Assembly (NCBI GenBank): GCA_934518555.1
Contig: CAKSXW010000011.1
Coordinates: forward strand, 1 to 47,344
Direction of reading: 5' to 3'
Length of the DNA: 47,344 nucleotides
From: an uncultured Faecalibacterium sp.
GTDB taxonomy: Bacteria > Bacillota > Clostridia > Oscillospirales > Ruminococcaceae
The translations under genes were made by a program, and so were the position numbers. Below, piece by piece: positions 1-47,344 of the stretch (positions are counted from its first letter, which is position 1; every line of letters begins with the position of its first letter). Below the pieces are notes generated by a model, which was not told where the DNA came from, did not search any database, and saw only the letters and a list, made by a program, of their open reading frames with translations.

Positions 1-519
1 TTCAACGATGAAATCATCGAACGGCTGATAGATTTGGTCATGGAAGCCCAGCAGAAGGAGAACACCCGGCTGCCTGTTCTGAAAGAGCAGCTCCGGGACA
101 CGGAGAAGCGGCTGGCAAACCTTTTGGAAGCCATTGAACAGGGCATCCTGACCCCGACCACCAAGCAGCGGTTGGACGAACTGGAAGCCCGGAAAGAAGC
201 CCTGAACACCAGCATTCTGGAAGAAGAGCTGAAAAAGCCCGTCCTGACCCGTGAGTGGATTCGGTTCTGGCTTGAAAAATTCCGCAAGGGTGACGTGGGC
301 AGCACGGAACACCAGCGGCAGATCATTGATACCTTTGTCAACTCGGTCTATGTCTTTGATGACCGGGTCGTGCTCAATTTCAACTTCACGGATGATGCCA
401 AAACGGTCACTCGTGAGGAAGTGTTGGGTTCGAGTGCTGTGGACAATGCTCCACCAAAACAAGAGCCTCTGACTTCGGTCAGGGGCTTTTTTGTTGCGTC
501 ATCCACCAACCCACGTTAG
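1..519 (+). CDS. Large serine recombinase, C-terminal fragment (5' end outside window)
   Basis: The frame is open from base 1 and ends at a TAG at 517-519, so only the last 172 codons are present. The fragment holds a heptad-rich helical region (roughly codons 12-75, rich in E, K and L) and a final segment with REWIRFWLEKF and RQIIDTFVNSVYV. This is the coiled-coil plus C-terminal part of large serine recombinases that integrate phages and conjugative elements. The resolvase catalytic domain and zinc ribbon would lie upstream of the window. The last 18 or so codons run through a terminator hairpin, a layout I recall from other Firmicute recombinases of this group. It marks the end of an integrated element. 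Whether the gene is intact cannot be judged here. Confidence 0.8.
   Translation, partial: FNDEIIERLIDLVMEAQQKENTRLPVLKEQLRDTEKRLANLLEAIEQGILTPTTKQRLDELEARKEALNTSILEEELKKPVLTREWIRFWLEKFRKGDVGSTEHQRQIIDTFVNSVYVFDDRVVLNFNFTDDAKTVTREEVLGSSAVDNAPPKQEPLTSVRGFFVASSTNPR
464..492 (+). terminator. Rho-independent terminator inside the recombinase 3' end
   Basis: A 10-bp stem (464-473 with 478-487, one G-U pair) is closed by a TTCG tetraloop and followed by a run of seven T from 486 or 487. It lies before the recombinase stop codon, within the reading frame. Confidence 0.75.
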
Positions 520-520
520 C

Positions 521-543
521 GCAGGGCGGTACAGGACTCGAAC
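521..543 (-). other. tRNA 3'-end-like scrap, possible attachment-site remnant
   Basis: Read on the minus strand this gives GTTCGAGT followed by CCTGT and ACCGCCC, as a T-loop, the 3' half of a T-stem and the 3' half of an acceptor stem would. The matching 5' T-stem half is absent, because the sequence diverges directly before the T-loop. Such a scrap next to a recombinase could be an attachment-site remnant, but chance similarity is possible. Confidence 0.35.
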
Positions 544-609
544 AGCAACGACGACCGCAGCGAAATTGGAATTTCACCGCACCGGAGGGTATTCTTCCAT
601 TGGAAAATA

Positions 610-618
610 TGGTATACT
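610..618 (+). promoter_or_regulatory. Extended -10 promoter of the DUF3784 gene
   Basis: TGGTATACT is a TGn extension joined to a good -10 (TATACT at 613-618). No convincing -35 is seen. It lies 45 bases before the start codon at 663. Confidence 0.55.
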
Positions 619-662
619 CGGCTTAGTTCAACAAATCGGAATTTGTGAAGGAGGAATATGCT

Positions 663-998
663 ATGAATATAGGGTTTTGGCTATGTGGAGTTTTGGTTAT
701 TCCATTTGTGATTATAGGAGTGTTATTTGCAATATTTAAAGAAAGAGCGGCTAAATTTGTTTCGGGATTTAATTCGTTACCGAAAGAAGAACAGGCATTG
801 TATGATAAAGCTCATATTTCTCGTGATATAAAAAATCAGTGTTTTACATGGGCTGGCATAATGTTAGTAGGAGCAGTGTTGTCTTATTTTTTAACACCAT
901 ATATGGCTATTCCGGCTTTTATTATTTGGCTCGTTTTATTTTCCAAAGAGGTTCACTTTGACACGCACAAAGCATTTGAAAAATATTTATTAAAATAA
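663..998 (+). CDS. DUF3784-type small membrane protein
   Basis: A 111-residue protein with one hydrophobic segment at the N-terminus (about residues 3-25) and two close together in the second half (about 65-95). The middle carries the motif F-x-S-G-F-N-S-L-P-K-E-E-Q-x-L-Y-D, typical of the DUF3784 family of unknown function found in Firmicutes and their mobile elements. AAGGAGG at 648-654 fits the ATG at 663; a GTG at 645 in frame lies upstream of that site and is less likely. The gene is clearly AT-richer than everything to its right, in keeping with cargo of the integrated element. Confidence 0.7.
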   Translation: MNIGFWLCGVLVIPFVIIGVLFAIFKERAAKFVSGFNSLPKEEQALYDKAHISRDIKNQCFTWAGIMLVGAVLSYFLTPYMAIPAFIIWLVLFSKEVHFDTHKAFEKYLLK

Positions 999-1083
999 AT
1001 TCCAGTTTGCCGTACTCGTTTCCAGCAGGGTTTGAGGCTCTGCCTTGCCACGGCTTATTGCAGGATAGCTGCCGCCTTACACA

Positions 1084-1121
1084 AAACGCCCCGGACCACG
1101 GGAAAGTGGTCCGGGGCGTTT
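1084..1121 (-). terminator. Terminator of htrA
   Basis: A perfect 16-bp stem (1084-1099 with 1106-1121) with a six-base loop. On the minus strand it is followed by TTTTGT, directly downstream of the htrA stop. It also appears to mark the start of backbone-like sequence. Confidence 0.85.
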
Positions 1122-1151
1122 CTATCTGGAATTCAAAGGCGGCAGAGGCCG

Positions 1152-2522
1152 TCAGCTATTGGAGGCGTTCTTCTCCCCCAGGGTGACGGTGACGGTCTGC
1201 ATCTGGCCCTCCCGGGCAACGGTGATGGACAGGGTGTCCCCGGCAGAGTGCTGCTGCATCAGGGTGCCCAGATCATCCCGTCCGGCGATCTCGCTGCCGT
1301 CCACGCTGATGATGCGGTCCCCGGACTTCAGGCCAGCCTTTTCTGCAGGGCCGCCCTTGGTCACGTCCACGATGTAGACGCCGTAGGCGTTGACCCCCAG
1401 CTGGGCTGCGGTCTGAGCATCCTCCACTGCCAGGTAGGTGATGCCCAGATAGGGGCGGCCGGTAACATAGCCGTTCTCCAGCAGCTCCTGAGACACTTTG
1501 ATGGCGTCGTTGATGGGGATGGCAAAGCCCAGACCCTCGGCGTCACTGGAGGAGGACTTGGCGTTGACGATGCCGATGAGTTCGCCGTTCATGTTGAACA
1601 GGCCGCCGCCGGAGTTGCCGGGGCTGACGGAGGCATCCATCTGGATCAGAGACATGGTGTTGGTGGAGCTGGTGCCCTGGATGGTGACACTGCGGTTCAG
1701 GGCACTGATCATGCCGCCGGTAACGGTGCCGCCCAGCTCGCCCAGGGGGTTGCCCACAGCCATAACGCTCTGGCCCACCTTCAGGTCATCGCTGTTGCCT
1801 ACGGTGGCAGGGGTCAGGCCTGTGGCGTCGATCTTGATGACGGCGATGTCGCTGGAGGTATCCTCTCCCACCAGGGTAGCGTTGTAATCCGTATCCCCGA
1901 TGGTAACGGTGATGGTAGAGGCTCCATCCACCACATGGGCGCAGGTAAGGATGTAGCCGTCAGAGCTGATGATAACGCCGCTGCCGGCACCGCTCTCCAC
2001 CTGGTTCTGGCCGTACCAGGACCACTGGGAGTAGACCACCTGCTCGGTGGTGATGACCACCACGCTGGGGCTTACCAGGTCTGCCACCTGCTCGGTGGTA
2101 AGGCTGCCGGTGCTGGACACAGCGGTAACGGAGCCGTCACTGCCGGAACTGCTGCCGGAGCTGACCGAGGGGGCCACCTGCTGGATGACCACCTTGGTGC
2201 CCCCCACCTGGGCCCCTACATAGCCCCCTGCAAAGCCCATGGCACCTGCCAAAACCAGGGCCACCACGCTGCGGGCGATCTTGCCCCCCTGGAGCTTCTT
2301 CCGGGGCTTTTTGGGAGCTTCCGGGGCCAGGCTCTGAGGGCAGGGCGGCTCCTGGGTGGGCGGCACCGTGCCGGAGCCGTCGGCCTGGGGAGCTGCCTGA
2401 GGCTCCGGGTCGTTATACAGGTTGGCGGTGTTCATGCCGCTGCTGCCCACGTTGGGGTAGCCGGTGTCTCCGCCGCTGTTATTGGAAGCGGAATAGTCGT
2501 ATTCCCACTTGTTTTCATCCAT
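1152..2522 (-). CDS. htrA: HtrA/DegP-type membrane-anchored serine protease
   Basis: A 456-residue S1C protease acting outside the membrane on misfolded or damaged proteins. A Gln/Pro-rich cytoplasmic tail (1-78) with basic KKPRKK is followed by a membrane anchor (about 83-106), a Ser/Gly linker, a trypsin-like domain and one PDZ domain (about 355-450). The catalytic triad is intact: His196 in CAHVVDG, Asp225 in SSDIAV and Ser304 in PGNSGGG. The ATG at 2522 follows GGAAGGAAG; the frame stays open upstream but lacks a better site. Single-gene unit with its own terminator. A TACAAT -10 lies on the minus strand near 2603-2608, without a clear -35. Confidence 0.95.
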   Translation of the reverse strand: MDENKWEYDYSASNNSGGDTGYPNVGSSGMNTANLYNDPEPQAAPQADGSGTVPPTQEPPCPQSLAPEAPKKPRKKLQGGKIARSVVALVLAGAMGFAGGYVGAQVGGTKVVIQQVAPSVSSGSSSGSDGSVTAVSSTGSLTTEQVADLVSPSVVVITTEQVVYSQWSWYGQNQVESGAGSGVIISSDGYILTCAHVVDGASTITVTIGDTDYNATLVGEDTSSDIAVIKIDATGLTPATVGNSDDLKVGQSVMAVGNPLGELGGTVTGGMISALNRSVTIQGTSSTNTMSLIQMDASVSPGNSGGGLFNMNGELIGIVNAKSSSSDAEGLGFAIPINDAIKVSQELLENGYVTGRPYLGITYLAVEDAQTAAQLGVNAYGVYIVDVTKGGPAEKAGLKSGDRIISVDGSEIAGRDDLGTLMQQHSAGDTLSITVAREGQMQTVTVTLGEKNASNS

Positions 2523-2677
2523 CTTTACTACTTCCTTCCCTGAAACGGCTCTGTCCGCCGGGGCTTGCTGCCTCACCGGACCGCCTTGGTTGAACTGCTC
2601 TTATTGTACTCATCAATTGTGAAAAGCAATCGCATGGGCCGTGAAGAAACTGTGAAATAAAGTCCTTCTTTTCCGGC

Positions 2678-2706
2678 TTGACAGCAGCCCTTCTGCTTGC
2701 TATTGT
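2678..2706 (+). promoter_or_regulatory. Sigma-A promoter of the GNAT-MnmM gene
   Basis: TTGACA (2678-2683), a 17-base spacer and TATTGT (2701-2706), 38 bases before the start codon. Confidence 0.75.
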
Positions 2707-2743
2707 AAGGGGGAACGCCTGTGGCGTCAAGGAGGTTTTTGCT

Positions 2744-3610
2744 ATGGAACTGCGCCCCACCGAACAAGGGTTTGCCCTGTATAAAGAAAAGGACTGCATT
2801 GGAGCGTGCCGCCTTTCTCCCACCCCCAAGGGGGCCCGGTTCACCGCCCTGTGGATCCAGCCCCAGTGGCGGCGCAAGGGCTACGGCTCCTACCTGCTGA
2901 AGGAGGTGCTGCGGCACTTTGGGGGCTACCACCGGGACACCGCCACCCTCTTTACCGCTCCCCTGCCCCAGGACCCGGCAGAGCTGGCCTTTTGGGGCAA
3001 GTTCGGCTTTGAGGCCCAGGCAGGCCAGCTGGTGCGCCGCCGCACCCCAGACCTGACGGCGGTAAAATTCGTGCAGGACTTTTTGGCTGCCCGGCTGGCC
3101 AGCCCCCGGCTGTGCGTGGACGCCACCTGCGGCAACGGCGGCGACACCGCCTTTCTCTGTGGGCTCACAGCCCCGGAGGGCAGAGTGCTGGCCTTTGACA
3201 TCCAGCCCCAGGCCATTGCCTCCACCCGTGCCCGGCTGGAAAGCTCCGGTGTCCCGGCCCAGCGGTATGAGCTGGTTTTGGGCAGCCATGCAGACCTATT
3301 ACAGTATGTGCAGCCCGGCACCGCCGATGCGGTGATGTTCAACTTTGGCTGGCTGCCCGGGGCCGACCATGGGGTGTTCTCCACCGCCCAGAGCAGCATC
3401 CCGGCTTTGGAGGCCGCTTTGCAGGCAGTGCGGCCCGGGGGCGTAGTCAGTGCCATCCTCTACAGCGGCCAGGTCATCGGCTGCCAGGAGAAGCAGGCGG
3501 TGCTGACCTGGATGCGAGCACTTCCGCTCAAAAGTTTCACCGTCCTGGTGTGCGATTTTGCCAATTGGGCCGAAACCGCCCCTCTGCCCTGCCTGATCCT
3601 GAAAAAATAA
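2744..3610 (+). CDS. GNAT acetyltransferase fused to MnmM (YtqB)-type tRNA methyltransferase
   Basis: A 288-residue two-domain protein. Residues 1-95 resemble a GNAT N-acetyltransferase, with the acetyl-CoA loop motif R-R-K-G-Y-G at 43-48. Residues 105-288 form a class I SAM methyltransferase of the rRNA_methylase/YtqB family: VDATCGNGGDT at 125-135 binds SAM, Asp152 follows, and FNFGWLPGADH is the family motif IV. YtqB of Bacillus is MnmM, which methylates nm5s2U34 to mnm5s2U34 in tRNA anticodons. The start at 2744 follows AAGGAGG with good spacing. It is inferred that the acetyltransferase half acts on a related step; its substrate is unknown. Own promoter. Confidence 0.85.
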   Translation: MELRPTEQGFALYKEKDCIGACRLSPTPKGARFTALWIQPQWRRKGYGSYLLKEVLRHFGGYHRDTATLFTAPLPQDPAELAFWGKFGFEAQAGQLVRRRTPDLTAVKFVQDFLAARLASPRLCVDATCGNGGDTAFLCGLTAPEGRVLAFDIQPQAIASTRARLESSGVPAQRYELVLGSHADLLQYVQPGTADAVMFNFGWLPGADHGVFSTAQSSIPALEAALQAVRPGGVVSAILYSGQVIGCQEKQAVLTWMRALPLKSFTVLVCDFANWAETAPLPCLILKK

Positions 3611-3619
3611 CAAAAACCC

Positions 3620-3648
3620 TTGCATTATCATGCGTTTTCGTATAGAAT
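3620..3648 (+). promoter_or_regulatory. Probable promoter of prfC
   Basis: TTGCAT (3620-3625), 17 bases and TAGAAT (3643-3648). The leader from here to the prfC start is about 170 bases and contains a repeat element. Confidence 0.6.
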
Positions 3649-3672
3649 AAGGTGCGTATGTGTAAAAATATA

Positions 3673-3720
3673 CTCCTTCCGTCACGGCTGGCACGACGCA
3701 AAGCGGCATGACGGAGAGGG
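3673..3720. repeat. Short palindromic repeat of the window-wide family
   Basis: Imperfect inverted repeat with CCGTCA near the left end and TGACGG followed by AGAGGG at the right end. The same TGACGG/GAGAGGG style recurs in the elements near 10742, 19137 and 41030. It lies in the prfC leader. Confidence 0.55.
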
Positions 3721-3822
3721 TTTTCTCAGAAAGCAGGATGGAGGCTCCCATGTAAGACACCATCTGTCTGCCATTCATTCTCTGCCTCGCAAGGGCAATT
3801 TTTATAGGAGAAGCTACTATTT

Positions 3823-5427
3823 ATGACAAATCGTGAAGAGATCCAGCGCCGCAGGACGTTTGCTATCATCAGCCACCCCGACGCCGGTAAGACCACCCTC
3901 ACTGAGAAGCTGCTGCTGTACGGCGGAGCCATCAACCAGGCCGGTTCCGTTAAGGGCAAGCAGAGTGCCAAGCACGCTGTGTCCGACTGGATGGACATTG
4001 AAAAGCAGCGTGGTATCTCGGTGACCTCCTCGGTGCTGCAGTTCAACTACGCCGGCAAGTGCGTGAACATTCTGGACACCCCGGGCCACCAGGACTTTTC
4101 GGAGGATACCTACCGCACCCTGATGGCAGCCGACTCTGCCGTCATGGTCATCGACGCCGCCAAGGGCGTGGAGGCCCAGACCATCAAGCTGTTCAAGGTG
4201 TGCACCCTGCGCCACATCCCCATCTTTACCTTCATCAACAAGATGGACCGGGAGGCCCGGGACCCCTTTGAGCTGATGGAGAACATTGAGGAGATCCTGG
4301 GCATCAAGACCTACCCCATGAACTGGCCCATCGGCTGCGGCAAAGAGTTCAAGGGCGTGTTTGACCGCAACGCCCGTCAGGTGCTGGCCTTTTCCAGCGA
4401 CGGCCGTGCCAACGGCGTGAAGAAGGTGGACGAGACCACCGCCGAGCTGGGAGACCCGGCTCTGGACGATCTGCTGACCCCCTACCTGCACCAGCAGCTG
4501 GTGGAGGAGATCGAGCTGCTGGACGGTGCCGCCGAGGAGTTTGACCTGGCTAAGGTCCAGCGTGGTGAGCTGAGCCCGGTGTTCTTTGGCTCTGCCCTGA
4601 CCAACTTTGGCGTGGAGCCCTTCCTGGAAAACTTCCTGCAGCTCACCTCTGCCCCTCTGGCCCGGGTGGACTGCCTGACCGGCGAGGCCGTGGACCCCTG
4701 CCGGGATGAGTTCTCTGCCTTTATCTTCAAGATCCAGGCCAACATGAACAAAGCCCACCGGGACCGCATTGCCTTTATGCGGATCTGCTCCGGCAAGTTT
4801 GAGCGTGGCATGGAGGCCTACCATGTGCAGGAGGGCAAGAACATCAAGCTGGCCACCGGTACCCAGCTGATGGCCCAGGACCGTGCCATTGTGGACGAGG
4901 CCTACGCCGGCGACATCATCGGCCTGTTTGACCCGGGCATCTTCTCCATCGGTGACACCCTGTGCACCGGCAAAAAGAAGGTCCAGTTTGCAGGCATTCC
5001 CACCTTCTCTCCCGAGCACTTTGCCCGTATCGAGCAGAAGGACACCATGAAGCGCAAGCAGTTCGTGAAGGGTATGGAGCAGATCGCCCAGGAGGGCGCC
5101 ATCCAGATCTTCCGGGAAGTAGGCGGCGGCATGGAAGAAGTTGTGGTGGGCGTTGTGGGCGTGCTGCAGCTGGAAGTGCTGGAGTACCGTCTGAACACCG
5201 AGTACAACGTGGAGATCCGGATGCAGCAGCTGCCCTTTGAGCAGCTGCGCTGGGTCCAGAACGACCCCGATACCTACAACCTCCGGGACCTGGACCTGAC
5301 CAGCGACACCAAGGCTGTGGAAGATATGAAGGGCAACCGCCTGCTGCTGTTCACCTCCGACTGGGCTGTCCGCTGGGCAGAGACCCACAACGAGACCCTG
5401 CAGCTCAGCGAGTTCGGCAATCTCTGA
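3823..5427 (+). CDS. prfC: Peptide chain release factor 3 (RF3)
   Basis: A 534-residue translational GTPase that removes RF1/RF2 from ribosomes after peptide release. The G1 motif HPDAGKTTLTEK (18-29), the G3 motif DTPGHQDFSED and the G4 motif NKMDREARDP are all present, followed by the domain II beta-barrel and the RF3-type C-terminal domain. Length matches the family (about 530). The ATG at 3823 follows AGGAGA. It is a single gene between its own promoter and a terminator. No oddity seen. Confidence 0.97.
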   Translation: MTNREEIQRRRTFAIISHPDAGKTTLTEKLLLYGGAINQAGSVKGKQSAKHAVSDWMDIEKQRGISVTSSVLQFNYAGKCVNILDTPGHQDFSEDTYRTLMAADSAVMVIDAAKGVEAQTIKLFKVCTLRHIPIFTFINKMDREARDPFELMENIEEILGIKTYPMNWPIGCGKEFKGVFDRNARQVLAFSSDGRANGVKKVDETTAELGDPALDDLLTPYLHQQLVEEIELLDGAAEEFDLAKVQRGELSPVFFGSALTNFGVEPFLENFLQLTSAPLARVDCLTGEAVDPCRDEFSAFIFKIQANMNKAHRDRIAFMRICSGKFERGMEAYHVQEGKNIKLATGTQLMAQDRAIVDEAYAGDIIGLFDPGIFSIGDTLCTGKKKVQFAGIPTFSPEHFARIEQKDTMKRKQFVKGMEQIAQEGAIQIFREVGGGMEEVVVGVVGVLQLEVLEYRLNTEYNVEIRMQQLPFEQLRWVQNDPDTYNLRDLDLTSDTKAVEDMKGNRLLLFTSDWAVRWAETHNETLQLSEFGNL

Positions 5428-5440
5428 TCCTGATTCAAGA

Positions 5441-5468
5441 AGAGCCGCCATCCGGCGGTTCTTTTTTT
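5441..5468 (+). terminator. Terminator of prfC
   Basis: A 9-bp stem (5441-5449 with 5454-5462, one G-U) with loop ATCC and seven T. Confidence 0.85.
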
Positions 5469-5495
5469 GAATAATAGCAAAAACACAACAAAAAA

Positions 5496-5542
5496 TGCCA
5501 GCCGAGAATGAGGGGTTCCCATGGTGGGGAACACTGCTGGCA
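5496..5542 (+). promoter_or_regulatory. Nested leader hairpin before the aldo/keto reductase
   Basis: Outer stem TGCCAGC (5496-5502) with GCTGGCA (5536-5542); inner stem GTTCCC with GGGAAC. The outer right arm touches the ribosome site AGGAGGG at 5542-5548, so folding could limit access. Function is inferred only. Confidence 0.35.
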
Positions 5543-5555
5543 GGAGGGAATGTAT

Positions 5556-6539
5556 ATGAAAAACATCAACATTGGCAAGAGCGGCATTTCGGTGCCCTTT
5601 CTTGGCATGGGCACCTGGGCCATTGGCGGCGGTGCCTGGTGGGGCGACAACGACGACGCTTTGTCGGTAAAGGCCATCCAGACTGCTGCCGAGCAGGGCA
5701 TCCAGTGGATCGACACCGCCCCCATCTACGGGCTGTACCACAGCGAGGAAGTGGTGGGCCAGGCCCTGAAGCACATGGACCGGGACAAGGTAGTGCTGTC
5801 CACCAAGTGCGGCCTGGAATGGCGGCACCAGACCCCCATCCTCCACAAGGTGGTGGACGGGGTCACTGTCTACCGGGACCTGTCGGCCCAGGGCATCATT
5901 GAGGACGTGGAGGACAGCCTGCGCCGTCTGGGCACCGACCACCTGGACGTGCTGTACACCCACTGGCAGAGCCCGGACTTTGGCCTGTACCCTCTGGAGG
6001 AGACCGTGGAGGCCATGATGAAGCTGAAGGACCAGGGCAAGATCCGGGCCATTGGTGCCTCCAACGTTACCGCTGACATCATCCGGGGCTACTGCCAGTA
6101 CGGCCAGCTGGATGTGATCCAGGAAAAGTACAGCCTGCTGACCCGGCGCATCGAAAAGCATCTGCTGCCCACCTGCAAGGAGCTGGGGGTGTCGGTGCAG
6201 GCCTACTCTCCCCTGGAGCAGGGTCTGCTGACCGGCAAGGTCACCATGGACACCACCTACCCGGAGGGCAGCACCCGGAACTCGAACCCCAGCTTCCAGC
6301 CTGCACGCCGGGCCCAGGCCCTTGAACTGCTGGCCAAGTGGAGCGACCTGACCGAGAAGTACCACTGCACCCTGGCCCAGCTGGTCATCGCCCTCACCGG
6401 GCGCATGATCCCGGGGCTCCATGTTCTGTGCGGTGCCCGTACCCCTCAGCAGGTGCTGGACAACGCCGGGGCCCTGGACATCCAGCTGGAGGGTGCCGAC
6501 GCCGTCCGCATGAAGTGGGACGTGGATGCTATCTCCTGA
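5556..6539 (+). CDS. Aldo/keto reductase
   Basis: A 327-residue soluble NAD(P)H-dependent oxidoreductase of the AKR family, acting on aldehydes, ketones or sugars. The catalytic tetrad is visible: Asp53 and Tyr58 in D-T-A-P-I-Y-G, Lys84 in STKCG, and His136 in THWQSPD. The C-terminal half has the typical PLEQGLLTGK and LHVLCGARTPQQ (cofactor phosphate-binding) motifs. Start chosen at the ATG 5556, seven bases after AGGAGGG; an ATG at 5550 lies too close. The substrate cannot be told. Single gene with its own terminator and a structured leader. Confidence 0.92.
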   Translation: MKNINIGKSGISVPFLGMGTWAIGGGAWWGDNDDALSVKAIQTAAEQGIQWIDTAPIYGLYHSEEVVGQALKHMDRDKVVLSTKCGLEWRHQTPILHKVVDGVTVYRDLSAQGIIEDVEDSLRRLGTDHLDVLYTHWQSPDFGLYPLEETVEAMMKLKDQGKIRAIGASNVTADIIRGYCQYGQLDVIQEKYSLLTRRIEKHLLPTCKELGVSVQAYSPLEQGLLTGKVTMDTTYPEGSTRNSNPSFQPARRAQALELLAKWSDLTEKYHCTLAQLVIALTGRMIPGLHVLCGARTPQQVLDNAGALDIQLEGADAVRMKWDVDAIS

Positions 6540-6558
6540 GTTTTCCCCGCAAACACCA

Positions 6559-6594
6559 AGCCCCCTCAGAGCCGCAGCTCCGAGGGGGCTTTTG
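6559..6594 (+). terminator. Terminator of the aldo/keto reductase
   Basis: A 9-bp GC-rich stem (6559-6567 with 6582-6590) followed by TTTTGC. Confidence 0.75.
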
Positions 6595-6612
6595 CTGTGA
6601 TACGGGATCGCT

Positions 6613-7095
6613 TCAGGTAATTTGCAGCATCGCCTGCAATTTTGTTTTGGCCCGGTAGTAGGTCACCCGGGCCCAGGCGGCATTGTGGCCAAAGATGGAG
6701 CCGATCTGCTCAAAGGACAGCTCCCCGAATACCCGGAGGCTGAACACCTCTTTATAGGGCTCCTGCAGCCTGTGGAGGCACTGGTGCACCGTAAAGGCTG
6801 CATCCTTGTCCACCAGCAGCTGGGCAATGTCCGGGCTGTCGGCGGCCTTTGTTTCGGCATCCTCCAGGGGGGCGGTGTGCTTTGCCCGGCGGCAGTGATC
6901 GTAGTAGGCATTCCGGGCCACGGTAAATAGCCAGGCTCGCACATCCTGCCTGCCGTCGTACCCCTTCAGACCCTCCAGGGCCTTGAAAAAGGTCTCCTGG
7001 GTCAGTTCCTCTGCCAGAGCCTCATTGTGGGTAAGGCCCTGCAAAAACAGGCATACGTCCCGGAAGTAGAGCCGGTAGATGGTTTCCACGTCCAT
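6613..7095 (-). CDS. ECF-type sigma factor
   Basis: A 160-residue sigma-70 family protein with only regions 2 and 4. Region 2 (about 5-75) carries ELTQETFFKALEGL and DVRAWLFTVARNAYYDHCRR; region 4 (about 100-155) has EVFSLRVFGELSFEQIGSIFG, a helix-turn-helix for the -35. Start at ATG 7095, with GAGAAGG upstream. It starts two bases after the stop of the anti-sigma gene, so both are translated from one transcript. It probably recognises the TGTAAC-type promoter at 7828-7855 and drives its own operon. Confidence 0.92.
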   Translation of the reverse strand: MDVETIYRLYFRDVCLFLQGLTHNEALAEELTQETFFKALEGLKGYDGRQDVRAWLFTVARNAYYDHCRRAKHTAPLEDAETKAADSPDIAQLLVDKDAAFTVHQCLHRLQEPYKEVFSLRVFGELSFEQIGSIFGHNAAWARVTYYRAKTKLQAMLQIT

Positions 7096-7097
7096 AG

Positions 7098-7784
7098 TCA
7101 GCCCTTCTCGTAGTCGTGTCCGTATTCCTGTTCGGTGCCGTAGGCGTAGTCCGGCGTCCCGTCCGGGTTTTCCCCCGCAATGTACCGTTCCACCTGCTGG
7201 CCATCCTGGTAATATCGGGTCTCGTCGGCACATTTTACCGTCAGCAGCTGGGTACGGGACACCGTGATGCTGGTATCAGACACCGCTGCCCCCAGCAGCC
7301 CCTCCAGGGCCGCGTGGAGGTGGGGGAAGGTATACCGCATGGCCCGGACCGTAATGGCAGGCCGGCCCCAGGCAAAGGAGCCTTCCAGCTCCAGCCGGAC
7401 ATTTTCCCCCTGCACTTCCAGCACGCACAGGTCTGCCTGGTCCTCCCGTTTGCTGTAGGTCCACAGCTGCGCCTGTTCTGCGGTCACCGGGGTCTTTGCG
7501 CTGCCCATCCCCACCACCAGAGCCACGAGGCACAGCACCGTCAGCACCGCTGCCGCCGCCGTGCGGAGGCTCCGCTTTTGCAGGGTCCGCCGGATGCCCT
7601 GCAACGGGGCGTCCGGCTGGGGGTCCGGCTGCACCGGCACCGGCTGTTCCATCTGTTCCAGCTGGGCCCGGCAGTCCGGGCACTCTGCCAGGTGCTGCTC
7701 CACCAGAGCCGTGCTGGCAGGGCTGGCTATCTTTTCAGCATACAGGGGCAGCAGGTCCCGGATCACATCACATTCCATTTTCAT
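7098..7784 (-). CDS. Zinc-finger (zf-HC2) anti-sigma factor, membrane-bound
   Basis: A 228-residue protein. The N-terminal anti-sigma domain has Cys5 and H-L-A-E-C-P-D-C (His31, Cys35, Cys38), the zinc site that clamps ECF sigma factors. A single membrane segment lies at about 76-95. The outer C-terminal domain (100-228) is unlike any sensor I recognise. The start ATG at 7784 has AAAGGAGG eight bases before it. The anti-sigma gene comes first in the operon and the sigma second, the reverse of the common order. Signal sensed: unknown. Confidence 0.85.
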   Translation of the reverse strand: MKMECDVIRDLLPLYAEKIASPASTALVEQHLAECPDCRAQLEQMEQPVPVQPDPQPDAPLQGIRRTLQKRSLRTAAAAVLTVLCLVALVVGMGSAKTPVTAEQAQLWTYSKREDQADLCVLEVQGENVRLELEGSFAWGRPAITVRAMRYTFPHLHAALEGLLGAAVSDTSITVSRTQLLTVKCADETRYYQDGQQVERYIAGENPDGTPDYAYGTEQEYGHDYEKG

Positions 7785-7827
7785 CTTCACGTCCTCCTTT
7801 ACTGGCTTTGTGGAGCCTTTCACCCCA

Positions 7828-7855
7828 ATAACGCAGCAGGAGATAAAACGTTACA
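7828..7855 (-). promoter_or_regulatory. ECF-type promoter of the anti-sigma/sigma operon
   Basis: Minus-strand TGTAAC (7855-7850), 16 bases and CGTTAT (7833-7828). This is the layout of extracytoplasmic-function promoters (AAC at -35, CGT at -10) and not of sigma-A. It suggests autoregulation. Confidence 0.65.
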
Positions 7856-7861
7856 TATTTT

Positions 7862-9163
7862 TTAGGATTCCTTCCAGAACAAACCACCGGAAGTCTGGAA
7901 CAGCAGCCAGGGGTTCACACTCTTGCTGCCCAGCTTGAAGTCCATGGTCATTTCCTCCCCCAAAGCCCCCAGGGCCTGGCCTTTTTCCACAGTCTGGCCC
8001 TTGCTGACCGACACAGCCTGGAGGCCGTAGAGGTAGCTCCGCATCCCACAGCCGTGGTCCACCACCACCGTGTTGCCCGTAAGGGCCAAGGCCCCGGCAA
8101 ACACCACGGTGCCGCCCGCCGGGGCCCGGCAGGGCTCCCCGGGGATGGTCAAGAGAGCGGTGGAGTTGGAGCGGCTGCCCTGCTGGCCCTTTTGGACCTT
8201 TACCTGACCGTAATCCACCAGGACGGTGTAGCTTTCCGCCGGGGGCACAAAGCCTCCCTGCCACTGCTTTTCTCCGGCAGGCTGCTCATACAGGGGCCAG
8301 ATGCTGTTCCGGAACTGAGCGTTGGCCTCCTCCGAGGCTGCCGGTTCCGGCTCCACCTCTGCGGTGCCAAAGTCCTTGGGCAGCACGGTCAGGGACCGGG
8401 TAATGGTCTCCCCGTTTACCGTCACCTGCACCTCGTGGCCGCCGGAGGAGGCGTTATAGGCTGCCGGAATGTAGGCTCGCCAGCCCTCCCCGGCCCGGAC
8501 GCACTGCACACTGCCCAGGTCCGTGGTCACGGTGGGGGCCTCGGCTCCGGTCATGCCGGAAACTCGCAGCCCCACCACGCCGCCTTGCTCCACACGCTCG
8601 GCTGAAAGTTCCACCTGGGCACTGGCCTGGAGGGTGAACCGGAAGGAATAGCGATACCAGCCCGTGGGCCGTGCAGGCTTTTCCAGCCCCAGGTTCTTCC
8701 GCAAAGCCCCGGTGCTGCCTCCTTCAAACTGTGCCGCCGTGCCGGCCTCCGGCAGCCGCCACACCGTCAGTTCCGCCTTATACTCCCCGTTGGAGGGGAA
8801 CAAAAAGCTGTCGTACTCCCCGGCCCCACCGGCAAACACCACTTCTCCGGCGTCGGTCTGGATGGTCAGGGTGGTGTAGGCGGCCCAATCCGGCAGCGTC
8901 AGGGCCGGGTGGGCGTCGTAGAGGGTGCCCAGCTTTTGCACCGTCAGGGTGGCAGGGTCGTTGAATACCTTGTCCAGTTTACCGCCAATGAGAGGCACCT
9001 GCCAGCAGCTGCCGTTGGCGGTGAGCTCTGCACCCCCAAAGGCTGCTGCCGGGTCCGGGCGGCCTCCCTGGGTGGTAAAGGCATAGCTTACCCCCATCAC
9101 CGCTGCCAGCAGCAGGCACACCCCCACTGCTACGCTTACCAGCCAGAGCAGAAATCGTTTCAT
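7862..9163 (-). CDS. Membrane-anchored protein with degenerate M23 (LytM) domain
   Basis: A 433-residue protein with an N-terminal membrane anchor (about 3-26), a long extracellular middle with beta-rich sequence and an Ig-like stretch (about 190-265), and a C-terminal LytM fold with VVVDHGCGM and the lipoyl-like run SVSKGQTVEKGQALGALG. Active M23 enzymes use H-x(n)-D and H-x-H; here the first His/Asp region reads SRSNSTALL and the usual Y-x-H-L reads YLYGL, so the zinc ligands are mostly lost. It is probably a non-catalytic wall-binding or regulatory protein. Start ATG 9163 follows AAGGAGAAGG. Confidence 0.75.
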   Translation of the reverse strand: MKRFLLWLVSVAVGVCLLLAAVMGVSYAFTTQGGRPDPAAAFGGAELTANGSCWQVPLIGGKLDKVFNDPATLTVQKLGTLYDAHPALTLPDWAAYTTLTIQTDAGEVVFAGGAGEYDSFLFPSNGEYKAELTVWRLPEAGTAAQFEGGSTGALRKNLGLEKPARPTGWYRYSFRFTLQASAQVELSAERVEQGGVVGLRVSGMTGAEAPTVTTDLGSVQCVRAGEGWRAYIPAAYNASSGGHEVQVTVNGETITRSLTVLPKDFGTAEVEPEPAASEEANAQFRNSIWPLYEQPAGEKQWQGGFVPPAESYTVLVDYGQVKVQKGQQGSRSNSTALLTIPGEPCRAPAGGTVVFAGALALTGNTVVVDHGCGMRSYLYGLQAVSVSKGQTVEKGQALGALGEEMTMDFKLGSKSVNPWLLFQTSGGLFWKES

Positions 9164-9188
9164 ATCCTTCTCCTTATGTAAGAAAAAC

Positions 9189-9229
9189 GGGCGCACCGGT
9201 ACAGCCTGTTCCAGACTTCCGGTGCGCCC
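9189..9229 (-). terminator. Terminator of the small membrane protein gene
   Basis: A perfect 11-bp stem (9189-9199 with 9219-9229) with a 19-base loop; GTTTTTCTT follows on the minus strand. Confidence 0.8.
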
Positions 9230-9246
9230 ACTTGATGCTTGGTCGT

Positions 9247-9447
9247 TTACTCCGCAGCGTCCTCGGCGGATGCTTCCTCGTCGGCAGCCTCCGGCTCCAC
9301 CGTGTCGGCGTCATCCTCACCAAACAGCAGACGCTCGTACTCGTCCAGTTCCTTCTCACGGCGGCGCAGATATACCGCCACAGCGGCCAGGGCTCCGGCC
9401 ACAGCGGCCAGGGCAGCGATCACAGCGATCAGGCAAGATTTCTTCAT
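9247..9447 (-). CDS. Small single-pass membrane protein with acidic tail
   Basis: A 66-residue protein. One membrane segment (about 4-27, Ala/Val-rich) is followed by basic RRREK and then a tail very rich in Asp, Glu and Ala. By the positive-inside rule the tail is cytoplasmic. Ribosome site AAAGGAG precedes the ATG, and the gene sits between a good promoter (9525-9553) and a terminator (9189-9229), so it is surely expressed on its own. No family recognised; function unknown. Confidence 0.8.
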   Translation of the reverse strand: MKKSCLIAVIAALAAVAGALAAVAVYLRRREKELDEYERLLFGEDDADTVEPEAADEEASAEDAAE

Positions 9448-9524
9448 AGGTCAAGCACACTCCTTTTGGGTCGAAACGGTGTTCCCGTTCTGGTTTTCAG
9501 CAGATGCAGATCCATCTTGTGGTT

Positions 9525-9553
9525 ATTATACCCGTTCCTGTCAAAAATTACAA
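9525..9553 (-). promoter_or_regulatory. Promoter of the small membrane protein gene
   Basis: Minus-strand TTGTAA (9553-9548), 17 bases and TATAAT (9530-9525). Confidence 0.75.
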
Positions 9554-9663
9554 CCGTTGCTGGCAATATTTTAACAGACTATCCCCTTTGCACAAAACCC
9601 TTTCGGCAGGATGCTGGTTTTGGGCCGCTCCCCTTTGGGCACAACGCCCAAAAAATGGAAACT

Positions 9664-10707
9664 TCAGCCCATCCGCTGCCGATAAGCGGCAAAGGCACCG
9701 GGCAGAGTGTAGGTGGTCTGCAGCTCCTGGGGGCTGGCCCACACATACCCCTCCGGGGCCGGCTGGTCTGCCACCGTCAGTTCCAGCCCCGACAGCAGCC
9801 ATTCCACATGGGTAAAGATGTGTTTGGCTGCCGGCAGAGCCTCCGGCCGAGGGTCTGCCAGCTGCAGCCCCAGAGCCTGCAGCCGCTCCAGCACCTGGGC
9901 CTGCAGCAGGTGTTCCCCCTCCCACAGCACCGGTTGCCACAGCCCTGCCAGCAGCCCTTTTTCCGGCCGACGCTGCACCAGAAAACCTGCCGGACTTTTG
10001 ACCAGGGCCACCGTTACCGGCAGCACCCGGCGAGGCTTGGGCTTGGCCTTTTGGGGCAGCTGCCCGGTGGTGCCTGCCGCCCGGGCCTGGCACTGCTCTG
10101 CCAGAGGGCACTGCCCACACAGGGGCGCACCGTTGGGCACACACACCAGGGCCCCCAGCTCCATGAGGGCCTGGTTATAGTCCCCGGCTTTTTCCGGCGG
10201 CTGATGCTCCATGACCCGGGCGGTAAAGGCCTTTTTTACCTTGGGATCGGTGATGATGCCGGGGTCGTTGTACAGCCGGGCAACCACCCGCAGCACGTTG
10301 CCGTCCACCGCCGGGACTGGGATGCCGAAGCTGATGGAGGCAATGGCCCCGGCGGTGTACTCCCCGATGCCGGGCAAGGACCGCAGAACCTGGTAATCTG
10401 CCGGCAGCTGGCCCCCATACTGCTGGCACACCAGCTTTGCCGCCTTTTGCAGGTTCCGCACCCGGCTGTAGTAGCCCAGGCCCTCCCACAGCTTGTGGAG
10501 CTTTTCTTCCTCGCAGGCTGCCAGGGCCGGGATATCCGGCAGCTGGGCCAGAAAGCGATGGTAATAGGGCAGCACCGCCGACACCCGGGTCTGCTGCAGC
10601 ATCACCTCGCTGAGCCACACATGGTAGGGGGTAGGGTCGGTGCGGAAGGGCAGACTGCGGCGGTTTTTGTAGAACCAATCCAGTAAGGCAGGTGCAATGT
10701 TTTCCAC
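9664..10707 (-). CDS. mutY: A/G-specific adenine glycosylase MutY
   Basis: A 347-residue base-excision repair enzyme that removes adenine paired with 8-oxoguanine. The catalytic Glu sits in SEVMLQQTRV, the helix-hairpin-helix in LPGIGEYTAGAI and the catalytic Asp in VDGNVLRV. The iron-sulfur cysteines are in C-VPNGAPL-C-GQ-C-PLAEQ-C, with seven residues in the first gap where six is usual. A NUDIX-like C-terminal domain (about 220-345) reads 8-oxoG. The GTG at 10707 lies ten bases after AAGGAG and starts where homologues start; an upstream in-frame ATG at 10755 lies inside the neighbouring repeat. Confidence 0.93.
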   Translation of the reverse strand: MENIAPALLDWFYKNRRSLPFRTDPTPYHVWLSEVMLQQTRVSAVLPYYHRFLAQLPDIPALAACEEEKLHKLWEGLGYYSRVRNLQKAAKLVCQQYGGQLPADYQVLRSLPGIGEYTAGAIASISFGIPVPAVDGNVLRVVARLYNDPGIITDPKVKKAFTARVMEHQPPEKAGDYNQALMELGALVCVPNGAPLCGQCPLAEQCQARAAGTTGQLPQKAKPKPRRVLPVTVALVKSPAGFLVQRRPEKGLLAGLWQPVLWEGEHLLQAQVLERLQALGLQLADPRPEALPAAKHIFTHVEWLLSGLELTVADQPAPEGYVWASPQELQTTYTLPGAFAAYRQRMG

Positions 10708-10741
10708 TTGTTTTGTGCTCCTTGTTGAAAGATCGTGGGAG

Positions 10742-10903
10742 ACCCTCTCAGTCACGGCTTACGCCGTGCCAGCTCCCCCGAGGGGGGAGCTTTTTTGCTG
10801 CTGACCGCAGCCTTCTCCTTCCAAACAGAAGGAGCTTTTCTCATTCCCGCACAGAAGCTCCCCCTTTCGGGGGAGCTGGCGAGCGCAGCGAGACTGAGAG
10901 GGT
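10742..10903. repeat. Palindromic MITE-like repeat element
   Basis: Terminal inverted repeats ACCCTCTCAGTC (10742-10753) and GACTGAGAGGGT (10892-10903) are perfect over 12 bases. Inside are further palindromes, the hairpins around AGCTCCCCC/GGGGGAGCT and CACGGC/GCCGTG. No coding potential. It lies between asnS and mutY. Related, shorter or diverged copies occur at 3673-3720, 19137-19190 and 41030-41167. Confidence 0.75.
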
Positions 10904-10911
10904 TTTCAACC

Positions 10912-10937
10912 AAAAAAGCCGCCGCTGATGCGGCGAC
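10912..10937 (-). terminator. Terminator of asnS
   Basis: Stem 10918-10925 with 10930-10937 (one mismatch), loop TGAT, followed on the minus strand by TTTTTTGG. Confidence 0.7.
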
Positions 10938-10963
10938 TTTCTTGGTTACAGTATGTACACTCC

Positions 10964-12352
10964 TCAGAAGCCGTATGCAGTACGGGGGAAGGGCAGCACG
11001 TCACGGATGTTCTGGATGCCCGTGAGGTACATGATGAGACGCTCAAAGCCCAGGCCGTAGCCGGCGTGCTCCACGCCGCCAAACTTCCGCAGGTTCAGGT
11101 ACCAGTCGTAGCTGCTCTTGTCCAGGCCCAGCTCGTCCATACGGGTGGCCAGCTTGTCGTAGCTTTCCTCACGCTGGCTGCCGCCGATGAGCTCGCCGAT
11201 GCCGGGCACCAGCATATCTGCGGCGGCCACGGTCTTGCCGTCGGCGTTCTGCTTCATGTAGAAGCTCTTGATCTCCTTGGGGTAGTCGGTAACGAACACC
11301 GGCTTTTTGTACACCACCTCGGTGAGGTACCGCTCGTGCTCGGTCTGGATGTCCACGCCCCACTCCACCGGGAACTGGAACTTCTTGTTGTTCTTTTTCA
11401 GGATCTCGATGGCCTCGGTGTAGCTGATGCGGCCAAACTCGCTGCCAGCCACCAGCTCCAGACGCTCGATGAGGCCCTTGTCGATGAACTGGTTGAAGAA
11501 GGCCATCTCATCGGGGCAGTTCTCCAGCACATAGCGGATGACGTACTTGATCATAGCCTCGGCGTTGTCCATGTAGCCGGACAGGTCGCAGAAAGCCATC
11601 TCCGGCTCGATCATCCAGAACTCGGCTGCGTGACGGGTGGTAAAGCTCTTTTCCGCCCGGAAGGTGGGGCCAAAGGTGTACACCTTGCCAAACGCCATGG
11701 CCATGGCCTCGGCCTCCAGCTGGCCGGACACCGTCAGGTTCACCGGCTTCTCAAAGAAGTCCTGGGTGTAATCCACGGTGCCGTCCTCGTTTTTGGGCAC
11801 GTTCTCCAGGTCCAGGGTGGTGACCCGGAACATCTCACCGGCACCCTCGCAGTCAGAGGCAGTCAGCAGCGGAGAGTGGGCGTAGACAAAGCCGTTCTCC
11901 TGGAAGAAGCGATGGATGGCAAAGGCAGCAGCGCTGCGGACCCGGAAAGCAGCGTTGAAGGTGTTGGTACGGGGGCGCAGGGTGGGCATGGTACGCAGAT
12001 ACTCCATGCTCATCTTCTTTTTCTGCAGGGGGTACTCCTCTGCAGGGCAGTCGCCCAGGATCTCCACGCTGTCGGCGTTCAGCTCAAAGGGCTGCTTGGC
12101 CTGGGGGGTCAGCACCAGCTTGCCCTTGATGCACAGGCTGCTGTACAGGCCGGTGTGGATGACCTGGTCGTAGTTGGGCAGCTTGCCGGCTTCCAGCACC
12201 ACCTGCAGGGTCTTGAAGCAGCCGCCGTCCGACAGGGCGATGAAGCCGATGTTCTTGGAGTCGCGGATGTTCTTTGCCCAGCCGCAGACGGTGATCTCGG
12301 TGCCGTCCGCCGGGGTGTTCTTGAACAGCGAAAGGATCTCGGTACGTTCCAT
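10964..12352 (-). CDS. asnS: Asparaginyl-tRNA synthetase
   Basis: A 462-residue class II synthetase that charges tRNA-Asn. An N-terminal OB-fold ([22 protein letters not shown]) binds the anticodon; the catalytic core contains [21 protein letters not shown] (motif 2) and [15 protein letters not shown] (motif 3, ATP-binding Arg). The start ATG 12352 follows AAGGAG. Expression is governed by the T-box leader upstream. The presence of AsnRS implies direct charging of asparagine; whether the transamidation route also exists cannot be seen here. Confidence 0.96.
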
Positions 12353-12372
12353 AGTAGTTCTCCTTTGTAAAG

Positions 12373-12652
12373 AAAAAAGACAGCTTTTGCCCTGAAAGTT
12401 CAGGGCGAACAAGCTGTCTTGTAATGTCCGCGGTGCCACCTGAATTACCGGAAGTGCCGGTCCCTCGTGCGCTCAAAAAAGCGCTGTCCCCGTAACGCTG
12501 GACCTGCGTCTCGCCTACTGGCAGCCTCTGGGCTGGGTTCAGCTTGCTGCTCCCGGGTGTTCGTTCATGCGGCGCACAGGCACGGCTCTCAGCACTGCCG
12601 TACTCTCTGGGCTGTAGCAGTCCGCACTACTTTTCCCGATCCTTGCATTTCG
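12373..12652 (-). promoter_or_regulatory. T-box riboswitch (tRNA-Asn sensing) of asnS
   Basis: On the minus strand the T-box core GGTGGCACCGCGG lies at 12440-12428, followed by a terminator stem (12420-12411 with 12386-12377, inner hairpin) and a T run (12376-12373). Upstream is Stem I with the AGAGAG K-turn motif near 12608-12603. Two AAC triplets at 12565-12563 and 12561-12559 lie where the specifier loop is expected, and AAC is an asparagine codon. Uncharged tRNA-Asn should pair with it and prevent termination. Confidence 0.93.
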
Positions 12653-12658
12653 TTTTTA

Positions 12659-12687
12659 AAAATAGCACTTCAGCGGTAGTTTGTCAA
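12659..12687 (-). promoter_or_regulatory. Promoter of the asnS T-box transcript
   Basis: Minus-strand TTGACA (12687-12682), 17 bases and TATTTT (12664-12659). The -35 overlaps the TGA stop of spoIIP. Confidence 0.8.
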
Positions 12688-13817
12688 GGGCTCGGCTGCC
12701 CCAGCAGGGCCGCTGCCAGGGCCCGGGCCGCCAATTGCCCGGCGTACAGGGCCTCGTTCAGGGTGTTGCCGTGGCCCCCTACCTCCAAAAGCAGGCTCCC
12801 GGTGGTCAGGTCCTGGTTATAAAAGCGGTAGCTGAACAGTACCGGACGGGTCAGGCCGGGGAAGCTGCCCTCCATGGCCTGCTCCCAGGCAGCGGCAAAC
12901 CGCAGGTTCTGCCGCCAGTTGGGCAGCTGCACCGTGGTGCCGTTGTCGCAGCCGCAGATGATCATGACCTGGGCCGCCTGCCGCCCCTCCACGGTGCACA
13001 CCGGGGCATACCGGGCCCCGGCGGCGGTCTCGATGGCGTCTCGGTGGACGTCCAGCACCACCTTGATGCTGGGGTACTGGGCCAGATACTGCTGCACCAC
13101 GGCCCGGCTGTTGCCGTAGCTGCCGGTGTAGCTGGGGTAATCGTTGAGGGTCTCGTCGTGGAGGGTATGGATGCCTGCGGCGTTGAGGGTGTCTGCCACC
13201 ACCCGGCCCACGGCGCAGACGTTGCGCTGCCGGTCGGTGGTCCGGGCCCCGTCCCCGGGGGCAAACCACAGCCCCTGAGAAAGGCGGTAGTCCTCGGTGG
13301 CGTGGGTGTGCATCACCAGCACCTGGGGGTCCGGGCTGTTGGGCTCCACCGCAAAGGGCAAAGGCCCCTCCAGGGCTGCTGCCAGGTCCCCGGCGGACTG
13401 CCGGGTGTTGTTCTTTATAGTACCGGCCCCACAGGGGATGTACTTTTCGCCGCTGCCCTGGGGGTAGTTCTTTTCCACCACGGTCCCGGCATCTGCCGGA
13501 CGGGCCTCCTCCCCTTCCAGGGGTACCAGATAGGCCTCGATACCCTCCGGCAGGGCCGGGGCAGCCTCCGGTTCCAGCTGGGGCTCCGGCTCTGCCGGGG
13601 CCGAGGACACTGCCGCCGGGGCCTGGGAGGCTGCCAGGGCCTGCCGCCCAGCCCACAGCAGGGTCCGGGCCGCAGGCACCGGAGCCGCCAGCACTGCCGC
13701 CAGCACCAGGGCCACGCTGCGGCATCCCAGGCACAGGGCGGTGAACAGGGCAGCAGCCTCCAGAAAAGGCAGCCCCTGGGGGCGGTGCCGTTCCGGCGCA
13801 GGCATCCGGCTTCGCAT
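12684..13817 (-). CDS. spoIIP: Stage II sporulation protein P (SpoIIP)
   Basis: A 377-residue membrane-anchored peptidoglycan hydrolase (amidase and endopeptidase) that works with SpoIID and SpoIIM to move the mother-cell membrane around the forespore. There is a hydrophobic N-terminal anchor (about 24-50), an Ala/Pro/Glu linker (60-90), and a catalytic domain (about 110-370) with VLVMHTHATEDY, VVLDVHRDAI and LLEVGGHGNTLNEA, the family hallmarks holding the metal-binding His and Glu. Start ATG 13817 follows AAAGGAGGG. It lies 50 bases after gpr, the same gpr-spoIIP order as in Bacillus. Confidence 0.95.
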   Translation of the reverse strand: MRSRMPAPERHRPQGLPFLEAAALFTALCLGCRSVALVLAAVLAAPVPAARTLLWAGRQALAASQAPAAVSSAPAEPEPQLEPEAAPALPEGIEAYLVPLEGEEARPADAGTVVEKNYPQGSGEKYIPCGAGTIKNNTRQSAGDLAAALEGPLPFAVEPNSPDPQVLVMHTHATEDYRLSQGLWFAPGDGARTTDRQRNVCAVGRVVADTLNAAGIHTLHDETLNDYPSYTGSYGNSRAVVQQYLAQYPSIKVVLDVHRDAIETAAGARYAPVCTVEGRQAAQVMIICGCDNGTTVQLPNWRQNLRFAAAWEQAMEGSFPGLTRPVLFSYRFYNQDLTTGSLLLEVGGHGNTLNEALYAGQLAARALAAALLGQPSP

Positions 13818-13867
13818 GGCAGGTCCCTCCTTTCCCCTATGGTCTCCATCTTAAAACAAGGCTGCCC

Positions 13868-14656
13868 TCACCCCGTAAGCCAGGCCAGCTGGGCCACCGT
13901 GAGCCGGGGCTGCAGGGCCCGGTTCAGCATCCCGGCCAGCAGGGCGGAGCCGTGGGCGATGACGCTGTCCAGGGCCCGGGGGGTCACCACCAGGTCCGCC
14001 CCCTCCGGGGCCTCCATCAGCACCGGGATGCCTGCCGCCAGCACCGGCACCCCCAGGGCAGCGGCATCCAGGTGCTTTGCGTGGTCTGCCTGGGCCGGGT
14101 ACAGCCCGGTATCGGAAAACTGGATGCTGCGGCCCAGCCGGGCTGCCTCGCTGGTGCAAAGGCTGTCCACGCACACCAGGGCCACAGGCCGGGCCGCCTG
14201 GACCAGGGCCCGGGCCAGCTGCCGCAACGTCAGGCCTGTATCCCCGGACACCCCCGGGGCCACCGCCGCCACGGGACGGATGCCCGGCACCGGCAGCGAG
14301 TGCCCCGGTCCCATGGTCACCAGCACCCTTTGGGCAGTACGGGGGCCCAGGGCATCGGCGGTCACCCGGCGGCTGCCTACCCCCAGCACCAGCACCGGGC
14401 CCTCCGGCGGCAGCAGGGCCTGCAGCTCTGCGGCCCCGGTCTCGATGACCGCCTCGTCCCGTTCGTCCAGTACGCTGACACTGGGCATCTCCAGGGTCAC
14501 ATACCGCCCCCGGGGCCGGGCCAGCCCCTCCCGGGCGATCTCCACCCGGGTCACCGTAACGCCGCCCTGCCGGGCCGTGGCCAGCCGCACCCCAGGGGGC
14601 ACCCCTGCAGCCCCGGGGGCCCGGAACCACTCATCTGCCATGTCGGTTTTACACAT
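13868..14656 (-). CDS. gpr: GPR germination endopeptidase
   Basis: A 262-residue aspartic-type protease that degrades the small acid-soluble DNA-binding proteins when a spore germinates. The N-terminal K-T-D-M-A-D-E matches the family's R-T-D-L-A-x-E pro-sequence, and VGSRRVTADALGPR, GVSGDTGLT and CVDSLCTSE are the conserved blocks holding the catalytic aspartates. It is shorter than the Bacillus enzyme (about 370), lacking much of the C-terminal part, but similar short forms are plausible in Clostridia. Start ATG 14656 follows GGGAG. First gene of the gpr-spoIIP operon, behind a sigma-G-like promoter. Confidence 0.92.
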   Translation of the reverse strand: MCKTDMADEWFRAPGAAGVPPGVRLATARQGGVTVTRVEIAREGLARPRGRYVTLEMPSVSVLDERDEAVIETGAAELQALLPPEGPVLVLGVGSRRVTADALGPRTAQRVLVTMGPGHSLPVPGIRPVAAVAPGVSGDTGLTLRQLARALVQAARPVALVCVDSLCTSEAARLGRSIQFSDTGLYPAQADHAKHLDAAALGVPVLAAGIPVLMEAPEGADLVVTPRALDSVIAHGSALLAGMLNRALQPRLTVAQLAWLTG

Positions 14657-14708
14657 TTTGCCACGCTCCCATCCCTTTTGGGGGCCTTTGGGCCCCGGAA
14701 TCCGGGCT

Positions 14709-14738
14709 GAGTATGGGAAAATCGAAATTTTTTCATAC
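14709..14738 (-). promoter_or_regulatory. Sigma-G-type promoter of gpr-spoIIP
   Basis: Minus-strand GTATG (14738-14734), 18 bases and CATACTC (14715-14709). The Bacillus sigma-G consensus is GHATR, 18 bases, CATXHTA. gpr is a known sigma-F/G target there, so the match has biological sense. Confidence 0.65.
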
Positions 14739-14755
14739 AAAAATCAAAAAAACGC

Positions 14756-14784
14756 TTGCGTCGGTACGGCAAATATGGTATCAT
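14756..14784 (+). promoter_or_regulatory. Promoter of rpsT
   Basis: TTGCGT (14756-14761), 17 bases and TATCAT (14779-14784) with a TGG extension before the -10. Confidence 0.7.
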
Positions 14785-14822
14785 AAGGTGCGCTGTTATA
14801 GGTAGCCAAGGAGGTGGAACGA

Positions 14823-15083
14823 ATGCCTAACATCAAATCTCAGAAGGACCGCGTCGTGCAGGCTGCTGCAGAGCAGGCTCACAACAAGGCCATTAAGACC
14901 AACCTGAAAACAGTCGTCAAGAAGGCAGACGCTGCCATCGATGCGAATGCCGCTGACAAGGACGCAACCGTCCTGGCTGCTGTTTCCGCGATCGACAAGG
15001 CTCGCGCTAAGGGTGTCATCAAGAAGAACACCGCAAGCCGCAAGATCAGCCGTATGGCAAAGCGTGCTAACAAGAACGCTTGA
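14823..15083 (+). CDS. rpsT: 30S ribosomal protein S20
   Basis: An 86-residue Lys/Ala-rich protein of the small ribosomal subunit that binds 16S rRNA. It begins MPNIKSQKDRV and ends KKNTASRKISRMAKRANK, both typical. ATG 14823 lies six bases after AAGGAGGTG; a GTG at 14814 is part of that site and can be dismissed. Divergent from gpr, as in many Firmicutes. Own promoter and terminator. Confidence 0.97.
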   Translation: MPNIKSQKDRVVQAAAEQAHNKAIKTNLKTVVKKADAAIDANAADKDATVLAAVSAIDKARAKGVIKKNTASRKISRMAKRANKNA

Positions 15084-15106
15084 TCGCAGTTTGATTGACG
15101 AACAAA

Positions 15107-15142
15107 ACCTCTGTACCGGAGCGCCCGGTACAGGGGTTTTTG
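15107..15142 (+). terminator. Terminator of rpsT
   Basis: A 13-bp stem (15107-15119 with 15125-15137, one G-U) followed by TTTTTGTTTTT. Confidence 0.88.
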
Positions 15143-15145
15143 TTT

Positions 15146-15412
15146 TTATACCGGTTCCGGCTGAGCCGTCAGGGCTGCCCAGTCCACCGGCGGCACCGGC
15201 TCCAGCAGCTGCTCCGGCGGCAGGGGCTGGGCAGGCTCTGCCCACAGCCCCCACACCGCCCAGGCCAGGGGCACCGCTGCCCCCAGGCCCAGCGCCGGCA
15301 GACCCAGAGCCGGGTCGGTACACACCGGGCTCCCCGGCAGCATGGCCGCCCCGGTGCACAGCAGCTGGGCTGCAAAAAGCTCCCACAACAAGGGGGTCCA
15401 GCTTTGCTTCAT
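15146..15412 (-). CDS. Small hydrophobic protein downstream of spoVAE
   Basis: An 88-residue protein with hydrophobic stretches at about 6-25 and 36-58 and a Pro/Glu-rich tail. Start ATG 15412 follows GGAGGTGAG. It lies 92 bases after spoVAE on the same strand and could be a late member of the spoVA operon, but a TACACT -10 near 15440-15435 may give it its own promoter. No family recognised; a spore membrane role is only suggested by position. Confidence 0.6.
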   Translation of the reverse strand: MKQSWTPLLWELFAAQLLCTGAAMLPGSPVCTDPALGLPALGLGAAVPLAWAVWGLWAEPAQPLPPEQLLEPVPPVDWAALTAQPEPV

Positions 15413-15504
15413 CCTGCTCACCTCCGTTTTCCACAGTGTAGCGCAGGAATGGTGCAAAACAAGGCGAACCCTCGCCGGGGAGCTTTTTTCTTTGGGCCGG
15501 GCAG

Positions 15505-15861
15505 TCAGTTCTGGTCGTGGCTCTTGCCCACCCAGGAGCACACCACACCGCAGACCAGGCTGGCAGTGACCCCGGCGGCGGCAGCGGTAAGGCCCCCGGT
15601 CAGGATGCCCAGGGCCCCCTGCTGCTGCAGGGCAGTACGCACCCCCTTGGCCAGCAGATGACCAAAGCCCAGCAGGGGCACTGTGGCCCCGGCCCCGGCC
15701 AGCTCCGCCAACGGGGCGTACCACCCCAGGGCCGACAGCACCACCCCTGCCACCACATACCCGGTGAGGATCCGGGCCGGGGTAAGGCCCGTCAGGTCGA
15801 TGAGCAGCTGCCCCACAGTGCAGATGGCTCCCCCTACGCAAAAGGCCCAGACATAGTTCAT
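15505..15861 (-). CDS. spoVAE: Stage V sporulation protein AE (SpoVAE)
   Basis: A 118-residue integral membrane protein with about four hydrophobic segments. It begins MNYVWAFCVGGAICTVGQLLID, the family start, and contains the motif VPLLGFGHLLAKG. SpoVA proteins form the channel that loads dipicolinic acid into the forespore and releases it on germination. The ATG at 15861 overlaps the spoVAD stop by four bases (ATGA), after GGAGGA. Last of the spoVAC-D-E set. Confidence 0.93.
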   Translation of the reverse strand: MNYVWAFCVGGAICTVGQLLIDLTGLTPARILTGYVVAGVVLSALGWYAPLAELAGAGATVPLLGFGHLLAKGVRTALQQQGALGILTGGLTAAAAGVTASLVCGVVCSWVGKSHDQN

Positions 15862-16880
15862 CTCTGCTCCTCCTTTTCCGGCGCACGCAGCTCCACCAGA
15901 TGGGCCACCGCCGGGATGGTCTCCTTCTGCAAAAAGGTGGTCTGGCTCATGAGTGCCCCGGTGGCAATGAACAGCACCCGGCGGTGGCGGCGGTCCAGCA
16001 GCCGGGGCAGGATGTGGCTGCACAGTACGGCGGCGCAGCACCCCGGGCCGGAGCCGCCGCTTTTGACCTGCTGCCCGGGGCCGAACAGCAGACAGCCGCA
16101 GTCCGCATGGTTTTTCAGCAGCAGGCCCTGGGCTGCCAGCAGCTCCTGCAAAAGCCTGCTGCCCACCTGGCCCAGGTCCCCGGTGTAGATGCAGTCAAAG
16201 TCCCCGGGCTGGGTGTGGGTGTCCTGAAGATACCGCAGCAGGGTGGCGGCCGCCGCCGGGGCCATGGCGGCCCCCATGTTGTTGATATCCCGGACCTGGT
16301 AATCCTGGACCCGGCCAAAGGTGGCGGCGGCAATGGCGGCCCCCGGCCCGGCAGGCTGCAAAAGGCAGCACCCGGCGGCAGTGGCAGTCCACTGGGCCGT
16401 GGGGGTCCGCACCGCTCCATAGCTGAGTGGGGTGCGGAACTGCCGTTCTGCGGTGCAAAAATGGCTGGATGTCACCGCCAGCAGATGCTCTGCTGCCCCG
16501 GCAGCGCACAGGGCAGCCCCCAGGCCCAGGGCCTCGGCCATGGTGCTGCAAGCCCCAAACACCCCGGCAAAAGGGGCCCCCAGCTCTCGCATGGCATAGC
16601 TGGAGGCGGTGCACTGGGCCTGCAAGTCCCCGGCCAGCACCAGCTGCACCCGTTCCTGGGGCAGCCGGGCTTTTTGCAGGCAGAGCCGGGCAGCTCGCAG
16701 CTGCAGGGCAGTTTCCGCTGCCTCCCAGCTGCCCCGGCCCAGCCGGTTGTCGGCGGTGCACTCCTCCAGCCCCTGGGCCAAAGGGCCCTGGCCCTCCTTT
16801 TTGCCCCCGACGGCGGCCTGGGCTGCGATCACCGGTGGGGCAGAGAACAACAGGGTGTCGCCGTGTCGGATGATGCTCAA
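15858..16880 (-). CDS. spoVAD: Stage V sporulation protein AD (SpoVAD)
   Basis: A 340-residue protein with a thiolase-like fold that binds dipicolinic acid and delivers it to the SpoVA channel. Conserved stretches include GVFGACSTMAEALGLG, VTSSHFCTAERQFRTPL, RDINNMGAAMAPAAA and DYIYTGDLG-like (DCIYTGDLGQVGS). The start appears to be TTG at 16880, seven bases after AAAGGAGG; MSIIRHGD matches the expected N-terminus. Overlaps spoVAE by four bases; 88 bases follow spoVAC, with a possible internal promoter. Confidence 0.93.
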   Translation of the reverse strand: MSIIRHGDTLLFSAPPVIAAQAAVGGKKEGQGPLAQGLEECTADNRLGRGSWEAAETALQLRAARLCLQKARLPQERVQLVLAGDLQAQCTASSYAMRELGAPFAGVFGACSTMAEALGLGAALCAAGAAEHLLAVTSSHFCTAERQFRTPLSYGAVRTPTAQWTATAAGCCLLQPAGPGAAIAAATFGRVQDYQVRDINNMGAAMAPAAAATLLRYLQDTHTQPGDFDCIYTGDLGQVGSRLLQELLAAQGLLLKNHADCGCLLFGPGQQVKSGGSGPGCCAAVLCSHILPRLLDRRHRRVLFIATGALMSQTTFLQKETIPAVAHLVELRAPEKEEQR

Positions 16881-16912
16881 GAAAAAACCTCCTTTTAGGC
16901 CGGAACTGTGTT

Positions 16913-16941
16913 ATAATAACCCTGATACCAGACCTGTGCAA
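16913..16941 (-). promoter_or_regulatory. Possible internal promoter before spoVAD
   Basis: Minus-strand TTGCAC (16941-16936), 17 bases and TATTAT (16918-16913) in the spoVAC-spoVAD gap. It fits sigma-A rather than a spore sigma factor, which is unexpected for this gene. Confidence 0.45.
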
Positions 16942-16968
16942 TTTTGCCGGGGGCTCCGTCGTATGATA

Positions 16969-17430
16969 TTATGACAGGACCCCCAGGCCCAAAGCCTGCA
17001 GGCCCCAGAGCACTGCCCCGTACACCACCGATGCCAGGGTGCCGTACACCAGCACCGGCCCGGCAATGGTGAACATCTTGGCTCCGGTGCCCAGCACCCG
17101 GCCCTCGGCCTTGAACTCGATGGCGGCACTGACCACGGCGTTGGCAAAGCCGGTGATGGGCACCAGGGACCCGGCCCCGGCCCTGGCTGCCAGCTTTTGA
17201 TACCAGCCCAGGGTGGTGAGCACCGCCGACAGCAGGATCAAACTGCAGCTGGTAAGGGTGCCGGCTGTGTCCGGCTCCATCCCAGCAGCCAAAAACCACT
17301 GCCGCAGCCCCTCTGCCCCCAGGCAGATGCCGCCCCCGGTGCCAAAGGCCCACAGGCAGTCTGCCAGCAGCGGCGACCGGGGCCCGGCCTGCCGCACCCG
17401 GCAGGCATATTCCTGTACCGTCAGTTTCAT
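16969..17430 (-). CDS. spoVAC: Stage V sporulation protein AC (SpoVAC)
   Basis: A 153-residue membrane protein, the mechanosensitive-type component of the SpoVA dipicolinate channel. It contains the family motifs FGTGGGICLGAEGL, GSLVPITGFANAVVSAAIEFK and GTGAKMFTIAGPVLVYGT. Start ATG 17430 follows GGAGGG. First of the spoVAC-spoVAD-spoVAE run, the short form of the operon found in Clostridia without spoVAA, AB or AF nearby. Divergent from the vanY-like gene. Confidence 0.94.
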   Translation of the reverse strand: MKLTVQEYACRVRQAGPRSPLLADCLWAFGTGGGICLGAEGLRQWFLAAGMEPDTAGTLTSCSLILLSAVLTTLGWYQKLAARAGAGSLVPITGFANAVVSAAIEFKAEGRVLGTGAKMFTIAGPVLVYGTLASVVYGAVLWGLQALGLGVLS

Positions 17431-17506
17431 GGTGCATCCCTCCGGCCACAGTTTGCCCCGGTGGGGTGCCTGCTATCCCCTTTTTTCGGAAAGGAGGCCT
17501 TTGTCC

Positions 17507-18382
17507 ATGGGTCACACTTCTTCCTTTGCCCGGCGTCTGCTGGGGTTCACCCTGCTGGCCTGTGTGGTCGCCGGGACTGCTGCCTATGCCCTGCCCCGGC
17601 TCCAAAACGCCCCTGCGGCCTCAGCGGCCCCGGCCCAGCCCCCGGCAGAATCCGCAGTTCCGGCGCCCTCTGAGGCCCCCAGCCTCCCGGAGGCTCCGGC
17701 TGCCAGCACTCCGGAGCCCCAGCCGGAGCCGGAACAAGAGGGCCTGCTGACGGCAGCCCAGGCCCGGGCCATGCTGGAGGACCCCCGGATGGTGCTGGTG
17801 AACCACAGCCACCGGATGCCGGAGGACTACACCTTTTCCACCCTGGAATGCGGCTCTGACACGGCGGTGAACAAGACCTTGCAGACCGAAGCCGCCCAGG
17901 CCTTTTTGCAGCTCCAGGCTGCCGCCGCCCAGGAGGGGGTGACCATCTGGATGCAGAGCGGCTACCGCAGCGTGAAATACCAGACCTTCCTTTACGACCG
18001 CAAGACCCAGTATTACCGGGACAAGGGTTACGACGAGGCCCAGGCCCGGCAGAAAGCCGCCGCCATCGTGAACCCTCCGGGGTACTCTGAGCACAACTGT
18101 GGCCTGGCTGCCGACCTGAACAGCCCGGAGCACACAGGCCTGGACCAGGGCTTTGAGGACACCGCCGCCTTCCGCTGGCTGTGCCAGCACGCCGAGACCT
18201 ACGGTTTTATCCTCCGGTACCCCCAGGGGGCCGAGGCCGTTACCGAGATCACCTACGAGCCCTGGCACTGGCGGTATGTGGGGCCGGAGAACGCCGCCTT
18301 GCTGAACCGCAGCGGCCTGTGCTTTGAGGATGCCATTGCGGCCCTGGAGCAGCTGGCCCAGAGCCAGGACACCGCCTCCTGA
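17507..18382 (+). CDS. VanY-type D-alanyl-D-alanine carboxypeptidase
   Basis: A 291-residue exported zinc peptidase (M15 family) that trims the terminal D-Ala from peptidoglycan stem peptides. Membrane anchor or signal at about 10-29, an Ala/Pro/Glu linker (35-80) and the catalytic domain (about 85-285) with QSGYRS, SEHNCGLAAD (zinc-binding His and Asp) and YEPWHWRYVG (catalytic Glu and zinc His). The ATG at 17507 follows AAGGAGG; upstream open frame is antisense to spoVAC and ignored. Position next to spoVAC hints at, but does not prove, a role in spore cortex. Confidence 0.92.
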   Translation: MGHTSSFARRLLGFTLLACVVAGTAAYALPRLQNAPAASAAPAQPPAESAVPAPSEAPSLPEAPAASTPEPQPEPEQEGLLTAAQARAMLEDPRMVLVNHSHRMPEDYTFSTLECGSDTAVNKTLQTEAAQAFLQLQAAAAQEGVTIWMQSGYRSVKYQTFLYDRKTQYYRDKGYDEAQARQKAAAIVNPPGYSEHNCGLAADLNSPEHTGLDQGFEDTAAFRWLCQHAETYGFILRYPQGAEAVTEITYEPWHWRYVGPENAALLNRSGLCFEDAIAALEQLAQSQDTAS

Positions 18383-18420
18383 GCCTCTGCCGGGGCAGGT
18401 TGTAAAACTTTTGTGGTGCG

Positions 18421-18448
18421 TTGCATTTTGCCCCCTGATATGGTAAGA
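18421..18448 (+). promoter_or_regulatory. Promoter of the DUF4358 lipoprotein gene
   Basis: TTGCAT (18421-18426), 16 bases and TAAGAT (18443-18448) with a TGG extension. Confidence 0.6.
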
Positions 18449-18522
18449 TAATAGCGGCCTGCCCCAGGGCCCGGTGCCCCGGGAGCCGGACGAATGCTTT
18501 TTTATAAAAGAAGGAATAATTT

Positions 18523-19089
18523 ATGATAAACCGCACGAAACTTCTTTCCATGACGGTGTGTGCCGCCCTGTCTGCCGCCCTGCTCACCGGCTGCGGCGGC
18601 GGTGCTGCCTCTCAGGCTTCTTCCGCTGCCTCTGCTCCGGCTGCTTCCAGTGCTGCCAGCACCTCCGCAGCAGAGCCGGAGAACGGTTCTGCTGCCCTGG
18701 ACAATGCCTACAGCACCCTGGAGGCCGCCAACCCCATCTCCAACCCCTTTGCCATTGATGCCATGAGCATCGAGTTCGACTTTGGCCTGAAGGCTGAGGA
18801 CGTGGCCGCCTACAAGGGCGTAAAGAGCAACGACAACGGCGACGCCGGCCTGGTGCTGGTGGTGCAGGCCGCCAGCGGCAAGGCCCAGGCTGTGGTGGAT
18901 GCCATGAAGGAATACCAGCAGACCCTCATCAACACCTGCAGCAACTACCCGGACGACTTTGCCCAGGCCCTGGAGAACGCCAACAACGCCATCATCACCA
19001 GCAAGGGTGACCTGGTGGCCATGGTGGTAAACTCCAACGAGTGCACTGCCGACCTGTCTGCCACTGTGGACAGCGCCCTGAACGGCTGA
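18523..19089 (+). CDS. DUF4358-type lipoprotein
   Basis: A 188-residue exported protein. Signal peptide with lipobox L-T-G-C (Cys25), then a Ser/Ala linker to about residue 50, then a compact domain with DAGLVLVVQAASGKAQAVVDAMKEYQQTLI and NAIITSKGDLVAMVV, which matches the DUF4358 pattern of Clostridial lipoproteins. Function of the family is unknown. Ribosome site AGAAGGAA precedes the ATG. Single gene with its own promoter and terminator. Confidence 0.8.
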   Translation: MINRTKLLSMTVCAALSAALLTGCGGGAASQASSAASAPAASSAASTSAAEPENGSAALDNAYSTLEAANPISNPFAIDAMSIEFDFGLKAEDVAAYKGVKSNDNGDAGLVLVVQAASGKAQAVVDAMKEYQQTLINTCSNYPDDFAQALENANNAIITSKGDLVAMVVNSNECTADLSATVDSALNG

Positions 19090-19105
19090 TCTTTCGGAAC
19101 TTTGA

Positions 19106-19135
19106 GCCGATGCCCTGGGCGGCATCGGCTTTTTT
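19106..19135 (+). terminator. Terminator of the DUF4358 gene
   Basis: A perfect 9-bp stem (19106-19114 with 19121-19129) followed by six T. Confidence 0.85.
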
Positions 19136-19136
19136 C

Positions 19137-19190
19137 AGTAGGCGTCCTCATCCGTCATGCCGCTTTCCCCCCCGGCCGGGGGAAGGCCGA
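19137..19190. repeat. Diverged copy of the palindromic repeat family
   Basis: CCTCATCCGTCATGCCGC followed by a C-run/G-run hairpin (TTCCCCC with GGGGGAA) and GGC. It has the CCGTCA and CCCCC...GGGGGAA features of the other elements. It lies in the leader of the acyltransferase operon. Confidence 0.5.
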
Positions 19191-19227
19191 GCATCCCTTC
19201 ACCCTGTGTAAAAAGGAGGCTGACCCC

Positions 19228-20646
19228 TTGGTTTTCAGCACCATCATTTTTTTGTTCCGCTTTTTGCCCATCACCCTGGCCCTGTATTACCTTGCCCCTC
19301 CCAAGCTGAAAAACACGGTGCTGTTCCTTTGCAGCCTGGTGTTCTACTGCTGGGGCGAGGTGCGGTTCTTCCCGGTGATGGTGGCCCTGATCCTGCTGAA
19401 CTACATCAGCGGCCTGGCCATCCAGCATTTTGACCAGAAGCCCGGCCTCCGCAAGGCCTTTTTGCTGCTGGCCCTGGTGGGCAGCCTGGGGATGCTGTTC
19501 TACTTTAAGTACGCCAACTTTGTGCTGGGCAGCCTCAATGCCCTGCTTGGCACCACCTTTGCCCAGATCCAGGGCATTGGCACCCTGCCCCTGGGCATCA
19601 GCTTTTACACCTTCCAGACCCTCTCCTACTCCATCGACGTGTACCGCCGGGATGTGAAGGCCGAACGCAACATCATCGACTTTGGTGCCTATGTGGTCAT
19701 GTTCCCCCAACTTATCGCCGGGCCCATCGTCAAGTACCGGGAGGTGTCGGACCAGCTCCATGTGTACCGGCACCGCTACAGCCTGGAGCAGATCCAGGAC
19801 GGCATGACCCTGTTCACCTTCGGCCTGGCCAAAAAGGTGCTGCTGGCCGACGCCATCGGTGCTTTGTGGACCGATATCATCGGGGTGTCCGGCAGCCCCT
19901 CCACCACCTTTGTGGGGCTGGCCAACGCCTCCACCCCTCTGGTGTGGCTGGGCATCCTTGCCTACAGCCTGCAGCTGTACTTTGACTTTTCCGGCTATTC
20001 CATGATGGGCATCGGCATGGGCAAGATGCTGGGCTTTGATTTCCCCCAGAACTTCAACTACCCCTATATCTCCCGTTCCATCACCGAGTTCTGGCGGCGG
20101 TGGCACATGACCCTGTCGGGCTGGTTCCGGGAGTATGTGTATATCCCCCTGGGGGGCAACCGCAAGGGCCTGAAGCGTCAGATCCTGAACCTGTTCATCG
20201 TGGAGCTGCTCACCGGCATCTGGCACGGTGCCAACTGGAACTTTATCTGCTGGGGCCTGTACTACTTTGTGCTGCTGGCCGTGGAAAAGCTGTTTTTGCT
20301 GCCCTACCTGCAAAAGGGCAAGGTGTGGCCCCACCTGTACACCCTGTTCTTGGTAGTGGTAGGCTGGGCCATGTTTGTGGGCAACGATACCGGAGTGTCC
20401 TTTGGGCTGCTGTTCCAAAAGCTGTTCCTGCCCTCCGGCGGCGTGTCTCCCCTGTACTTCCTGCGGAACTACGGGGTGCTGCTGGCAGTCAGTGTGATCT
20501 GCTGCACCCCTCTCATCGAAAAACTCTGGGATCGGCTGCGCCGGAACACCCTTACCCGCTGCGCCACCATCCTGGTGCTGCTGGTGGTCTCCACCGCCTA
20601 TGTGGTGGGCAGCACCAACAGTCCCTTCCTGTATTTTAACTTTTAA
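19228..20646 (+). CDS. MBOAT-family O-acyltransferase (AlgI/DltB type)
   Basis: A 472-residue multi-pass membrane protein that transfers acyl (commonly acetyl) groups across the membrane onto an extracellular glycan or polymer. Hallmarks: PLGISFYTFQTLSYSIDVYR, the FPQLIAGPIV segment, SITEFWRRWHMTLSGWFREYVYIPLGGNRKG and the catalytic His in GIWHGANWNF. Start taken as TTG 19228, eight bases after AAGGAGG, as MVFSTIIFLFRFLP is the usual family N-terminus. The next gene follows 12 bases on and encodes the DHHW partner. Confidence 0.93.
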   Translation: MVFSTIIFLFRFLPITLALYYLAPPKLKNTVLFLCSLVFYCWGEVRFFPVMVALILLNYISGLAIQHFDQKPGLRKAFLLLALVGSLGMLFYFKYANFVLGSLNALLGTTFAQIQGIGTLPLGISFYTFQTLSYSIDVYRRDVKAERNIIDFGAYVVMFPQLIAGPIVKYREVSDQLHVYRHRYSLEQIQDGMTLFTFGLAKKVLLADAIGALWTDIIGVSGSPSTTFVGLANASTPLVWLGILAYSLQLYFDFSGYSMMGIGMGKMLGFDFPQNFNYPYISRSITEFWRRWHMTLSGWFREYVYIPLGGNRKGLKRQILNLFIVELLTGIWHGANWNFICWGLYYFVLLAVEKLFLLPYLQKGKVWPHLYTLFLVVVGWAMFVGNDTGVSFGLLFQKLFLPSGGVSPLYFLRNYGVLLAVSVICCTPLIEKLWDRLRRNTLTRCATILVLLVVSTAYVVGSTNSPFLYFNF

Positions 20647-20658
20647 GGAGGCCAAAAG

Positions 20659-21831
20659 ATGTCTCATCATGAAAAAAAGGCCCCTTCTCTCCTGCGGTAC
20701 CCGGTGCTGCTGGTGTTCAGCCTGTTTTTTGCCGGGCTGTTTGCCCTGGATCTGCTTACCCCGGACCGGGCCTACAGTGAGCTGGAGAATACCACCCTCA
20801 GCCAGCGTCCGGCCCTGACCCAGTTTACCGCCAAGGGGCTCAACAATTACTTTACCGCCTACACCAAGTACGTCAAGGACCAGGTGGCAGGCCGGGACCA
20901 GTGGATCAGCCTGCAAAGCGTGGTGGAGACCACCCTGCTGCAAAAGCAGCAGAACGGCGGCATCCTGCTGGGCAAGGACCACATGATGTTCCCCCGGACC
21001 TACGGCCTGCTGGCCACGGAGGACCGCACCCTGCCCAAGAACACCCAGGCCCTGACCCAGCTGTGCCAGCGTTACCCCGGCAAGGTGGAGGTGCTGCTGG
21101 CTCCCTCGGCTGCGGAGGTGTACCCGGAAAAGGTGCCTGCCAATGCCCCTCTGCTGGACCAAAACCCCTACCTGGACCAGCTGGCTGCAGCGGTACAGGC
21201 TGCCGGAGGCCGGTTCGTGGACGTGCGCCAGACCCTGGAGGCCCACAAGAGCGAGTATATCTACTACCGCACCGACCACCACTGGACAAGCCTGGGGGCC
21301 TACTACGCCTACCAGCAGCTGTGCGATACCCTGGGCCTGACCCCCTTTGACACTGCCGCCCACACCGCCCTGACGGCCCAGGGCTTTTACGGCACCCATT
21401 ACTCCAAGGCCCGGACCTGGAACGCTGTGCCGGATGTGATCACCTACTACGACCTGCCCAACGCCCTGACTGTCTGGAACGTTACCGCCCCGGGCCAGCC
21501 CACCCAGGGCCAGACCACCGGCCTTTACGACACCCAAAAGCTGGCGGCCTACGACAAATATTCCATGTTCCTCCACGGCAACAACGGCCTGAGCCGGGTG
21601 GAGGGAGAGGGCACTGGCCGCATCCTGGTGATCAAGGACAGCTACGCCAACTGCTTTGTGCCCTACCTGACTGCCAACTACGGTCAGATCGACGTAGTGG
21701 ACTTCCGCAACTACAACTACGGCCTGGACCAGCTGATCACCGACAACGGCTACGACCAGATCCTGGTGCTGTACAGCTTTGACAGCTTTAAGAGCGACCC
21801 CTACCTTTACCGTGCCGGCGTGGCCGGTTAA
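20659..21831 (+). CDS. DHHW-motif (AlgJ/AlgX-like SGNH) acyl-transfer partner
   Basis: A 390-residue protein anchored by one N-terminal segment (about 14-33) with an extracellular SGNH-like domain. It carries the motif YRTDHHWTSLGAYYAY, which names the DHHW family, and VIKDSYANCFVPYL, the Ser-containing block. Such proteins accept the acyl group from the MBOAT partner and pass it to the polymer. Start ATG follows AAGGAGG. Co-transcribed with the MBOAT gene; the target polymer is unknown. Confidence 0.9.
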   Translation: MSHHEKKAPSLLRYPVLLVFSLFFAGLFALDLLTPDRAYSELENTTLSQRPALTQFTAKGLNNYFTAYTKYVKDQVAGRDQWISLQSVVETTLLQKQQNGGILLGKDHMMFPRTYGLLATEDRTLPKNTQALTQLCQRYPGKVEVLLAPSAAEVYPEKVPANAPLLDQNPYLDQLAAAVQAAGGRFVDVRQTLEAHKSEYIYYRTDHHWTSLGAYYAYQQLCDTLGLTPFDTAAHTALTAQGFYGTHYSKARTWNAVPDVITYYDLPNALTVWNVTAPGQPTQGQTTGLYDTQKLAAYDKYSMFLHGNNGLSRVEGEGTGRILVIKDSYANCFVPYLTANYGQIDVVDFRNYNYGLDQLITDNGYDQILVLYSFDSFKSDPYLYRAGVAG

Positions 21832-21847
21832 ACCAGGTCCTACCCCC

Positions 21848-21890
21848 TGCCCGGGCAGTGCTGCCAGCCAGCTGCTGCCCGGGCATTTTT
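21848..21890 (+). terminator. Terminator of the MBOAT-DHHW operon
   Basis: An 11-bp stem (21848-21858 with 21875-21885) followed by TTTTT. Confidence 0.8.
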
Positions 21891-21986
21891 GGCGCAAGGG
21901 CAGAATTATTGCAGTGGTTTTTCACAAACTTCTCTAGTTTTTTTCATAAGGCTTACCAGTTTTCTTCCAGTTTGCCCAAGACCCCC

Positions 21987-22015
21987 TTGCAAAAAAACAA
22001 CGGCTGTTGTACAAT
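21987..22015 (+). promoter_or_regulatory. Promoter of the double-glycine peptide pair
   Basis: TTGCAA (21987-21992), 17 bases and TACAAT (22010-22015). The transcript leader before the first gene is about 90 bases. Confidence 0.75.
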
Positions 22016-22066
22016 GGCCTTAGAGAGAAGCTGAAGCTCTCAAACCACATAAAAGGCAGTTTTGAT

Positions 22067-22096
22067 GCTCCTGCCGCAGAGGGCAGGTGCCTTTTT
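22067..22096 (+). promoter_or_regulatory. Attenuator-like hairpin before the first peptide gene
   Basis: A 9-bp stem (22067-22075 with 22082-22090, one mismatch) followed by CTTTTT, directly before AGGAGGGG and the ATG. It looks like a terminator placed inside the leader, so part of the transcripts may stop here. Confidence 0.5.
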
Positions 22097-22112
22097 ACAG
22101 GAGGGGAACCCA

Positions 22113-22469
22113 ATGGAAAAAAAGCTGAATCTGCCTGCGGACTACGCAGTGCTTTCCCATGACGAGATGACCTACACCCAGGGCGGCGGCGTGATCACCA
22201 CCCTGCTGGGGCTGTACACCGCAGGGGCTGCAACAGTGGGCACCGGCGTGCTGGCTGCCAGCTACGCCTGGGGCATCCAGCAGACCCGTGACTGGCTCAA
22301 GCAGCCGGGCAACAAGGAGGGCAACGTCTTTACCGTTTACGGCCGTGCCCTGGACGCCCTGTCTGCGGATATGCAGAAGTCCTCGTCCAACTTTATCCGG
22401 GACGGCGTCTCGGCCCTGACCGTTTGTGCCATGGGCCCCCTGAGCCTGTACCTGGTGCTGCGGAAGTAA
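22113..22469 (+). CDS. Double-glycine leader secreted peptide candidate, paralogue 1
   Basis: A 118-residue protein. Residues 11-25 read Y-A-V-L-S-H-D-E-M-T-Y-T-Q-G-G, which resembles the double-glycine leaders of class II bacteriocins and related secreted peptides. Cleavage after Gly25 would free a 93-residue core. The core has an Ala/Gly/Val hydrophobic stretch (about 28-52), a polar middle with charged residues (53-85) and a second hydrophobic end (about 97-116). One Cys. The ATG at 22113 follows AGGAGGGG. The second gene 74 bases on has the same leader. No exporter with a C39 peptidase domain was found in the window. Function is not established. Confidence 0.75.
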   Translation: MEKKLNLPADYAVLSHDEMTYTQGGGVITTLLGLYTAGAATVGTGVLAASYAWGIQQTRDWLKQPGNKEGNVFTVYGRALDALSADMQKSSSNFIRDGVSALTVCAMGPLSLYLVLRK

Positions 22470-22491
22470 GCAGCGACCCCTATTTTGGCTA

Positions 22492-22512
22492 CACAGCGTT
22501 TTATGCGCTGTG
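22492..22512 (+). promoter_or_regulatory. Hairpin between the two peptide genes
   Basis: A perfect 7-bp stem CACAGCG (22492-22498) with CGCTGTG (22506-22512), loop TTTTATG, no strong T-run. It may set the ratio or stability of the two messages. Confidence 0.45.
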
Positions 22513-22542
22513 AAATATGCTTTGTGTTAAAGGAGTGTTCTT

Positions 22543-22878
22543 ATGGAAAAGACTATGATGTATCCCGTCTCTTACAACGTTCTGTCCATGGACGAGATGA
22601 CCTACACCTCCGGTGGCGCTACCGCTACCCAGGCTATCCTGGCCGCTCTGCTGCCTCCCTACGGCTGGTACAAGGCAAGCACCGAGATCCGGGATTATCG
22701 CAAGAAGAACCCCGATACCTGGCTGAACTCCGGTCTGGACGCCTTTGTGGCAGGCTGTGAGAAGAGCGTGACTGACGCCATCTACGGTGTTGGCTGCGCC
22801 TACAACTTTGTGGCTATGAACATTGCCACCAGCGGCGTTGCACTGCTGCCGGCTGCCTACATCATCTTCATGCAGTAA
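22543..22878 (+). CDS. Double-glycine leader secreted peptide candidate, paralogue 2
   Basis: A 111-residue protein. The leader reads Y-N-V-L-S-M-D-E-M-T-Y-T-S-G-G at 11-25, in register with its upstream neighbour, and both use the same 18 bases for D-E-M-T-Y-T. The predicted 86-residue core begins ATATQAILAALLPPYG, has a charged centre with EIRDYRKKNPD and ends in two hydrophobic runs. Two Cys (in AGCEK and VGCAY) could form a disulfide. AAAGGAG precedes the ATG. The overall plan matches paralogue 1, but the core sequences have diverged strongly. Confidence 0.75.
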   Translation: MEKTMMYPVSYNVLSMDEMTYTSGGATATQAILAALLPPYGWYKASTEIRDYRKKNPDTWLNSGLDAFVAGCEKSVTDAIYGVGCAYNFVAMNIATSGVALLPAAYIIFMQ

Positions 22879-22904
22879 GCCAGGAGACACCACAGATCCT
22901 ATAA

Positions 22905-22948
22905 CACGAGGGGGGCTTCCCAATGGGAAGCCCCCCTCGTGATTTTTT
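22905..22948 (+). terminator. Terminator of the peptide pair
   Basis: A perfect 17-bp stem (22905-22921 with 22925-22941) with a three-base loop, followed by ATTTTTTG. Confidence 0.9.
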
Positions 22949-22969
22949 GTTTTGTTTTTGCCGGGGCCC

Positions 22970-24766
22970 TCAGGTCTCCGGGGCCTCGCTGGCCGGCAGC
23001 TGGTTCCACAGGCGGTAGTAGACCCCCTGCTTTGCCAGCAGCTGGGCGTGGGTGCCCTCCTCCTGGATGCCGTCCTCCCCCAGCACCAGGATCCGGTCGT
23101 AGTCCTTGATGGTGGTCAGCCGATGGGCAATGGTCAGGGTGGTGCGGCCGTGGGCCAACTGCTCCAGGCTGCGGCCCACCAGGATCTCGCTTTCGTTGTC
23201 CAGGGCACTGGTGGCCTCGTCCAGGATCAGAATGGGCGGATTTTTCAAAAACACCCGGGCAATGGCGATGCGCTGCTTCTGACCGCCGGAGAGCTTGACC
23301 CCTCGCTCGCCTACATAGGTGTCGTAGCCGTCCTTCAGGGCCCGGATAAAGCCGTCGGCCCCTGCCAGCCGGGCAGCCTCCTGGATCTCCTGCCGAGTGG
23401 CACCGGGCTTGCCGTAGGCGATGTTCTGGGCCACGGTGCCGCTGAACAGGTACACGTCCTGCTGCACGATGCCGATATCCTGCCGCAGGCTCTGGAGGGT
23501 CACCTGGCGGATATCCTGGCCGTCAATGAGGATGCGGCCGCTGGTGACCTCGTAGAACCGGGGGATCAGGTTGCACAGGGTGGTCTTGCCGCCGCCGGAA
23601 GCTCCCACCAGGGCCAGCCGCTCCCCGGCCCGGATATCCAGGCTCACGTTGTGCAGCACCTTGTTGTGGTCGTCGGGGTACTCAAAGTTCACGTTCTCGA
23701 ACCGGATGGCACCGGGGCCCGGCTGCAGGGGCACGGCATCCGGGGCATCCTGGATGGCCACCGGGGTGTCCATGATCTCCACGAACCGCTCAATGCCGGT
23801 CATGCCACGCTGGAACTGCTCTGCAAACTCCACGATGCGGCGGATGGTGGCAATGAGGGTGGTAACGTACAGCATATAGGCCACCAGGTCACCGGCGGTG
23901 ATCTTGCCGTACACCAGGGACAGGCCGCCGGCCAGGATCACCACCAGGTACATCAGGCCGTCAAAGAGCCGGGTAGAGGTGTTGAAGGCACCCATGGCGT
24001 AGTAGCCCAGGGTCTTGATGTGCTCAAAATCCCGGTTGCCCTTGGCAAACTTTTCCCGCTCCTGAGCCTCGGCGGCAAAGGCCTTGACCACTCCCTGGCC
24101 CAGCAGGCTGTCCTCGATGGTGGAGTTCAGCTCACCGATCTGGACCCGCTGCTGCCGGAACCGGGCCCGCAGACGGCCGTTGAGGTACACCGACACCACC
24201 CCCATCAGGGGCACACAGGCAAACACGGCCAGGGTCAGGGGCACGCTGGCCCGGCACAGGATCACAAAGGAGGCCAGGATCTTGATGCCGGCAATAAAAA
24301 ACTCCTCCGGGCAGTGGTGGGCAAACTCGGTCACATCAAACAGGTCGTTGGTGATGCGGCCCATGATGGTGCCCACCTTGGTGTTGTTGTAGTAGGTGTG
24401 GTCCAGCCGCAGCAGGTGGTCAAAGGCGTCCCGGCGCATATCCGTCTCAATGTGCACGCCCATGATGTGGCCGATGCTGGCCATATAGTAGCTGGCTGCG
24501 CCGTCAATGATCCGCAGCACAAAATACAGTGCCGCCAGCCGCAGCACCACCCCAGCCGTCAGGGTGATGCCCACCCCCATGGCAGAGTTGGTAATGGTGC
24601 CCATAATCTTGGGCAGCACGATATCGCACAGGGTGGTAAGGCCTGCACAGAACAGGTCCAGACACAGGGTCTTTTTGTATTTGCCCATGTAAGGCATGAA
24701 CCGCCGCAGCAGCTGACGGCTGCTGGTGTGGTGCGCTCCAGGGTCCTTCATCTTATTTTTTGCCAT
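22970..24766 (-). CDS. ABC exporter half-transporter (permease-ATPase fusion)
   Basis: A 598-residue MsbA/MdlB-type protein: six membrane segments (about 30-300), then an ATPase with Walker A GASGGGKTT, Q-loop QQDVYLFSG, signature LSGGQKQR and Walker B ILILDEATSALD with an H-loop His in IAHRL. There is no N-terminal C39 peptidase domain, so it is not a peptide-processing exporter of the bacteriocin type. Start ATG follows GGAGG. Last gene of a four-gene minus-strand operon; substrate unknown (lipid, drug or peptide). It should work as a homodimer. Confidence 0.93.
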   Translation of the reverse strand: MAKNKMKDPGAHHTSSRQLLRRFMPYMGKYKKTLCLDLFCAGLTTLCDIVLPKIMGTITNSAMGVGITLTAGVVLRLAALYFVLRIIDGAASYYMASIGHIMGVHIETDMRRDAFDHLLRLDHTYYNNTKVGTIMGRITNDLFDVTEFAHHCPEEFFIAGIKILASFVILCRASVPLTLAVFACVPLMGVVSVYLNGRLRARFRQQRVQIGELNSTIEDSLLGQGVVKAFAAEAQEREKFAKGNRDFEHIKTLGYYAMGAFNTSTRLFDGLMYLVVILAGGLSLVYGKITAGDLVAYMLYVTTLIATIRRIVEFAEQFQRGMTGIERFVEIMDTPVAIQDAPDAVPLQPGPGAIRFENVNFEYPDDHNKVLHNVSLDIRAGERLALVGASGGGKTTLCNLIPRFYEVTSGRILIDGQDIRQVTLQSLRQDIGIVQQDVYLFSGTVAQNIAYGKPGATRQEIQEAARLAGADGFIRALKDGYDTYVGERGVKLSGGQKQRIAIARVFLKNPPILILDEATSALDNESEILVGRSLEQLAHGRTTLTIAHRLTTIKDYDRILVLGEDGIQEEGTHAQLLAKQGVYYRLWNQLPASEAPET

Positions 24767-24796
24767 GGTTCCTCCGTTTTTATCTCCACATTTTTC

Positions 24797-25516
24797 TCAT
24801 TTTTTGCTGTAGTCCCGTTCGCCGTAGATGGCGGTGCCGATGCGGACCAGAGTGGCTCCCTCCCGGATGGCGTTTTCAAAATCGCCGCTCATGCCCATGG
24901 AAAGGGTCTCCATCTTCACATTGCGGTAGCCCTGCTCCCCGGCCTTCACAAACAGCTGGTACACCTGGGCCAGGTAACGGCGGTTCTGGGCGTCATCGTC
25001 GTTCACGGGAGGAATGGCCATCAGGCCCTTTACCCGGAGATGCTCCTGGGCGGCGGCGGTGTCCAGCAGAGGCCACAGGGCCTCCGGGGCCACGCCGGTC
25101 TTGCTCAGTTCGCCGCCGATGTTCACCTCCAGCAGGATATCCTGGACCACCCCGGCCTTGGCGGCCTCCTTTTCAATGGCCAGCAGCAGATGCTCGCTGT
25201 CCACGCTCTGGATCAGGCTGGCCCGGCCCAGCACCTTTTTGATCTTGTTGGTCTGCAAATGACCGATAAAATGGCTGGGCTTGCCGCAGTAGGCCCCGGC
25301 GTCGTAGTTGGCGCACAGCTCCTGCACATGGTTCTCGCCGAACACGTCAATGGGCAAAGCTGCACTGGCTGCCACGGTCTGGGCGGTACGGGTCTTGCAG
25401 GCGGCGCACAGCTGCACCTGGGCCGGGTCCCGTCCGGCCTCCCGGGCGGCGGCAGCCATCTTTTCCCGGATCTCTGCCACAGCCTCCTGCATTTGTTCTA
25501 AGGTCTTTTCTGCCAT
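24797..25516 (-). CDS. YggS-type PLP-binding homeostasis protein (PLPBP)
   Basis: A 239-residue alanine-racemase-fold protein that binds pyridoxal phosphate and helps keep vitamin B6 and amino-acid pools in balance; it has no known enzyme activity. Lys41 in ACKT is the PLP-binding residue, and SMGMSGDFENAIREGATLVRIGTAIYG is the family signature for the phosphate site. Start ATG 25516 follows AGGAGG. It begins four bases after the UPF0340 stop and 30 bases before the ABC exporter start, so all are one operon. Unlike many Firmicutes, it is not next to sepF or ylmG. Confidence 0.94.
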   Translation of the reverse strand: MAEKTLEQMQEAVAEIREKMAAAAREAGRDPAQVQLCAACKTRTAQTVAASAALPIDVFGENHVQELCANYDAGAYCGKPSHFIGHLQTNKIKKVLGRASLIQSVDSEHLLLAIEKEAAKAGVVQDILLEVNIGGELSKTGVAPEALWPLLDTAAAQEHLRVKGLMAIPPVNDDDAQNRRYLAQVYQLFVKAGEQGYRNVKMETLSMGMSGDFENAIREGATLVRIGTAIYGERDYSKK

Positions 25517-25520
25517 AGGC

Positions 25521-26081
25521 TCAATCCTCCTCGGTATACTTGGCCCGCTCGCCGCCAATGAGCTTGGGACGGGTACGGGCACACAGGATGTTGGCATCCC
25601 CGATCCGGCTCAGACTCAGCCGCACCGGCACTGCCACCCGTTTCAGGTGCATCCCGATGAGGGTGCCGCCGATGTCCAGCCCGGCGTGGGCACGGATCTC
25701 CTCCACGGCCACCGGGTGCTGGAAGTTCTTCCAGCAGGTAGTGGCCCAACTGCCGCCGGCATGGGGCCGGGGCACCACCAGCACCTCCTCCCAGCCATAC
25801 TGCCGGGCGGCCTCCTGCTCCAGAATAATAGCCCGGTTCAGGTGCTCGCAGCACTGGGCTGCCAGCCAGATGCCATGCTTTGCCAGCACCGGGGCCAGGC
25901 CTGCATACACGGCCCGGGCAGCCTCCAGGCTGGAATCCTTGCCGATGCGGCCCCCTACGATCTCACTGGAGGAGCAGCCCACCACCAGCACCTGGCCGGG
26001 CTGCAGCTGGGCCTGGTCCAGCAGCTCCACGGCGGCCTGCCGGGCCTGGGCCTCTACCTGTTCATAAAATGCTTCGGTCAT
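25521..26081 (-). CDS. UPF0340 (YwlG/TIGR01440) family protein
   Basis: A 186-residue soluble protein of unknown function. Family motifs include VVGCSSSEIVGGRIGKDSS, AAQCCEHLNRA, VVPRPHAGGSWAT and DIGGTLIGMHLKRVAVPVR. The Cys-Cys-Glu-His cluster may bind a metal or nucleotide, which is inference. Start ATG 26081 follows GCGAGGTG. Lies 15 bases after the propeller gene and 4 before the PLPBP gene. Confidence 0.9.
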   Translation of the reverse strand: MTEAFYEQVEAQARQAAVELLDQAQLQPGQVLVVGCSSSEIVGGRIGKDSSLEAARAVYAGLAPVLAKHGIWLAAQCCEHLNRAIILEQEAARQYGWEEVLVVPRPHAGGSWATTCWKNFQHPVAVEEIRAHAGLDIGGTLIGMHLKRVAVPVRLSLSRIGDANILCARTRPKLIGGERAKYTEED

Positions 26082-26096
26082 CCAAAAACACCTCGC

Positions 26097-27410
26097 TTAT
26101 CGGTTTGCGGCCAGCAGGCTCCCGGAGCCTGCTGTGCCGAAATATACTTTGCTGTCCACCGGGCACACCCCGGCGCAGCTGCCCTGGGAAAGGCCTGTAA
26201 AGGTCTGCTGCCAGCTGCCGGTGGCACTGTCCACCGCCTCGGCGCAGGGGGCCTCTGCTGCCAGCCGGAACAGCTTTTCCTGCAGGTTTTGGCCGGCACG
26301 CAGGGCAATGCCTCGCAGCAGGGTGCTCTGGGCCTGCTTTTCCAGCCAGCTGCTGCGGCCCCAGCGGTAGCTGACATACAGGGTGCCGTCAGAGTCCATG
26401 GCCAGGGCCCCGGGGTACCCCGGCAGCCCGGCCAAAAAAGCGGTGCAGTTCCGGCCTCCGGCCGTCAGCTCCCGGCCATCGGCCTCCACCTGCCAGACGC
26501 AGCGGCTGCCCAGGTCCGACACATACAGGGTGCTGCCATCGGGGCTCAAGGCCAGACCCGAGGCCCCGGCCAGGCCCCCCAGCACCGTTTCCACCCTGCG
26601 GGTGGCCGGGTCGTAGACATAGACACAGCCGGTGGCAGTGTGGGCCAGCAGCTCCGTACGCAGGGCCGCTTCCAGGCCCTTGTCTGCCTCTTTGGCTGCT
26701 GCCACCGCAAAATACACCTTGCCGTCCGGGGCCACCTGGACCCCGGATACTGCCCCCAGAGGGGCACCGTCCAGCTGGGTGACCACCTGTTCCACCGCTG
26801 CCCCCCAGCTGTCCCGGCGAGCCCGGCACAGGGTGCCTCCGGCAGGGGTCAGCACCGTCATCCACACATCCCCAGCCTCATCAAAGGCAAAGCCCGTAAG
26901 CTCCCCTTCCACTGTCAGGATGGCGGCAGTGTGGCCGCCGTCGGTGCGGACCAGGTCACTCTTCCGCTTTTTCAGGGTGGCACCCTGCCAGGCAGCGGCA
27001 TACACAAAGCCCTCCCGGCTGCGGATGCAGTCCACGCCCTGGTACTCTCCCAGGTCCATCCGGTCCTTGCTGTCGGTGGACACCGCCGTGGCCACGGCTC
27101 CGGTATCCTGCCGCAGGTCCGGTGCTTTGTAGGGCTGGGGCGGCGTGTCGATGGGCCGGAACACCAAAGCATACACCAGGGCCAGCAGGATGCAGACCCC
27201 AAACACGGTGCTGGCCGTGCGGAACCGCTTCAGCAAGGCGTCCCGTTCCGCCGCCATCTGGGCCGCATACTCTGCCCGGCGCCGGGCCGCCAGAGCGTTG
27301 GCCCGGTTGGCCCGGCGGACCCATCGGTCCACGAACAAAGCCACCTGGGGCCCCACCGTCAGGGAGGCGATGGCCAGGATCAATAAAAATTCAACCAGTC
27401 CGATTCGCAT
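26097..27410 (-). CDS. Membrane protein with extracellular beta-propeller (NHL/YVTN-like)
   Basis: A 437-residue protein. Two membrane segments (about 5-25 and 70-92) flank a basic Arg/Ala-rich cytoplasmic helix (31-65), so the C-terminal 340 residues are outside. That part holds repeated blade-like strands such as GLALSPDGSTLYVSDLGSRCVWQV, GALAMDSDGTLYVSYRW and VQVAPDGKVYFAV, typical of six-bladed propellers. No catalytic residues recognised. First gene of the operon with UPF0340, PLPBP and the ABC exporter. Start ATG 27410 follows AAGGAA. Role unknown. Confidence 0.75.
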   Translation of the reverse strand: MRIGLVEFLLILAIASLTVGPQVALFVDRWVRRANRANALAARRRAEYAAQMAAERDALLKRFRTASTVFGVCILLALVYALVFRPIDTPPQPYKAPDLRQDTGAVATAVSTDSKDRMDLGEYQGVDCIRSREGFVYAAAWQGATLKKRKSDLVRTDGGHTAAILTVEGELTGFAFDEAGDVWMTVLTPAGGTLCRARRDSWGAAVEQVVTQLDGAPLGAVSGVQVAPDGKVYFAVAAAKEADKGLEAALRTELLAHTATGCVYVYDPATRRVETVLGGLAGASGLALSPDGSTLYVSDLGSRCVWQVEADGRELTAGGRNCTAFLAGLPGYPGALAMDSDGTLYVSYRWGRSSWLEKQAQSTLLRGIALRAGQNLQEKLFRLAAEAPCAEAVDSATGSWQQTFTGLSQGSCAGVCPVDSKVYFGTAGSGSLLAANR

Positions 27411-27470
27411 ACAAACCAATTCCTTTTTTCGTGAAAGCTCCGGCAGGCCCGGAGCCCACCTTATCGTTTC

Positions 27471-27499
27471 AGTATAACATTCCCCGGCCCAAAGGGCAA
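27471..27499 (-). promoter_or_regulatory. Promoter of the propeller-to-ABC operon
   Basis: Minus-strand TTGCCC (27499-27494), 17 bases and TATACT (27476-27471). Confidence 0.65.
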
Positions 27500-27552
27500 G
27501 CGCACCGGGGGCCGGGGCGCAAAATCCCCTGGGCAGCCCGGCGGTTCTGTGC

Positions 27553-27558
27553 TATACT
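27553..27558 (+). promoter_or_regulatory. Extended -10 upstream of the two-component operon
   Basis: TGCTATACT (27550-27558) is a TGn-extended -10 facing the response regulator gene. The -35 is weak. Confidence 0.45.
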
Positions 27559-27587
27559 GGAGCTGTGAGCCGGGCTTTTCCAAATGG

Positions 27588-27630
27588 TTCACGCAAACTT
27601 CACAGGATTTTCCAATTCTTTGGTTAAGAT
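27588..27630 (+). promoter_or_regulatory. PhoB/PhoP-like direct repeat with downstream -10
   Basis: TTCACG (27588-27593), five bases and TTCACA (27599-27604), an 11-base period direct repeat of the kind bound by OmpR/PhoB-family dimers, then TAAGAT (27625-27630) at the distance expected for an activated promoter. It lies 64 bases before the response regulator start. Confidence 0.5.
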
Positions 27631-27667
27631 AAACTGGATGACTATCGTGTTAGGAGGGACCTGTTTT

Positions 27668-28354
27668 ATGGCAAAGATCCTCATTGTTGACGATGAGCCC
27701 CGGATCCGGGAACTGATCCGGGAAAATTTACAATATGCAGGCTATGCCTGTGAGGAAGCCGGGGACGGCTCTGCCGCCCTGTCGCTGCTGTCCGGCGGCG
27801 GCTTCGACCTGGTGATCCTGGACCTGATGATGCCCTTTATGGACGGCATGACCTGCCTGCGTGAGATGCGGGGCCGCCACATCAACACCCCGGTGATCAT
27901 CCTCACCGCCCGGGGTGAAGAATACGATAAGCTGGCAGGCCTGGAGGGGGGCGCCGACGACTATGTGGTAAAGCCCTTCTCCCCCCGGGAGCTGGTGGCC
28001 CGGGTCCGGGCGGTGCTGAACCGCACCATGCCCCGGGCAGAATCTGCCTCCGGCACCATGACCTTTGGGGAGCTGACCATCGACACCGCCAGCCACACCG
28101 TCCGGGTGTCCGGGGAGGAGGTGGCCCTGACCCCCAAGGAGTTTGATCTGCTGGTATTTCTGGCCTCCAATAAGGGCATTGCCCTGAGCCGGGAAAAGAT
28201 CTTGCAAAAGGTGTGGAACTACGATTATTTTGGCGAGGACCGCACCGTGGATACCCATGTAAAGATGTTGCGTGGACACCTGGGCAAATGCCGCAGCTAC
28301 ATTGCCACCGTGTGGGGCATCGGCTATAAGTTCGACCCCGATGCTGCCCGTTGA
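27668..28354 (+). CDS. OmpR/PhoB-family response regulator
   Basis: A 228-residue DNA-binding regulator. The receiver domain (1-115) has the acidic pair DDE (8-10), the phosphorylated Asp52 in LDLMMP, the Thr in LTARGEE and Lys in VVKPFSPRE. A winged helix (about 130-225) has LTPKEFDLLVFLA and RTVDTHVKMLRGHLG. Start ATG 27668 follows TAGGAGGG. The histidine kinase follows 29 bases on and is its partner. Probably autoregulated through the direct repeat upstream. Target genes unknown. Confidence 0.95.
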   Translation: MAKILIVDDEPRIRELIRENLQYAGYACEEAGDGSAALSLLSGGGFDLVILDLMMPFMDGMTCLREMRGRHINTPVIILTARGEEYDKLAGLEGGADDYVVKPFSPRELVARVRAVLNRTMPRAESASGTMTFGELTIDTASHTVRVSGEEVALTPKEFDLLVFLASNKGIALSREKILQKVWNYDYFGEDRTVDTHVKMLRGHLGKCRSYIATVWGIGYKFDPDAAR

Positions 28355-28383
28355 CCACCCTGGACCAAAGGAGCGTATGATCC

Positions 28384-29916
28384 ATGCGGCAAACCCAAAC
28401 GGCACGGCGTGGCCTCGGCATCCGGGGGCAGCTGATGTTCTTTTTGTGCTTCATCTGCCTGTTTCTGCTGGGACTGTTCTGGTTTTTGTCCACCCAGCTG
28501 CTGGAGCCTTTGTACACCAAACACATTGAAAAGCAGCTGACCACCCAGGCCGAAAGCGTGGTGGCCCGGCTGGACAAGGCCCTGGAGGGGGGCACCCAGC
28601 TTTCCTCCTGGTCTTTTGGGCGTCTCTACGTCAATACCGGGTTCTTTGACCAGCTGGCGGTGGACCTGTATGCCAGCGGTGCCCTCAGCAGCTTTTGCGT
28701 GGACATCTCTGACTCCACCCTGCGGCAGATCTACAAGATCGAGAACCAATCCTACTGCAACCTCCACGAGACCTACCTTTCCGACGCTGCCAACAACCAG
28801 GTGGTGAACACCGCCATTGCCATGCGTAAAAAGTGCCGCAACACCCCCGGTGGCTTCAAGCAGACCTTGAACCCACCCCGGCTCTCCGGCTCTGCCCAGC
28901 TGCTGGTGGGCCGCACCACCGCCGACGGGGCCTATACGGTGCTGGTGACCACCAGCCTGGTCCATGTGGCAGAGGCCAGCAAGGTCCTCAGCACCCTGCT
29001 GCCCCTGGCGGCCGCCTTGATCTTTGTCTTTGCCATGTCGGCAGCCTGGCTGTTCAGCGAGTGGTTCACCAAGCCCCTGCGGCAGCTTTCCCGGGCAGCC
29101 CGGCAGATGGCCGAGGGCAACTATGCCGTTCAGGTGGAGAGCCGCCGCAGCGACGAGCTGGGTGACCTGGCTCAGGACTTCAACCACATGGCCGAGGAGG
29201 TCCAGCGAGCTGCCCAGATGCAGCGGGACCTGCTGGCCAATGTTTCCCACGACCTCCGCACCCCCCTTACCCTTATCAAGGGCTACGCCGAGACGGTCCG
29301 GGACCTGACCGGAGACGACAAGGCCCACCGGGACGAGCAGATGAACATCATCGTGGACGAGACCGACCGGCTGACAGCCCTGGTGTCCAGCGTCATGGAG
29401 CTCAGCAAGGTGACCAGCGGTGCGGACCGCTGCCAGCGTGTGAACTTTGACATGGGCCAGCTCTGCGACGAGGTCAGCGAGCGGTACGAGGCCCTCTGCG
29501 CCCAGAACGGCTGGCATCTCCAGCTGGAGCTGCCGGAGGAGGAGCTGCCGGTATACGCCGACCCGGACATGATGCAGCGAGCCCTGCACAACCTGCTGGG
29601 CAACGCCATGCACCACATTGGGGCCGACGGCATCTTTATCCTGCGGGCAGCCCGGTGCACCGAGGGGGTCCGGGTGGAGGTGGAGGACCACGGCCCCGGC
29701 ATCCCCCCTGCCGACCTGCCTTATATCTTTGACCGCTACTACCGGGCCCGGTCCGACGCCGGCAAACAGGGCACGGGCCTGGGGCTGTCCATTACTAAGG
29801 CCATCTTCCAGCAGCACGGCTTCCGCTTTGGGGTCCAGAGCACCCTGGGCAAGGGCACCGTTTTCTGGTTCATCATGAACGACCTGCCTGCCAGCGGCAA
29901 GCTGCCGCCCCTGTAA
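28384..29916 (+). CDS. Sensor histidine kinase
   Basis: A 510-residue membrane kinase. Two membrane segments (about 17-38 and 203-226) enclose a roughly 165-residue extracellular sensor with several Cys (105, 125, 151). A HAMP linker (228-280) is followed by the dimerisation box NVSHDLRTPL with phospho-acceptor His289 and an ATPase domain with N-box HNLLGNAMHH, G1 DHGPGIP and G2 GTGLGLS. AAGGAG precedes the ATG. Partner of the upstream regulator; the signal is unknown. Confidence 0.95.
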   Translation: MRQTQTARRGLGIRGQLMFFLCFICLFLLGLFWFLSTQLLEPLYTKHIEKQLTTQAESVVARLDKALEGGTQLSSWSFGRLYVNTGFFDQLAVDLYASGALSSFCVDISDSTLRQIYKIENQSYCNLHETYLSDAANNQVVNTAIAMRKKCRNTPGGFKQTLNPPRLSGSAQLLVGRTTADGAYTVLVTTSLVHVAEASKVLSTLLPLAAALIFVFAMSAAWLFSEWFTKPLRQLSRAARQMAEGNYAVQVESRRSDELGDLAQDFNHMAEEVQRAAQMQRDLLANVSHDLRTPLTLIKGYAETVRDLTGDDKAHRDEQMNIIVDETDRLTALVSSVMELSKVTSGADRCQRVNFDMGQLCDEVSERYEALCAQNGWHLQLELPEEELPVYADPDMMQRALHNLLGNAMHHIGADGIFILRAARCTEGVRVEVEDHGPGIPPADLPYIFDRYYRARSDAGKQGTGLGLSITKAIFQQHGFRFGVQSTLGKGTVFWFIMNDLPASGKLPPL

Positions 29917-29931
29917 CCCCCCAAACAGCAC

Positions 29932-29970
29932 AAAAGCGGCCTGCCCTTTTGCAAGGGCAGGCCGCTTTTT
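29932..29970. terminator. Bidirectional terminator between kinase and small-protein gene
   Basis: A perfect 17-bp stem (29932-29948 with 29953-29969) with TTTTTT on the plus strand and GCTTTTGTG on the minus strand, so it can end both convergent units. Confidence 0.88.
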
Positions 29971-30138
29971 TCAGGCTCTGCTGCCAGAGTCTGCGCTGTG
30001 ATAGATGCCAAAGGTATTATCCGGGGCCGGCATCTCCACCCGGGAGGCCCGGTCGTTCACCGCCCACATCATGACCCCCATGGCCCCCAGGGCTGCCAGC
30101 ACGATGAGCCATTTGACAAAATTCGGTAAGTTCTTCAT
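29971..30138 (-). CDS. Small single-pass membrane protein coupled to the pectinesterase-like gene
   Basis: A 55-residue protein with one membrane segment (about 8-27) and a polar C-terminal tail with VEMPAPDNTFGIYHSADSG. Its ATG at 30138 overlaps the stop of the preceding gene by four bases (ATGA), with AAAGGACG upstream, a strong sign that the two are translated together. No family recognised. Confidence 0.65.
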   Translation of the reverse strand: MKNLPNFVKWLIVLAALGAMGVMMWAVNDRASRVEMPAPDNTFGIYHSADSGSRA

Positions 30139-31109
30139 ACAACGTCCTTTTTTGTGGTTTTTTCTTCTTCCGGTCTGCAAAGCTGCCGGGCCCGGGCCAG
30201 CAGCTCTGCGGCCTGGTCAGGGCCCAGGGCCAGCACCCCGGGGCCCCGGTCTCCGGCCCCCGGTCCGACGTTGCCGGCCTCTGCAAAACAGGCCAAATCT
30301 CTGTCGGTGCGGTCGTTCCAGGCGGCAAAGCCCTCCGGAGCAATGTGAGCCCCCAGGCGGCAGTCCAGCACTGCCGTTTTGCCGGTAGGCCGCCAGGGTC
30401 TGCCCAGGTACACAGTGCCTGCCGGGCAGTCCGACACAAAGTCACAATCCCAGAACACAAAGCCCAGGCCCTGGGCTCCGCCGGAGGGGGCCGTGACCCA
30501 GCTGTGGGCCAGGCCGTTGTTCACGGTGCAGAGGGTGCACTGCTCAAACAGGGCGTCGGCACCCCCAAAGATAAAGTCGATGTCCCCGGCAATAAAGCAG
30601 TTCTGGTAATACTGAGCACTGGCCCGACGGGGTGCCAGGCCTCTGGGGCCCAAAAAGCCGTCCTTTTCCCGCTCTTTCTCCGGCAGAGGGGCGCAGAACA
30701 GGGTATCCTGGTTCCCCAGCAATCTCACGTTCCGGAACACCGCCCGGGCGCTGTCCACATAGGCCGCCACCGCCTGCCCCACCCGGGCACCGGGGCCTGC
30801 ATCGTTTTCCAGGGTCAGATCCTCCACCTGCAGCCGCTCACCGCTGAAAAAGGCGGTGTAGCTGCGGAAGGTGTGGGTGGGCCGCCCGTCCGGGTGGGGC
30901 AGCTTGCCGCCGTCCCCCCACACCAGCCGGGTGCGGTCCGGCCCGGCACCCCGAAGGGTGATATCCCGTTTTTCACACACCAGCTTTTCCCGGTAAATAC
31001 CGGGGCCGATGCAGATCTGCGCCGGGCAGTCGTAAGGCACCGCCAGCACCGCCTCGGTAATGGATGCAAACTGGCCGCTGCCGTCCTGGGCCACTGTGAT
31101 GGTAAGCAT
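30135..31109 (-). CDS. Pectinesterase-family (CE8) beta-helix protein, no signal peptide
   Basis: A 324-residue right-handed beta-helix protein. CE8 active-site blocks are present: QAVAAYVDSARAVFRNVRLLGNQDTLF (Gln and first Asp), GDIDFIFGGADALFE (second Asp) and YLGRPWRP (Arg). The family removes methyl groups from pectin. It begins MLTITVAQDGSGQFASITEA with no signal peptide, so it should act in the cytoplasm, on imported pectin oligomers. Start ATG 31109 follows GAGAGGG. Promoter at 31144-31172. Confidence 0.9.
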   Translation of the reverse strand: MLTITVAQDGSGQFASITEAVLAVPYDCPAQICIGPGIYREKLVCEKRDITLRGAGPDRTRLVWGDGGKLPHPDGRPTHTFRSYTAFFSGERLQVEDLTLENDAGPGARVGQAVAAYVDSARAVFRNVRLLGNQDTLFCAPLPEKEREKDGFLGPRGLAPRRASAQYYQNCFIAGDIDFIFGGADALFEQCTLCTVNNGLAHSWVTAPSGGAQGLGFVFWDCDFVSDCPAGTVYLGRPWRPTGKTAVLDCRLGAHIAPEGFAAWNDRTDRDLACFAEAGNVGPGAGDRGPGVLALGPDQAAELLARARQLCRPEEEKTTKKDVV

Positions 31110-31143
31110 GGTGCTGCCCTCTCTTTCTGGTTTATAGCTCTAT

Positions 31144-31172
31144 AGTATACGCCTCCCTTGTAGAAAAAGCAA
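31144..31172 (-). promoter_or_regulatory. Promoter of the pectinesterase-like operon
   Basis: Minus-strand TTGCTT (31172-31167), 17 bases and TATACT (31149-31144), directly downstream of the spoIIE stop at 31177. Confidence 0.7.
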
Positions 31173-31176
31173 CGGT

Positions 31177-33447
31177 TCAGGCAGTGCTCAGCCGCAGCAC
31201 CGCCGCCGTGATGTCATCCGGGTGTCCGGTCTTTTCGGCCCGGGCCCGGGCCGTTTCCACCAGGGTCCGGGCCAGGTCTGCCGGAGCCTCCCCGGCAGCG
31301 GCAGAAAGCTCCAGCTGCTTCAGCACCCAGCCGGGGCCATCCACCAGCAGGCCGTCGGACACCAGCACCGCATAGTCCCCGGCACTCAGATGCACCACCC
31401 GGCTCTGGCCGTTGACCCCACCCAGGATGCCAACCGGCAGGGTAGCCTCCCCCACTGCCCGGGCCCGGCCTCCATGGACCAAGAACCCCGGGGCTGCTCC
31501 GGCCTTGAACAGCCGGGCGGTGCCGGTATACAGATCCACGCTGATCAGGTCCAGGGTGGCTCCGCTCTCCTCCTCGCTTTTCAGGGCCAGGGCCACATTC
31601 ACCAGCCGGGCCGCCAGCTCCGGAGGGATGCCGGCCTTCAGCAGCCGGGCCGTAAGCTCTGCCGCCAGGCTGCCGTCCACTGCCGCAGGTCGTCCGGTGC
31701 CCATGCCGTCGCACAGGATCATCTGGGCCGCCGTAGGGCTGCAGAATTGTTGCACCGCATCCCCGGACACGCTGCCCCGGGCCGCCGCCCCGGCGGTGCC
31801 AAACACCGCCTGCAGCACCGGTTTTTCGCTGAACAGCAGGGTGGTCATGCCCTTGCAGGACAGCACCTGGGGCGTTTCCAGCCCCCGGCGGCACACTCGG
31901 CCCACCTCCCGGGCCAAGGCCGCCAGTTCCTGGGGGCTGAACCGGGTCCGGGGCAGAGTCACTGCCGCATGGGTGCGGCCCAGGTCGTCCAGGGTCACGG
32001 CACACTCCAGGGGCGGTGCCCCCAGGGAGGTAAAAAAGGCCGCCACCCGGCCGGACCGGTAGGGCTCCGGGTCCCCCGGGCGGCCCAGCTGCTCCCCCAG
32101 CACCCCCAGAGCCTCTGCCACGGCACTGTACTGCTCTGTAAGGGCTGCACGCATGGCCTCGGCGTGGACCCGGGCCTCCTTGCGGCTGCGGTACAGGGCA
32201 AAGGACCGGGTAGCCGCCTCGCAGAGGGCCGCCGGGTGGATGCACCGGGCCAGCTGCCCCGGCAGACGGCTCGGCTCCAGCCGGACATTCTGTTCCAGCA
32301 GGGGCCGCAGGGCCTCCATGCCCTCCAGGGTGGCGGCGTGCTCTGCCTTCCAGCAGGTCTCCCGGCGGCCGCAGTTGAAGCAAAGGCTGTCGTGGGTGTT
32401 GTCAATGACCCAGCGGTAGCCCTCCCACCGCCGGGGCAGGCCGTCGTAGACCTGGTTTACCGTGTCTGCCAGGGAGGCCAGGCTCCGGGCCACTGCCTCC
32501 AGCCGGGTGGCTGCCGCCGGGCCCGTAGGTGGGGCTGCCGTGGGCTGAGCCTCGGCTTCCGGCTCCGGAGCCACCCAGGCCCCCGGCAGAGCCAGCACCC
32601 CCAGCACCCCGGCCCCGGCACTGAACAGCACCCCAAAGGCGTTGCCAGGGGGCTGGACGCAAAGCACCCCGGTCATGCAGCCTCCGGCGTAGGCCGCCGC
32701 TGCCTCCACCCGGCGGCCCGGGGCCAGCACTGCCGCCGCTGCGGTACCACAGGCCAGCCCTGCTGCTGCCGGGGCCAGGGCCGGGTCCGCCCCACAAAGG
32801 GCGGCCCCCAGCACACCGCTGCAGGCCAGCGCCGCCCGGGGCTGGCCCTTGCAGCACAAAAACAGTTCCACCGCTCCACACACTGCCACCCCAGGGGGAA
32901 AACGGCTCAGGGGCAGGCTGCCCAGGGCCGCTGCCACGGCAGACCCTGCCAACAAGGTGCCAAAGCCCGGTTTTTCCGGTGGGTACCGCCGGAGCCCCAG
33001 GGCCAAAGCCCCTGCCAACAGGGCGTCCGCAGCACAAAACAACACCAGCTCTGCCCCACCGCTGCTGCCCAGGGCAAAGCACAGGGCCACCCCCACAAGG
33101 GTGCCGCAGCCAGCCCCCAGGGCCGGAACCAGCCGCCGGGGCCAGACCCACCGCACTGCCACGGCGGCCCCCAGGGCGCACAGCAGGCAGACGCACCGCA
33201 GGGACAACACCCCGGCCCCGTGGAGCAGCACCCCCAGGGCCGCCCCGGCTGCACAGGCGGCAAAGCAATCTTCCCCCAGCCCCAGGGTCAGGCCCAGGCC
33301 AAAGGGCATCAGGGCCCCGTACAGCACCGCCCAGCCCCCGGCAAAGCCCAAAGCCACCGCCCCCAGCCGCCGGGCTGCCGGGCGCACCAAGGCCCGGGCT
33401 GCCAGCCCCTGAGACCCCCGGGTCAGAACACCAGTTTTTTCCATCAT
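31177..33447 (-). CDS. spoIIE: Stage II sporulation protein E (SpoIIE)
   Basis: A 756-residue membrane phosphatase that dephosphorylates SpoIIAA and so activates sigma-F in the forespore. The N-terminal half (about 20-290) is nearly all membrane segments, rich in Ala, Gly, Leu and Cys. A linker has C-F-N-C-G-R-R-E-T-C-W, conserved in the family. The C-terminal PP2C domain (about 540-755) has DGMGTGRPA, ISVDLYTGTARLFKAGAAP, LVSDGLL and HPDDITAAVLRL, the metal-binding motifs. Two adjacent ATG codons (33447, 33444) follow GGGGGAG; the first was used. No Spo0A box or classical promoter was seen in the upstream gap. Confidence 0.95.
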   Translation of the reverse strand: MMEKTGVLTRGSQGLAARALVRPAARRLGAVALGFAGGWAVLYGALMPFGLGLTLGLGEDCFAACAAGAALGVLLHGAGVLSLRCVCLLCALGAAVAVRWVWPRRLVPALGAGCGTLVGVALCFALGSSGGAELVLFCAADALLAGALALGLRRYPPEKPGFGTLLAGSAVAAALGSLPLSRFPPGVAVCGAVELFLCCKGQPRAALACSGVLGAALCGADPALAPAAAGLACGTAAAAVLAPGRRVEAAAAYAGGCMTGVLCVQPPGNAFGVLFSAGAGVLGVLALPGAWVAPEPEAEAQPTAAPPTGPAAATRLEAVARSLASLADTVNQVYDGLPRRWEGYRWVIDNTHDSLCFNCGRRETCWKAEHAATLEGMEALRPLLEQNVRLEPSRLPGQLARCIHPAALCEAATRSFALYRSRKEARVHAEAMRAALTEQYSAVAEALGVLGEQLGRPGDPEPYRSGRVAAFFTSLGAPPLECAVTLDDLGRTHAAVTLPRTRFSPQELAALAREVGRVCRRGLETPQVLSCKGMTTLLFSEKPVLQAVFGTAGAAARGSVSGDAVQQFCSPTAAQMILCDGMGTGRPAAVDGSLAAELTARLLKAGIPPELAARLVNVALALKSEEESGATLDLISVDLYTGTARLFKAGAAPGFLVHGGRARAVGEATLPVGILGGVNGQSRVVHLSAGDYAVLVSDGLLVDGPGWVLKQLELSAAAGEAPADLARTLVETARARAEKTGHPDDITAAVLRLSTA

Positions 33448-33577
33448 GCAAGCTCCCCCACTTTCCGGCCGAGGGCTTTGGTTCTGGGCCCCGGGCCTTG
33501 TGCATATACTGTACCCCGGGCTGCTGGCGTTTTTTGCCGCCGTGGGCAGAACCGCCCCAAACCGGCCCAAAGAACGC

Positions 33578-33614
33578 AAAAAGCCCTGCGGCCGTCAAAA
33601 TACCGCAGGGCTTT
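33578..33614 (-). terminator. Terminator of gltX
   Basis: A 12-bp stem (33580-33591 with 33603-33614); TTTTTGCG follows on the minus strand. Confidence 0.85.
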
Positions 33615-33639
33615 GTTGTTTTTTGAATTTTTAAAGGGC

Positions 33640-35109
33640 TCAGCCGTTCAGCTTTGCCAGGGCAGCCTGGACCCGCTCCAGGGTCTTTGCCCGGCCCATC
33701 ATGCAGGCCAGGTCGGTGCCGCCGCCGGGGGTGCGCTGCTTGCCGGAAAGGGCAATGCCCAGGGGGTACAGCAGCCAGCCGTTCTTTTTGCCCAGCTCCT
33801 CGGCCTTGGCCTTGCAGGCGTCAAACACAGCGTCCCGGTCTGCAAAATCCAGGGTCTCGTCGCTCAGCACCGGCAGCAGGGCCTCCAGGGCCTCCTTGGC
33901 AGTGTCCGGGGTGGTCTTTTGCTTTTTGTTGGCGTAGAGGCTCACATCATACTCCGGCATGGCGTCGAAGAAATCCAGCTGCTCCGGGATCTCTCCCAGC
34001 ACCTCGCACCGGGGCTGGAGGTTGGCGCACAGCAGCTGCTTGTTGATGGGGCTGTGGACGGCGCTGTCGATCCAGGGCTCGGCCTTTTTCTGGAACTCCT
34101 CCGGGGTCAGGCGGCGGATATACTCCGCATTGATGGCCCGGAGCTTCAGGGGGTCAAAGATGGCCGGGGACTTGGAGATGCCCTCCGGGGACCAGATCTT
34201 GACAAGCTCCTCCAGGGAGAAGATCTCCTGCTCGGCGTACTCGCCCCGGGGGCTCCAGCCCAGCAGGCAGATGTAGTTCAGCACAGCCTGGGTCAGGTAG
34301 CCCTTGGCCACCAGGTCCTGGTAGCTGGCGTCGCCGTTGCGCTTGGACAGCTTGTTCTGAGCGTCCTTCATCACCGGAGGGCAGTGGATGTAGGTGGGGA
34401 TGTCCCAGCCAAAGGCCTGGTACAGCAGGTTGTACTTGGGGGTGGAGGACAGATACTCGCTGCCACGGATCACATGGGTAATGCCCATCAGGTGGTCGTC
34501 CACCACGTTGGCAAAGTTGTAGGTGGGCATCCCATCGGTCTTGATGAGGATCTGGTCGTCCATCTCGCTGTTGTTCACCTCAATGTGGCCGTACACCACA
34601 TCGTCAAAGCCGGTGATGCCCTCCCGGGGGATCTTCTGCCGGATGACATAAGGCTCCCCGGCTGCCAGACGCTTTTCCACTTCCTCCTTGGGCAGGTCCC
34701 GGCAGCAGCCGTCGTAGTGGGTCATCTCGCCGTTGGCACGCTGCTCGGCGTGGAGGGCTTCCAGCCGCTCCTCGGTGCAGAAGCAGTAATAGGCCTTGCC
34801 CTCAGCCACCAGCTGCTGGGCGTACTGCTTGAACATGCCCATGCGCTCGCTCTGCACATAGGGGCCCACGGGGCCGCCAACGTCCGGGCCCTCGTCCCAC
34901 AGCAGGCCCGTTTCACGCAGGGTGTTGTAGATCACATCCACTGCGCCTTCCACATAGCGGCCCTGGTCGGTGTCCTCAATGCGGAGGATAAAGGTGCCGT
35001 CCTGGTGCTTGGCCATCAGATAGGTGTACAGGGCGGTACGCAGGTTGCCCACGTGCATATAGCCCGTGGGAGAGGGGGCAAAACGGGTGCGGACTTTGTT
35101 GCTCGGCAT
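33640..35109 (-). CDS. gltX: Glutamyl-tRNA synthetase
   Basis: A 489-residue class I synthetase charging tRNA-Glu (and tRNA-Gln where GatCAB then amidates it). The HIGH signature is in RFAPSPTGYMHVGNLRTA (about 9-26) and the KMSKS loop reads KLSKRNGDAS (about 253-262). The C-terminal anticodon-binding helical domain is complete, and the length matches the family. Start ATG 35109 follows AAAGGAGCG. Single gene with its own promoter and terminator. Confidence 0.97.
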   Translation of the reverse strand: MPSNKVRTRFAPSPTGYMHVGNLRTALYTYLMAKHQDGTFILRIEDTDQGRYVEGAVDVIYNTLRETGLLWDEGPDVGGPVGPYVQSERMGMFKQYAQQLVAEGKAYYCFCTEERLEALHAEQRANGEMTHYDGCCRDLPKEEVEKRLAAGEPYVIRQKIPREGITGFDDVVYGHIEVNNSEMDDQILIKTDGMPTYNFANVVDDHLMGITHVIRGSEYLSSTPKYNLLYQAFGWDIPTYIHCPPVMKDAQNKLSKRNGDASYQDLVAKGYLTQAVLNYICLLGWSPRGEYAEQEIFSLEELVKIWSPEGISKSPAIFDPLKLRAINAEYIRRLTPEEFQKKAEPWIDSAVHSPINKQLLCANLQPRCEVLGEIPEQLDFFDAMPEYDVSLYANKKQKTTPDTAKEALEALLPVLSDETLDFADRDAVFDACKAKAEELGKKNGWLLYPLGIALSGKQRTPGGGTDLACMMGRAKTLERVQAALAKLNG

Positions 35110-35161
35110 AGAAAAACGCTCCTTTTATACGTATGCAAAAAAATGCGGATAGCTATGTTTT

Positions 35162-35190
35162 AGTTTACCTGTTTGGGGCAGATTTGTCAA
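35162..35190 (-). promoter_or_regulatory. Promoter of gltX
   Basis: Minus-strand TTGACA (35190-35185), 17 bases and TAAACT (35167-35162). Confidence 0.85.
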
Positions 35191-35244
35191 CGGAAGGTTG
35201 TTTTTGACCTTTAAAAGGCTCCGGCATGGAAAAAAATGTCATGT

Positions 35245-35296
35245 TTTGTCGAAATTAACCGCAATCGTTGACGAACGGAGGATTTTTTTGTATACT
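35245..35296 (+). promoter_or_regulatory. Strong promoter of the AbrB-type gene with two Spo0A-box-like sites
   Basis: Core promoter TTGACG (35268-35273), 17 bases and TATACT (35291-35296). TTTGTCGAAA (35245-35254) matches the Spo0A box TTTGTCGAAA-like consensus, and TGACGAA (35269-35275) matches the core TGNCGAA and overlaps the -35. Spo0A-P bound there would block polymerase, as it does at abrB in Bacillus. Confidence 0.65.
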
Positions 35297-35305
35297 AATC
35301 TCAAA

Positions 35306-35345
35306 ACCAGACTGGCACAATTTTCCTATTGTGTCAGAGGCTGGT
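35306..35345 (+). promoter_or_regulatory. Leader hairpin of the AbrB-type gene
   Basis: ACCAG...CACAA (35306-35320) pairs with TTGTG...CTGGT (to 35345) with small bulges. No T-run follows, so a stabilising or translational role is more likely than termination. Confidence 0.45.
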
Positions 35346-35380
35346 GTGCATGGAAAAATGATTGAAGGAGAATGATTTAC

Positions 35381-35632
35381 ATGAAAAGCACCGGTATCGT
35401 TCGAGGCATCGATTCCCTGGGCCGCATCGTCCTGCCCAAGGAGCTGCGTACCACTCTGCACCTGGAGGGCGACAGCAAGTTGGAGATCTTTGTGGACGGG
35501 GACGCCATTGTGCTGAAGAAGCACCGCCCTGCCGGCAGCTGCGATTTTTGCGGCGACGTGGACGAAAACGCCGTCCAGTTTGCAGGCTACCGCATCTGCC
35601 CGGCCTGCCGCCGCAAGATCAGTGCCCTGTGA
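35381..35632 (+). CDS. AbrB/SpoVT-type transition-state regulator with C-terminal zinc ribbon
   Basis: An 83-residue DNA-binding protein. Residues 1-50 are the swapped-hairpin AbrB domain, starting MKSTGIVRGIDSLGRIVLPKELR, the family hallmark. The tail has CDFCG and ICPAC, a two-CxxC zinc-ribbon candidate that Bacillus AbrB lacks but Clostridial relatives often carry. ATG 35381 is preferred (ten bases after AAGGAG) over ATG 35372, two bases after it. Such regulators repress stationary-phase genes during growth; Spo0A boxes at the promoter fit this. Separate from the following hydrolase by 35 bases. Confidence 0.9.
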   Translation: MKSTGIVRGIDSLGRIVLPKELRTTLHLEGDSKLEIFVDGDAIVLKKHRPAGSCDFCGDVDENAVQFAGYRICPACRRKISAL

Positions 35633-35667
35633 CCCCGGCAAAATAACCACTGCAAAGGAGGCTCCCC

Positions 35668-36597
35668 ATGAGCCGCATGATTGATTTTACCATTCCCTCC
35701 ACGGTGCCCGGCCGCACCCTCCACGCCTTCCGCTGTGAGCCCGAGGGCCCGGTGCAGGCAGTGCTGCAGCTCTCCCACGGCATGGTGGAGTTCATCGACC
35801 GATACAAGCCCCTGGCCCAGTACCTGGCCGGGCAGGGCATCCTGGTAACGGGCCACGACCACCTGGGCCACGGCCAGTCTATCCGCACCAAGGAGGACTA
35901 CGGCTTTTTTGCCCTGCCTGACGGCAACCAGGCGGTGCTGGAGGACCTGCACGCCCTGACCACCCTGACCAAGCAGCAGTACCCCGGTGTGCCCTACTTT
36001 TTGCTGGGCCACAGCATGGGCTCCTTTTACGCCCGGCAGTACCTGTGCGCCTACGGCAGTGAGCTGGACGGTGCCATCCTTCTGGGCACCGGCTTCCAGC
36101 CCAAGGGCCTGGTGCGGTTTGCCAAGGGCCTGTGCCGGGTGCTGGCAGCTTTCCAGGGCTGGCACCACCGCAGCAAGCTGGTGGCCGCCCTGTCCTTTGC
36201 CGGCTACAACAAGGGGCTGGAGGGCCGCACCACCCACGACTGGCTGAACCGGGACCAGGCCGAGGTAGACAAGTACCTGGCCGACGAACGCTGCACCTTT
36301 ATTTTTACCCTGAACGCCTACTACAGCATGTTCAGCGGCATTCTGCGGCTGTACGACCCGGCATTTTTGGCCCAGATGCCGGGGGACCTGCCGGTGCTGT
36401 TCCTGGCCGGAGACGCCGACCCCGTAGGTGAGCAGGGCAAGGGGGTACTGCGGGCCGTCCAGAGCCTGAAGGACGCAGGGGTCCGGAACATCCGCTGCAA
36501 GCTGTACCCCGGTGCCCGGCACGAGCTGCTGCTGGAGACCAACCACCAGGAAGTGTTTGAGGACATTGCCGCCTGGCTCCGGGAACAGCTTGCCTGA
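35668..36597 (+). CDS. Alpha/beta hydrolase, monoacylglycerol-lipase-like
   Basis: A 309-residue soluble serine hydrolase. It has the early motif LSHGMVEFIDRYKPLAQYLAG with GHDHLGHGQS, typical of lysophospholipase/monoacylglycerol lipase (Hydrolase_4), the nucleophile Ser in LLGHSMGSF, the acid Asp in LAGDADPVG and the catalytic His in GARHELLLE. No signal peptide. AAAGGAGG precedes the ATG. It follows the AbrB-type gene at 35 bases without a terminator and may be read through from its promoter. The real substrate is unknown. Confidence 0.92.
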   Translation: MSRMIDFTIPSTVPGRTLHAFRCEPEGPVQAVLQLSHGMVEFIDRYKPLAQYLAGQGILVTGHDHLGHGQSIRTKEDYGFFALPDGNQAVLEDLHALTTLTKQQYPGVPYFLLGHSMGSFYARQYLCAYGSELDGAILLGTGFQPKGLVRFAKGLCRVLAAFQGWHHRSKLVAALSFAGYNKGLEGRTTHDWLNRDQAEVDKYLADERCTFIFTLNAYYSMFSGILRLYDPAFLAQMPGDLPVLFLAGDADPVGEQGKGVLRAVQSLKDAGVRNIRCKLYPGARHELLLETNHQEVFEDIAAWLREQLA

Positions 36598-36630
36598 CCC
36601 TTTTTGCTAAACCCAATGTTTTCATTTTTG

Positions 36631-36664
36631 GCCGCTGCCCCATGCCCCGGGCGGCGGCTTTTTT
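36631..36664 (+). terminator. Terminator of the AbrB-hydrolase unit
   Basis: A 10-bp stem (36631-36640 with 36649-36658, one mismatch) followed by TTTTTT. The rest of the gap to 36820 is AT-rich with no gene seen. Confidence 0.75.
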
Positions 36665-36820
36665 GCGCCCGGAAAAAGGGCAGTTTAGCAAGTGTATCAA
36701 TAGCGTTTCAAAAGCGTATCAAATGTGCAACAAACTTTTTATTTGTCCTTGTGGAAGTGCTGAATTTTCGTGCACATATTTGAACATCCCGACAGATTTT
36801 CTCGTTTTTTGGTGCAATTC

Positions 36821-36851
36821 TTGACAATTCCCCGGGGCGGTGCTATATAAT
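36821..36851 (+). promoter_or_regulatory. Promoter of the LPKTG surface protein gene
   Basis: TTGACA (36821-36826) with TATATA at 17 bases (36844-36849) or TATAAT at 19 (36846-36851); a TGC extension precedes. The long AT-rich upstream tract may add UP-element strength. Confidence 0.8.
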
Positions 36852-36946
36852 TATCAGATAGACCCTCATCCCGTTAATCGGTTTATCGGTACCGGTTATG
36901 GTACCAATTTATCTTGATCTTGCGGATCGGAAGGAGTGCGTTCACG

Positions 36947-39900
36947 ATGACGAACAAGAAATTCAAAATGGCGGCTATGTCCCTGGCCTTGACGGCCTGT
37001 GTGGCCACAGCCCCCCTTGCAGCCAATGCAGAAGCTCCGGAGGAGACCTCCGACGCTGGTGTGTCTGCTGCGACGGAGCACGCTGAGACCCCGGAGGCAG
37101 GAGCTCCCGTAGAGGAAGCTCCTGTGGAGGAGGGGACCCCTGCGGAGGAGGAAGCCTCTGAGGACGAGGAGACCCCCGAGGAGAAGGAAGCCTCTAAGGA
37201 GGAGGCCCCCGAAGAAAAGGAGGAGGCCCCTGCGGAGAATGCTGTAGTGGACAAGGAAGCTCCTGCGGAGGAACCCCCTGTGGTTCTGGCTTCTGCCCCT
37301 GCCGCTGCCCCTGCCGCTGCCAATGCCAAGGAGAATGCAGACATCCCGATGGAGAACCCGGACGCTAATATTGCTGCCGAGGACCCGGATGCAGGCATCG
37401 CCACCATGGACGGCGCAGAGAAAGAGGTCAGCACGGACGAGGCCACCATTGACGGAACCAGCTACGGCACCCTGCAGGGTGCTATTGACAGTGCCAAGGA
37501 GGGCCAGACGGTCGTCCTGAATAAGAACACCTCTGGCAGCATCAATATTGCCAAGTGGATCAAGCTGAACCTGAACGACCACACCATCAACGGTGATGTT
37601 AAGGTTGACCTGTCCAAGAAGCAGGACGACGCTGCCACCACCCAGGACGGCGAGACTGCCGCTAACAAGAATACGGTAGAGATCTACAATGGTACCATCA
37701 CCGGTGCCACCGACAGCGGCGTTACCATCAAGGACGCTGGGGACACCAACGTTCTGCTGAAGGACCTGACCATTGAGAAAAACGAAGGCAAACAGGGCGG
37801 CGGCGTCCATATCGAGAACAGCAAGAATGTTACCATCGACCACTGCACCATCCAGAACAACAGCACCACTGAAGTCAGCAAGAACGGCTCCGATGTGTCG
37901 GTTGGCGCAGGCGGCGGCGTTTTCATTTCTGACAACAGCCATGTCACCATTCAGAATGGCAGCACCATCCAGGGCAACACTGGCACCCGTGGCGGCGGCA
38001 TCTACACGGAGCACTCCGCCGTAGAGGTGAAAGATTCCACCATCGCCAACAACACGGCTACGGACGTCCCGTCGGGCGCTTCCAACAGCAACAAGGGCCT
38101 GGGCGGCGGTATCTACAGCTACGACAGCACCCTTACTGTCACCGATAGCACCATCAGCGGCAACGAGGCAAAGGGTTCCACCTCTACCATTACTTACAAT
38201 AAAAATGGCGAGCTTTCCTCTAGTACCCTTGGCAATGGCGGCGGCGGCATCTGTGCTGTTGGTAAAGATTCTAATGTTACCCTGAACAAAGTAACCGTAA
38301 CAGGCAACAAAGCAGCCTCCAACGTCAGTAGCAATCTGGGTGCCGGCGGCGGCATTGAAGCCCAGGGCGGCAGCCTTACCGTTAAGGATTCCACCATCAG
38401 CGATAACAATGCCCGGGGCAACGGCGGCGGTATCTTCTCCGCACAGGGCAATGTGCTGGATGTCTCGGGTTCTACCATCCAGGGCAACAAGGGCAACAAC
38501 GGCGGCGGCATCCACACGGGTGAAGCCCGTGACCCTTCTAAAACGCCTTCTAAGGCCATCATTACCGATACCAAGATTCTGGATAACGAGATCACCGGCA
38601 GTCTGGGCGGCGGTGTGCATGTTGGCACTCGGGCCAACGCAACACTTAAAGATTGCACCGTGGCAGGTAACAAAGCCGACACGGTAAATGGCACAGGCGG
38701 CGGCGTCAGCGCCTTTGGTATAGGCGTTGATGTCACCCTGGACAATGTTCGGGTGGAGAACAACACCGCCGACGGCAAGAATGGCAAGGGCGGCGGCGTG
38801 TACCTGCAGGGCAACCAGTTCGGTGCTAGTTCCCTCACCCTGAAAAACGGCACCATTATCCAGAACAACACCGCCAACGGCAAGAATGGCAACGGCGGCG
38901 GCGTGTACCTGAAGGGTAATGCCACGCTCAAATCCGACGGCGCAGATGGCAGGGTCACCATCTCCGAGAACAAAGCCACCCAGGGTGCCGGTATCTTTAC
39001 CGAGATCTGGAAAGTTGGCCAAGAGACCACCGCTCCCCATCTTGTGCTGAATGACACCGATGTTCTCAACAACATTGCCACCAGCAAGGGCGGCGGCATT
39101 CATCTGACCACCGGCACCACCCTTGATCTGCTGAAGTCCAAGGTGGACGGCAACACCGGCGGTTCCGGCGGCGGCATCTTTGCCAAAGACGACGCCAAGC
39201 TGAACATCCAGGATTCCTCCATTTCCGGCAACACCGCCACCAACGGCGGCTGGGGCGGCGGCATCTACACTGACCTCAAGAACGGCTCTATTACCATCCA
39301 GGGCAGCACCATCGAGAGCAATAAGACCACGACCAAGAATGCAAAGGGCGGCGGTGTCAGTATCGCTGCCATCGGCAGCACCCAGGTCACCATCGACCAC
39401 AACACCATCCAGGGCAACGAGGCCATGGGAGACGGCGGTGGCCTTTACATCCACAATAACATCAATGGCCAGTACAAACCCCTGGACACCGTTGTCCAGA
39501 TCACCAACAACACCATCCAGAACAACAGCTGCGGAAACTCCGGTGCTGGCATCTATCTGTTTGGTGTCAATTCTGTGCTGGATTCCAACCTCATCACCGG
39601 CAACACCATTGCCTCCGGCTATGGCGGCGGCGGCGGCGTCCGGGTGGATACCACCAACAGCATTCCTGACTCTGTCACTTGCACCCTGAAGAACAATACC
39701 ATCTCCAACAACACCGCTCCTGCTGGCGGCGGCGTTTCCTCCGGCTCCAGCACGCTGATCTACAGCAATAAGAACACGGGCATCACCTGCACCATCATCA
39801 TGGAAAGCGGCAGCATCACTGGCAACCATGCTACTTCTACGCTGGGCAGCCAAGCTGGCGGCGGCGGTGTCCATCTGGTGGGCAACGGTACACGCTTTGT

Positions 39901-40885
39901 CATGAAGGGCGGCGTCATTGAGGGCAACGATGCAACTGCCAACGGCGGCGGCGTCTTTAGCACCAACTACGAGGGCTTCAAGGTCCTGGGCGGTGCCATC
40001 CAGAACAACACGGCCAAGCTGAATGGCGGTGCCATCTTCATCCAGAACGCCCTGCCCAACCGTGTCCTTGCCAACGGTGCCGTAACCAACACCCCGGAGC
40101 AGGAAGTGCTGGAGATCGGTGCACCGGTCATCATCACCGGCAACTCTGCCGGGCAGTACGGCGGCGGCATCTTTGCAGCCAACGGCGTTACTGTAAAGAT
40201 GGCAGGCCACCTGCTGAACAACCACGCAGGTGAGGCTGGCGACGACCTCTACATGATGGTGGACACCAACTATTACCCCAATGGTGATGTTAAAAATGTT
40301 CTGGTCCTCCGCCCTGTGACCAAGGAAGATGATTGGACCCTTACCGACTGTGGCCACATCATTGACGGCTGGTATCTGGACAACACCGCTCCCGAGCGTT
40401 GGAACGCTGACAAAAAGCTGGACGCAGAGGGCAACGAGCTCCCGGCCTTTATCGTCAACCTGAACACCCTGCTGGAAGGCTCTGACTACACCATTACGGT
40501 GGACGAAAACGGCAACTACGTCATTACGCTGGCTAGTGACCAGGTCCTGGCTCTGAAGGCTGCACATGACGTGATCCCGGAGCCCACCCCGGATCCGGAA
40601 CCGGAACCGGAGGAGCCCGAGACCCCCGTTCCCCCCGAAACGCCTAAAAAGCCTGAGACCCCCGAGACCCCCGAGACCCCTGTTGAGGCAGAAGTGCCCC
40701 AGGAGCCCGGTGATGCTCCGGTGGCTCCGGCTGCTCCCGACGCCCCCACTGTGCAGGATGCCACCGTGGCTGCCCTGCCCAAGACCGGCGTCAACTGGAT
40801 GATGGCCCTGGCAATGGCTCTTAGCGGCATGGCCCTGACGGTGGCTGGTGCCGTGGCAAGCCTGTTTGCCAAGAGCAAGCACTAA
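36947..40885 (+). CDS. LPKTG-anchored beta-helix surface protein
   Basis: A 1312-residue exported protein. The signal peptide ends near A-N-A (26-28). Residues 29-140 are a Glu/Pro/Ala-rich stalk. From about 165 to 1110 runs a right-handed beta-helix made of many short repeats with N-G-G-G-I/V and I-x-G-N motifs, like the polymorphic-membrane-protein and pectate-lyase-like repeats; no enzyme active site was recognised. A Pro/Glu tail (about 1215-1270) leads to LPKTG (1277-1281), a membrane segment and KSKH, a full sortase signal. It should be covalently linked to peptidoglycan and could act as an adhesin. ATG 36947 follows AAGGAG. No sortase gene is in the window. Confidence 0.93.
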   Translation: MTNKKFKMAAMSLALTACVATAPLAANAEAPEETSDAGVSAATEHAETPEAGAPVEEAPVEEGTPAEEEASEDEETPEEKEASKEEAPEEKEEAPAENAVVDKEAPAEEPPVVLASAPAAAPAAANAKENADIPMENPDANIAAEDPDAGIATMDGAEKEVSTDEATIDGTSYGTLQGAIDSAKEGQTVVLNKNTSGSINIAKWIKLNLNDHTINGDVKVDLSKKQDDAATTQDGETAANKNTVEIYNGTITGATDSGVTIKDAGDTNVLLKDLTIEKNEGKQGGGVHIENSKNVTIDHCTIQNNSTTEVSKNGSDVSVGAGGGVFISDNSHVTIQNGSTIQGNTGTRGGGIYTEHSAVEVKDSTIANNTATDVPSGASNSNKGLGGGIYSYDSTLTVTDSTISGNEAKGSTSTITYNKNGELSSSTLGNGGGGICAVGKDSNVTLNKVTVTGNKAASNVSSNLGAGGGIEAQGGSLTVKDSTISDNNARGNGGGIFSAQGNVLDVSGSTIQGNKGNNGGGIHTGEARDPSKTPSKAIITDTKILDNEITGSLGGGVHVGTRANATLKDCTVAGNKADTVNGTGGGVSAFGIGVDVTLDNVRVENNTADGKNGKGGGVYLQGNQFGASSLTLKNGTIIQNNTANGKNGNGGGVYLKGNATLKSDGADGRVTISENKATQGAGIFTEIWKVGQETTAPHLVLNDTDVLNNIATSKGGGIHLTTGTTLDLLKSKVDGNTGGSGGGIFAKDDAKLNIQDSSISGNTATNGGWGGGIYTDLKNGSITIQGSTIESNKTTTKNAKGGGVSIAAIGSTQVTIDHNTIQGNEAMGDGGGLYIHNNINGQYKPLDTVVQITNNTIQNNSCGNSGAGIYLFGVNSVLDSNLITGNTIASGYGGGGGVRVDTTNSIPDSVTCTLKNNTISNNTAPAGGGVSSGSSTLIYSNKNTGITCTIIMESGSITGNHATSTLGSQAGGGGVHLVGNGTRFVMKGGVIEGNDATANGGGVFSTNYEGFKVLGGAIQNNTAKLNGGAIFIQNALPNRVLANGAVTNTPEQEVLEIGAPVIITGNSAGQYGGGIFAANGVTVKMAGHLLNNHAGEAGDDLYMMVDTNYYPNGDVKNVLVLRPVTKEDDWTLTDCGHIIDGWYLDNTAPERWNADKKLDAEGNELPAFIVNLNTLLEGSDYTITVDENGNYVITLASDQVLALKAAHDVIPEPTPDPEPEPEEPETPVPPETPKKPETPETPETPVEAEVPQEPGDAPVAPAAPDAPTVQDATVAALPKTGVNWMMALAMALSGMALTVAGAVASLFAKSKH

Positions 40886-40940
40886 CTTAGCACCCCAGCG
40901 GCAGGCCCGTACCTGCTGCCCACTGACCCCTAAATAATGC

Positions 40941-40984
40941 AAAGGGACCTGCTGCACAAGGCCGTGCAGCAGGTCCCTTTTTGT
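40941..40984 (+). terminator. Terminator of the surface protein gene
   Basis: A perfect 17-bp stem (40941-40957 with 40964-40980) followed by TTGTTT after TTT. Confidence 0.85.
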
Positions 40985-41029
40985 TTATGGGCAGGTCTTT
41001 TCCCATACTTTATCGCCTTGCCAAAGCCT

Positions 41030-41167
41030 CCCCCTTTGAGGATAGACTTCCCCCGTGCCGGGGGAAGATGTCGCACAAGCGACAAAAGGGGGAACAAGGT
41101 GGCATTGGGTCCGCAATGCCGGAGAGGGCGAGGACGCTGCCCTTTTTGCAGCACGCCCTCGCCCTCT
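41030..41167. repeat. Palindromic repeat element, composite copy
   Basis: Contains hairpins CTTCCCCC/GGGGGAAG, GTCGC/GCGAC, GGCATTG/CAATGCC and AGAGGGCGAGG (41123-41133) with CCTCGCCCTCT (41157-41167). Read on the minus strand its CCCTCTC-hairpin-CCCCC layout is that of the element at 10742-10903. It fills the 300-base gap between two convergent genes. No coding potential. Confidence 0.6.
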
Positions 41168-41185
41168 GAAAAATTCAACGCTCTT

Positions 41186-42667
41186 TTACTTGGTCAGCCA
41201 GCCGTCCACGGCGGCCACCAAAGCCTTGCCATGGCGGCCCAGCAGCCGGGGCAGCAGCACCCGGGCCATGGCCCACACTCCGGCAAAGTTGTACAGGATC
41301 ACCACAGCGGTGATCAGCCCTGTCCACAGGCCGTAGACCGGGGGCTCCGCCAGCAGCACAAAGGCCTCGGCCACCAGCAGCCCGGTGTTCAGCAGCACCC
41401 GTTTGGGGTGCACATGCATGTGGATCATGCGGCTGGCGTCCACCGACCGCAGGGTGAACACCAGACCCAGGCCCAAAAAGGAGGCAAAGGTTGCTCCCAC
41501 AGGGCCCCACCACTTGATAAAGAAGTAGTTCATCAGGCAGTTGCTGATTGCCCCGGCCATCATGGTCACCATGCTGCGCTGGGACCGCTTGGTCACCACA
41601 TAGACGCTGTTCATAAACTGGTTGAAGCAGCTGCAAGTGGAGGCCAGCACCAAAAAGGGCACAAAGTGCCAGGCGTAGTAGTAGTTGGCCTTCATGATGT
41701 GCATTACCGGGCGGCACAGCCAGATGATGCCGGCGGCGCAGCAGAACAGCACGCTGGAATAGGTGCGGAAGATCTTGGTGAAGAACCGGGCCCGGCCCTC
41801 CTCCTCTGTCACTGCCGAAAGCTGCCAGGCGTCGTAGAAGATCAGCCCCAGGGTGGTAAGGATGGTGGGCAGAAAGTATCCGGTGGAAAGCAGGCCGCTC
41901 CAGGCATTGCCGTCGTGGCCCCCCAGGCCGTCACACATCCGCCGCACAAAAAACAGGTCGGAGGCGTTGATGATCCAAAAGCTGATCTGGGCCGGGATCA
42001 TGGGCAGCGAAAAGTGCAGCATCTGCCGCCACAGCCCCCGGTTGATGCCCCGGAACTCCAGGTAGTTCCACAATTTTCCGGTGATGCACAGGAACAAAAC
42101 GCTGACAAAGTCGCCGCTGATGATGGCCAGCAGGTAGCCGTTGGCCCCCCACCGGAACCCCACCAGGTACAGCACATAAAAGGCCATGGTGGCCACGGTG
42201 CACAGCACCCCATCCACTGCCACCAAGCGGTTCCACTGGCGGCTGCGGACAAACTGGGTGCACAGGGTCCGCAGGCAGCTCATGAGCACATAGATGTAGA
42301 TCAGCAGGCCGTACTGGGCCATATCCGGCAAAAACTGGGCCACAGGCCAGCACAGCACCAGCAGCCCAAAGCCCCCCAGAATGGTAAGCAGACCGTTGGT
42401 AAACACCTGCTTTTCGTTGTTGCCCTTGTCCAGGCCAAACCGGATGATGGCGTTGGACATTCCCATAGACACAAAGGGGATCAGCAGGTTGGCATACTGG
42501 CTCAAGATTTTGGACAGGCCCAGATCCGAGATCTCGGCCATGGCATAGGTCAAAAAGGGCTGCACGATCAAGGTCAGCAGCTTGGACGAAAAACTGGAGA
42601 TGGCAAAGATCAAAGTGTTGCCGGCCAGCTTGGAATATTTATCGCCGGAGGTCTTTTCGTGTTCCAA
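41186..42667 (-). CDS. Lipid-linked oligosaccharide flippase (Wzx/polysaccharide-synthesis type)
   Basis: A 493-residue protein with about 12-14 membrane segments of the MOP superfamily. It begins YSKLAGNTLIFAISSFSSKLLTLIVQPFLTYAM, the usual start of Wzx-type exporters that flip undecaprenyl-linked glycans. No glycosyltransferases lie nearby, so the glycan is unknown. Start appears to be TTG 42667, nine bases after GGGGAGGG; the next Met is 43 residues in and would cut the first segment. Last gene of the lipoprotein-EamA-metallopeptidase-flippase operon. Confidence 0.9.
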   Translation of the reverse strand: MEHEKTSGDKYSKLAGNTLIFAISSFSSKLLTLIVQPFLTYAMAEISDLGLSKILSQYANLLIPFVSMGMSNAIIRFGLDKGNNEKQVFTNGLLTILGGFGLLVLCWPVAQFLPDMAQYGLLIYIYVLMSCLRTLCTQFVRSRQWNRLVAVDGVLCTVATMAFYVLYLVGFRWGANGYLLAIISGDFVSVLFLCITGKLWNYLEFRGINRGLWRQMLHFSLPMIPAQISFWIINASDLFFVRRMCDGLGGHDGNAWSGLLSTGYFLPTILTTLGLIFYDAWQLSAVTEEEGRARFFTKIFRTYSSVLFCCAAGIIWLCRPVMHIMKANYYYAWHFVPFLVLASTCSCFNQFMNSVYVVTKRSQRSMVTMMAGAISNCLMNYFFIKWWGPVGATFASFLGLGLVFTLRSVDASRMIHMHVHPKRVLLNTGLLVAEAFVLLAEPPVYGLWTGLITAVVILYNFAGVWAMARVLLPRLLGRHGKALVAAVDGWLTK

Positions 42668-42699
42668 TGGGTAGTTCCCTCCCCTATTTGTACATCAAG

Positions 42700-43257
42700 T
42701 TATTTTTTCAACAGTTCACGCCGGGCCTTCCAGTCCGGCAGCAGCTTTTCCACCTCTGCCCAAAAGGCAGGGCTGTGGTCCAGGTGCAAAAAATGGCAGT
42801 ATTCGTGGACCACCACATAGATCTGGGCCGCCGGGGGCTGGTTGTACAGCTGCAGCGCCAGGGTGATGCGGTGTTTGCCGGGGCAGCACACCCCCCAGCA
42901 GCTGGTCATGCTGCGGATCTTCAGCACCGGCTTCCGGCCCCCCAGCACCCCGGCAAAGGCCGGGTATACCTTATCGCTCATCACCGTAAAGTAGGCCAGG
43001 GCCGTGTCCTTGTCCGGCAGGTTGGCGTTGTCCTTGGCCCGTTTGGCCAGGTTGGCGGCCCGGGTGTCCCGGATCCACTGGGCGTTGTCTGCCACAAAGC
43101 GGTCCGCCCGTTCTAACGAGGTCCGGGTGGGGGCACTGACCAGGACGGTGCCGTTTTCTCGCACACGCAGCCGCATTTTTTGCACCTGCTTGCGGACCAG
43201 CTCGTACTGGATGCCTGCCACGCTGCGGAGCTGGGCTTCAGGCTTTGCTGCCCCCAT
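42700..43257 (-). CDS. YgjP-type zinc metallopeptidase (DUF45)
   Basis: A 185-residue soluble protein. It has VVVHEYCHFLHLDHSPAFW, an HExxH zinc site with a third His, and KIRSMTSCWGVCCPGKHRITL, the conserved block of the YgjP/M48-related family; its substrate is not known. Start at ATG 43257, three bases after the EamA stop; the ribosome site is poor, so it probably relies on translation from upstream. In the same operon as EamA and the flippase. Confidence 0.9.
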   Translation of the reverse strand: MGAAKPEAQLRSVAGIQYELVRKQVQKMRLRVRENGTVLVSAPTRTSLERADRFVADNAQWIRDTRAANLAKRAKDNANLPDKDTALAYFTVMSDKVYPAFAGVLGGRKPVLKIRSMTSCWGVCCPGKHRITLALQLYNQPPAAQIYVVVHEYCHFLHLDHSPAFWAEVEKLLPDWKARRELLKK

Positions 43258-43260
43258 GGG

Positions 43261-44178
43261 TCAGGTGGGTTGCTTGGCACGCTGGGGCGCAGGCAGCTGG
43301 GCCAGCACCACGGCGGCAAAGATCAGCACGCAGCCTGCCACCTCCCGCACCGAGAGGTTCTGGTTCAGCAGCAGCCAGCCGCCCAGGGCACTGAACACGC
43401 TTTCCAGGCACATGATCAGGCTGGCCACCGCAGGGTTCAGGTCCTTTTGGCCCAGGATCTGCAAGGTGTAGGCCACGCCGCTGGACATGACACCGCAATA
43501 CAGCAGCGGCACAGCGTTGGCAACGAACTCTGCCGGGGTAGGCTGCTCCAGCAGCAGGGCAAACACCGTGCTTTCCACTGCCACCACAAAGAACTGCCGC
43601 AGGCTCAGCCGCACCCCGTCCACCTGGGGGCCGTAGTAGTTCACGGCCATGATCTGGAAGCTGAACAGCACAGCGCAGAGCAGCAATACCCAATCGCTGG
43701 CCTCGATGTTTCCAAAGCCGTTTTTCATGCACAGCAGGTACAGCCCTCCTACGGCAATGACCATACTGAGCCACAGCCGGGGGCTGCCCCGGCGGCCCAG
43801 AGCCAGGCCGAACACCGGCACCAGCACCACATACATGGCCGTCAGGAACCCGGCCTTGGCGGTGGAGGGGTTCAGGGTGATGCCGTACTGCTGGGCCGTA
43901 GAGGCCACAAACAGCAGGGTGCCGCACAAAAGGCTGGCCTTGTTCAGCAGCCGCCGCTCCTGCTCCGTCTGGGGAGCGTTGGTGCGGCCGGTCTGCCGCA
44001 GGCTTACCCGGTCAAAGACCTTTACGGTGGGCAGCAGCACCAGCACCGCCAGCCAGCTGCGGCCAGCCAGAAAGCTGCAAGCCCCCATACCGGCTCCGGC
44101 ACTCTGGGCCACAAAAGCGGTGCCCCAGATAAAGGCGCACAGCAGCAGTAAAAGCGAGTTTTTCCGTTGTGTGGTCAT
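43261..44178 (-). CDS. EamA/DMT-family transporter
   Basis: A 305-residue membrane protein with ten predicted segments in two five-helix EamA repeats (about 8-145 and 150-290). It begins with LLLLLCAFIWGTAFVAQSAG and has LFVASTAQQYGITLNPSTAKAGFLTAMYVVLVPVFG, both typical. Members export amino acids, sugars or metabolites. Its ATG shares one base with the stop of the preceding lipoprotein gene (TGATG), after GGTGGAGGG. Substrate unknown. Confidence 0.93.
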   Translation of the reverse strand: MTTQRKNSLLLLLCAFIWGTAFVAQSAGAGMGACSFLAGRSWLAVLVLLPTVKVFDRVSLRQTGRTNAPQTEQERRLLNKASLLCGTLLFVASTAQQYGITLNPSTAKAGFLTAMYVVLVPVFGLALGRRGSPRLWLSMVIAVGGLYLLCMKNGFGNIEASDWVLLLCAVLFSFQIMAVNYYGPQVDGVRLSLRQFFVVAVESTVFALLLEQPTPAEFVANAVPLLYCGVMSSGVAYTLQILGQKDLNPAVASLIMCLESVFSALGGWLLLNQNLSVREVAGCVLIFAAVVLAQLPAPQRAKQPT

Positions 44179-44720
44179 CAGCCAACGCCCTCCACCTTCA
44201 GCAGGCCATAAAGATAGTACCGGCTGGAATCATAGGAAACGGTAATGCGGTAGATGGCCGCCGGGTCCAGCCCTGTAAGGGTGTAGGCATAGTTGGTGCC
44301 ATCGGTCTTGACGTAATAGGTGCTGTCGGCCACATATTCCAGGCCCCCGTCCACCTTTTTCCACAGGGCGACCTTGAACTTCTGGGGGCCCTCGGCGGTG
44401 CCGCAGGCCGTAAAGTTCAAAGTGCCGGTGGGGGCTGCAAAATACACGGTCTGGCGGCTCCAGATGCCGTTGAACACAGCGTACAGGCTGCCGTCCACCA
44501 TGGCCGAATCAAACTTTGCAGAGGGGTCCGCAATGCCCTGGATGATCAGCGGCTGATCGGTGGATTCCGCCCAACGGGTGGTATCCTCCTCCTGCACCTC
44601 ACTGTCGCTGCCGGTGATCTTTTGGGCCAGGCCTCGCAGGGCGTCCTTGCAGCCGGTAAGGCCCACGGTCAGCAGCACCGCCGCCAGCAGCACTGCCAAA
44701 AAGCGTTTTTTCGTTTTCAT
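44178..44720 (-). CDS. Lipoprotein of unknown function
   Basis: A 180-residue exported protein with lipobox L-T-G-C (Cys24) and a beta-rich C-terminal domain (about 60-180) with alternating hydrophobic and polar residues, VYFAAPTGTLNFTACGTAEG and YAYTLTGLDPAAIYRITVSYDSSRYYLYG, an Ig-like or fibronectin-like style. First gene of the four-gene operon; overlaps EamA by one base. AGGAAAAGG precedes the ATG. No family recognised. Confidence 0.75.
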   Translation of the reverse strand: MKTKKRFLAVLLAAVLLTVGLTGCKDALRGLAQKITGSDSEVQEEDTTRWAESTDQPLIIQGIADPSAKFDSAMVDGSLYAVFNGIWSRQTVYFAAPTGTLNFTACGTAEGPQKFKVALWKKVDGGLEYVADSTYYVKTDGTNYAYTLTGLDPAAIYRITVSYDSSRYYLYGLLKVEGVG

Positions 44721-44795
44721 AACCTTTTCCTCATCCCCCCAAAGGGGTCCGATGCCGATTGTTGTTCCTCCCGGGGGCTCCCGGGTCCATCAGTA

Positions 44796-44824
44796 TAGTA
44801 TACCGCATTTTGCGGCACCGCACA
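44796..44824 (-). promoter_or_regulatory. Promoter of the lipoprotein-EamA-metallopeptidase-flippase operon
   Basis: Minus-strand TTGTGC (44824-44819), 17 bases and TATACT (44801-44796). Confidence 0.7.
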
Positions 44825-44828
44825 AGAG

Positions 44829-44856
44829 AGCGGCCCTGCTTTCAGCGCAAGGCCGC
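44829..44856 (-). terminator. Possible weak terminator of the GHL10 operon
   Basis: GCGGCC and GGCCGC arms form a stem with a loop of about 16 bases; the following bases on the minus strand (TCTCTTG) are only a poor T-run. Confidence 0.35.
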
Positions 44857-44862
44857 CCGATT

Positions 44863-46146
44863 TTAACCAAGTTCCTGCTGGTCTGCCGCCTCCAGGGCGG
44901 CACACTCTGCTGCCGCCAGGGCTGTCTGCCCGGCCCCGAACAGGGAACCGTAGCGGTACAGGGCCCAGCCCCCGGCTCCCCAGGCCCGGAGAGCCTGGAC
45001 CTGGTCCGTAAGGGCGTGGCCGGTGCTCCAGCCTGCCAGACTGTTCTGGTTGCTGCCCCCGTCCCCTATCCCCACCCGGTAGGCTCCCAGGCCAAAGTAC
45101 AGGGCCACCTCCGGTGCCCGGGGGTAGCCCAGCCACTCCGGCACGATGTTCTCAAAGGCAAACCGGGTGCTGCCGTTGCCCAGGGCAAAGCCCTGGCCCC
45201 AGTACACCTGGGGGCACAGGTAGTCCACCAGTGCCTCCTCCCCCTCTGCCGTCAGCCAGGCCTTTACATCGCTGTACTGCTGGCTGATGTTGTTGTCCGG
45301 GTTGCCCTGGGGGCTGATGCCGAACCGCAGGGTGGGGTCGGCGGCTTTGACGGCGTGGTGGACCTGCCGCACCAGGGCGGTAACGTTCTGCCGCCGCCAG
45401 GCCCCCAGGTCCCCGGCCCCGGAGGCTGCGAACTCTGCGGCGTCTACTGCCACATCGGTGGTGGGGTAAAAGTAATCGTCCAGGTGGATACCGTCCACGG
45501 CATAGTTCTGCACCAGTTCTGCCACCCCCTGCACCACATAGTCCACCGCCCCAGGCTGGGCCGGGTTCAGGTAGACCCCCTGGCCCACGGTGCAGGTCCA
45601 CTCCGGGTGGGTGTTTACCAGGTTGTTGGCCGCCAGGGCCGGAGGCATGGCCCCGGAGGACCGGAGCCGATAGGGGTTGACCCAGGCCTCCACTGCAATG
45701 CCCCGGCTGTGGGCCTCCTGCAGCAGCACCTGCAAGGGGTCATAGCCCGGGTCCTGACCCTGGACCCCGGTGCACAGGTGGCTCCAGGGGAACAGATTGC
45801 TGCGGTACAGCGCATCCCCAAAGGGCCGCACCTGGGCCAGCACCGTGTTGAGGCCCAGGGCGGTGCAGTTGTCCAGCAGCTTGGCCGCCTCCTGCCGGAA
45901 GGCCTCCTCCGTGGACAGGTCCATCTCTGCCCAGTCCAGGTAGCTCACCCACACGGCTCGCCACTCCCCGGTGGGCAGGGCCGGGTTCTCTGCCGGGGCA
46001 CTGGGGGCCGCTGCAGGCTCGCCGCCCCGGTGGAGATACCACCCGGCTGCACCACACAGGGCAGCCCCGGCCCCCAGCAGAAAGCTGCGGCGGCCCATCC
46101 GGTGGGCTTTACGTCCTTTGTTTTTCTTCCGGCTTTGCCGGGTCAC
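44863..46146 (-). CDS. GHL10-family glycoside hydrolase-like protein, exported
   Basis: A 427-residue protein. A basic N-terminus with GRRSFLLGAGAAL, a twin-arginine-like motif followed by a hydrophobic segment, anchors or exports it. The rest (about 60-420) is the TIM-barrel GHL10 domain (PF02638): EWRAVWVSYLDWAEMD, VEAWVNPYRL, VDGIHLDDYFYP and RFGISPQGNPDNN. Members act on cell-wall or storage polysaccharides. The GTG at 46146 overlaps the previous stop (GTGA) and follows AGGAGG; ATG 46098 is an alternative. Whether Tat export is used cannot be told. Confidence 0.88.
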   Translation of the reverse strand: MTRQSRKKNKGRKAHRMGRRSFLLGAGAALCGAAGWYLHRGGEPAAAPSAPAENPALPTGEWRAVWVSYLDWAEMDLSTEEAFRQEAAKLLDNCTALGLNTVLAQVRPFGDALYRSNLFPWSHLCTGVQGQDPGYDPLQVLLQEAHSRGIAVEAWVNPYRLRSSGAMPPALAANNLVNTHPEWTCTVGQGVYLNPAQPGAVDYVVQGVAELVQNYAVDGIHLDDYFYPTTDVAVDAAEFAASGAGDLGAWRRQNVTALVRQVHHAVKAADPTLRFGISPQGNPDNNISQQYSDVKAWLTAEGEEALVDYLCPQVYWGQGFALGNGSTRFAFENIVPEWLGYPRAPEVALYFGLGAYRVGIGDGGSNQNSLAGWSTGHALTDQVQALRAWGAGGWALYRYGSLFGAGQTALAAAECAALEAADQQELG

Positions 46147-46643
46147 AGGGTCTCCTCCTGGGTCTTGTAGAGGGTCAGGGCCGCCCAGCCCCGGGCGCAG
46201 GCCAGCAGCACAAACATCAGGTTGGTCCAGAAGGCCAGTGCGCTGACGCCGCCGTACTGGGTCATGAGCCAGAACACCGTGCGGAGCACCTCGGCACCGC
46301 ACACCAGCTGCAGCTGCCGCTGGATGGGCTTGCCGTGGCGGTACTCGATGGCCAGCAGCCCAGGCCACACCAGGGCCGAGCACAGATCTCCGGCCCAGCC
46401 CCCGGCGGCCAGCTTGCTGAGCATCAGCACCACAAACACCCCGGTATAGGCCCGTTTATCCCGGGCAGAGCCGCCTTTTTCTGCGGCCAAAAACAGCACC
46501 GCCATGCCGGTGATGCAGAACACCACCAGTTCCAGTGCCGAAAAATCCATGCCTCCCAGCACTGCAAAGCCCCCCAGCATGGACGCTGCAGCGGCAGCCA
46601 GCAAAAAGAAGTACCAGGTCTTGCGTGTAAATTTGAGCTTCAT
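46143..46643 (-). CDS. Polytopic membrane protein of unknown function
   Basis: A 166-residue protein with about five hydrophobic segments (12-32, 36-53, 66-84, 88-98, 119-155) and the start MKLKFTRKTWYFF. ATG 46643 follows GGGGAGG. Its stop overlaps the GHL10 start by four bases, so the two are translationally coupled. No family recognised; a partner role in wall or glycan handling is only suggested by the operon. Confidence 0.75.
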   Translation of the reverse strand: MKLKFTRKTWYFFLLAAAAASMLGGFAVLGGMDFSALELVVFCITGMAVLFLAAEKGGSARDKRAYTGVFVVLMLSKLAAGGWAGDLCSALVWPGLLAIEYRHGKPIQRQLQLVCGAEVLRTVFWLMTQYGGVSALAFWTNLMFVLLACARGWAALTLYKTQEETL

Positions 46644-46703
46644 CGTGTTCCTCCCCCGGTGCAGCAGCAGCCGGCCTGACGAAATTTTCAAAGAATTAAA
46701 AAT

Positions 46704-46712
46704 ATTATAGCA
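46704..46712 (-). promoter_or_regulatory. Extended -10 of the membrane protein-GHL10 operon
   Basis: Minus-strand TGCTATAAT. No good -35 seen. Confidence 0.5.
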
Positions 46713-46732
46713 CAAATCTCCGCAGGTTGTGT

Positions 46733-46738
46733 TACAAT
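46733..46738 (+). promoter_or_regulatory. -10 of the small membrane protein gene at 46767
   Basis: TACAAT, 28 bases before the start codon; the -35 region is weak. It is divergent from the GHL10 operon promoter. Confidence 0.4.
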
Positions 46739-46766
46739 AAGAAAAACTCTTTGGGGGAGGACCACC

Positions 46767-47186
46767 ATGAACACCGTCTTTTCCATCCTGCTGCTGGCCG
46801 CCGTGCTGGGCTTCATCGTTTTTTTGCTGTCCCGGCGAGAGACGGGCCGCCGCAGCCAGTACGGCCCTGCCGGGCTTTCGGAGTTCCGCACGGACCTGGC
46901 CCTGGACCAGTGCTTTGACCGCCTGGACCAGCACGACCCGGAGGACGTGTTCGCCTACGAGTGCCGCCGGGAGCGTGACGGAGGCTTTTTGCTGCACTTT
47001 ACCCTGCACCAGCCCACCCGTCAGCCTCTGGACACCCTGTACACCCTCCGGCTGGACCCCGGCCGCCAGACCGTGGTGACTTTGATCTTTATCCGGGAGG
47101 CCTTTGGCTACAAGGAGCCGCTGTTCCCCCCTGCCATGCTGGATGAATTTTTGCAGCAGAAGCTGGATGCCCACCGGACAAAATAA
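46767..47186 (+). CDS. Small membrane-anchored protein of unknown function
   Basis: A 139-residue protein. One N-terminal membrane segment (about 4-22), basic RRETGRRSQYG, then a soluble cytoplasmic domain of about 105 residues with CFDRLDQHDPEDVFAYECRRERDGGFLLHFTLHQPTRQ and LIFIREAFGYKEPLFPPAMLDEFL. GGGGGAGGA precedes the ATG. I do not recognise the family. Confidence 0.75.
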   Translation: MNTVFSILLLAAVLGFIVFLLSRRETGRRSQYGPAGLSEFRTDLALDQCFDRLDQHDPEDVFAYECRRERDGGFLLHFTLHQPTRQPLDTLYTLRLDPGRQTVVTLIFIREAFGYKEPLFPPAMLDEFLQQKLDAHRTK

Positions 47187-47223
47187 GTTTTGCCCCAAAG
47201 GTCTTTTCATTTGCCCATAAGTT

Positions 47224-47232
47224 TGCTATAAT
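47224..47232 (+). promoter_or_regulatory. Promoter of the tRNA-Met gene
   Basis: TATAAT (47227-47232) with a TGC extension; -35 (TTTTCA at 47204-47209) is weak. It lies 35 bases before the tRNA. Confidence 0.6.
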
Positions 47233-47267
47233 GTTATGAGGCACTGCACTTTGCGGTGCAGCCATAA

Positions 47268-47311
47268 GGGCTAGTAGCTCAGTTGGTCAGAGCTGGCGGC
47301 TCATAACCGCC
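47268..47311 (+). tRNA. tRNA-Met (CAT), 5' half only
   Basis: Acceptor 5' strand GGGCTAG, D-arm GCTC...GAGC (47277-47293), and an anticodon arm GGCGG-CTCATAA-CCGCC (47295-47311) with anticodon CAT. From 47312 the sequence no longer fits: there is no variable loop, T-arm or CTAGCCC 3' strand in the remaining 33 bases. It is therefore truncated by an insertion or by a chimeric contig end. Confidence 0.8.
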
Positions 47312-47344
47312 AGACCTTACCGTTTCCACCTTTTCCAAACAGCG

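Follow-up and report, generated by a model that had tools for sequence, protein, structure and literature searches.

What do two small adjacent genes with a common N-terminus ending in Gly-Gly encode, and how would their products leave the cell? The genes lie in a 47,344-nucleotide stretch of DNA from an uncultured Faecalibacterium sp., analysed here as a whole and referred to as the window, with the following features, all on the forward strand.

20659-21831, +, DHHW/AlgX-like gene, a marker of the array site and not cargo (Pfam DHHW, E 9.8e-28)
21903-21931, +, conserved upstream block, putative regulatory element, with AATTATTGCAGT (21904-21915) and TTTTTCACAAA (21918-21928)
21987-22015, +, sigma-70-like promoter TTGCAA-17-TACAAT, from a consensus scan
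22099-22106, +, Shine-Dalgarno sequence of gene 1, AGGAGGGG
22113-22469, +, gene 1, family F1, 118 aa
22113-22187, +, leader of gene 1, 25 codons with Gly24-Gly25 at the end
22188-22466, +, predicted mature core of gene 1, 93 residues, assuming a cut after Gly25
22529-22536, +, Shine-Dalgarno sequence of gene 2, AAAGGAGT
22543-22878, +, gene 2, family F2, 111 aa
22543-22617, +, leader of gene 2, 25 codons with Gly24-Gly25 at the end
22618-22875, +, predicted mature core of gene 2, 86 residues
22905-22941, +, terminator-like hairpin closing the pair, 17 pairs and a T run

The leader sequences, NLPADYAVLSHDEMTYTQGG (gene 1) and MYPVSYNVLSMDEMTYTSGG (gene 2), align without gaps over the first 25 residues and are identical at 16 of these 25 positions (M1, E2, K3, P8, Y11, V13-L14-S15, D17-T22 and G24-G25), so that the shared leader ending in Gly-Gly that the initial annotation proposed for these neighbours is real. 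The leader consensus is MExxMxxPAxYNVLSxEEMTYTxGG. The use of the same 18 bases for DEMTYT in both genes, also pointed out there, is correct but carries little weight, with a chance probability of 0.16 given the codon usage of five neighbouring genes. Leader codon agreement is 0.60 within arrays (43 pairs) versus 0.57 between genomes (1733 pairs), and as these values are nearly the same, gene conversion as a general homogeniser of leaders was rejected.

A homologue search returned 124 matches for gene 1 (120 of them listed) and 82 for gene 2, and no names or Pfam domains were found among the listed homologues of either gene, bar one odd Pfam label. Homologues that keep the N-terminus and lack Gly-Gly had been named in advance as grounds for giving up the leader; since Gly-Gly is invariant in the 64 gene-2 homologues and nearly so in the 63 aligned gene-1 homologues (G24 invariant, G25 ≥ 90%), the relatives of the two genes do not show this pattern. 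Family libraries returned little for the pair: Pfam had no match for either gene (best E 0.14, Mersacidin, gene 1), NCBIfam no credible match for gene 1 (best E 0.011, an antiporter subunit) and none for gene 2, PADLOC none for gene 1 and one weak match for gene 2 (E 0.049), PHROGs no match for either, and the PDB sequences nothing usable (best E 0.076). Bacteriocin models searched in the 64 gene-2 relatives gave matches to glycocin F (4) and Gpos_C8 (3), all of them weak (best E 0.017). Eight IMG/VR stretches fit a pattern and none encodes a relative of gene 2, the gene used in this search; Rfam had no match at the locus. The AlphaFold2 model of gene 2 has a mean pLDDT of 82, with 76 residues at or above 90, an all-helical core and a disordered leader, and it returned no PDB fold match at E ≤ 0.001. 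The gene 1 model, of low confidence (pLDDT 48), consists of three helices. Alignments for these models comprised 55 of the 120 listed gene-1 matches and 54 of the 82 gene-2 matches, short, near-identical or mosaic sequences being left out; two mosaics (P0112, P0116) that start as gene 2 and end as gene 1 were set aside, as they may be assembly chimaeras.

We searched 31 Faecalibacterium genomes with the DNA of positions 20659-22900 and examined the site in the 30 that matched. An array is present in 26 of the 31, always at the same site, where the DHHW gene is followed by leader genes on the same strand: two genes in 19 arrays, three in six and four in one (the second gene of the G014 array is cut by a contig end). 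The array genes belong to families F1, F2 and F3, and F1 occurs in 23 of the 26 arrays. Four genomes (G022, G023, G024, G029) have a DHHW gene, with 57-65% protein identity to that of the window, and no leader gene was found; G027 has neither a DHHW match nor a visible array, but carries leader matches elsewhere. At the DNA level the DHHW gene was matched in 30 of the 31 genomes, weakly in G024, with an identity of at most 84-85% in the compared genomes where it aligned over its whole length, so the window probably stems from a Faecalibacterium species absent from this set. The array cores are 82-109 residues long. Profile comparison indicates that the F1, F2 and F3 cores are homologous (E 4.8e-8, 1.1e-13 and 1.7e-8, versus 0.09-0.22 for reversed controls), so the first description of the two cores, as alike only in plan, understated their relationship. 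A divergent array core, Fx (L008 9524), was treated apart and in hhalign matches F2 alone.

The cores had also been described as fast-evolving. This holds for paralogues but not for orthologues: dN/dS is 0.10-0.38 in 24 of 27 orthologous core comparisons between related genomes (the 27 pairs are not independent); in two of the other three dS is saturated, and in the third the proteins are identical. Orthologous array cores are under purifying selection. Conservation of the leader is usually equal to or above that of the core, with exceptions; for gene 2 of G007 and G011 the identities are 96% (leader) versus 46% (core), and for gene 3 of G003 and G013 they are 100% versus 65%. When G030 is compared with G008, one core is 100% identical in protein while the leader differs. 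The 120 bases upstream of this G030 gene match those of another G008 array gene at 99% identity, and relative to the third G008 gene the identity is 97% over codons 16-25 and 100% over the core. A crossover inside the leader, with loss of one gene or, taken the other way round, gain of one, would be the simplest reading. Because a core thus stands behind a neighbour's leader in this genome pair, leaders can apparently act as crossover points, and the array would offer a natural case of cargo exchange at the leader joint.

No dedicated exporter had been seen nearby, and this holds: a tblastn query made of residues 1-604 of one Faecalibacterium PCAT (C39-peptidase ABC exporter) found no C39 region in the window, and the MsbA-like ABC gene downstream of the pair (22970-24766, opposite strand) has no C39 match. 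A simple explanation is that the exporter is encoded elsewhere, PCAT being known here from the genomes of relatives. Both a leader and PCAT are described for MAM, an anti-inflammatory envelope protein of Faecalibacterium (PMC8836110, PMC12184118), and MAM has been assigned to PCAT in silico. The PCAT leader pattern given in PMC12184118 consists of Ile/Leu/Val-12, Glu-8, Leu or Met-7, Val-4, Gly-2 and Gly-1. Both leaders of the window agree with it at L-12, E-8, M-7, G-2 and G-1, and have Thr22 at -4, where Val or Ile is expected. The motif, at first considered not a textbook one, is therefore close to a published pattern, from which only the Thr at -4 departs. The PCAT1/CtA exporters cited in PMC12184118 resemble the Faecalibacterium type in combining C39 and ABC domains and in leader positions -12, -8, -7, -2 and -1; they differ in that here several cargo families, unrelated to each other and encoded at scattered loci, apparently share a single exporter.

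Leader profile A3, built from 18 leaders (two from the window and 16 from Faecalibacterium loci L001-L009, with no MAM included), scored above chance, at E ≤ 0.001, in 27 of the 31 genus genomes, nine of which also supplied A3, versus 11 of 396 family-level genomes. The initial annotation had proposed a C39-type exporter in leader-carrying genomes as a check; among the 27 leader-positive genus genomes, 26 have a C39 match (E about 1e-25), one of the 26 in a broken frame. The exception, G028, has an array and no C39 match. Full-length PCAT was found in none of the four leader-negative genus genomes; three had no C39 match, and the fourth (G024) has a weak one in a 293-aa frame (E 7.5e-8) that was not counted as PCAT. 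With G024 as a negative, the co-occurrence of leader and PCAT in the genus gives a Fisher p of 1.6e-4, and with G024 counted (26/27 versus 1/4) a p of about 0.0035, calculated by hand. At family level a C39 match over the cut-off was present in all 11 leader-positive genomes versus 83 of the 385 others (Fisher 8e-8); both tests are weakened by kinship, as related genomes are not independent points. G030 keeps its array, but its open frame with the C39 domain (L108) spans 203 aa and breaks after the peptidase part, which may reflect a broken exporter gene or a sequencing error.

Five of the 11 leader-positive genomes lie outside the genus, and in all five the leader genes are located about 1.5-7 kb from a C39 gene. 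The PCAT neighbours there are a protein of about 155 aa, an HlyD-family adaptor and a Big_2 (Ig-like) secreted protein, confirmed by Pfam for HlyD in L182 and L184 and for Big_2 in L181, L182 and L184, and assigned by sequence resemblance only in L183 and L185. Relatives of PCAT, the ~155-aa protein, HlyD and Big_2 occur together in all nine Faecalibacterium PCAT loci, and MAM-type genes lie within the ~20-kb PCAT stretches in three of the nine. PMC8836110 likewise reports HlyD and Ig neighbours of PCAT and places PCAT far from mam in most strains shown, whereas PMC12184118 has PCAT adjacent to mam in most species. In L185 (609-7428, from G087, outside the genus), LytTR, GHKL and AgrB genes adjoin a PCAT gene and a short leader gene of the Gly-Gly type whose core is rich in glycine and alanine; this cluster looks regulated and bacteriocin-like.

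Each leader-positive genus genome contains three to seven A3 matches at E ≤ 0.001 (mean 5.4, 146 in total). Cargo families were read in detail in nine genomes (G001-G009), which carry many small proteins with a like leader and unrelated cores, as the initial annotation had anticipated. The array is found in all nine, as is family B1 (~150 aa); MAM-type genes were recognised in eight (not in G007), family C (~77 aa) in six and family D (~95 aa) in two. Family B2 (~120 aa), with nine sequences over all genomes seen, adjoins B1 genes. Members of B1, B2, C and D occur in Faecalibacterium loci L052-L060 and L080-L103. MAM genes were retrieved by the MAM-free profile, with E values of 8.8e-10 (G001), 1.1e-9 (G003) and, for the weakest, 4.6e-4 (G009). 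By BLAST clustering and hhalign, MAM, B1, B2, C, D and the array have mutually unrelated cores; the best real pair, MAM-B1, reaches E 0.0016 over 22 columns with a probability of 16%, compared with 0.0064 for the best reversed control. With 15 MAM cores, hhalign gave E values of 0.20, 0.29 and 0.26 for F1, F2 and F3, no better than reversed controls.

The array leader is recognisably of one family with that of MAM, sharing the Pro, the Tyr/Phe, Glu-Met-Thr-Tyr and Gly-Gly. The two systems have further in common the genus, PCAT in the genomes, small helical hydrophobic cargo and, in some strains, two mam genes side by side. They differ in that the array sits at another locus, after the DHHW gene, its cores are not detectably related to MAM, and its leaders lack MMMPAN and Val-4. 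For this last reason both leaders fail the search motif MMMPANx(8,11)VxGG, which appears in PMC12184118 and would miss both genes. MAM is described there as three helices, a likeness to gene 1 that does not count because the plan is too common. The array cores are also more hydrophobic (maximal 19-residue Kyte-Doolittle mean 2.29 for F1, 1.97 for F2 and 1.83 for F3, versus 1.36 for MAM) and may therefore be membrane-bound; for the same reason MAM is a weak analogy for an envelope role. In a surface extract MAM was covered to 85%, with only the first 21 residues missing, and on one occasion a peptide was detected that extends across the uncut leader (PMC12184118). In one genome (G002) a MAM-type copy (L030 11676-12020) keeps the start of the leader without Gly-Gly and the surrounding residues, and adjoins an intact second copy.

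We propose, with a probability of roughly 0.7 for the reading as a whole, that a PCAT recognises the leader through its C39 domain, the PCAT gene lying at another chromosomal position next to those for the ~155-aa protein, the HlyD-family adaptor and the Big_2 protein. PCAT would cut after Gly25 and export the two helical cores (93 and 86 residues). These small proteins, produced two or three together, would most likely be retained in the envelope, associated with the membrane or at the surface. Export of the array proteins is well supported by sequence comparison, and is more certain than their location in the envelope. The comparisons show leader identity, conservation of the array, co-occurrence with PCAT and, outside the genus, proximity to it, as well as unrelated cargoes under one leader, purifying selection and leader crossover; recognition by that PCAT, the cut at Gly25, the envelope location and the function of the cores are predictions. 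Against this reading stand G028 without C39, the broken frame in G030, the Thr at -4, the MAM-type copy without Gly-Gly (L030 11676), the uncut MAM leader peptide (PMC12184118) and the in silico nature of the MAM-PCAT link.

We consider it unlikely that the array encodes a bacteriocin of two or three components, whose exported cores would jointly hit the membranes of competitors, even though several observations fit: a Gly-Gly leader and C39 export, two or more genes in every array, hydrophobic stretches in F1, F2 and F3 exceeding those of MAM, cores shuffled by leader crossover, and the leader gene of G087 (L185) beside PCAT with a LytTR regulator, a GHKL kinase and AgrB, as in regulated bacteriocin clusters. 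Class II two-peptide bacteriocins likewise combine a Gly-Gly leader and a C39 exporter with tandem genes for diverged paralogous cores. The present cores, however, at 82-109 residues over all arrays, are long for class II, as was correctly noted at the outset for the 93 and 86 residues of the window. An exporter in the same cluster, expected of class II, was not found, the window having no C39 region, and no recognisable immunity gene lies between the DHHW and MsbA-like genes of the window, where a small immunity protein can be missed. Immunity proteins have no signature that can be relied on. The distribution of bacteriocin genes tends to be patchy, whereas this array occupies a syntenic position in nearly all members of the genus, and its orthologous cores are under purifying selection. 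Of the earlier suggestion of secreted, processed peptides of the class II kind, the part that stands is that the proteins bear leaders and, by comparison, are probably processed and exported; a class II role is less likely, given the lack of a recognisable immunity gene beside the pair, purifying selection and an array in 26 of 31 genomes. A surface role seems likelier than bacteriocin activity.

It is improbable that the N-terminus is only a shared domain of helical proteins that stay uncut in the inner membrane or the cytosol. Cleavage after Gly25 is a prediction, the hydrophobic segments could insert unaided, and one MAM-type copy without Gly-Gly exists, but Gly-Gly invariance in all 64 gene-2 homologues, a leader predicted to be disordered beside a well-folded gene 2 core, the same leader on unrelated cores beside PCATs and the co-occurrence with PCAT all argue for removal. 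Least probable, and very much so, is that the exported cores are pheromones or are cut further into signal peptides. Some PCATs do export pheromones (PMC8836110) and regulators adjoin the leader gene in G087; against this, the cores have 82-109 residues, gene 2 is predicted to form a folded domain, and the annotated stretch next to the pair contains no receptor or regulator gene.

Under the preferred reading, export in trans by PCAT, the data suggest that one exporter handles several unrelated cargoes, MAM being just one among them. In a wider form, which we put forward tentatively and at slightly below even odds, a single PCAT-HlyD-Big_2 exporter would act in trans as a genus-wide plug-in platform for at least five unrelated cargo families, MAM included, linked by the leader only; leaders in the cassette array after the DHHW gene would serve as recombination joints at which cores are swapped, dropped and duplicated, yielding species-specific small surface proteins that face host and competitors. 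Should MAM have its export tag in common with other cargo families, effects now credited to MAM or to a PCAT mutant might also come from those families. The array might then account for differences between strains, and one might use the leader to list everything exported by this route. The pair had been put forward as the best candidate for an undescribed secreted peptide system. For the leader and PCAT, which are published for MAM (PMC8836110, PMC12184118), this does not apply; neither the array nor its connection with MAM was found in print. In the open literature searched, with subscription journals, preprints and supplements little covered, the leader motif turned up only in MAM papers and no description of the array paralogues was found. 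Apparently new is a PCAT cargo that combines a leader of the MAM type with an unrelated core, within an array that shuffles.

Immediately 5' of the array and on the same strand, the DHHW/AlgX-like gene forms a pair with an MBOAT acyltransferase gene (19102-21831), likely a pair for O-acetylation of a cell-surface polymer. The scan of the region found one promoter, compared with a mean of 0.4 (sd 0.7) in shuffled sequences, and its TTG...TA..AT positions are conserved over an alignment of 27 upstream regions. Two hairpins were found, versus a mean of 1.5 in shuffles; this number is not above chance, and the 17-bp stem is the strong one. The upstream block is recovered as separate blastn blocks 5' of arrays in several genomes (in G019, 29 bp at 97%), and it is also kept in the alignment of 26 genomes with the window. 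A loose TTCACAAA box (21918-21928 in the window) lies 5' of 25 of the 26 distinct first genes of arrays and is missing in L001. The same box was observed 5' of B1 genes in L052, L054, L055, L058 and L091 and of MAM-type genes in L095 and L096, its recurrence hinting at a possible common regulation of several leader-gene families.
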